Assembly: GCA_014193395.1 (NCBI GenBank)
Contig: BJHT01000039.1
Location: 1-35,312, forward strand
Reading direction: 5' to 3'
Source of the DNA: Verrucomicrobiota bacterium
Lineage (GTDB): Bacteria; Verrucomicrobiota; Verrucomicrobiia; Limisphaerales; BJHT01
DNA length: 35,312 nt
Shown here: positions 1 to 35,312 of the stretch, piece by piece
How positions within the stretch are numbered: the stretch's first letter is position 1
Layout: every line of letters starts with the position of its first letter
Notes under the pieces: model-generated
Database searches by the model: none
What the model saw: only the letters and a program-made list of their open reading frames with translations
What the model was told of the DNA's origin: nothing
Position numbers and translations under genes: made by a program

Positions 1-19
1 CCCTAAAATATCCCTCGCC

Positions 20-2068
20 GTGACTGCCCTTTCGAGCGAACCAAAAACCGCCACGCCGGCGGAGCCGTCGCCGGTTCCCCGCGCCACCGCCCTCGTCTCG
101 GTCCGCCGCTGGCTGGACACCGGCTACGCAACGCTCGACCCGGCCGGCCACATCCTGCAGGTAAATCGCGCGCTTGCCGACTGGCTCGAACTTGCCGCCG
201 AGACGCTGCCCGGCAAATCCTTCTGGCCGCTGCTCACCGCCCGCTTCCCCACGTTCACCGACGCCTTGCGTGAGTTCTCCGAGGCCCCGACGCCCTTCGC
301 GCATCTTTCCCTCGCTTCCGGCAACGCAGTCGGTGCGACTTCGCCGGCGGGCGCGTCTGGCGCGTCCAGCGAACCCGCCCGTGGCTGGTTCCAGCTTGAG
401 CGCACGCTGCATCCCGGCGGCAGCGTCGTCCGCCTCAACTCCGTTCTCCCGCCCGCGCGCGACCTCGCCGATGCGCCGTGGGAAGAACACCTCCGCAACG
501 AATCCTCGCGCCGCGATCTGTTTGTGCGCCTGCTGCGCGCCGAGTCGCAGTTGGAAAATCTGACCCAGCGCTGGCCCGGAGTGATTTTCAACCAGAGCGC
601 CGACTTCACGTTTCAATTTGTCAGCCCGCAAATTGCCGACCTCACCGGCATTCCCGCCGCGGAATGGCGGCGGCGTTTGCAGCCCTTCTGGCAGGTCATT
701 CACGAGGCCGACGCGCGCGATCTGCAGCAGCAATGCCTCCGCGCCGCGCAGACCGGCGAACGCGTCACCAGCACCTTCCGCGTGCGTCATGTCCACACCG
801 CGCAGGTCGCCTACGTGCTCGAACATCGCCAGGCCGTCCGCAGCGCCAGCGGGCTGTTGCTTGGCTACGAGGGTGTGTGGCTTGATATCACACGCCAGAC
901 CATCGCCGAGCAGCGGCTCGCCTCGGCGGCGTGGAAGGAAACCCTCGGCCTCATCACGATGGGTCTCGCCCACGATTTCAGCAACAGCATGGCCGGCATT
1001 CACGGGCTGACAGATTCCTTCCTCGCGGGTCTCGCCCCCGATCATCCCTTCCACGAGGGCCTCACGCTCATTCTTCGCAACACCCGCCACGCCACCCAAC
1101 TCGTCCGCCGCATCATCAGCCTGCACCACGGCAAAACCGGCGAATGGAATTATCACGACCTGAACGAAATCGCGCGCGACAACGTGGACCTCGTCCGCAT
1201 CACCCTCCCGCGCCGCATTGAAATCCGCACCGAACTGGCCGCCGTCCAACTGCCGGTTTACGCCGACGCCGTCGAGTTCCGCCAGGTCATCATCAACCTC
1301 GCCCTCAACGCCGCGCACGCCATGCCCGAGGGCGGCACCCTCACCTTCGTCACGTCGCAGCACGACACCCTGCCGCCGCTGGCCCATATTCAGGGCCTGC
1401 GCCCGCGGCTCCCCGCCGTCTGCCTCAGCGTGACGGACACCGGCTGCGGCATCAAAACCGCGCATCTCGAGGCCATCTTCAAACCCTTCTTCACCACCAG
1501 CGCGCTCAACCAAGGCTCGGGCCTCGGCCTCTACAACGCCCGCCTCTTCGTCGAGAAACACCGCGGCATGATCTCCGTCGAGTCGGTCGAAGGCGTCGGC
1601 ACCTGCTTCCGCGTCTGGCTCCCGCTGCCCAATTTCAACGAAGGGGAAACCGCCGCCAACGGGGCCGCTGCCAGCGCTCCAGCGGCGCCCATCGCCCGTC
1701 GGCAGCTCCTGCTCGCCGGCCCCGCGGGCAGGCTCCGCTCGGACACCGCCGAACGCCTGCGCGTCGCCGGCTATTATGTCGCCAAGACCGGTTCGCCGAC
1801 GGAGGCGCTCGAATTCCTCGGAGATCCGGTGCAGCGCTTCGATGGCCTGGTGGTCGTCACCGACCGGCATCATCCCGAGTTTTGCGATCTGCTCTCCGAA
1901 GTGCGCCAGCGCGGTCTGCCCACGAAAACCATCTTGCAAGTTCTCGGCTGTCGTTCCGATGACCTCGAACCCCGCTGGCTCGCCGCCACCGATCTGTTCA
2001 TTCCGCCCGAGCTGTCCGGGCCGGACATCCTCGCCCGCCTCGATCAACTCCTCAGTCCGCCCGCCTAG
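20..2068 (+). CDS. PAS-domain sensor histidine kinase with C-terminal pseudo-receiver
   Basis: Probably a cytoplasmic sensor kinase; no membrane segment is visible. In order: a PAS-like region (about residues 28-100), a second PAS (about 184-295), the phosphoacceptor helix with LAHDFSN (H318), and a HATPase_c domain with N-box NLALNAAHAM (426-435), G1 box DTGCG (473-477) and G2 box GSGLGL (499-504). Residues 560-680 look like a receiver fold, but the N-terminal acidic pair is replaced by LLLAGP, so phosphotransfer there is unlikely. The GTG at 20 is the first start available; the frame stays open to the window edge and no ribosome site is visible, so the true start may lie upstream. The stop is 10 bases before the next gene, a response regulator, suggesting one operon. 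The signal sensed is unknown. Confidence 0.9.
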   Translation: MTALSSEPKTATPAEPSPVPRATALVSVRRWLDTGYATLDPAGHILQVNRALADWLELAAETLPGKSFWPLLTARFPTFTDALREFSEAPTPFAHLSLASGNAVGATSPAGASGASSEPARGWFQLERTLHPGGSVVRLNSVLPPARDLADAPWEEHLRNESSRRDLFVRLLRAESQLENLTQRWPGVIFNQSADFTFQFVSPQIADLTGIPAAEWRRRLQPFWQVIHEADARDLQQQCLRAAQTGERVTSTFRVRHVHTAQVAYVLEHRQAVRSASGLLLGYEGVWLDITRQTIAEQRLASAAWKETLGLITMGLAHDFSNSMAGIHGLTDSFLAGLAPDHPFHEGLTLILRNTRHATQLVRRIISLHHGKTGEWNYHDLNEIARDNVDLVRITLPRRIEIRTELAAVQLPVYADAVEFRQVIINLALNAAHAMPEGGTLTFVTSQHDTLPPLAHIQGLRPRLPAVCLSVTDTGCGIKTAHLEAIFKPFFTTSALNQGSGLGLYNARLFVEKHRGMISVESVEGVGTCFRVWLPLPNFNEGETAANGAAASAPAAPIARRQLLLAGPAGRLRSDTAERLRVAGYYVAKTGSPTEALEFLGDPVQRFDGLVVVTDRHHPEFCDLLSEVRQRGLPTKTILQVLGCRSDDLEPRWLAATDLFIPPELSGPDILARLDQLLSPPA

Positions 2069-2078
2069 CCCCGCTCTT

Positions 2079-3356
2079 ATGCCCGAGCCAGCCGTCAGCC
2101 CCGCCGCCAACTACCGCATCCTCGTCGTCGATGACGAAGAGATCGTCCTCGTCGCCCTGCGCGACACCCTCCGCCGCGAAGGCTACCAAGTCGTCACCGC
2201 CACCAACGCCATGGACGGCCTCGCGATTTTGCAGCGCGAAAAATTCGCCGCCATCCTCACCGACCAGATGATGCCGATGCTCACCGGCCTCGAGTTCCTC
2301 GCGCAGGTGAAGCAGATCCAGCCCGACGCCACGCGCATCCTCATCACCGCCGTCCTGAATCTCACGACCGTCATCGACGCCATCAACAAGGGCGAAATCT
2401 ACCGCTTCATCGTCAAGCCCTGGCTGCGCGAGGAACTCCTCGCCACGCTCCGCAACGCCGTCCAGCGCTACGATCTCATCTGTCGCAACGCCGCGCTGCA
2501 GGCCACGACGCTCGCGATGAACGAGCAACTCCGGCAGCTCAACCAGTCGCTCGCCCAGCAGATGGCCCGCGTCGCTGAACAGAACACCCAGCTCGCCACC
2601 TTGAACCAAGCCCTCGACGCCAACCTCCAGCGCTCCGTCGAGCTGTGCCTGCGCACGATGCAGACCTTCTACCCCACGCTCGGCAACCAGGCCCGCCGCG
2701 TGCAGCAGCTCTGCCTCGCCATGGCCGACGAACTCCGCCTCCCGTCCAACGACCGCAAAGTTCTCGAAATCAGCGCGTGGCTCCACGACATCGGCCTCGT
2801 CGGCATCCCGCGGTCGCTGATTAAAAAGTGGGAGCAAAACCCCGGCACCCTCAACGACAACGAACGCATCGTCGTCGAGCAACACCCCGTGCTCGGCGAG
2901 GAACTCGCCGCCTTCGTCCACCACCTCAAGCCCGTCGGCCCCATCATCCGCGGCCACCACGAACGCTTCGACGGCCAGGGCTACCCGGACCGGCTCGCCG
3001 CCGACAACATCCCGTGGCTGGCCCGCCTCCTCGCCGTCGCCGTCGGTTACGCCGCCAGCCCGCTGCACAGCGAGGAAGCCCTCGAGGCCGTCAAGCACGC
3101 CAGCGGTTCCCTCTACGATCCCGACGCCGTCCGCGCATTCCTCCGCGTCCTCCCGCGCACCGTCCTGCCGCACCGCGAACGCGAGGTCATGCTCACCGAA
3201 TTGCGCCCCGGCATGGTTCTGGCCAAAGGGATTTATACCGCCAGCGGCATGCTCCTCCTGCCCGACGGCGAGCGATTAAGTGAACTCAACATCGATAAAT
3301 TGCGAAACCACAACCGGATTAATCCGATAACACAGTCACTGATCGTGACTGCTTGA
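2079..3356 (+). CDS. Response regulator with degenerate HD-GYP domain
   Basis: A 425-residue RpfG-like regulator. The receiver (about 12-130) is intact: D18/D19, phosphoacceptor D62, T90 and K113. A coiled segment (about 135-190) leads to an HD-GYP domain (about 190-360) that keeps H236-D237, H269, HHE (293-295) and GYP (301-303). By comparison with the family, the first metal His is Q204, the Lys after HDxG is L240, and the late Asp of the usual AVAD motif is V322. HD-GYP enzymes normally hydrolyse cyclic di-GMP; with these losses this copy may bind without cleaving or have altered activity (inference). About 65 extra residues follow the domain. The ATG at 2079 is chosen because it places the receiver at the N-terminus and lies 10 bases after the kinase stop; the open frame reaches further upstream only inside the kinase. 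Confidence 0.9.
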   Translation: MPEPAVSPAANYRILVVDDEEIVLVALRDTLRREGYQVVTATNAMDGLAILQREKFAAILTDQMMPMLTGLEFLAQVKQIQPDATRILITAVLNLTTVIDAINKGEIYRFIVKPWLREELLATLRNAVQRYDLICRNAALQATTLAMNEQLRQLNQSLAQQMARVAEQNTQLATLNQALDANLQRSVELCLRTMQTFYPTLGNQARRVQQLCLAMADELRLPSNDRKVLEISAWLHDIGLVGIPRSLIKKWEQNPGTLNDNERIVVEQHPVLGEELAAFVHHLKPVGPIIRGHHERFDGQGYPDRLAADNIPWLARLLAVAVGYAASPLHSEEALEAVKHASGSLYDPDAVRAFLRVLPRTVLPHREREVMLTELRPGMVLAKGIYTASGMLLLPDGERLSELNIDKLRNHNRINPITQSLIVTA

Positions 3357-3374
3357 GCTAAGAACCGAAGTGGA

Positions 3375-3411
3375 GCGCGGCCGCGCCGGTACCGCAGGCT
3401 TGGAAGCCTGC
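3375..3411. repeat. Two abutting palindromic repeat ends
   Basis: A perfect 12-base palindrome GCGCGGCCGCGC (3375-3386), preceded by GGA, resembles the ends of the GGAG-type element elsewhere in the window. It is followed within 7 bases by GCAGGCTTGGAAGCCTGC (3394-3411), a half copy of the element seen whole at 5830-5951 and 28240-28396. The second palindrome ends 8 bases before the first possible ATG of the next gene. Confidence 0.75.
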
Positions 3412-3463
3412 GCTGCGGATGACAGTCGGGAACCCGCTTCGGAGTCTGGGTTGGATCGGTATC

Positions 3464-5755
3464 ATGGTTCCGCGAGAACGAACAATTACACCCGTCGGCC
3501 CGGCCCCGGGATCGTCCGGCCGCGAGGAATGGTGGCGCTGCCTTTTCGAGCAATCGGAGGACGCCCAGCTCATCTGCTCCGCCCGCGGCGAGGTCTTTGA
3601 GGCCAACCGCAAGGCCAGCCAGCTCCTCGGCTTCCTTGCCGATCCTGCCCGGCGGCGCGCCACGGTCTTCGAGTTCTTCACGCCCAACGTCGGCCACAAA
3701 ATCGAGGACTGGCTTCGCCGTCACCACCGCCGCAGCGAGGTCATCCCCGCCGTCGGCCTCGTCGGCCCCGGTTTCCTCAGCTACCTCGTCGATGTTCACC
3801 TCACCCCGCTGGACGCCCACACCTGGCTCCTGGCCATCCGCGACGCCAGCCGCCGCTGGCGCATGGAATCCCACGTTCAGCGGCTGATGACCGCCGTCAA
3901 TTCCACGCCTGACGTGGTGTTTCTGACCGACGCCGATTTCAAAATCATTTTCGCCAACGCCGCCCTCCACACCGTTACCGGCTACTCCCTCGAGGACGTC
4001 CTCGGCCGCCCCGCGATTTTTCTCCGCGCCGAATCCGACCGCCCCAAAGTTCACGACTACCTCGCTGCGGTGAAGAACGGCTCCGACTGGATCGGCGAAC
4101 TCCTCAACGTCCGCAGTGACGGCACCACCTATCCGGTCGAAGCCACCATCTCGCCGATCTTCGATGCCAACGGCGTACTCATCGGCCACGCCGCCTTCGA
4201 GCGCGACATTTCCTCCAAGCAGCGCCTCCAAGACGAACTCGAACGCGAGCGCAAATACGCCCTGAGCATCCTCAATTCCCTGGATGCCGCCGTGTACACG
4301 ATGGACCGCCAGTTCCGCCTCAGCCATGTCAACGACGGCTGGCGCAAAATGCCCGGCCAGCACGGCTGGCTCACCATTACCACCCCGCCCGCCACCGGCA
4401 TGCCGCTGCTGGATTTCGTCGCCGAACCCGATCACCGCTCCGAGTTGAACTACCTGTTTGAAAGCGTCCTCGCCAAAGGCGAGCCGCATCACATGGAGGT
4501 CACCGACTCGGAAAAACGGTGTTGGAACATCAAGATTTCCCCGTGGCAGCAAGCCAGCGAAAAACTCGGCCTCATCTACATCGTCACCGAGCACACCAAG
4601 ATTCACGAGTTGCAGCGCCAGCTCTTCCAAGCCCAGAAAATGGAAACCGTCGGTGCGCTCGCCGCCGGCGTCGCGCACGATTTCAACAACCTCCTCCAGG
4701 CCATTCGCGGCAACGTCACGCTCCTCCAACTCCAAGGCAATTTCGCCCCGCCTCTCCAGGCCCGCCTCGCGCACATCGACGAGGCCGCCGCGCGCGCCGC
4801 CGACATCACCCAGCAGCTCCTCTCCTTCAGCCGCCCCACCGAAGACCAGGACAGCGTCGTCGATCTCAACCGCATCATCGAGGAGGTCAGTCACCTGGCG
4901 CACCGCTCGCTGCGCAACAACGTCGCCATCGAACTCCGGCCCTACGCCGGCCAGCTCATGGCCCGCCTCGACGCCAGCCGCACCCAGCAGGTCCTCCTCA
5001 ACCTCTGCGTCAACGCCATCGACGCCATGCCTGACGGCGGCACCATCGTGGTCAAAAACGACCTCGTGGAACTCACCGCCGAACAGGCCGCCAAGGCCCA
5101 CCAGGTCGCCGGCGCTGTCTTCGCCTGTTGCAGCGTCACCGACACCGGCACCGGCATTCCGCCGGAAGTCCTCAGCCGCATGTTCGATCCCTTTTTCACC
5201 ACCAAGGAGAACGGCAAGGGCACCGGCCTCGGCCTCGCCATCGTCCACAACATCACCGCGCACTGCGGCGGCTTCCTCGAGATCGACACCGCGCTGGGCC
5301 GTGGCACCACCTTCCGCGTCTTCCTCCCCGCCACCCAGCCCGGCACCGCCCGCAGCCTCCCCGCCGTTTCGCCCGACCTCAGCAAAGGCACCGGCCGCGT
5401 CCTCGTGGTGGATGACCTCGATCTCGTCCTCGAATTCGCCCGCAGTTTCCTGCTCGCGGCCGGCTACGAAGTCCTCACCGCCACCAGCGCCGAGGAAGCC
5501 CTCGTCCTCCTCGAGCGCGAAACCGTCCCCATCGACCTCCTGTTCACCGATTTCAACATGAAGGGCAAAACCGGCCTCCAGCTCATCGACGAAGTCGCCG
5601 ACCGCTGGCCGAAAACCAAGTTCATCCTCGCCTCCGGCTACCTCGAACAAAACGAGCGGCGCCAGATCGAGCTCTCCTACGGCGCCACCGTCCTCGGCAA
5701 GCCCTACAATGTCCGCGAGGCCACCAACCTCATCGCCGAAATCCTCGGCCGCTGA
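3464..5755 (+). CDS. PAS hybrid histidine kinase with intact receiver
   Basis: A 763-residue hybrid kinase, probably soluble. From the ATG at 3464 it has three PAS-like regions (about 25-130, 140-255 and 265-380; the middle one is clearest), a HisKA helix with AAGVAHDFNN (H405), and a HATPase_c domain with N-box NLCVNAIDAM, G1 DTGTG and G2 GKGTGLGL. A C-terminal receiver follows (about 645-760) with the acidic pair in VLVVDD, phosphoacceptor D696 and K746. Phosphate would pass from H405 to D696 or to another carrier; no output domain is attached. An in-frame ATG at 3419 adds 15 residues but sits 8 bases from a dispersed repeat and lacks a ribosome site, so 3464 is preferred. It lies 107 bases after the HD-GYP regulator on the same strand and may belong to the same pathway. 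Confidence 0.9.
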   Translation: MVPRERTITPVGPAPGSSGREEWWRCLFEQSEDAQLICSARGEVFEANRKASQLLGFLADPARRRATVFEFFTPNVGHKIEDWLRRHHRRSEVIPAVGLVGPGFLSYLVDVHLTPLDAHTWLLAIRDASRRWRMESHVQRLMTAVNSTPDVVFLTDADFKIIFANAALHTVTGYSLEDVLGRPAIFLRAESDRPKVHDYLAAVKNGSDWIGELLNVRSDGTTYPVEATISPIFDANGVLIGHAAFERDISSKQRLQDELERERKYALSILNSLDAAVYTMDRQFRLSHVNDGWRKMPGQHGWLTITTPPATGMPLLDFVAEPDHRSELNYLFESVLAKGEPHHMEVTDSEKRCWNIKISPWQQASEKLGLIYIVTEHTKIHELQRQLFQAQKMETVGALAAGVAHDFNNLLQAIRGNVTLLQLQGNFAPPLQARLAHIDEAAARAADITQQLLSFSRPTEDQDSVVDLNRIIEEVSHLAHRSLRNNVAIELRPYAGQLMARLDASRTQQVLLNLCVNAIDAMPDGGTIVVKNDLVELTAEQAAKAHQVAGAVFACCSVTDTGTGIPPEVLSRMFDPFFTTKENGKGTGLGLAIVHNITAHCGGFLEIDTALGRGTTFRVFLPATQPGTARSLPAVSPDLSKGTGRVLVVDDLDLVLEFARSFLLAAGYEVLTATSAEEALVLLERETVPIDLLFTDFNMKGKTGLQLIDEVADRWPKTKFILASGYLEQNERRQIELSYGATVLGKPYNVREATNLIAEILGR

Positions 5756-5761
5756 CCCGTC

Positions 5762-6065
5762 GGCAGTTGGGACAGCTCGTCCCCCGCAAACTGATGGAGA
5801 CAACCGGCCCGGATTTTTCACGCCGATTTTGTAACGCAGGCTTCCAAGCCTGCTGTATCGCGGGTTGCTAAACCCGCAGCGCACTCGGTGAGACCGACAC
5901 CCTTCCGTATTGGAAGTCGGCGACCCAGCAGGTTTGGAAACCTGCGCTACAAGCGCGGGCGGCCTGGGCTTCGAAGAGGTTATGAAATATCCGGGTGAGG
6001 CGATGGGGGCGGTCCATATCATTGACGCATCGTTCCGGTGATGGCGGCGACGAGCTGTCGCCGGC
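5762..6065. repeat. Outer inverted pair of GAC-AGCTC-GTC hairpins
   Basis: A hairpin GGGACAGCTCGTCCC (around 5769-5783) is matched in inverted orientation by GGCGACGAGCTGTCGCC (around 6047-6063): the loops are complementary (AGCTC/GAGCT) and the stems share GAC/GTC. The pair brackets the complete GCAGG-type element at 5830-5951, so this may be one element with another inserted in it. The outer pairing is less certain than the inner element. Confidence 0.5.
5830..5951. repeat. Palindrome-ended inverted-repeat element, GCAGG type
   Basis: A 122-base element between two genes. The left end starts TGTAACGCAGG and contains palindrome GCAGGCTTCCAAGCCTGC (5836-5853), then a second hairpin GCGGGTTGCTAAACCCGC (5860-5877). 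The right end carries GCAGGTTTGGAAACCTGC (5928-5945) and finishes as the reverse complement of TGTAGCGCAGG. The ends are therefore inverted copies that are themselves palindromes. The same plan recurs at 28240-28396. Confidence 0.85.
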
Positions 6066-6205
6066 CCTTGTGTAAGCGGGCGGACATCGCTGGGGGCGGG
6101 GACTGGCGCACGCCGCTCCGCGATGAACCCGCCACCCCGTTTCCATCCTCGCCAACACCCGCGGCCTGACGTAACACCCTCGGCCATCAGCGCTCCCCGC
6201 TTATT
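5952..6205. other. Intergenic region upstream of tdh
   Basis: Beyond the right-hand hairpin of the outer repeat pair near 6047-6063, I see no gene, no convincing ribosome site before the tdh ATG at 6206 and no recognisable riboswitch. The tdh promoter presumably lies here. Confidence 0.5.
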
Positions 6206-7231
6206 ATGAAAGCTCTCATCAAAAAAGAACGCCGCCCCGGCCTCTGGCTCGAAGATGTCCCCGCGCCCACGGCGGGCATCAACGACGTGCTCATCCGCGT
6301 CCACAAGACCGGCATCTGCGGCACCGACTTGCACATCTACAAATGGGATGCGTGGGCGCAGAAGACGATCCCCGTGCCGATGGTCGTGGGCCACGAGTTT
6401 GTCGGCGAAGTCGTGCAGGTGGGGGCGAATGTGAACGACTTTCATCCGGGCGATCTCGTGAGCGCGGAGGGCCATGTCGTCTGCGGGCGTTGTCGCAACT
6501 GCCTCGCGGGCCGCCGGCACTTGTGCAAGGACACGCAGGGCATCGGCGTCAACCGCACCGGCGCGTTCGCGGAATTCATTGCCGTGCCGATGACCAACGT
6601 CTGGAATCACCATCCGGGCATCGACCGCGAGGTGGCTGCGATTTTCGATCCGTTCGGGAATGCCGTTCACACCGCGCTCACCTTTCCCGTGCTCGGCGAG
6701 GATGTGCTGATCACCGGCGCGGGGCCGATTGGCGTCATGGCCACGGCGATTGTGAAACACGCGGGCGCACGGTTCATTGTTGTCACCGACGTGAACGACT
6801 ACCGGCTCGGGTTGGCGAAGCAGATGGGCGCGACTGTTGCCCTCAATGTCCAGACCGGCAACCTGCGCGACGTGCAGACGCAGCTCGGAATGAAGGAGGG
6901 TTTCGACGTCGGCCTCGAGATGAGCGGCAACGCCGACGCCTTCTGCGGCATGATTGAAAACATGTGCCACGGCGGGCGCATCGCCATGCTGGGCATCCCC
7001 GCGGCCCCCATCGCGATCGACTGGAACAAGGTGGTTTTCAACATGCTCACGATCAAAGGCATCTACGGCCGCGAGATGTACGAGACGTGGTATCAGATGA
7101 CCGTCATGCTCGAGAGCGGGCTCGACATCAAACCGGTGATCACGCACCGCTTTCACTACACGGACTTTGAAAAAGGCTTCGCGGCGATGCTGAGCGGGCA
7201 ATCGGGCAAGGTGATTCTCGACTGGCAATAG
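6206..7231 (+). CDS. tdh: L-threonine 3-dehydrogenase
   Basis: Oxidises L-threonine with NAD+ to 2-amino-3-ketobutyrate in the cytoplasm, the first step of threonine-to-glycine conversion. The 341 residues equal the usual length. The zinc medium-chain dehydrogenase pattern is complete: catalytic-zinc residues C38 (in GICGTD), H63 and E64 (in VGHEF), and the structural-zinc cysteines C93, C96, C99 and C107. A Rossmann glycine motif GAGPIG follows near residue 175. The next gene, 36 bases downstream on the same strand, encodes the partner enzyme Kbl, which fixes the substrate as threonine rather than another polyol or alcohol. No strong ribosome site precedes the ATG; the start is set by alignment with the family N-terminus. 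Confidence 0.96.
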
Positions 7232-7267
7232 CCGCGCTGCCGCCGCGGCGCAACCGTATCAACCATC

Positions 7268-8452
7268 ATGCTCGCCGCCTTCCAAACCCACCTGCACCAG
7301 CAACTCGCGAACATCCGCGCCGCGGGCACTTACAAGCGCGAGCGCGTCATCGTCACGCCGCAGGGCACCACCATCCGCGTCGCCGACGGCCAGCCGGTGC
7401 TGAACTTTTGCGCGAACAATTATCTCGGCCTCGCGCAACATCCGGCCGTCACCGCCGCGGCGCACGAAGCACTTGAGCGCTGGGGTTACGGCTGCGCCAG
7501 CGTGCGATTCATCTGCGGCACGCAGGGTGTTCACAAGCAGCTCGAGGCAAAGCTCAGCGAGTTTCTCGGCACGGAGGACACGATTCTCTACGGCTCATGT
7601 TTCGATGCGAATGGCGGCCTGTTCGAGACGCTGCTCGGCCCCGAGGACGCGATCATCAGCGATGAGTTGAACCACGCGTCGATCATCGACGGCATCCGGT
7701 TGTGCAAAGCGCAGCGCCATCGCTATCGCAACAACGACATGGCTGATCTCGAAGCGAAATTGCAGGAAGCCGCCGGCGCGCGCTTCCGCCTGATCGCCAC
7801 CGACGGCGTGTTCTCGATGGATGGCTACATCGCCAACCTCGCCGCGGTCTGCGATCTCGCGGACAAATATCAGGCGCTGGTGATGGTCGATGATTCGCAC
7901 GCGGTCGGCTTCCTCGGCCGCACCGGGCGCGGCTCGCACGAGCACTGCGGCGTGCTGGGGCGCGTGGACATTCTCACCGGCACGCTCGGCAAGGCGCTCG
8001 GTGGTGCGAGCGGAGGTTACACCAGCGGACGCCGCGAAATCATCGAACTGCTGCGCCAGCGCTCGCGGCCGTATCTCTTCAGCAACACGCTGGCCCCGGC
8101 CATCGCGGGCGCGTCGCTGAAGGTGCTCGAACTGCTCTCGGCCTCGCCGGCGTTGCGCGACCAGCTTGAGTCGAACACGCGCTACTTCCGCGAGGGCATG
8201 GCGAAACTGGGGTTCAATATTTTGCCGGGCACGCATCCCATTTGCCCGGTGATGCTCGGCGATGCGGCGCTCGCGACGCGTTTCGCGGACGCGATGCTGG
8301 AGAAGGGCGTGTACGTGATCGGCTTCAGTTACCCGGTCGTGCCGCAAGGGCGCGCGCGCATTCGCACGCAGATTTCGGCGGCGCATTCGCGGGAGGATTT
8401 GGGGCGCGCGCTCGAGGCCTTTGCGGTTGTGAAGGGGAAGATGGGGATCTGA
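7268..8452 (+). CDS. kbl: Glycine C-acetyltransferase (2-amino-3-ketobutyrate CoA ligase)
   Basis: A pyridoxal-phosphate enzyme of the alpha-oxoamine synthase family, 394 residues, close to the usual length. It cleaves 2-amino-3-ketobutyrate with CoA to glycine and acetyl-CoA, using the unstable product of the upstream tdh. Visible motifs are the substrate-pocket stretch [10 protein letters not shown] near residue 45, the cofactor-contact motif [11 protein letters not shown], and the Schiff-base lysine in GTLGKALGG. The related 8-amino-7-oxononanoate synthase (BioF) and 5-aminolevulinate synthase share this fold, but the adjacent tdh and the overall sequence support Kbl. It is very probably co-transcribed with tdh. 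Confidence 0.96.
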
Positions 8453-8493
8453 TTTTTGATTCAGCGTTTCCTGGAAAATGTGATGGGGAAGCT

Positions 8494-8527
8494 GGCAGAA
8501 AAATGAGGGGGCAGAAAAATGGGAAGG
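8494..8527 (+). repeat. Paired 16-base GGCAG..AATG repeat
   Basis: Two tandem units of the form GGCAGAAAAATG separated by a G-rich spacer, in the gap after kbl. Matching pairs occur at 14537-14566 (same strand) and 30600-30630 (opposite strand), all between genes. The rest of the 195-base gap (8453-8647) holds no gene; the stretch near 8600-8640 has a possible weak hairpin GAGCC/GGCTC. Confidence 0.6.
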
Positions 8528-8647
8528 CGGATTGAGGGAGCAATTTCTGGCGTGGTGAAGCGTAAAAACTGCGGGGTGGCGCGCGGGCGCGGGCGCTTGT
8601 AGGAGCCGACGTCAGGAGGCTCTGACCTTTCCTGCGGGAGGAGCGGG

Positions 8648-9049
8648 TTACTTCAAAAGAGCGTTGAATCCCGCCTGCTCAAAATGATGGTCGCCGGTCA
8701 GTGCGTCCGTCAGCCCTTCGCCGCTCATCACTAGAAATGAAATGCAATCGGTGAGCGACCAGTCTTTGTCCAGCCGCTGCGCGTAAAGCCCCAGCCCGCG
8801 CGTCTGCAAACCGGCGTCCAGCGCCACGATTTTCACACGCGGATCCTCCCGCAGCGAGGCGTGCAGTTCGAGAAACGCTCCGCGATTGCGTGCGCCCGCC
8901 AGCGCGTTGGCGAGTTCCAGAATCACCCAGTCGGTGGTGACGATGCCGCCCTGATGACGGTTGGAGAGAGCGATGGTCCGTTCGTGGGCCGCATCACGGG
9001 GATTGACGGCAGCAAGGAAGAAAAAGGTGTCGGCAAAGACCGCCTTCAT
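8648..9049 (-). CDS. PIN-domain toxin, VapC-like
   Basis: A 133-residue PIN-domain protein, the length typical of VapC ribonuclease toxins. The acidic residues that would hold the metal are present: D7 (in VFADTFF), E45 (in ILELAN), D101 (in SLTDCISF) and D120 (in TGDHHF). PIN toxins cut RNA, often tRNA or rRNA, when not held by their antitoxin. The ATG overlaps the stop of the upstream small gene as ATGA, the arrangement expected of a toxin-antitoxin pair. The RNA target cannot be read from the sequence. Confidence 0.88.
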   Translation of the reverse strand: MKAVFADTFFFLAAVNPRDAAHERTIALSNRHQGGIVTTDWVILELANALAGARNRGAFLELHASLREDPRVKIVALDAGLQTRGLGLYAQRLDKDWSLTDCISFLVMSGEGLTDALTGDHHFEQAGFNALLK

Positions 9050-9255
9050 CGCTTGGGCGTGCTGTAGAGGTAATGGTTGTGCTGGGCGGCAAGGTCGGAT
9101 GGAAGACCGTCAACCTCGCCGGCGATTTTCAGCAGCCGGCGCGTGAGTTCATTGCCTGCCTCCAGAGGAAGTGTCTCTACCTGCACGGCGGTGCCGTCTT
9201 TCCAATCAGCGGGGAGTCGCACGATGCCGTCTTCAACAATGCCGGTGACTTTCAT
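9046..9255 (-). CDS. Putative antitoxin of the PIN toxin
   Basis: A small protein directly upstream of and overlapping the PIN toxin by 4 bases. From the ATG at 9255 it has 69 residues: an N-terminal beta-rich part beginning MKVTGIVEDGIVRLP, like the short antitoxins that start with a GIVxxGxI(R/K)LP strand pair, and a C-terminal tail ending DLAAQHNHYLYSTPKR that resembles tails of known antitoxins and probably docks on the toxin. An in-frame ATG at 9276 would add seven residues; 9255 matches the family N-terminus better. Such antitoxins usually repress their own promoter, but I see no clear operator. Confidence 0.8.
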   Translation of the reverse strand: MKVTGIVEDGIVRLPADWKDGTAVQVETLPLEAGNELTRRLLKIAGEVDGLPSDLAAQHNHYLYSTPKR

Positions 9256-9323
9256 GGTCACAAAGTAACACGCCACCCGTAGCCCTGTCAGCCCCGCTCT
9301 TCGTCACGGAGTCCGGCTGCGGT

Positions 9324-10427
9324 TCAGACGTTGAACTTGAAGAGGAGCACGTCGCCGTCGGCCACAACGTATTCTTTGCCTTCCATGCGGTAGAGGCCTT
9401 TTTCGCGGGCGGCGGCGACGCTGCCGCATTTGACGAGGTCGGCGTAGGCGACGGTCTCGGCCTTGATGAAGCCGCGCTCGAAATCGCTGTGGATCACGCC
9501 CGCGGCTTTGGGCGCGGTGTCGCCGGCGTGGATGGTCCAGGCGCGGACTTCCTTTTCACCGGCGGTGAAGTAGGTGCGCAGGCCGAGGAGATGGTAGGTG
9601 CTGCGGATGAGGCCGCCGACGCCGGATTCCTGCACGCCGAGTTCCTTCAGAAATTCCTTCGCCTCGTCGGGCGAGAGATCGACAAGATCGCTCTCGATTT
9701 GCGCGCTGATCACGACGGCTTCGCAGGCGAGGTGGGTCTTCACGTACTCGCGGACTTTCTGGACGTAGGGATTGCTGTCGGCGGTGGCGAGGTCGGATTC
9801 CTTGACGTTGCACGCGAAGATCGTGGGCTTGTCGGTCATGAGCCAGAAGAGGCGCGAGATGGCCTTGTCTTCGGGCGTGAGCGTGAGGGTGATGGCGGGT
9901 TTGCCGGAGTCGAGGTGCGGCTCGATTTTGGCGAGGACGGCGTCTTCAGCGACGGCGAGCTTTTCACCGCGCTTGACGTCCTTGGCAATGCTGGCGCGCT
10001 TTTTCTTCACGGCCTCGAGGTCGCTGAGGGCGAGTTCGGTGGTGATGGTCTCGATGTCGCGCACGGGGTCCACGCTGCCGGTGACATGGTGAATGTCGGG
10101 GTCCTCGAAGCAGCGGACGACCTGCACAAGGGCATCGACTTCGCGGATGTGGCTGAGGAATTTGTTGCCGAGGCCCTCGCCTTGGGACGCGCCTTTGACG
10201 AGGCCGGCGATGTCCACGAACTCAATCGCGGCGGGAATGACGACGTTGGTCTTGGCGATTTTTTGCAGGACGGCGAGGCGGTCGTCCGGGACGGTCACGA
10301 TGCCGACGTTGGGGTCGATCGTGCAGAAGGGGTAGTTGGCCGCCATGGCCTTGCGGGTGCGGGTGACGGCGTTGAAGAGGGTGGACTTGCCGACGTTGGG
10401 CAGACCGACGATGCCAGCTTTGAGCAT
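9324..10427 (-). CDS. ychF: Redox-regulated ATPase YchF (OLA1 family)
   Basis: A 367-residue P-loop protein of the Obg-related YchF/OLA1 family, which prefers ATP over GTP and associates with ribosomes. Near the N-terminus are the P-loop GLPNVGKST and the switch II stretch [16 protein letters not shown], the family signature. A coiled-coil insertion follows around residues 130-200, and a C-terminal TGS domain (about 280-367) ends [11 protein letters not shown]. It lies 53 bases after obgE on the same strand, so two ribosome-associated P-loop NTPases sit together and may share a transcript. Confidence 0.96.
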
Positions 10428-10480
10428 AAGCAGATGGGTGAATCAGGGGGCGATGTTACCGGAAAACTGGGCGGGTGGAA

Positions 10481-11794
10481 TCAGGCCGCGGGCTTTGCCA
10501 TGCGCCTGTCCCTGGCCCTCGCCGTGGCGGCGGGAGCAACCGGGGCGGACGCAGCCGCAGCGGCTGCAGCGGCGTCCGCCTTGGCCGTGGCCGCGGCTAC
10601 GGCGGCGTCGATGACTTTACGGAACTGCTCGATGCCTTCATCAAAGGCGGCGGCCATGGGCAGGACCTTCGTGCGGGGGATGCGGCGCTTGAATTTCTTG
10701 AGGTTCGCGGCGGCGGCGGGTTCGTCCATTTTGTTCGCGACCACCAGGTGCGGGCGCTTGACCAAGTCGGGGTCGTAGAGCGCGAGCTCGTTGAGGATTT
10801 TTTGGTAATCGTCCCACGGCTCGCGGTTGTCGGTGCCGGCCATGTCCACCAGGATCACGAGCACTTTGCAGCGTTCGATGTGGCGGAGAAACGCGTGGCC
10901 GAGGCCGACGTTTTTGTGCGCCCCTTCAATCAGGCCGGGCACGTCGCAGACGGTGAGGCGCTTGAAATCGGGATACTCGACGATGCCGACCTGCGGCGTG
11001 AGCGTGGTAAATGGATACGGGGCGACCTTCGGGCGGGCGCGCGAGATGGCACCGAGCAGCGTCGATTTTCCCGCGTTAGGATAACCGACCAGGCCCACGT
11101 CGGCGATGGTGCGCAGCTCGAAACGGTAGTTGCCTTCGTCGCCGGCCTCGCCGGGTTGGGCGAAACGCGGGGTCTGGCGCGCGGCGGTGGCGAAATTACG
11201 GTTGCCCAGCCCGCCGCGTCCGCCCTGGCAGAGGAGGAAGCGCTGGCCGTGCGTCGTGAGGTCGGCGACCAGTTCCTCGCCGGGAGCGCCGTGCGCGCCG
11301 GGGGATTGCTTCGGTTCTCTTTCGGGAATTTCCTCGGCCGCCAAGTCCACTTCCACGGCGCGATCGCGGCCGGAATGGCGGATCAAGTCGCGCTGCCTGA
11401 TCGCGCTGGGAATCGTCGAGTCGGCGATGTCAGCGGGCATGTCCTCCTTGTAGCCATCGCTGTCGGTGATGGCTTCGGTCTCGGTCGCCGGCGGGGGCGG
11501 GAGTTTCCAAACCAAGGTGCCGCAGGGGACTTTGACGATCAGGTCTTTGCCGGCAAGGCCGTCCATGCCTTTGCCGCCACCCTGGTCGCCATCGTCGGCG
11601 ATCAAGCGGGGTTTGTAGAACTGGCCGATGAGATTGTTCAGGTCGTGGTCGGCCTCGAGGATCACGCTGCCGCCGCGACCACCGTTGCCGCCGCTCGGCC
11701 CGCCCTTGGGACGGTAGGCTTCGCGCGTGAAGGCGACCGCGCCTTTTCCACCGTGCCCGGAGCGGGCGTAAACTTTGATTTCGTCAACAAACAT
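10481..11794 (-). CDS. obgE: Ribosome-assembly GTPase Obg/CgtA with an internal insertion
   Basis: An essential GTPase for large ribosomal subunit assembly, 437 residues. The glycine-rich Obg fold starts MFVDEIKVYARSGHGGKGAV. The G domain has P-loop GYPNAGKST (237-245), DVPG (284-287) and NKMD (354-357). Two oddities: about 70 residues (roughly 98-170), acidic at first and then charged, interrupt the Obg fold between GTLVW and GEELVADLT, which are close together in typical Obg; and the C-terminus is an alanine-rich tail (about 397-425) ending in a basic segment, with no OCT domain. It follows rpmA by 102 bases, with a strong hairpin terminator in the gap. Confidence 0.94.
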   Translation of the reverse strand: MFVDEIKVYARSGHGGKGAVAFTREAYRPKGGPSGGNGGRGGSVILEADHDLNNLIGQFYKPRLIADDGDQGGGKGMDGLAGKDLIVKVPCGTLVWKLPPPPATETEAITDSDGYKEDMPADIADSTIPSAIRQRDLIRHSGRDRAVEVDLAAEEIPEREPKQSPGAHGAPGEELVADLTTHGQRFLLCQGGRGGLGNRNFATAARQTPRFAQPGEAGDEGNYRFELRTIADVGLVGYPNAGKSTLLGAISRARPKVAPYPFTTLTPQVGIVEYPDFKRLTVCDVPGLIEGAHKNVGLGHAFLRHIERCKVLVILVDMAGTDNREPWDDYQKILNELALYDPDLVKRPHLVVANKMDEPAAAANLKKFKRRIPRTKVLPMAAAFDEGIEQFRKVIDAAVAAATAKADAAAAAAAASAPVAPAATARARDRRMAKPAA

Positions 11795-11841
11795 GCGGGT
11801 GGCCGACCGGAGGCGCTGCTGGCGCGGAAAGGTTCAGCCGA

Positions 11842-11873
11842 AATAAAAACGGCGAGGCCGGAGACCTCGCCGT
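11842..11873 (-). terminator. Rho-independent terminator between rpmA and obgE
   Basis: Read on the minus strand, a perfect 9-bp stem (arms 11865-11873 and 11849-11857, ACGGCGAGG with its complement) and a 7-base loop are followed directly by TTTTATTT. It lies between rpmA and obgE, so many transcripts from the ribosomal protein genes should stop here and obgE may depend on read-through or its own promoter. Confidence 0.85.
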
Positions 11874-11896
11874 GGAGAAAACGGAACAGACCCGAA

Positions 11897-12160
11897 TCAG
11901 GCGGCGGCCAACTCCGGCGTCGGCGTGACATTGACGCGGCGGCCTTCGCGATCGAACAGGATGCGCCCGGTGACCAGGGCGAACAACGTCCAGTCGCGGC
12001 CGACGCCCACGTTCTTGCCCGGCGTCCACTTGGTGCCGCGCTGGCGGACGATGATGCTGCCCGCGCTGACGACCTCGCCGCCATAAGCCTTGACGCCAAG
12101 ACGCTTGCTGACGCTGTCGCGGCCGTTACGGCAACTGCCCTGACCTTTTTTATGAGCCAT
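11897..12160 (-). CDS. rpmA: 50S ribosomal protein L27
   Basis: An 87-residue L27, a large-subunit protein whose N-terminus reaches towards the peptidyl-transferase centre. It begins [16 protein letters not shown] and contains the family core [21 protein letters not shown] cut short here, followed by the GRDWTLFAL segment. There is no N-terminal prepeptide of the Firmicutes type. It lies three bases after rplU on the same strand, the standard L21-L27-Obg order. Confidence 0.97.
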
Positions 12161-12163
12161 AAA

Positions 12164-12475
12164 TTAACCTTTGATTTCTTTGATCTGGACCACGGTGAGT
12201 TCCTGCCGGTGGCCGGTGGTTTTGTGATAGCCCTTGCGGCGTTTCATCTTGAAGGAGATGACCTTGACGCCGCGTTTGTGTTCGAGCACGTCGGCGACCA
12301 CGCTGGCGGCGGCAACCGTCGGCGCGCCGATGGTGACCTTGCCTTCGTTGTTCACGAGCAGGACGCGGTCAAAGGTGTGCGGCTTGCCCGCCTCGACCTT
12401 GAGCCGTTCGATCTCGAGTTTGTCACCGGCCGACACCCGGTACTGCTTCCCGCCTGTTTCAACTACAGCGTACAT
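12164..12475 (-). CDS. rplU: 50S ribosomal protein L21
   Basis: A 103-residue L21, a 23S rRNA-binding protein of the large subunit. The start MYAVVETGGKQYRV at 12475 is the family N-terminus; the open frame runs 21 codons further upstream to 12538, but that extension has no counterpart in L21. The C-terminal part has the basic KMKRRKGYHKTTGHRQ segment that contacts rRNA. It is the first gene of the rplU-rpmA-obgE-ychF run, so the promoter should lie in about 12476-12600. Confidence 0.97.
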   Translation of the reverse strand: MYAVVETGGKQYRVSAGDKLEIERLKVEAGKPHTFDRVLLVNNEGKVTIGAPTVAAASVVADVLEHKRGVKVISFKMKRRKGYHKTTGHRQELTVVQIKEIKG

Positions 12476-12599
12476 AAAATTGTTTTCCCAAAAGGGACGG
12501 CGATAACACCAAAGCATCATCTGAGTGTCAACTGCCATTTCGGAAAAATGCGCTGATCGAAGCGCGACAAGGCATGGGCCGCACCGAAAGAGGGGGGGG

Positions 12600-12820
12600 A
12601 AAGCTCAAAGTTCAAAGCTCAAAGCTCAAGGGAAGCAGCAAGCACCAAGTGGAAAGGAGCGCGGGGTACGGAGGGGACAATCGTTGATTGAGCTTCCGCA
12701 CGGGCTGTGTGTTTCCGCTTCGTGCTGCGGTTCGGCCCTCGCTCTGACCGGCTTGGAACTTGAACCCGCCTGGAGCTTCCCTTGAGCTTTGAGCTTTATC
12801 CTTGGAGCTTCCGCCCCGCG
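12600..12820. repeat. Heptad-ended inverted element, copy A
   Basis: A 221-base element between rplU and the sigma-54 regulator. The left end is a run of 7-base units of the AAGCTCA type (AAGCTCA, AAGTTCA, AAGCTCA, AAGCTCA) followed by AGGGAAGCAGC. The right end is the inverted equivalent, CTTCCC then TTGAGCT, TTGAGCT, TTATCCT, TGGAGCT. The core also carries partial GCTTGGAACTTGAA words. Copies B (19098-19275) and C (25894-26171) share the ends but not the core. The remaining bases of the gap show no gene. Confidence 0.8.
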
Positions 12821-12850
12821 TCCGCGATCTCTCCCAGCGGCCCCGCACGG

Positions 12851-14338
12851 TCACTTCACCTGGAGTTCCTGCTTGATGCCGAACTTCTCGACGCGCTTGC
12901 GCAGGGTCGCGCGGGTGATGCCCAACATGCGGGCGGCGTGGACTTGGTTGCCGCGATGCTCGCGCAGGGCATTGATGATCAGTTCGCGTTCGACGGCGGG
13001 GATGAGCTTGCAAACCGGATGCGCGCGCGCCCACAGGAAGAGCGCGCGCACCAAGGGTTGAATATCGTCGGTTGGATTCGCGGACGGCGCTCCGCCGCCG
13101 ACTGGCGTGGCGGCGGTGGGGCCGGCCGCGGTGGGCGCAGGCGCGGCCTCAGTCTTCGGTGCGGCGACGGCGCGGGTGATTTCGGGCGGCAGATCGGCAG
13201 GCAGGATGGCCTCACCTTTTGCCACGACCAGCGCGCGTTGGATGACGTTCTCGAGTTCGCGGACGTTGCCGGGCCACGGGTAGTGCTCCAATTGGCGCAG
13301 GGTCTCGGGCAGGATGACTTTCGGCGGCGTGCCGTGTTTGCGCGCGTATTTCTGGAGGAAATAATTCACCAGCAGCGGAATGTCGCCGCGCCGTTCGCGC
13401 AACGGCGGCATCGCCAGGCGCACGACATTCAGGCGGTAGAAAAGATCCTCGCGAAATTTCTTTTCTGCGACGGCTTGTTCGAGCGGCTTGTTGGTGGCGG
13501 CGATGATGCGGACATCGACAGACACGGGCTGGTTGCCGCCGACCCGCTCGAAGGTGCCCGATTGCAGCACGCGCAGAATCTTCGTCTGCGTCGCCAGGCT
13601 CATGTCGCCGATCTCGTCGAGAAACAGCGTGCCGTGGTTGCACTGCTCGAACTTGCCGATGCGCTGCACGGTCGCGCCGGTGAACGCGCCCTTCTCGTGC
13701 CCGAACAATTCGCTCTCGAGCAGGTTCTCGGGAATGGCCGCGCAGTTGATCGCCAGGAAGGGCTGGGTGCTGCGTTTGCTGTTGTGATACACGGCCCGCG
13801 CCACGAGTTCCTTGCCCGTGCCGCTTTCGCCCGTGATCAGCGCCGTGGCGTCCGACGCCGCGAGCTGGCCGACGAGCTTGAACACGTTCTGCATCGCCTC
13901 GGCGCGGCCCACGATGCCCTGCTCGTAATCCTCGCTCTCGAGCAACGGCTGGAAGCTGACGGCCTGCCGCATGTCGCGCGCGGCCTTGAGCGCGCTGGCG
14001 ACGATCTCCTTGAGCTTGGCGATGTCGAAGGGCTTCAGGAGGTAGTCATACGCTCCGAGCTTCATCGCCTCGATGGCGGTCTGCGTGGTGCCGTAGGCGG
14101 TCATCATGATGACCAGCAGCTTCGAGTCGGTCTGGCGCAACCGCCGCAGGGTCTCGAGACCGCTGATGCCGCCCATGCGCACGTCCATGATGACGAGGGT
14201 GGGCTTGAGCTTGGGGATGAGCTTCAGCCCTTCCTCGCCGCTGTTGGCGGGCACAATCTCGATTTCCGCCGAATCAAAAATCCGGCGGAACGAGTACTGC
14301 ACGTCCGTTTCATCATCGATCAAAAGTATCTTTTCCAT
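12851..14338 (-). CDS. Sigma-54-dependent response regulator, NtrC type
   Basis: A 495-residue activator of RpoN promoters. The receiver (1-120) has the acidic pair D8-D9, phosphoacceptor D52, T80 and K102. The AAA+ domain (about 140-375) has Walker A GESGTGKE (170-177), the sigma-54 contact loop GAFTGA (217-222), Walker B LFLDEIGD and the WPGNVREL motif. An Ala/Pro linker (about 390-420) leads to a Fis-type helix-turn-helix (about 448-487, AARMLGITRATLRKRV). The ATG at 14338 puts the receiver at the N-terminus; the open frame continues far upstream but over non-coding sequence. No partner kinase is adjacent. It is divergent from the large membrane protein at 14741, a possible target (inference). 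Confidence 0.94.
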   Translation of the reverse strand: MEKILLIDDETDVQYSFRRIFDSAEIEIVPANSGEEGLKLIPKLKPTLVIMDVRMGGISGLETLRRLRQTDSKLLVIMMTAYGTTQTAIEAMKLGAYDYLLKPFDIAKLKEIVASALKAARDMRQAVSFQPLLESEDYEQGIVGRAEAMQNVFKLVGQLAASDATALITGESGTGKELVARAVYHNSKRSTQPFLAINCAAIPENLLESELFGHEKGAFTGATVQRIGKFEQCNHGTLFLDEIGDMSLATQTKILRVLQSGTFERVGGNQPVSVDVRIIAATNKPLEQAVAEKKFREDLFYRLNVVRLAMPPLRERRGDIPLLVNYFLQKYARKHGTPPKVILPETLRQLEHYPWPGNVRELENVIQRALVVAKGEAILPADLPPEITRAVAAPKTEAAPAPTAAGPTAATPVGGGAPSANPTDDIQPLVRALFLWARAHPVCKLIPAVERELIINALREHRGNQVHAARMLGITRATLRKRVEKFGIKQELQVK

Positions 14339-14740
14339 GGATGGCGTTGGGCTGTTCCGAATCCAGCGGCGGACCTTACGCGTGTCGGAACGGGAATGGC
14401 ATGACTTTTTTGGCGGCGACGTGGCGGGGCGCTGCGTGACATGGTCGCAGAAGTGGAAGCCGGCAGTGATGCTGCTTCCGCGCGGTGGGTGGGCAGATTT
14501 CGCCGGGCTGAGAGGCAGGGAGCAGGAGGGATTTTTGGCAGGGGAATTTGGGGCAGTGGAATGGGAAATTTTTCTGGGAGATTGATCTGCGTTCCGTGAT
14601 TCCTTCGGTCTCAATTCCCCGTCCACATTCCCGAACCCGTGTTTCCATGCACGGTTCGGGACCCTGCCGTCATGGGACGGGAAAAAAGGTGGCTGCCCGG
14701 GCGGGGGGGCGGTACGGTTTCGGCGAATCCAACAAAGCTT
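14339..14740. other. Divergent intergenic region with hairpin and repeat
   Basis: This gap holds the start regions of two divergent genes. It contains a paired GGCAG..AAT repeat (14537-14566) within a G-rich stretch, and a stable hairpin at 14629-14661 whose arms TCCCGAACCCGTG and CACGGTTCGGGA pair fully except for one bulged C. I looked for the TGGCAC-N5-TTGC pattern of sigma-54 promoters and found no convincing match. Confidence 0.55.
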
Positions 14741-17700
14741 ATGGCAAACACGAATTCGGATGTGGGCGGGCTGCTGGTGCAGAGCGGGGCGCGGATCAAG
14801 CTCTCGGCGCTGCTGGTGGGCGCGGCGTGGTGGGTGGTGACGTGTCTGGGGGTGTGGTTCTGCCTGCTGGTGCTCGATAATTTGCTGAGCCTGCCGGCGG
14901 GGTTGCGGCTGCCGCTGGCGATCGCGGGCGCGGCGTTGTCGGGCGTGGGGTTTTTCAAGCGAGTGTTCCGCATTGCCGCGACGCGCATGGCACCGGAGCG
15001 GACGGCGGTGCTGCTGGAGCACAAGTACAAGATCGAGGACAACGTGTTGATCAACACGTTTCAGTTCAACGGGCGGGAACTGAATGCGGCGGAGAAACCG
15101 TTTGTCGCGCAGACGGCGGCGCGGTGCGGGAGTTTGCTAAATCGCATCAAGCTGGAGGATTTGTGGGATCGCGAGGATTTGATCCGCTGGGGCGTGGGCG
15201 CGGGGATCGTGCTGGTGTTGTGGATCGGGTATGTCGCGATTTTTCCGAAGCACGCGTTCAACGCGGTCGGCCGCTATGTCGTGCCGTTGGCGGACCGCCC
15301 GCCGGTGGCGTCGGTGGATTTGAGCGTGCGGCCGGGGACGGACGTGACGGTGGTGGAGGGGGATAATCTGGAGGTCGTGGTGAACGTGACATCGCAGAAG
15401 CGCGAGATGGGCATCCCGCTGCTGGTGTGGAAGGAGCGCGTGCCGAGCGTCGAGGCGGTGAAGTCGGCCGGGGAGAACATCCCGTTGTTCGCCGCGCCGG
15501 GCGGCGGCAAGGGCAAATACACGTACACGTTTCCGGATGTGCGGCGGTCGTTTGCGTTCCGCGTGTTCGCGGATGACGCGTATTCGCGCAGCGTGCTGGT
15601 GCAAGTGAAGCCGCTGCCGCGCATCAAGGAATCGTTCTTCCGCCTGACGCTGCCGGATTACATCGGGCTGGGCGCGATCACGAATCCGGGGCCGCCGGCG
15701 TCGATCTCGGGGCTGGCGGGATCGAAGCTGGAGACGGTGCTGGTGTTGGACACGGCGATTGAGGGCGGCTATTTGCGCGAGGCGTATCGGACCAATCAAT
15801 TCAAGCCGAACGGCCCGCGCTGGTCGGTAAGCACGACCATCACGAACTCGGGCGAATACGAGGTGGTGATGACGGGCGCGGGCCTGGCGAAATCGGTGAG
15901 CCTGGCGCGCGGGGCGATCCGCATGGATGCCGACCAGGCGCCCGAGGTGGACTTCGTGACGGACGACCGCAACCGCGTGGTGACGATGATGAGCAAGCTG
16001 AGGCTCGACGTGCAGGCGCGCGACGACTACGGGCTGGCGAACGTGACGATCTCGCTGCGCGCGGCGGATCAGCAGACGGATTTCAAGGTGCTCAAGAAAT
16101 GGACCTATCTCGGGCCACCCGGAAACAAGGGGCCGGTGAAGGAATCGTTCACGCTGGAGATTGATCCGAAGACGTTTCAGTCGGACATCAACTACGTGAT
16201 CGAGGCGCTGGCGTGGGATTTTCGCCCGAACGCCGGGCCGGCGAAATCGCGGCCGATTCAGTTGCGGGTGAAGTCGCTGACGGATTTCAAGGTGGCGGAG
16301 ACGGACCCGCTGGGTGGCGCGATTGCGAGCCTGCGGCAGACGATTGCCGCGCAGAAAAAAGCGACCGACCTGACGGCGAACGTGAAGACGTATCTCGAGG
16401 AGGTGTTGCAGAAAAAGACCGTCGTGGCGCGGCGGACGTCGATGGCGGGCTTGCAGGGCGATGCGCAGAAGTCGGGGCACGCGACGATCGGCGAGTTCAA
16501 GAAAAGCGCGGAGGGCACGAACTATCTCACGCGCCTGACGCCGCTGGTGACGGGCGAGATGAAGCTGGTGCTCGAGGACATTCCAAAGTTCGACGAGAAG
16601 GCGACGAACGCCATTCCCGCGCGGCTGACGGCGATCGAGAAACGGCAGGCGTACATCCTCGACGAGCTCACGCAGATTCTCGGGAAGATTGCGTCGGCGA
16701 AGGATTCACAGAGCAAGACGAACGAGCTGGCGAAGGACAAGGATCTGCCGCCGGATATTTCGAAGGAGGACGCGGCCAAGGGCCTGCGCGATGACATGAA
16801 AAAGTACATCGCCGAGCAGGAGCGGCTGTTGAAGAAGTCCAAGACGCTGATGGACCAGGGGCCGGAGGATTTGAGCAAGGACGAGAAGGACGCGATCCTC
16901 GGCGAGCTGGCGCGCGAGGAGAGCAAGCTGGCGAAATTCCTCGAGGACAAGATCAACGATTTCAGCAAGCTGCCGCAGCAGGATTTTGCGGATGGCGCGG
17001 TGGTGAAGGAGGCGAACGAGGTTTTCCAGGAGGTGAAAAAGGCCGAGGGCGCGCTGTTCGACAAGAAGATCGAGCTGGCGGTGCCGGCCGAGCAGGGCGG
17101 TCTCGAGAACGCGAAGAAGCTGGTGCAGAATCTCGAGAAGTGGCTGCCCAACACGCCGGACACGACGAAGTGGAAAATGGAGGAGGCCAATGCGCCGGCG
17201 GATATTGCGATGGCGGAGTTGCCGTCGGAGTTGGAGGACATTGTTGGCGACCTGATCGATAAGGAGGAGGAGATGACCGAGGACGTCGAGGATGTGACGA
17301 GTCCGTGGATGGACTCGATGGACAAGGGCGCGGGCTGGGACGCGGCGGATGGGAACATTTCGAGCATGAGCGCGAAGGGCGTGACGGGAAATCAACTGCC
17401 GAACAAACAGGAGATCGGCGGCCGCTCGGGCGAGGGGCGCGAGGGGCGCAGCAGCGGGCAGATGGTCGAGGAAACGGCCGAGGGCAAGGGCGGACGCGAG
17501 ACGCCGACGCGGGTGAGTCCGAGTCCGTTTGAGCCGGGGCAGGTGAAGGATTCCAACAAGGACTCGAAGGGCGGCGCGACGGGCGGCGGCAAGCAGTCGG
17601 GTTTCACGGGCGAGGGTTTGCGCGGCACGCCGCCGCCGCCGACGGATTCGAGCAAGCTGCCGCGGCTGGCGGAGGCGCAGGCGAAACTGCGGCAGGAGGC

Positions 17701-18025
17701 GGAAAACATCGCGCTGAAGCTGCGGAAGTACAACATTCCCACGGGCGATCTGGAGGCGTCGATCAACGCGATGAAGCGGATGGAAGGCGCGATGGCGAAG
17801 AAGAACGGGCTGGAGGTACGGCGGTCGTTCAGCCAGGCGTTGAACAACCTGAGCGCGGCGAAGAAGAGCATCCGCGCGGAGGCGACGGTGAACCGCGAGA
17901 AGGCGTCGAAGCTGCCGGGCTGGCAGCGGGATGAGATTCGCACCGGTCTGAAGGAAGGTGTGCCGAAGGGGTACGAGCAGATGATCGGCGAGTATTTCCG
18001 CAATTTGGCGGAGAAGAATAAATGA
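14741..18025 (+). CDS. Large DUF4175-like membrane protein with coiled-coil region
   Basis: 1094 residues, function unknown. Two membrane segments lie near the N-terminus (about 20-45 and 48-70) and a third near residues 145-165. Then comes a beta-rich, Ig-like region (about 185-500), a long charged helical/coiled-coil part (about 520-860), a low-complexity Gly/Ser/Glu stretch (about 880-985) and a final helical segment ending in GYEQMIGEYFRNLAEKNK. This layout matches the DUF4175-like proteins that in planctomycetes and verrucomicrobia often accompany MoxR/DUF58/VWA genes; none of those is in the window. The ATG at 14741 is preferred because the membrane segments follow it closely; the frame runs back to 14639 over unlikely sequence. 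It is divergent from the sigma-54 regulator. Confidence 0.82.
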   Translation: MANTNSDVGGLLVQSGARIKLSALLVGAAWWVVTCLGVWFCLLVLDNLLSLPAGLRLPLAIAGAALSGVGFFKRVFRIAATRMAPERTAVLLEHKYKIEDNVLINTFQFNGRELNAAEKPFVAQTAARCGSLLNRIKLEDLWDREDLIRWGVGAGIVLVLWIGYVAIFPKHAFNAVGRYVVPLADRPPVASVDLSVRPGTDVTVVEGDNLEVVVNVTSQKREMGIPLLVWKERVPSVEAVKSAGENIPLFAAPGGGKGKYTYTFPDVRRSFAFRVFADDAYSRSVLVQVKPLPRIKESFFRLTLPDYIGLGAITNPGPPASISGLAGSKLETVLVLDTAIEGGYLREAYRTNQFKPNGPRWSVSTTITNSGEYEVVMTGAGLAKSVSLARGAIRMDADQAPEVDFVTDDRNRVVTMMSKLRLDVQARDDYGLANVTISLRAADQQTDFKVLKKWTYLGPPGNKGPVKESFTLEIDPKTFQSDINYVIEALAWDFRPNAGPAKSRPIQLRVKSLTDFKVAETDPLGGAIASLRQTIAAQKKATDLTANVKTYLEEVLQKKTVVARRTSMAGLQGDAQKSGHATIGEFKKSAEGTNYLTRLTPLVTGEMKLVLEDIPKFDEKATNAIPARLTAIEKRQAYILDELTQILGKIASAKDSQSKTNELAKDKDLPPDISKEDAAKGLRDDMKKYIAEQERLLKKSKTLMDQGPEDLSKDEKDAILGELAREESKLAKFLEDKINDFSKLPQQDFADGAVVKEANEVFQEVKKAEGALFDKKIELAVPAEQGGLENAKKLVQNLEKWLPNTPDTTKWKMEEANAPADIAMAELPSELEDIVGDLIDKEEEMTEDVEDVTSPWMDSMDKGAGWDAADGNISSMSAKGVTGNQLPNKQEIGGRSGEGREGRSSGQMVEETAEGKGGRETPTRVSPSPFEPGQVKDSNKDSKGGATGGGKQSGFTGEGLRGTPPPPTDSSKLPRLAEAQAKLRQEAENIALKLRKYNIPTGDLEASINAMKRMEGAMAKKNGLEVRRSFSQALNNLSAAKKSIRAEATVNREKASKLPGWQRDEIRTGLKEGVPKGYEQMIGEYFRNLAEKNK

Positions 18026-18094
18026 GGCCGGGGGCGGGGACGGGATTGGCCGCGACGAGGCTCAGCACGGCAAAGCCACAGGCGGAGGATGGCT

Positions 18095-18292
18095 GGTTTT
18101 GGAGTGCGGTGACTTGTCACCGCTGTCGTGAGGCGACTTGTCGCCGTCGGACCACCGAGAGCGCGGGTTTGCAACGTGGCGTTCACGGCTCGCGCCAGCG
18201 CCAACGCGCCCGCGTGGCCGAAGCCGCATGGAAGTTCGACGGCGACAAGTCGCCTGCGCAAAAGCGGTGACAAGTCACCGCACTCCAAAACC
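18095..18292. repeat. Palindrome-ended inverted-repeat element, GGTGAC type
   Basis: A 198-base element between the DUF4175-like gene and the next gene. The left end GGTTTTGGAGTGCGG leads into palindrome GCGGTGACTTGTCACCGC (18106-18123) and then GGCGACTTGTCGCC (18132-18145). The right end has the same two palindromes in reverse order with the AA centre, GGCGACAAGTCGCC (18241-18254) and GCGGTGACAAGTCACCGC (18264-18281), and finishes with the exact complement of GGTTTTGGAGTGCGG. The core of about 95 bases has no visible gene. The rest of the gap (18026-18402) is featureless apart from the AT-rich end before the next ATG. Confidence 0.88.
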
Positions 18293-18402
18293 CGGCGACG
18301 CGAAAGATTCGGGCAGGCCGCGCAGCATTTTTTGGATTGGAGTTCAAAAGGCAGAAGACGGAGACCGGCACGCGGTGAATTGAACGGCGATTATTCTTAA
18401 CT

Positions 18403-19086
18403 ATGAAACTTGGATGGCTGGCGGGAATTGGGTTGGCGTGCGTGACGGCGGGCTGGCGCGCGAGTGCGGCGGACACTGTCGCGCCCGCGGTGCCGCTGGT
18501 GAAGAACGGCGGCTTCGAGACGGTGGATCCGGCGGACAAGGACAAGCCGCAGTTTTGGGACCGGCTCGACGGCGTGGGCGTGCAGTGGACCAATGCGCCG
18601 GCGGACGACAAGGGCCGCGCGGGTGGCAAGGCGATCCGCATGAACACGGCGATTTCGGAGAAGGATTTTGTGGCGCAGTGCAAGAAGGTGGGCTTGGAGA
18701 AGTGGGTGTTCCCCGACGCCGCGGCCAATGCGATCGCGGAGACGTACGGGCTGTCGTATTACTCGGATTCCATCCCGGTGGTGAAGGGGCAGAAGTACAA
18801 GGTGACCGCGATGTTCCGCGGTCCCGGTGGCGGCGCGAAGATTTGGGTGCGCGGTTACGGGATGTTTCAGGGGGAGATGCGGCGGCGGTACGAGGCGCAG
18901 TTTTCCTGCGTCGGCAATCCGAATGCGTGGACGGAAAATTCGATGGAGTTCACGCCCTCGAAGATGCGCGATGTGTCGGAGATGAAGGTGATGCTCTATG
19001 CGTATTATCCGGCGGCGGTGTACTGGTTCGACAGCGTGAAGATCGAGCCGGTGGGCGAACCGGTGACGGGACCGCAGAAGAAGTAG
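18403..19086 (+). CDS. Exported protein with a carbohydrate-binding-like domain
   Basis: 227 residues, not assigned to a characterised family. Residues 1-22 form a signal peptide ending in ASA before ADT. The mature start VKNGGFETVDPADKDKPQFW carries the NGGFE...P..W pattern common at the start of jelly-roll modules related to CBM4/9-type carbohydrate-binding domains, and the rest is rich in alternating aromatic and hydrophobic strands, which fits a single beta-sandwich. It would act outside the cytoplasmic membrane, binding a sugar or polymer (inference). No catalytic domain is attached. It lies downstream of the large membrane protein but is separated from it by a repeat element, so co-transcription is uncertain. 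Confidence 0.75.
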   Translation: MKLGWLAGIGLACVTAGWRASAADTVAPAVPLVKNGGFETVDPADKDKPQFWDRLDGVGVQWTNAPADDKGRAGGKAIRMNTAISEKDFVAQCKKVGLEKWVFPDAAANAIAETYGLSYYSDSIPVVKGQKYKVTAMFRGPGGGAKIWVRGYGMFQGEMRRRYEAQFSCVGNPNAWTENSMEFTPSKMRDVSEMKVMLYAYYPAAVYWFDSVKIEPVGEPVTGPQKK

Positions 19087-19097
19087 CGGGGGCGCTG

Positions 19098-19275
19098 AAA
19101 AGCTCAAAGCTCAGAGCTTAAAGCTCAAAAAAAGTTTCCCAGTGCCAAGCGTCTTCGCTGCCGACAAGGATTTCCCTGATACTTGGCGTCGATCCTTCCA
19201 CGATCATCGGAGTTCGACGCGGACTTGGAGTTTGAGAATTGCTGCTTCCCTTGAGCTTTGACCTTTGAGCTTTTT
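19098..19275. repeat. Heptad-ended inverted element, copy B
   Basis: A 178-base element between convergent genes. The left end has tandem 7-base units (AAGCTCA, AAGCTCA, GAGCTTA, AAGCTCA); the right end is GCTTCCC followed by TTGAGCT, TTGACCT, TTGAGCT. The core includes CAGTGCCAAGCG and CTTGGCG words facing each other, as in copies A and C. The rest of the gap shows no gene. Confidence 0.78.
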
Positions 19276-19345
19276 GTCTCTCAGCTTCGATTCCACCCAA
19301 TTCCGCACGAAGCATCGAACCACCGAAAACAGGAGCGCGGCTGAA

Positions 19346-21406
19346 TCAGGCGGCGGGCGGCGACAGAGGCGGAGGCGGCGCGGGATTCAGCCCGGCGATC
19401 TCCATGGCGAGCACACAGACGTCGTCGCTGAAGCCGCAGCCGAGGGTGAACCGCTGCACTTCCTGCAACACCGCATCAATCAGCTCGCCGCCGTGAAAGG
19501 CCATGACCTTGCGCGCAGCTTCCTGAAGTTCCTCGACGGTGTAGAGCGTGTGGTTCGGATCCTCCACTTCAAACAGGCCATCGGTGAACAGCAACACGGC
19601 GTCGTCGGTGGTCGCGGTCATCTCCATCGTGGGATAGCTGGAACGCGCGGAGAGACCGAGGGCGGCACGACCTTTGCCGTCGTGGTTGGCCATGAGGCTG
19701 ATCTGTCCGACCTGACGCCGCAGAAGAAAGGGCCGTGGATGGCCTGCGTTGGCGAAGCGGATCGTGCCGGTCCGGAGGTCGGCGACGAGATAGAAGGCGG
19801 TGGTGAGGATGGGCGAGCCGGAGTTCCGCAGCATGGTGCAGAGATCGCGGTTGAGCCGGGTCAGGAATTTTCCGGGGTCGGTGGCCAGGGGTTTCAATTG
19901 TTCCACCAGCCCGCTGATCATGGCGGTGACGAGCGCTGCGCGGACGCCGTGGCCCATGACATCGCAGAGAAAAATTCCGGCCTCGTCATCGGAGAGCGGG
20001 AGCACGGTGAAGTAGTCGCCGCCGACGGCTTCGTTGGGGAGGTAGCGGTGATGAAAGCGCACGCGGCTGGCGTTGACGGGCGCGGCGGCGGGAAAGCTGG
20101 GATAGATGTCCGGGAGGAGATTCTGCTGGAATTCGCAGGCCATGCGCAGGTCTTTTTGCAGCTCTTCATTTTGCGATTCGAGTTCACGGCGATGCCGGTC
20201 CAGTTCGGCGTTGGCGGCCTGGAGCTGGTCCTCGGCGCGTTTTTTGGCGGTGATGTCCCAGAAAATTCCCTGCAGGCCGGTGATGACCTGGGCGGCGTCG
20301 CGGAGCGGGGTTTTGACGACTTGAACGTAGATGGTTTCGCCGCCCGGGGGACGGTGGGATTCCACGGCCTCTATGGGTTCGCCGCCTTGCAGGACGCGGC
20401 GGTCGTCGCCCTGGTATTTGGCGGCCAGCTCGGCGGGGAAGAGGTCGGCGTCGGTGCGGCCGAGAATTTTTTCCAGCGGCAGGCCGACCGTCTGGCAGAA
20501 GCGCTGGTTGGCGAAGGTGAAGCGGCCCTCGAGGTCTTTGCGAAAAATATTCTGCGGCAGGTTTTCGACCAGCGAGTGATAGAGGTGCTCGGAATCGCGG
20601 AGGCGTTCGGCGACATCCTTGCTGGCGGTGATGTCTTCGACGGTACCCTCGTAATAGAGCAAATCGCCGCCGGCCCCGCGGGCGGCGCGGACATTCTCCG
20701 TGATCCAGATGATCTCGCCGTTCTTGCGGTAAATCTGCGACTGAAAATCGGTGACCGTGTCGTGCTCCTGCATGAGGCGGATGAATTCGGCACGGCGGCC
20801 CTCCTGCACATAGAGCTTGCGGGCGATGTCGGTGACGCTGGCGGCCAGCTCCTCGGGGGAGGCGTAGCCGTAGATGCGGGCGAGGGCGGCGTTGGCCAGC
20901 AGGAAGTGGCCTTCGGGTGAGGTCTGGAAAACGCCTTCGACGATGTGCTCGAAGATCCCGTGAAATTTCTGCTCCGCGGCGATCAGCTCGTTTTCGTGCC
21001 GGTGTCGTTCAATGGCGTAGATGATCGCGCGGCTGAGGAACGGCGGCGTGAGCTGGGTGGTGATGAGATAATCGGCGGCCCCGGCGTGCTTGACCTCGAG
21101 CGCGAGGGTCTCGTCATCCACCTTGCCGAGCACGAGGAGGGGGATGGTCGGGTTGAGGAATTGCAGCAGCGGGATGTTTTGGAGGCCGGCGCCATCGGGA
21201 ATCGCGAGGTCAACGAGGACAACGTCGGGGCGCAATTCCAACAGGCGGCGCGTGCCTTCGGAGAGGCTGGCGGCCTCGGACACGTCGAACGCGGCCGCCT
21301 TCGTCTGGCCCAGCATGGGCCGCAAGTAGCGAACGAAATCCGCATCGTGCTCGATGAGGAGAACCTGATAGATGGGCGGGTTCATGTTTTGCGCCGGAAC
21401 CATCAA
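19346..21406 (-). CDS. Receiver-PAS-PAS-SpoIIE/PP2C serine phosphatase
   Basis: A 686-residue RsbU/SpoIIE-type phosphatase that would dephosphorylate a serine on an anti-sigma antagonist (family role; no such partner in the window). The N-terminal receiver (about 12-135) has phosphoacceptor D66 in VVLVDLAIPDG but lacks the conserved Lys (YLITTQ) and has a partly altered acidic pocket. PAS domains follow at about 146-265 and 272-395, then a coiled linker with LESQNEELQKDL, then the phosphatase domain (about 445-670) with VGGDYF, CDVMGHG, TDGLFE and FSDDVCVLAM, the metal-binding aspartates of PP2C. A Pro-rich tail ends the protein. A second start at 21385 (MNPPIY) is equally possible; neither has a clear ribosome site. 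Confidence 0.88.
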   Translation of the reverse strand: MMVPAQNMNPPIYQVLLIEHDADFVRYLRPMLGQTKAAAFDVSEAASLSEGTRRLLELRPDVVLVDLAIPDGAGLQNIPLLQFLNPTIPLLVLGKVDDETLALEVKHAGAADYLITTQLTPPFLSRAIIYAIERHRHENELIAAEQKFHGIFEHIVEGVFQTSPEGHFLLANAALARIYGYASPEELAASVTDIARKLYVQEGRRAEFIRLMQEHDTVTDFQSQIYRKNGEIIWITENVRAARGAGGDLLYYEGTVEDITASKDVAERLRDSEHLYHSLVENLPQNIFRKDLEGRFTFANQRFCQTVGLPLEKILGRTDADLFPAELAAKYQGDDRRVLQGGEPIEAVESHRPPGGETIYVQVVKTPLRDAAQVITGLQGIFWDITAKKRAEDQLQAANAELDRHRRELESQNEELQKDLRMACEFQQNLLPDIYPSFPAAAPVNASRVRFHHRYLPNEAVGGDYFTVLPLSDDEAGIFLCDVMGHGVRAALVTAMISGLVEQLKPLATDPGKFLTRLNRDLCTMLRNSGSPILTTAFYLVADLRTGTIRFANAGHPRPFLLRRQVGQISLMANHDGKGRAALGLSARSSYPTMEMTATTDDAVLLFTDGLFEVEDPNHTLYTVEELQEAARKVMAFHGGELIDAVLQEVQRFTLGCGFSDDVCVLAMEIAGLNPAPPPPLSPPAA

Positions 21407-21582
21407 TGATTGGCGCGCCGGTTGCCAGTCCGAGTTTGGGTGTCAAGCGAGCCGCCCGCTGTCGGCGCGCGGGCGGCCCGTAACGCCAGTCAGCCCGGAG
21501 AGGCTGGGATGCTGCGAATCTTGCGGCCTCGCCCAGCGCTTCCGGGCTTGGCGTCAGAGCAGGCGCAGCCCGACGCCATGAC

Positions 21583-21623
21583 ACGTAAAAATAAAAAGCC
21601 CGGCCTCATCACGAGGCCGGGCT
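21583..21623 (-). terminator. Rho-independent terminator after the EF-hand gene
   Basis: On the minus strand, AGCCCGGCCTC and its complement form a perfect 11-bp stem (21597-21607 with 21613-21623) with a 5-base loop, followed by TTTTTATTTTT. It lies 20 bases past the stop of the gene ending at 21643 and separates it from the phosphatase gene at 21406, so the two are probably separate transcription units. Confidence 0.92.
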
Positions 21624-21642
21624 GCGTTGCGGTCAGCGGGAT

Positions 21643-23838
21643 TTACTTGGCCGGAGCCGGGGCCGGGGCCGGAGCCGCCGGAGCCTCGACCGCCGACTTG
21701 GCCGGCTTGCCGAGCTTGCCATCCGACCACTCGTGAATCTTGCCGAATTTGTCCAGGCCGACATAGGCAAGGGCGAGGATGATGAGGAACACGATGACCT
21801 TCGGCCACGGGCTGCTCGGTTCCGCATACGGATCGACCGGGTTGTAATCCGCGCCGGCAGGCAGTTTGGCCACGTCGGTGAGGGAACCGCCGAAGGGCAC
21901 GTTGAGTTTGGCCTTGGCGTTTACGGCCCAGCCGTTGGCGTCGAGAATCGGGCCGAGGTTGCGTTGGCGGAGCTTGAGCCACGCCACCAGCATCGAGGGG
22001 CCGGAGATGGCGAGGATGATGCCCAGCAGTCCGAGCGGCATCCAGGCGCCGAGACTGATGAACCCGGAGATGAGACCACCAATCAACGTGCCGATGGCTC
22101 CGACACCGACGCCTAACGCGGCGACCACGCCCACGTCGAACTTCTTCGGCTCCGGCGCGGCCTTGGTTTTGTCCGCATTGGCGACCGCCGTGGCAGCACC
22201 GGCAACCTTCGCGTCAGCCGCGGCCTCGGCGGCGGCGGCGCGCTTGGCGGCCATTTCCTCGATCATCCGGACGAACTTTTTGTAAGGCGCCCAGAAGGCT
22301 TGGCGGATGCTGATCGGGTTATCGACGATCTTGGTGATCGTGGCATCCCAATCGCGACCTTTGCGGTCGTAGAAGATGCCGTTGCGCCCGACCATGAGGT
22401 TGTCGGAGTCGCCATCGGTGAACGCGGCGGCGATGGTCATCTTCTCGCCGGAGGGCCGGGTGCAATCGACATAGGCGAGGTAGGCCTTGGCCAGACCGGC
22501 CATGGCGGCGTGTCGGCCCCCGTCGGTGACATGAACGCACAGGTCGCAACTGCGGCCGTCGAGATACAGCGTGCCGGCCTGGAAGATGGCCTTGGCGCTG
22601 CGGCTGTAGAAGTCGCGGAAGGTGACGAAGTTATTGACCAGTTGGGCGAGGTCGCGGTTGAGCCGGACGAGCTTCTCGACGGACCCGATGGCGGCGGCCT
22701 CGGGTTCCAAGGCTTTGTCCTTGGCGATCAGGGCGCCTATGGCGTCCTTGCTTTTGCCTGCGAGAATCTGCCGCACGCGCTGGAGGCCGAGCTTCTCGAC
22801 ACTCGCGCCGGACTTCGAGCCAACCCACGTCTCGTAGGCGGCGACTTTGCCCGCGATTGTCGTCCACTCAGATTCCGTCAGGCTGGTCTTGTCGCCGAGC
22901 AGCGGTTTGACGACGGCGGATTGCAGCGTCGCCAGCGCGCCGGCCCACGCGGGGTTCACGCCTTCCTTCAGCGCGAGCGGCTTGCCAGCTTCGACCTTGG
23001 CCAGCGGAAAACCGGAGACTTCGGCGGCGCTGATCGAGAGATCCTTGGCGGCGAGGGTGAGATATTCCTTTTCTTCACGATTCAACGCCGCGATGGCGCG
23101 GGGATCGAACGCGGCGAGACGGCAGCGGGAGAAATAGTCGTCAACCTTGGCTTTGACCGCCTTGACGGCACCTACGGCACCGGCGGTGGCATCGCCCAGC
23201 GGCAGGATATTGGCGGCGTCGCTCTCGGCCTTTTTGTTCCAGTCGGAGAAGGCGGCGGCATCGGCGAAGAATTGATCCACCTTGCCTTGGGAAACCCCGG
23301 GCTTGCCGCTGCGATCAGTTTCTGCGCCGAGGCAGGCGATGATGTCGGCAATGACGGCCTTGGTGTCGGCGTCGCTGGCGGCGTCGGCGGGAATGATGCC
23401 GTCGCCATTGAACACGGTCTGCGCGAAAATCTTGGTCGGGTCAGCGAAGTCCTCGATCGCAATGGCCGTGGCGTCTTTCTTGCCGAGGTTCGTTAGCACC
23501 TGTTTGGCGGAAGCGAGGAGTTGCTTGCCCGCGGCCGTGGAATCATTGATCGAACTGAGGGAGAGGGAGGACGATCCCTTGAGCAGGTCGTCGGCATTTT
23601 TCACCGCCTGACCGGCCCATTGCGTGGCCGCGATCAGCTCCGGCGCGCGGATGCGCCCGTCCTTGTCGATGTCGATGAGGTCGAGCGTCTTCGGGTCAAA
23701 TTCAATGCCGCGGGTGGGGCAGGCGAGGGCGACCCAGAGCTTTTGGTCGAGGCTGCCGAGGTTCAGCAGGTCGGCACCAGTTTCCAGCCGGACTTGGTCA
23801 AAGCCGCCGGCGCGATAGAATTTCCAATTGTGTTTCAT
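21643..23838 (-). CDS. Large EF-hand protein with C-terminal membrane segments
   Basis: 731 residues, function unknown. A canonical EF-hand loop at residues 56-67 (DIDKDGRIRAPE) has acidic ligands at 56, 58, 60 and 67 and Gly at 61; weaker EF-like loops appear near FNGDGIIPAD and DRSGKPGVS. A long helical region follows, then a segment with LYLDGRSCDLCVHVTDGG and a Cys-containing YVDCTRPSGEK. An Ala-rich linker leads to at least two membrane spans (about 570-625) and a further one near 695 (VIVFLIILALAYVG). The likely topology is a membrane-anchored protein with a large soluble, perhaps calcium-responsive, domain (inference). No signal peptide is visible, so the large N-terminal part may be cytoplasmic. 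It ends in a strong terminator. Confidence 0.78.
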   Translation of the reverse strand: MKHNWKFYRAGGFDQVRLETGADLLNLGSLDQKLWVALACPTRGIEFDPKTLDLIDIDKDGRIRAPELIAATQWAGQAVKNADDLLKGSSSLSLSSINDSTAAGKQLLASAKQVLTNLGKKDATAIAIEDFADPTKIFAQTVFNGDGIIPADAASDADTKAVIADIIACLGAETDRSGKPGVSQGKVDQFFADAAAFSDWNKKAESDAANILPLGDATAGAVGAVKAVKAKVDDYFSRCRLAAFDPRAIAALNREEKEYLTLAAKDLSISAAEVSGFPLAKVEAGKPLALKEGVNPAWAGALATLQSAVVKPLLGDKTSLTESEWTTIAGKVAAYETWVGSKSGASVEKLGLQRVRQILAGKSKDAIGALIAKDKALEPEAAAIGSVEKLVRLNRDLAQLVNNFVTFRDFYSRSAKAIFQAGTLYLDGRSCDLCVHVTDGGRHAAMAGLAKAYLAYVDCTRPSGEKMTIAAAFTDGDSDNLMVGRNGIFYDRKGRDWDATITKIVDNPISIRQAFWAPYKKFVRMIEEMAAKRAAAAEAAADAKVAGAATAVANADKTKAAPEPKKFDVGVVAALGVGVGAIGTLIGGLISGFISLGAWMPLGLLGIILAISGPSMLVAWLKLRQRNLGPILDANGWAVNAKAKLNVPFGGSLTDVAKLPAGADYNPVDPYAEPSSPWPKVIVFLIILALAYVGLDKFGKIHEWSDGKLGKPAKSAVEAPAAPAPAPAPAK

Positions 23839-24302
23839 ACTGATTTTTTTCCGTCGTTTGTTGGTCGATCCACAAGATCAACGGCAGCGACGCTAGGTAT
23901 GCAGGGCCGGGGGGTAAATGCGTAAGTTTACTCGTTTCGCTCCGCCGTCGTGCGTCCCTTGGGTGCGGCGGCGGCGGAAGCCCAAGGATGAAACGGGAGA
24001 TATCCAATCGCCGCACGAGGCCGTGCCGATCCTCAGCCGTGACCGGTCAGTCGAACCGAAGCTGTTGGGCCACCGAGACGCGCGCCGTGAGGATGTTGCG
24101 GGTGTCCGGGCCGCCAGTTCAGCCCGCCACCAATTTGTCCCTTTCCCTTCCCTTGCTCCAAATTCCCCGGTCAAATTCGGCCCCGCGCGCAGCCGCATCG
24201 TCCCGCGCCGCCAATCAAATTGCCCCTGTCGCGCCACGCCCGGAGCGCACCCCGGTCCCAGGATTTTGGAGTGTTCCGTTGCTCATCGCCGCCTTCCCGC
24301 TG
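23839..24302. other. Intergenic region upstream of the EF-hand gene
   Basis: About 460 bases without a recognisable gene. Open frames exist on both strands here but carry no conserved motif and no ribosome site. The promoter of the minus-strand EF-hand gene should lie at its left end; an AT-rich AAAAAAATCAGT directly precedes that ATG. Confidence 0.45.
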
Positions 24303-24392
24303 TGCGTTCCTTCCGATCTCTGCGGTGTTCCACTCCGCGCCCCGACAATTGGGGCGTTTCCTCAAAACACCGCAGAGATTGGAAGGAACGCA
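24303..24392. repeat. 27-bp inverted repeat with inner stem
   Basis: Arms 24303-24329 and 24366-24392 are inverted copies with a single mismatch; the core word of the arm is TTCCTTCCRATCTCTGCGG. The spacer contains a second stem CGCCCC/GGGGCG (24338-24356). A partial extra copy (CCGATCTCTGCGGTTTCCG) lies at about 24535-24555. The next 190 bases up to the aminomutase stop hold no gene. Confidence 0.8.
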
Positions 24393-24580
24393 AAGAGGGA
24401 AAGTCCGGATGCGCGCGCACCGCGTACTTACTCACTGCGCACGCATTCCCTGCGGAGGCGGTCAGAGTTTTGCCTTCCCCCTTGCCGTTCCACGCGCTCC
24501 GCGTTGGCTGTGGCCCCGCCGTCCTGGGATGATCCGATCTCTGCGGTTTCCGTTCCCGTTTTCAACGGTTGAGAAACCGC

Positions 24581-25822
24581 TCAGACCAGTTCCGGCTCCG
24601 CGATTTCGCGCGGCGCGGCGAAGAGCGGCGTGCCGTCCCGGGCTTCGGGATACTCGAAAATTTTCCCTTCGAAATTGCGGATGACCACGCGGTCGGCGTT
24701 GCGGCTGAGCACGTACTCGGGATTGACCGGCACCTTGCCGCCACCACCGGGCGCATCGATGACATACTGCGGCACCGCGTAACCGGTCGTGTGCCCCCGG
24801 AGACTTTCCATCACCTCGAGGCCCTTGCGCACGCTGGCTCGCAGATGCGCGGACCCGGCGATGAGGTCGCACTGATAGAGATAGTAGGGCTTCACGCGGC
24901 ACAGCAGCAGTTTTTGCAGATGGGCGCGCATCACGAGCGGGTCGTCGTTCACGTGCTTGAGCAGCACGGACTGGTTGCCCAGCGGAATGCCCGCGCCCGC
25001 CAGGCGGCCCAGGGCGTCGCGCACTTCGGTGGTCAGTTCGCGCGGATGGTTCGAGTGAATGCTCACAAACAGCGGATGAAACTGGCGCAACATCGCGCAC
25101 AAGTCCGGCGTGATGCGTTGTGGCAGAAAAATCGGAATGCGCGTGCCGATGCGGACAAACTCGACATGCGGGATCGCGCGCAGGCGGCTGAGGAGCGTCT
25201 CGAGTTTTTCATCGCTCAACAGCAGCGGATCCCCGCCGCTCAACAGCACGTCGCGAACGGCGGGCGTGCGCCGGATGTAATCAATCTGCTGCTCGAAGTT
25301 CGGATGAAAATCGTACCCCGTGGCGTTGCTCACCAGCCGCGAGCGCGTGCAGTAGCGGCAATACGCCGCGCAGCGGTCGGTCACCAGAAAGAGCACGCGG
25401 TCCGGGTAGCGATGCACCAGGCCGGGCACGGGTGAATGCGAATCTTCGCCGCACGGGTCGCTCATTTCCCATGGCGCGGTGTGGGTTTCCTCAAGGCGGG
25501 GAATGACCTGCGAGCGGATGGGGCAGCGTTCGTCACTGGCGTCGATCAGGTTGAAAAAGTAGGGCGTGATGGCCATCGCCAGCTTGGTGTTGGCAAGCTG
25601 GGTGCCGGCGTATTCCTCGGGGGTCAGCGTGGGCAGAAAGCGCTGGAGCTGCCCGAGCGAGGTGATGCGGTGCTTGAGCTGCCAGCGCCAGTCGTTCCAG
25701 TCGTGCTCGGAAACATTCGCCCAGAATCCGCGGCCGGCGCTGTGAAATTGTTTCAACTGATTCAGGACTGCTGACGCCGATTCAGCGGACCGGCCGGCGT
25801 CATCTGCCACGAGATTATCCAT
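24581..25822 (-). CDS. kamA: Lysine 2,3-aminomutase family radical SAM enzyme
   Basis: Converts L-lysine to L-beta-lysine using S-adenosylmethionine, a 4Fe-4S cluster and pyridoxal phosphate. 413 residues, the usual length. The cluster motif is C151-x3-C155-x2-C158 (in TDRCAAYCRYCTRSR), the SAM-binding GGDP lies at 196-199, the PLP lysine is K363 in DAPGGGGKVPV, and the residues known to bind the lysine side chain correspond to D319 (YQCDL) and D356 (VIDAPGG). Their presence argues for a true lysine enzyme rather than the shorter EpmB, which acts on EF-P, or a glutamate mutase. No beta-lysine acetyltransferase gene (ablB) is adjacent, so whether it serves osmoprotection is open. It appears monocistronic. 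Confidence 0.9.
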   Translation of the reverse strand: MDNLVADDAGRSAESASAVLNQLKQFHSAGRGFWANVSEHDWNDWRWQLKHRITSLGQLQRFLPTLTPEEYAGTQLANTKLAMAITPYFFNLIDASDERCPIRSQVIPRLEETHTAPWEMSDPCGEDSHSPVPGLVHRYPDRVLFLVTDRCAAYCRYCTRSRLVSNATGYDFHPNFEQQIDYIRRTPAVRDVLLSGGDPLLLSDEKLETLLSRLRAIPHVEFVRIGTRIPIFLPQRITPDLCAMLRQFHPLFVSIHSNHPRELTTEVRDALGRLAGAGIPLGNQSVLLKHVNDDPLVMRAHLQKLLLCRVKPYYLYQCDLIAGSAHLRASVRKGLEVMESLRGHTTGYAVPQYVIDAPGGGGKVPVNPEYVLSRNADRVVIRNFEGKIFEYPEARDGTPLFAAPREIAEPELV

Positions 25823-25893
25823 GTGCGGGCGAGCATAAGATTGAGGTCCGAACTGTCAAGCAAGCCGCCCGCGCCGGTTGACGCGAGACCGGG

Positions 25894-26171
25894 GAAAAGC
25901 TCCAAGGACAAAGCTCAAGGCTCAAGGAAAGTGCCAATTTCCAAGCCCCGGGGGGCAGATTTGGGCGGTGGCGGCGTGCTGCCGGCGCCGGTGCCTGCAA
26001 GTTCGGACGGCGCCTCGCCCCGCGAGTCGAAGCCGGATCGCGGACTCCTCCATCACTCGTACCCGGAAAAACCGTGCTGCTCGCGCCCGGTGTGTTGCCG
26101 CCCTCCCTGGCGCTTGGCGCTTGGTGCTTCCCTTGAGCTTTGTGCTTTGTGCTTGGAGCTTCGCCCCGCGC
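25894..26171. repeat. Heptad-ended inverted element, copy C
   Basis: The largest copy, about 278 bases, between kamA and the next minus-strand gene. The left end has units AAGCTCC, AAGGACA, AAGCTCA, AGGCTCA; the right end has GCTTGGCGCTTGGTGCTTCC followed by TTGAGCT, TTGTGCT, TTGTGCT, TGGAGCT. The left end is nearly identical to the complement of the right end of copy A, so the ends are interchangeable inverted copies. No gene is visible in the core. It ends 15 bases before the stop of the adjacent gene. Confidence 0.78.
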
Positions 26172-26185
26172 CCCGCTTTCCTAGT

Positions 26186-27526
26186 TCACGGCCGGCCTCC
26201 CGCCGTCTCCGTCTCGCCCGTCCTGCGAAAATCCTCGCGGATGACATCCAGCAGATCGAGCTGGCGGATGGTGTTTTGGATGACGGCGTTGTGCGCGCCT
26301 TGAATCCGGTTGCGCAGATCGGCGCGCATTTCGATGCGTCCGCGCTCCTGCACGTAATCCGCCAATGTTTTCCGGTAATCCAACACCAGTCGTGACAGAT
26401 CGCGCGGTGCGTTCCATTGCAGGATTTCGAGCTGGCGGACGGTCTGCGTGAAGACCTGCCGCTGCTGGGGAAAATCCAACTGCATGAGCCCGTCCTGCAG
26501 CCGCAGGTTTTGCCGGCGCGCCAGCTCGCCGCCAGCCGTCGGGGCTTGCACGGCGGTGTGGAGGATTTCATCCAGCCGTTGCAGCGCGATGCTTTGCGTC
26601 CAGTTCATGTGCTGATCGCGCCCGGTGAGATTGATCACCGTGACCGACCACCATTTCTCGATCTCGAGCGCGCTCCGAAAATGCCCGTTGAAGGCCTTCA
26701 GAAAGGCGAGCTGCGGGTTCAGGTAATTGCCGAGTTCGCGCGTGAAATTCACCAGCGCCACATTCCCCCCGGACAGCCGCAGCAGACTGGCCACGAAAAT
26801 CTGCGCCGAATAGCGATGCGTCTCCCAGCCCGCGCCCACCAGTTGCGCATTCGACGGCAGGTTCATGTCCGAAAACGACAGCGCGCCGTGCTGGCGCAGA
26901 TGCGCGCGCGCGACGGCGAAATGATCACGCGGCGTCGTCTCGACCACCAGCACGCGGCGCGGCTCCGGCACCAGCGCCGGGCCGCCGGCGATGAGCACCT
27001 GCGCGGTCAGCCCCTCCACGAGCCACTGCGGCAGGTTCACCACGCGCCCGCCCGATGAGCGGTTGGCCATTTCCTGCAACATCGTGTGCGTGACCGCCGT
27101 CACCAGCCGCGTGCGATCCACCCGCGTCGGCAGCGTGAGTTCATACTGCCAGCCCTGGGAAAAACGGATCGGCTTCAGGATGATTTCCGCCGTCGGCGGA
27201 CCGGCGTGCAGGCGAACATAAACCCGGCCCTGAACCAGGCTCGCCGCCCCCATTTCTTGCAACAACACCTCGCGAATCCGGTCGCAAATGATCGCCAGCG
27301 GCCCCTGCTCCAGCCGCACCAGATTCGTCGCCGTCAACGACGCCGGCGACTCCACCTCCGCCGCCGGCGAGCTTGGCGCAAAGACCACGAACTGCCCCGA
27401 CCGGCTCGTCATCGCCATGCCCGGCTTGAACGGCGTCGCCGCGCGCACGGGAAAACCGCCGGCGAAAAAAAACGCCACGAGCAAGGGCAACATCCTCCAC
27501 CCGCGCATCCGGCCGTCGCTCGTCAT
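26186..27526 (-). CDS. Exported protein with degenerate gluzincin-like motif
   Basis: About 446 residues; no assigned family. From the ATG at 27526 a signal peptide is visible (MLPLLVAFFFAGGFPVRAA near its end). A central stretch reads THTMLQEMANR and then LPQWLVEGLTAQ. In gluzincin proteases of the peptidase-MA kind this spacing is HExxH followed by LPxWLxEG; here the first His is kept, the catalytic Glu is Thr, the second His is Gln, and the later Glu remains. A dead-protease or scaffold role is therefore likely (inference). Starts at 27508 and 27493 are possible; one at 27586, 7 bases after the FmdB stop with GAGG nearby, would give an unusually long Arg-rich leader. It probably shares a transcript with the FmdB gene. 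Confidence 0.7.
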   Translation of the reverse strand: MTSDGRMRGWRMLPLLVAFFFAGGFPVRAATPFKPGMAMTSRSGQFVVFAPSSPAAEVESPASLTATNLVRLEQGPLAIICDRIREVLLQEMGAASLVQGRVYVRLHAGPPTAEIILKPIRFSQGWQYELTLPTRVDRTRLVTAVTHTMLQEMANRSSGGRVVNLPQWLVEGLTAQVLIAGGPALVPEPRRVLVVETTPRDHFAVARAHLRQHGALSFSDMNLPSNAQLVGAGWETHRYSAQIFVASLLRLSGGNVALVNFTRELGNYLNPQLAFLKAFNGHFRSALEIEKWWSVTVINLTGRDQHMNWTQSIALQRLDEILHTAVQAPTAGGELARRQNLRLQDGLMQLDFPQQRQVFTQTVRQLEILQWNAPRDLSRLVLDYRKTLADYVQERGRIEMRADLRNRIQGAHNAVIQNTIRQLDLLDVIREDFRRTGETETAGGRP

Positions 27527-27592
27527 TCCGCCGACGCACCGGCCGCGCGCCGCGCGCTGCGGACTTCGGGACGACCGGGCGTGCATGGCACC

Positions 27593-28009
27593 TCAACTCT
27601 TGGAACTGGCCGGCTTGGCCGGCTTGGCCTCCGTCTTCTTCGCGCTGGCCGCGCTGCCCCCGCCGCTGCTGGCACTGGACGACGCCTCCTTTTTCGCTCC
27701 GCCCGAACTCTCGCCCCCGCCGGATGCGCCTTCCTTTTTCGCCCCGCCCGAGCTTTCGCCACCGCCCCCCGCCGAGTCCTTTTTCGCCGACGCCTTGTAG
27801 TTCTCGCTCCGGTAATCGGTGATGTAAAAACCGGTGCCCTTGAACAGCAGCCCCGCCCCGCCGCTGATGGCGCGCTTCACCTTGCCCTTGCCCCATTTCT
27901 TCATCCCGCACAGCTCCTTCGGACACGTCGTGACCGCCGCGGCGGACATCGGTTGAACCAGTTCAAAGTGGTGGTCGCATTTCGCGCAGGAGTATTCGTA
28001 GGTGGGCAT
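27593..28009 (-). CDS. FmdB-family zinc-ribbon protein with repetitive tail
   Basis: 138 residues. The N-terminal FmdB/CxxC regulatory domain begins MPTYEYSCAKCDHHFEL and has zinc-ribbon cysteines C8, C11, C29 and C34, then the family segment GLLFKGTGFYITDYRSENY (about 53-71). The C-terminal half is low complexity, rich in Gly, Ser, Ala and Lys, with a near-exact direct repeat GGGESSGGAKKE at residues 82-93 and 97-108 (about 27686-27766). The family was named from a putative regulator of formamidase; its function is largely unknown. It is the first gene of a likely pair with the exported protein downstream. Confidence 0.9.
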   Translation of the reverse strand: MPTYEYSCAKCDHHFELVQPMSAAAVTTCPKELCGMKKWGKGKVKRAISGGAGLLFKGTGFYITDYRSENYKASAKKDSAGGGGESSGGAKKEGASGGGESSGGAKKEASSSASSGGGSAASAKKTEAKPAKPASSKS

Positions 28010-28106
28010 AAATAGTTGGCTACTGTGACGCGACTAGAACACGCGCTGCATCCACCCGTCAAGATACGCCGCCGGAACCGGGCGCGCCGACGCAGCCCGA
28101 CACGGC

Positions 28107-28240
28107 CCGGAGTGCGGCCGTCCCCGGCCGCAGCGACGTCCGCATGGAACGAAAGCGTCCGACCAATCCAACGCTCTCTTCGCACATCCCATTTCTGCGG
28201 CGTGAACGCCACGCTCCCGGCGCAGCCGCGCGCGGCTCCC
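28107..28240. repeat. Palindrome-ended element, GGAG type
   Basis: The left end CCCGGAGTGCGG leads into hairpin GCGGCCGTCCCCGGCCGC (28114-28131) and then AGCGACGTCCG. The right end near 28221-28239 carries palindrome AGCCGCGCGCGGCT (28224-28237) followed by CC, the complement of GGAG plus palindrome. A half copy of the left end is at 34542-34580, and a related full element is at 32159-32270. It directly abuts the GCAGG-type element to its right. Confidence 0.65.
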
Positions 28241-28396
28241 GTACCGCAGGTTTCCAAACCTGCTGTGTCGCGGGTTTCCAAACCCGCGAGCCATCCGACC
28301 ACCCGCAACGCCCCGGCATGTCGCACGCGCCCCGAATGCCGCTGCCCCCGCCGATTTGGAAATCGGCGATACAGCAGGTTTGGAAACCTGCGCCAC
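28240..28396. repeat. Palindrome-ended inverted-repeat element, GCAGG type, second copy
   Basis: Four palindromes in order: GCAGGTTTCCAAACCTGC (28246-28263), GCGGGTTTCCAAACCCGC (28270-28287), GCCGATTTGGAAATCGGC (28350-28367) and GCAGGTTTGGAAACCTGC (28374-28391). The outer two are inverted copies, the inner two differ in stem but keep the TTTCCAAA or TTTGGAAA centre, and the core between them is about 60 bases. The arrangement matches 5830-5951. The remaining bases to the next gene (28397-28519) hold no gene. Confidence 0.9.
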
Positions 28397-28519
28397 GCTG
28401 GCCGAGCGCGGACGCGCCCGCCGCGCCGCCCTGCTTTACATTTCACGCCCCGCCAGCGAGCCTCCCGCCAGCCCCCTTCTGGTCGGCAGCATCCGCTCTC
28501 GCCGTGGGGAAATCAGCGT

Positions 28520-29533
28520 ATGTCTTTTCAAGCAGCCACCGTCCTTCGCCGCCCGTCCCGCTGCTTTTCACCAGCGCTGGCGGGGCTGCTGGCTTGGTTG
28601 CTCCTCTCCGCCTCCCCGCCCCGCGCGAACGCCGCGGCCACCGCCGTCGTTGCCACCACGAACACCGCGGCCGCCACCCCCACAGCGACGCTCGCGAAGA
28701 CGAACGCCTGGCCCACCGCCGAGTTCCTCGTCGAACGCGTCGTCGAGCGCTCGGCATGGAACGAAACCCAGCAGATTCGCAACCGCTACAGCTTCACCCG
28801 CCGTCACATCACCGACGAACTCACCGACAAAGGCCTGCTGAAGGACCGCAAAGACCGCGTGTACGAAGCCACCCCCATCGGTGGCGTCAGCCACTCGCGC
28901 CTCGTGCTCAAGGACGGCCAGCCGCTCTCCGCCAAGGAGGCGAAAAAAGAGGCCGAGAAAGAACAGAAAGCCTGGGAAGCCTCGACCACCGGTTTGCAGC
29001 AACCCATCACGCCCGACAAAGGCCGCAGCATCAATCACGACCTCGTGCAGCGCTTCCATTTCGAGGTCATCGGCGAAGAGCTGTTCCGTGGCCGCCGCTC
29101 CTACGTGCTCACGATGGAACCCAAGTCCCGCGATCTGCCGGTGAAACAATTGCAGGACAATTTTTTCAACAAACTCGGCGGCAAAGTCTGGATCGACGCC
29201 GCGGACTACGAGGTCGCCAAAGCCGAGATTTCCCTGCGCGAGAAAGTCCCGATCCTCCTGAACCTGATCGGCGCGATGAACAAGTTCACCATCCACTTCC
29301 GCAAACAACGCCTCCCCGAGGGCGTGTGGCTCACCGACCGTTCCTGGGTCGATCTCGAGACGCGCAAACTCATGCTCAACTCCCACGTCAACCACCTCCT
29401 CGAATGGCGCGACTTCAAACTCGTCGGCCCCGCCCCGACCAACTTCGTCCCCACGTCAGCCACGCCCGCGCGCGCGCCCTCGCCGTCACCCACGCCCGCG
29501 CCCGGCCCACCTGTGACGCCCCCCAAACCGTGA
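28520..29533 (+). CDS. Exported LolA-like protein
   Basis: 337 residues. An N-terminal signal peptide (about 1-38, hydrophobic core LAGLLAWLLLSA, cleavage near ANA-A) sends it across the membrane. The mature part starts with a Thr/Ala-rich linker; then from about residue 70 to 320 it resembles outer-membrane-lipoprotein-sorting (LolA/LolB-like) folds, notably VWIDAADYEVAKAEISL and the following FRKQRLPEGVWL beta strands. These half-barrel proteins carry lipids or lipoproteins. The C-terminus is a Pro/Thr-rich tail. The ATG at 28520 has GGGGA nine bases upstream; the frame stays open to 28016, but that part crosses dispersed repeats. The stop overlaps a possible GTG start of the next gene as GTGA. 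Confidence 0.78.
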   Translation: MSFQAATVLRRPSRCFSPALAGLLAWLLLSASPPRANAAATAVVATTNTAAATPTATLAKTNAWPTAEFLVERVVERSAWNETQQIRNRYSFTRRHITDELTDKGLLKDRKDRVYEATPIGGVSHSRLVLKDGQPLSAKEAKKEAEKEQKAWEASTTGLQQPITPDKGRSINHDLVQRFHFEVIGEELFRGRRSYVLTMEPKSRDLPVKQLQDNFFNKLGGKVWIDAADYEVAKAEISLREKVPILLNLIGAMNKFTIHFRKQRLPEGVWLTDRSWVDLETRKLMLNSHVNHLLEWRDFKLVGPAPTNFVPTSATPARAPSPSPTPAPGPPVTPPKP

Positions 29534-30396
29534 TCTTCCCCACCTCCGCGCCCGCCACTTTTTCAAATCCTAAAATCCTGAAACCCACATCCCCCTTGTA
29601 CCTCCCCTCCACCCTGCCCCTCACATCCTTTTTCCTCGCGGGCTGCTGCTGCTGCACCGGCCCCGCGAAAAAAACGGCCATGCAACCGCCCGCCGCCGCC
29701 ACGGCCGCGCCCACCGTCGCGACCTATTCGATCGTCGCCTTCGATCCCGCGACCGGCGATCTCGGCGTCGCCGTTCAGAGCAAGTTCTTCGGCGTCGGCA
29801 GCGTCGTGCCATGGGCCAGGGCCGGCGTCGGCGCCATCGCCACCCAGGCCGAGGCCAACGTCACCTACGGCCCCGACGGTCTGCGCCTCCTCGCCGCCGG
29901 CAAGAATCCGCGCCAAGTCGTCGAGATCCTCACCGAGACCGATCCGCGCAAGGAAGTCCGCCAGTTTGGAATCGTCGATGCCCGCGGTAACACCGCCGCC
30001 TACACCGGGACCAAATGCAACGACTACGCCGGTCATTTCGCGGGCAAAAACTTCGCCGTCCAGGGCAACATCCTCGCCGGTGAGGCCGTGATCAAAGCCA
30101 TGGAAACCGCCTACGTCGCCGCACTGAAGAAACCCGACACCGAACTGGGCGACTGGCTCGTCGCCGCCCTCGACGCTGCGGAAAAAGCCGGCGGCGACAA
30201 GCGCGGCCGCCAGTCCGCCGCCCTCCTAGTCGTCCGCGAAAACAGCGGTTACGGCCGCGCCAACGACCGCTACATCGACCTCCGCGTCGAGGACCACGCC
30301 GAGCCGATCCAGGAACTCGCCCGCCTCGTCGAGATGCACAAACGCTTCTACCCCGCCGCCCACCGCAACCGCCCCCAACGCGCCCCCACCGAGTAA
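29530..30396 (+). CDS. DUF1028 family protein, probable lipoprotein
   Basis: The DUF1028 domain runs from ATYSIVAFDPATGDLGVAVQ to about residue 265, including SKFFGVGSVVPWARAGVGA and QAEANVTYGPDGL. The family belongs to the Ntn-hydrolase fold group as I recall it; members usually start with MT(F/Y)SIV, so that Thr is the candidate nucleophile. Using the GTG at 29530 (overlapping the previous stop as GTGA) gives 288 residues with a leader ending in the lipobox LAGC followed by more cysteines, so it may be a lipoprotein. The alternative ATG at 29680 gives a 238-residue cytoplasmic form without it. I favour the GTG because the lipobox would otherwise be a coincidence, but the start is unproven. 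Confidence 0.78.
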   Translation: MIFPTSAPATFSNPKILKPTSPLYLPSTLPLTSFFLAGCCCCTGPAKKTAMQPPAAATAAPTVATYSIVAFDPATGDLGVAVQSKFFGVGSVVPWARAGVGAIATQAEANVTYGPDGLRLLAAGKNPRQVVEILTETDPRKEVRQFGIVDARGNTAAYTGTKCNDYAGHFAGKNFAVQGNILAGEAVIKAMETAYVAALKKPDTELGDWLVAALDAAEKAGGDKRGRQSAALLVVRENSGYGRANDRYIDLRVEDHAEPIQELARLVEMHKRFYPAAHRNRPQRAPTE

Positions 30397-30428
30397 CGCC
30401 ACCCGCCGCCCGCCACGGGCCGGGAAAA

Positions 30429-30510
30429 CTCCCGCAGATTCAGGGCGACCACAGACTAAATTCCCCATCTGTGGTCGCCCTGAATCTGCGGGAGATCTAG
30501 GCCTTTTTTT
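30429..30510 (+). terminator. 26-bp perfect inverted repeat followed by a T tract
   Basis: Arms 30429-30454 and 30469-30494 are perfect inverted copies of 26 bases (starting CTCCCGCAGATTCAGGGC) around a 14-base loop. Seven T residues follow at 30504-30510, nine bases after the stem. It lies 33 bases past the DUF1028 stop and could end that transcript, though the stem is much longer than usual and it may instead be a small repeat element. Confidence 0.65.
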
Positions 30511-30984
30511 CCTCCCTGACCCGCGTCCAGAATTGGCGGCGGAAGCTATTATCGATCCAGCCCGCAAGGGGGATTGGCCAACGGGGAATGACAAACCATG
30601 TCCCCATTCGTCTGCCCCCATTCGTCTGCCAAAATCCGGCGATTCCTGGTCCCACCGCGAGCGCCCTCAGTCATCGGTCGGACCTTTCCAAGCACTGTCC
30701 GAACGCTCCGCCGCGCTCCCCGAGTGTCCCACTTTGGGGCAGTTGGTTCAGTGCAACGGTCATGCCGGAAATCGGCCTCACCGTTCCTCCGCACTACCCG
30801 CAGGTTACCCGTCCGTACGGCGACGGCGGCGCAAACCACTTGCGCCTCAACCCTTCCGGCCCCCCTGCCGATAGCTTGCGTTGACGCCCGCAGGGTGCGG
30901 ACGCACGGACGGAGATTCCCTAATCCGTTCCCTCTGCCCGCCACGGCAAGCAGCCTGCTAGAGAGGAGATGGGAGCTAGTACGA
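30511..30984. other. Intergenic region before the pseudopilin genes
   Basis: About 470 bases without a gene. It holds a paired GGCAG..AATG repeat on the minus strand at 30600-30630 (visible on the plus strand as CCCCATTCGTCTGCC twice). Overlapping open frames here have no family signature. The ribosome site of the next gene (GAGGAG and GGGAG, 30963-30975) lies at the right end. Confidence 0.5.
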
Positions 30985-31452
30985 ATGAAAACCCGCAGAC
31001 AACCAAACCCGTCGCCGGCCAACGCCGTCGCCGCGTTCTCGCTCATCGAGGTGCTGACCGCGCTTGGGTTGGTGGGGATTCTATTCCTGTCCGTGTACAC
31101 GGGCCTCGGCACGGGCTTCGCGGTGATCGGCGTCGCACGGGAGAACTTGCGCGCCACGCAGGTGATGCAGGAGAAACTGGAGACGCTCCGCCTGTATAGC
31201 TGGGACCAGATCAACTCGAACGGCTTCATTCCGAAAACCTTCACCGCTCCCTATCAGCCGGGCGGCGGAACCAACTCCGGGCTCATTTACAGCGGGACAC
31301 TCACGCTCACCAATTTCCCCGGCACCGAAAGCTACTGCACCAACCTGCGCCTGGTGACCGTTGAGCTGAAGTGGACCTCGGGCTCGGCGCCCCGCACGCG
31401 GCAGATGCAAACGGCGGTCTCGCGGTATGGATTGCAAAATTACATCTACTAG
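30985..31452 (+). CDS. Type IV pilin-like / pseudopilin protein
   Basis: 155 residues with a class III prepilin signal: a basic leader (MKTRRQ...) then AAFSLIEVLTALGLVGILFL, where the residue before the mature Phe is Ala instead of the usual Gly and the Glu at mature position 5 is kept. The hydrophobic helix would anchor it in the membrane before assembly; the rest is a small globular head with a Cys in SYCTNLRLV. Such minor pseudopilins prime or tip pili or type II secretion pseudopili; which one cannot be said because no assembly ATPase, PilC/GspF or secretin gene is in the window. It is followed by a 26-base overlap with the next pilin-like gene. Confidence 0.85.
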   Translation: MKTRRQPNPSPANAVAAFSLIEVLTALGLVGILFLSVYTGLGTGFAVIGVARENLRATQVMQEKLETLRLYSWDQINSNGFIPKTFTAPYQPGGGTNSGLIYSGTLTLTNFPGTESYCTNLRLVTVELKWTSGSAPRTRQMQTAVSRYGLQNYIY

Positions 31453-31969
31453 GCGACGCGCCCGCCGCGGCTTCACGCTCATCGAACTGCTGATCGCCAC
31501 CGGGACCGGCTCGATCCTGCTGGCGGCGTTGGCAATCGTGGTCTTCCACGCCTCGCGCAGTGTCGCCGCGCTTTCCAATTACGTGGACCTCGATCGCATG
31601 AGCCGCCAGACCCTCGACCGCATGGCACTGGAGATCCGCCAGGCCGACTCTGTGACCGCCTATCGCACCAATGAAATCTCCTTTGCCTACAACGGCGGCA
31701 CCCTGACCTATACCTACGATACCACCGGCAAGAAACTAACCCGCACTTACGGCGCGCAAACGGACACACTGCTCAAAGAGTGTGACAGTCTCACCTTCTC
31801 CATCTACCAACGGAACCCGATCGGCGGCACCTATGATGTCTATCCCACCGCGACCACCGCGACCGCCAAGCTGGTCCAACTCACCTGGACCTGCTCGCGC
31901 AAAATCCTCGGCCAGGCCGTAAACACCGAAAGCGTGCAGTCCGCCAAGCTCGTCCTGCGCAAACAGTAG
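31427..31969 (+). CDS. PilW/GspJ-like minor pseudopilin
   Basis: 180 residues. The leader RRRARRG precedes FTLIELLIATGTGSILLAAL, a canonical G/F prepilin peptidase site with Glu5. The globular part (about 45-180) is beta-rich, with the segment MSRQTLDRMALEIRQADSV that in PilW- and GspJ-like proteins follows the anchor helix. Two Cys in the C-terminal half could form a disulphide. The start ATG lies 26 bases inside the preceding gene, so translation of the two is probably coupled. It should be processed by the same peptidase as its neighbour. Confidence 0.88.
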   Translation: MDCKITSTRRRARRGFTLIELLIATGTGSILLAALAIVVFHASRSVAALSNYVDLDRMSRQTLDRMALEIRQADSVTAYRTNEISFAYNGGTLTYTYDTTGKKLTRTYGAQTDTLLKECDSLTFSIYQRNPIGGTYDVYPTATTATAKLVQLTWTCSRKILGQAVNTESVQSAKLVLRKQ

Positions 31970-32158
31970 TTATCCGGCCGGAAAAGGTTGTAACTAAGAA
32001 ACCCTAGGACTTACTCCAATCGACACGGATGAAAACCAACTCTCTCCGCCCAACTTACGGAGTAGGTTCCCGGCACGTAAGTTCAACTTTCTCGTCCTCC
32101 CCCGTCCGTGTGTATTCGTCCGACAATTCCACGGAGTGCCCCGGTGCTTTGAAACGAT
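31970..32158. other. Intergenic region between pseudopilin genes
   Basis: No gene. It contains CACGGATGAAAACC near 32024 and GTCCGTGTGTATTCGTCC near 32104, words of a kind often seen in dispersed repeats of this group, and it runs into the GGAG-type element at 32159. Confidence 0.4.
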
Positions 32159-32270
32159 CGGAGCGCGGGCGGTCCCCGCCCGCAGCGGCCGCAAGCCCGC
32201 GACCGAGTCTGAAATTTGAAGCGCCCCGGCTCCGATGTCGCCGCTGCGACCGGGGACCGGTCGCGCTCCG
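32159..32270. repeat. Palindrome-ended inverted-repeat element, GGAG type
   Basis: The left end CGGAGCGCGGGCGGTCCCC contains hairpin GCGGGCGGTCCCCGCCCGC (32165-32183) followed by AGCGGC. The right end holds GCGACCGGGGACCGGTCGC (32246-32264) and closes GCTCCG, so the two ends are inverted copies GGAGCGCG-hairpin-CAGCGGC with different stem sequence. Compensating changes in both arms of the stems suggest the folding is what is kept. The core is about 60 bases. Confidence 0.85.
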
Positions 32271-32325
32271 CCTGGGCTGCGGCTCCGCCGCGCTGTATTT
32301 ATCCGTAATTAAACTCTGCCTTTAG

Positions 32326-32331
32326 GAGTTA
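32326..32331 (+). promoter_or_regulatory. Ribosome binding site of the PilX-like gene
   Basis: TTTAGGAGTT directly precedes the ATG at 32331. Clear ribosome sites are rare in this window, so it is a good sign for this start. Confidence 0.7.
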
Positions 32332-33605
32332 TGAAAATCCGCGTCTCCACCGAATCCGGCAGCGTGCTCGGCACCTGTCTCTGCACGGTCGCGATCATGG
32401 GCATCACCATCGCGGCCTATCTCGATCTGGTGAGCGCGCAGAACGCCTCGGTGGCCCGGTCGCAATCGTGGAACGCCACCATTCCCATCATCGAGGCCGG
32501 GATCGAGGAGGCGCTGGCGCATCTCTACCAGAACAGCACCAATCTCGCCGTGGACGGGTGGGCCTTGTCCGGCGGGAACTACTGCAAATTCCGCTCCGTC
32601 GCGAATGGCTGGGCCTTTGTGACCATTTCCAATATCAATCCGCCGGTCATCTACTCGCGCGGCTTTTCGCCCGTGCCGCTCAAGTCCGGCACCTATGTGG
32701 ACCGCCTCGTGCGCGTGAAAACACAGGGCAACAATATGTTTTCCAAAGGCTTGTTGACCAAGGGCCAGATTACCCTCAACGGCAATGGTCTGGTGGACAG
32801 TTTCGACTCGACCAATCCGGCCTACAGCACCAACGGCGCTTACACCGCCAGCAAGCGGAAGGCGACCGCAGGTGTCGCCAGCAACGCCGGCTTGGTCAAC
32901 ATCCTGCTCACAGGCAACAGTTCGATCTATGGCAACGTGGCCACCGGCCCGGGCGGCACCATCGGCGTGGGTGCCAATGGCAAAGTCGGCGACCTCGCCT
33001 GGATGGCCGATGGCACCAAGACCGGCATCCAACCGGGCGCGTCGAAGGATGACATGAACGTCGCCTTTCTGGATGTCGTCGCGCCCTTCACCGTAGGCTC
33101 GCCAATGGGAGGGGCCTCCGGCTATCAATATGTCGCCAGCAGCAGCGGCAACTATCAGATTGCCGGTCTTACCGGTAGTCTCTGGGTTAAATCCAATGTC
33201 AACGCCGTGATTCTGATCGACGGCGACATCAATCTTACCGGCCAGAAGAAAATACAGATTGATCCCGGCGGCAGCCTGCAGATTTACATGAAAGGCGCCT
33301 CGGCAAAAATCGCCGGCAACGGCGTGGTCAACCAGTCCGGCAGCGCGACCAATTTCTTCTATTGGGGGCTGCCTACGAACACGGAACTAACTGTCAGCGG
33401 CAATGGCGCTTTCAAAGGGGTCATCTACGCCCCGCAGGCAGACTTTACGATGAATGGCGGCGGCAACAACACCGAGGACATCGTCGGCGCGAGTGTCTCC
33501 AACACCGCCACGATCAACGGCCATTTCCAGTTTCACTACGATGAAAACATCGGGCGATTGAACATGGGCCGCGGATATGTGGCGATTTCGTGGGATGAAT
33601 TGTAG
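32331..33605 (+). CDS. PilX-like membrane-anchored protein with repeat-rich passenger
   Basis: 424 residues. The N-terminus (about 9-35, GSVLGTCLCTVAIMGITIAA) is a hydrophobic anchor like PilX-type minor pilins but lacks the conserved Glu5. After a short helical part (SIIEAG-like IPIIEAGIEEALAHL), the passenger from about residue 140 has many Gly/Asn turns and alternating short strands (for example LTKGQITLNGNGLVDSF, NSSIYGNVATGPGG, GNGAFKGVIYAPQADF), suggesting a beta-solenoid like those in bacterial adhesion or bactofilin-type proteins. Similar passenger sequences occur in uncharacterised planctomycete and verrucomicrobial proteins. With the two pseudopilin genes upstream it probably forms a surface structure, perhaps as a tip or adhesin (inference). 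Confidence 0.75.
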   Translation: MKIRVSTESGSVLGTCLCTVAIMGITIAAYLDLVSAQNASVARSQSWNATIPIIEAGIEEALAHLYQNSTNLAVDGWALSGGNYCKFRSVANGWAFVTISNINPPVIYSRGFSPVPLKSGTYVDRLVRVKTQGNNMFSKGLLTKGQITLNGNGLVDSFDSTNPAYSTNGAYTASKRKATAGVASNAGLVNILLTGNSSIYGNVATGPGGTIGVGANGKVGDLAWMADGTKTGIQPGASKDDMNVAFLDVVAPFTVGSPMGGASGYQYVASSSGNYQIAGLTGSLWVKSNVNAVILIDGDINLTGQKKIQIDPGGSLQIYMKGASAKIAGNGVVNQSGSATNFFYWGLPTNTELTVSGNGAFKGVIYAPQADFTMNGGGNNTEDIVGASVSNTATINGHFQFHYDENIGRLNMGRGYVAISWDEL

Positions 33606-33633
33606 CGACCACGACGCGAAGGCCGGACTAGAA

Positions 33634-33740
33634 ACCACTAACCGGCACTGACCCGCGCTAGTAAGTCCCAGCCAGGCCTGATCTGGCGAGTGATGTCTTG
33701 CTTGGAATCTTATTAGTGCAGGTTAGTGCCGGTTAGTGGT
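33634..33740. repeat. 20-bp inverted repeat made of 10-base units
   Basis: Arms 33634-33653 and 33721-33740 are inverted copies with one mismatch (word GGTTAGTGCCGGTTAGTGGT). The right arm extends leftwards as TTAGTGCAGG, so it reads as 10-base units TTAGTGC(A/C)GG in tandem. The 67-base spacer shows no gene. It sits between the stops of convergent genes and could form a hairpin that ends transcription from both sides. Confidence 0.8.
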
Positions 33741-33797
33741 GCTCCCTTCTACTTGTCGAGCAGCCGCCAATTCAGGTTCCCCCGCGTTTATCGGTGG

Positions 33798-34472
33798 CTA
33801 CTTGGGCGGGAACGGGAACTTGCGGAACTCATAGGTGTCACCGCCGATCCAGACTTCCGTCACCACCCCTTTCCACGGTTCGAAGTGTTTGCCCCGGGTG
33901 TCACGGAAATTTGTCAGCGGCAGCTTGACCGTCTCGCCCGCGGGAACCCGCGCCAGCTGGGCTTGTAACGCCTCGGGCGCATTCGCCTCGAGGCGCACCA
34001 CCACATTCGTCCAGTCGAACAGGTTTAGGTTTTCGACCCGGAGTTCGACCAAGTTCACCTCGATCCGCGCATGCAACACCTGCTGGGCGGGCGGCTTGGG
34101 CCGCGCGGGATTGACAATCCACGCCAACACGACGAAAGCGAGCAGGCCCAGGCCCAACCGCAGCGGGTAGTTCGGGGCTGCTGCCCGGCGCGGCGTTTCA
34201 CCGCGCTCCAGCGAATTTGGCGATGGTTCGGCGACGGGCGCAACTGCCGCGGTCTCCGGGTCGGCTGGGGCGGGCGGCGGCGGCCGAAACGCGATGATCT
34301 GCTCGACGATGCTGTTGATGGGCCGCGCGTCCGGGAGACCTTTGCGGATGAAGAGGGTGTCCAGCGGCAGTTGTCCGGTGTGCCATTGCTCGTGCAATTG
34401 GCCCAGCGAGAAAGGTCCGCGGGTTTCCTCCCCGACCAGCAAAAAGTATTCATCATCGTCCGCCAGCGCCAT
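33798..34472 (-). CDS. GYF_2-domain membrane protein
   Basis: 224 residues, function unknown. Residues 8-50 form a GYF_2 (DUF4339) module, with YFLLVGEETRGPFSLGQLHEQW and the following GQLPLDTLFIRKG, a short fold that binds proline-rich peptides or partner proteins. A Pro/Ala-rich linker leads to one membrane span (about 108-124, LGLGLLAFVVLAWIV), and the C-terminal domain (about 135-224) is beta-rich with WTNVVVRLEANAP and GVVTEVWIGGDTYEFRKF. The GYF module would face the cytoplasm and the C-terminal domain the outside. The ATG at 34472 has no strong ribosome site but fits the domain start. Confidence 0.82.
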   Translation of the reverse strand: MALADDDEYFLLVGEETRGPFSLGQLHEQWHTGQLPLDTLFIRKGLPDARPINSIVEQIIAFRPPPPAPADPETAAVAPVAEPSPNSLERGETPRRAAAPNYPLRLGLGLLAFVVLAWIVNPARPKPPAQQVLHARIEVNLVELRVENLNLFDWTNVVVRLEANAPEALQAQLARVPAGETVKLPLTNFRDTRGKHFEPWKGVVTEVWIGGDTYEFRKFPFPPK

Positions 34473-34541
34473 TGGGCGCGCATCCTAGCGTCCGCGACCC
34501 AAAGCGCAATCGGCGTTCCGGTCGTCCGCCGGGGTCCATTT

Positions 34542-34580
34542 GGCCCGGAGTGCGGCCGCGCTTGGGCGCAGCGACGTCCG
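34542..34580. repeat. Half copy of the GGAG-type element
   Basis: CCCGGAGTGCGGCCGCGC followed by TTGGGCGCAGCGACGTCCG matches the left end of 28107-28240 over most of 39 bases, differing mainly in the hairpin loop. No clear right partner was found nearby, so it may be a remnant. Confidence 0.6.
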
Positions 34581-35190
34581 TGCGCCCGGAGTCCGTAGAA
34601 ACATCCCCACTCCTCCCCCGCTCCACCGTGATGCGCCGCGGGGACGGGCGCATTCCAAAGGGGTGTCCCAGCGGCGCTGAAAAGAGGCGCTTCTTACGCT
34701 CGTCGCTCCAAGAACCCCCACTTGCGCCCGCCCTGTGCATAAGTCGCCCTTGATTTTTCCCAAACCCTGCCGCCCCGCCGCAATCCCATCCCCCGGCCCC
34801 CCATTTCCCTTTCCGCCCCGTGACGGCGCCCAAATCCAGTGTTTACGCTAAAGCCCGTCCTCGGTTTTCGCCGGCGTCCCCGTGCAGTTAACACTCCTCC
34901 CGCGTTTGCCCGAATCTTCCGCCCAGCCCCGAGGGGCGAATTGGATTTTCCTCCGCCTGCCCCAAGTCCCCGCAACCCTCCGCTCCCACCCCGTGCCCGC
35001 CGGGCCCGCCCTCGCTAAACCGTTAGTTTTCAATCCATTGCCGAGATGCTCTCCGATTCCAAAGCCGCACACCGCACGTCATTTTCACTCATGCCCGGCC
35101 GCCCGAACCTCGCAAAATCAGGGGTGAACTGGGCGCCGCCGTGCCCCGGCCCTCGCGCCCGTCGCCGCCGTTAGGCGCGCTTTATGAGGG
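34581..35190. other. Gene-free region near the right edge
   Basis: About 600 bases with no gene, strong hairpin or family motif that I can support. There is a loose GGGAC/GTCCC stem near 34640-34669. Open frames on both strands overlap each other and lack ribosome sites. Confidence 0.4.
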
Positions 35191-35212
35191 TGTTGCGAAA
35201 GTTTTCGTAACA
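35191..35212. promoter_or_regulatory. Operator-like palindrome
   Basis: TGTTGCGAAAGTTTTCGTAACA is a 22-base palindrome with one mismatched pair (G against T). It is the size and symmetry expected for a helix-turn-helix dimer, such as a LacI-family repressor. It lies 86 bases before the ATG at 35298. Confidence 0.45.
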
Positions 35213-35297
35213 AGCTCGCCTCCAAATCAATACGACTAAAATGACGGGGGTGGACGGCGGCACTCGCAAGTTAGCTTTCCACCGGTAGGCTGGCCGC

Positions 35298-35312
35298 ATG
35301 AATTCCAACCTT
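35298..35312 (+). CDS. Possible start of a gene cut by the window edge
   Basis: ATG followed by codons for Asn-Ser-Asn-Leu runs into the end of the window. GGTAGG lies about 12 bases upstream. Five codons cannot identify a protein; the call rests on the start context and the palindrome upstream. Confidence 0.25.

Follow-up and report, generated by a model that had tools for sequence, protein, structure and literature searches.

The gene at positions 2079 to 3356 of the window (the whole 35,312-nucleotide stretch of DNA that was analysed) comes from a bacterium of the Limisphaerales. Its putative function is that of a response regulator in a flagellum-associated family found across the Verrucomicrobiota, in which the HD-GYP output domain has turned into a pseudoenzyme; we give this reading a probability of roughly 60%. 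The protein is probably not a cyclic di-GMP hydrolase, and it is not obviously a cyclic di-GMP receptor either.

The open reading frame, on the forward strand, encodes 425 amino acids. The receiver is followed by a long helix, the HD-GYP domain and a tail of 60 residues. Its features are as follows.

2079 to 3356, forward strand: response regulator with a pseudo-HD-GYP output (open reading frame, Pfam, alignment and AlphaFold2 model)
2118 to 2450, forward strand: intact receiver domain, residues 14-124, with phospho-Asp D62 (Pfam Response_reg; key residues in 14/14 rows)
2427 to 2669, forward strand: long linker helix from the receiver to the HD-GYP domain, residues 117-197 (AlphaFold2 model)
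2670 to 3125, forward strand: pseudo-HD-GYP domain, residues 198-349 (Pfam HD_5, E 7.9e-29; the model matches)
2688 to 2690, forward strand: Q204, replacing the first metal His (H189 of PmGH; alignment)
2784 to 2789, forward strand: H236-D237, the HD motif (alignment)
2796 to 2798, forward strand: L240, replacing the catalytic Lys of HDxGK (K225 of PmGH; alignment)
2883 to 2885, forward strand: H269, equivalent to H250 of PmGH (alignment)
2955 to 2963, forward strand: H293-H294-E295, the HHE motif (alignment)
2979 to 2987, forward strand: G301-Y302-P303, the GYP motif (alignment)
3042 to 3044, forward strand: V322, replacing the late Asp (D305 of PmGH; alignment); the guanine-reading loop that lies downstream in active enzymes is absent here
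3174 to 3353, forward strand: C-terminal segment, residues 366-425, conserved among close orthologues (alignment; no Pfam match)

The receiver is that of a response regulator. It has the acidic pair D18/D19, the phospho-Asp D62, T90 and K113, and all of these are found in each of the 14 aligned rows (the window protein is entered twice), in agreement with the initial annotation, which called the receiver intact. Membership of the HD-GYP family is indicated by the significant HD_5 match, the HD-GYP fold in the model and the GYP motif. The AlphaFold2 model, with a mean pLDDT of 90.8, superposes on PmGH (4mcw; Z 22.3, rmsd 6.2 over 220), PA4781 (4r8z; Z 22.2, rmsd 2.4 over 191 residues) and DvhD (9rbz; Z 21.6, rmsd 3.7 over 193).

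The window protein was aligned with the structural references PmGH, PA4781, V-cGAP3 and DvhD. In the alignment with PmGH (4mcw), Q204 occupies the position of the first metal His and V322 that of the late Asp; L240 falls on the Lys of HDxGK in the alignments with PmGH, PA4781 and V-cGAP3. Several solved structures agree on this register. The residues that the initial annotation had listed as kept (H236-D237, HHE and GYP) and as substituted (Q204, L240 and V322) are thereby confirmed together with their numbering. No alternative ligand placement was found against the crystallised HD-GYP proteins, and the idea that the metal ligands lie elsewhere receives no support from the alignments. The ligand set of active HD-GYP phosphodiesterases, H...HD...H...HH...D, is incomplete at Q204 and V322, and the HDxGK Lys that these enzymes require is replaced by L240.

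PmGH is described as binding three irons (G, near GYP, M and H) through eight side chains, with D222 bridging the G and M irons and H189 called a ligand of the H site (PMC4159591). In the same report the H189A and K225A substitutions abolish hydrolysis, and D305A strongly lowers it with some activity kept. RpfG is reported to be active with Phe at the H189 position (PMC4159591), so that loss of the first His by itself proves nothing. A single-metal HD site is usually H...HD...D, the H and HH being added in HD-GYPs, and varied mono- and dinuclear chemistry is described for HD folds (PMC8177086). The window protein retains D, H, H and H (D237, H269, H293 and H294), but the first H and the last D are gone. 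By analogy with PmGH as described, we infer that these four residues correspond to the G site, which adjoins the GYP motif, and their retention makes a single-metal or a purely structural site possible.

In PmGH guanine is read by R314 and K317, which are located in a loop after the late Asp (PMC4159591). The base-reading residues given for DvhD are R650 and Y652 (PMC13090378); a residue count along the aligned part of DvhD puts them in this loop as well. The window protein does not have the base-reading Arg/Lys of active HD-GYP phosphodiesterases, and its stretch after the late Asp is shorter, with 32 versus 40 residues between the same columns. We define below a class A of HD-GYP domains, to which the window protein belongs, and a class B. 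An RxYK-like loop motif is present in 5/5 intact domains, 0/71 class A domains and 0/36 class B domains. The motif occurs in only 17/98 rows of a named collection (L032-L111, of which 12 loci are themselves class A), and loss of the loop was rejected as a hallmark of class A for this reason. Its rarity in that collection suggests from sequence that the loop probably changed before the His and the Lys were lost. The missing loop, the resemblance of the retained residues to one metal site and the association with flagella are points beyond the initial annotation.

The host's order is represented by 146 genomes, mostly drafts, and a profile search found HD_5 in 69 of them. We read 116 of the 117 hits, leaving out L191, which has an internal stop. 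Domains were assigned to class C where the Lys is lost, to class A where the Lys, first His and late Asp are lost, and to class B where the metal ligands are lost; L225 and L229 (class A), L227 (class B) and L228 (fragment) were set by hand. The order contains 72 class A domains in 62 genomes, 38 class B domains in 28 genomes, five intact domains and one fragment. Class A domains keep the first His in 2/68 cases, the Lys in 0/70 and the late Asp in 0/71, so the three losses first noticed in one protein are found clade-wide in the Verrucomicrobiota. The remaining positions are well retained: H236 in 62/71, D237 in 67/71, H269 in 71/72, H293 in 70/71, H294 in 69/71, E295 in 71/71 and Y302 in 65/71. 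L240 is invariant among the 13 sequences closest to the window protein. Some single class A domains (L225, L229 and L187) are fragmentary or have lost further ligands. The window gene is under strong purifying selection, with a Ka/Ks of 0.071 against the gene of its congener; the values for the two neighbouring kinases, HK1 and HK2, are 0.235 and 0.148. Decay or chance is ruled out for the window gene by this ratio and by the clade-wide conservation.

Within the order, class B (L113-L141 and others, for example G001:C4:116639-117124) makes up another family of dead HD-GYP regulators, distinct from class A. Its HD motif is replaced by SQ, AP, FP and the like and its HHE by Q-x-K, with Q for the first His in 38/38 domains and K for the Glu in 37/37 that have a letter there; G-x-G-x-P is retained. 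At one locus (L195; G113:C168, 40488-41973) one gene of class B and one of class A are encoded on opposite strands, about 1.5 kb or less apart. In class C (L284, L291, L293, L294, L296, L298 and L300) the Lys is replaced by Leu or Met, and the first His and late Asp are kept; GGDEF domains are present in 4/5 class C genomes. The sample of the class outside the order gave 44 HD_5 hits: 13 intact, 10 class A, 7 class C, 8 class B, 5 unclassed, and L283, which was set apart because most of its ligands are lost. For this outside sample the classes, the total of 118 genomes and the test figures were set by eye.

A tree was built by a quick method from 96 rows, taken as random picks per class plus the window, with the ligand columns excluded. 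The rows comprise 35/85 class A, 12/45 class B, 22/41 intact, 7/7 class C, 12/52 late Asn and 8/9 mixed sequences. A branch with an SH-aLRT of 97 separates class A from the other sequences, with class C alongside it and class B apart (93). The arrangement of classes A and C suggests that the Lys may have been lost first, the tree being unrooted. The nearest relatives outside the phylum (L045-L088) are mostly from Betaproteobacteria; in these HDxGK and HHE are mostly kept and the late Asp is Asn (VANDYD), a change also reported for the inactive Bd1817. A deltaproteobacterial contig (L063:6497-10616) carries three successive HD-GYP reading frames.

Profile searches of the window's genome, a 95% complete draft, found no GGDEF, PilZ or EAL domain and a single HD_5 hit. 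Across the order GGDEF is present in 35 genomes, EAL in 25 and PilZ in 17. The genomes of the order with intact HD-GYP domains are all GGDEF-positive (5/35 versus 0/111, p 6e-4). Class A is found in 18/35 GGDEF-positive and 44/111 GGDEF-negative genomes of the order (p 0.24), and when one genome per family is taken p is 1.0. Thus no GGDEF domain was detected in 44/62 of the order's class A genomes; one class A genome assembled as a single contig (G097) is absent from the GGDEF, EAL and PilZ hits. Outside the order 27 of the 118 genomes have GGDEF, two of them weakly (G191 and G193). Intact domains occur there in 10 genomes, nine of which are GGDEF-positive (p 4.5e-6), and class A is commoner with GGDEF (6/27 versus 4/91 genomes, p 0.009). 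Class A is therefore independent of GGDEF within the order but not in the wider class sample, and a tie of class A to cyclic di-GMP was rejected for the order. A diadenylate cyclase domain was found in 14/14 genomes searched, the window's own among them, which neither supports nor excludes binding of cyclic di-AMP.

In the order class A follows flagella. The flagellar protein FliS is present in 60/146 genomes of the order, and class A is found in 53/60 genomes with FliS versus 9/86 without (Fisher 1.6e-22). The exceptions are nine class A genomes with no FliS match and seven FliS genomes with no class A. The association holds among the GGDEF-negative genomes of the order (36/42 with FliS versus 8/69 without, p 2.5e-15) and with one genome per family (24/25 versus 2/35, p 2e-13). 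Class B also tracks FliS (25/28 genomes, p 6.8e-9). In the order FliS is found in 0/5 genomes with intact HD-GYP domains, and GGDEF is not associated with FliS (p 0.17).

Class A genes have FliS, FliD and CheA among their neighbours. In 21 genomes FliS is no more than 5 kb from a class A gene, and in 20 of these the two share a strand; no class B gene has FliS at this distance. Upstream of class A on the same strand there are 18 locus-gene pairs with FliS, 6 with FliD and 13 with a small protein that we call X; CheA is downstream on the same strand in 10/13 pairs. Two loci (L034 and L036) have fliD-fliS-X-HK1-RR-HK2-cheA consecutively on one strand, where RR is the class A gene. Another has fliD-fliS-X-RR (L043), and one from outside the order has fliS-X-HK1-RR-cheA (L278). 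At four further loci outside the order (L277, L279, L272 and L276) CheA is nearby on the opposite strand. None of these flagellar genes was found within the sequence around L292, L280, L282, L288, L297 and L283, or within the sequence at several named loci (L038-L042). The linkage of class A with flagellar genes points to a shared process, not to a mechanism.

Protein X occupies the interval between fliS and the kinase (L209:7299-7691 and L190:7050-7487, both on the reverse strand, and others). It has no Pfam match, and the sequences that were read end with W-x-x-[YF]-S; as a guess, it is possibly a flagellar chaperone.

The single FliS of the window's genome is carried by a different contig (G000:C113); the contig of the window begins at HK1. 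FliS is likewise on another contig in the congener, in which the frame before HK1 is membrane-protein-like by eye and is not FliS. The flagellar link in these two genomes thus rests on the orthologues, and the window's copy of the flagellar cassette appears to be a detached one. The class A gene of the window is flanked by two kinases.

20 to 2068, forward strand: HK1, a PAS-PAS-histidine kinase with a C-terminal pseudo-receiver at about 1697-2065 (Pfam HATPase_c and PAS; alignment)
3419 to 5755, forward strand: HK2, a PAS-PAS-HisKA-HATPase hybrid kinase with an intact receiver (Pfam)

Neighbourhoods were counted from the HD hit at informative loci: HK1 is upstream of the class A gene in 39/65, HK2 is downstream in 26/67, and both are present in 23. 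The kinase motifs of HK1 are kept in the alignment and its H-box is conserved. The pseudo-receiver that the initial annotation had ascribed to the adjacent kinase proves to be shared by the aligned HK1 orthologues: the phospho-Asp, the first acidic residue and the Thr are lost in 38/38, and the Lys is lost in at least 36/38. In the window's HK1 one Asp lies slightly off the aligned column by eye. Elsewhere the window encodes a sigma-54 activator with a receiver (12851-15022, reverse strand) and a SpoIIE-type phosphatase with receiver and PAS domains (19346-21406, reverse strand); several further long frames in the window have no Pfam match.

The best NCBIfam match of the window protein is the NosR family (NF053512) at 347.2 bits, which is below the curated cut-off of 400 and so falls short of membership. 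The likeness covers receiver and HD-GYP domain across the whole length (residues 14-418). NosR of Burkholderia pseudomallei is also described as degenerate by those who reported it, and a histidine kinase phosphorylates it (PMC12570481); its reported change is HG-GTP, which differs from the substitutions at Q204, L240 and V322. DvhD of Desulfovibrio vulgaris (PDB 9rbz and 9rc0; PMC13090378) is likewise a dead HD-GYP with the same fold that is used for signalling. It is described as having SQ for HD and MN for HH and as keeping the base-reading loop, whereas H236-D237 and H293-H294 are present in the window protein and the loop is not. The SQ change of DvhD is shared by part of class B. The active enzymes PmGH (4mcw) and PA4781 (4r8z) have the fold, HD, H, HHE and GYP in common with the window protein, which is without their first His, Lys, late Asp and Arg/Lys loop. 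PA2572 of Pseudomonas aeruginosa, with YN-GYP, also combines a receiver with an inactive HD-GYP variant and has phenotypes, and an interaction of its receiver with a chemotaxis-type sensor is reported (PMC3411652); in that account other residues are lost, and it concerns a single protein, not a clade. Bd1817 of Bdellovibrio is an inactive HD-GYP with the late Asp replaced, by Asn where the window protein has Val, but it is reported to bind two irons and to miss the Tyr of GYP (PMC8177086), which is intact here. As far as these descriptions tell, the class A pattern of losses is matched by none of NosR, DvhD and PA2572. We found no report of a single-metal HD-GYP of this kind, and no paper in the open-licence literature that links class A proteins with Verrucomicrobiota or flagella.

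The initial annotation proposed that a phosphorylation-controlled cyclic di-GMP hydrolase may have turned into a binder or a different enzyme. The comparisons above favour the departure from hydrolysis, and the idea of a cyclic di-GMP binder is weakened. A dead pocket that binds cyclic di-GMP in the manner of DvhD, or cyclic di-AMP, and is gated by phosphorylation is in our view unlikely. There are precedents in DvhD, a metal-free inactive HD-GYP that is reported to bind cyclic di-GMP (PMC13090378), and in one subunit of an EDTA-treated PmGH crystal, in which only the G-site iron was left and cyclic di-GMP was bound uncut (PMC4159591). The window protein retains its GYP motif, and a diadenylate cyclase domain occurs in every genome searched for it. 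Binding of this type is made less likely by the absence of the loop that carries R314/K317 in PmGH and R650/Y652 in DvhD, the motif of which is found in no class A domain, and by the many class A genomes of the order in which GGDEF goes undetected. It is a little less likely again that the protein is still an enzyme, with one metal bound by the remaining Asp and His ligands and serving other phosphoester or redox or gas chemistry. D237, H269, H293, H294 and E295 are nearly invariant as other ligands drift, and HD folds support both mono- and dinuclear chemistry of several kinds (PMC8177086); yet the ligands that have gone belong to H...HD...D, the usual single-metal site in that account, the Lys has gone with them, and the conservation of the others may be structural.

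Residual cyclic di-GMP phosphodiesterase activity is very improbable. RpfG tolerates loss of the first His, PmGH D305A is partly active (PMC4159591) and 18/62 class A genomes of the order do have GGDEF, but single substitutions at K225 or H189 suffice to abolish activity in PmGH, and here three sites and the loop are lost together. The intact HD-GYPs of the order are also confined to GGDEF genomes, and class A is not. The fragmentary or further depleted class A domains noted above might point to gene decay, or to a misalignment that hides ligands located elsewhere; for the window gene we regard this as the least credible reading, given its Ka/Ks, the invariance of L240 and the agreement of the solved structures on the register.

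We therefore return to the reading of a pseudoenzyme that serves as a flagellum-associated response regulator. HK1, HK2 or both would phosphorylate D62, the signal would travel along the long helix into the HD-GYP fold, and this fold would contact proteins of the flagellar or chemotaxis machinery instead of destroying cyclic di-GMP. The four conserved residues, one Asp and three His, may bind a single metal or have a structural role. A broader proposal, which we regard as possible rather than probable, is that a cyclic di-GMP phosphodiesterase was converted in the Verrucomicrobiota into a phosphorylation-driven flagellar or chemotaxis switch with a single metal site by the GYP motif, direct protein signalling having replaced the messenger in cells with no recognisable GGDEF.

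HD-GYP genes are commonly taken as a sign of cyclic di-GMP turnover. The class A clade follows flagella and not GGDEF in the order, so this interpretation would be wrong for many Verrucomicrobiota. The intact, class C, class A and class B domains form a natural series for the non-catalytic roles of the metal sites and the GYP motif, and class A offers a case, open to experiment, in which an enzyme of second-messenger turnover would have become a regulator that acts directly on motility.
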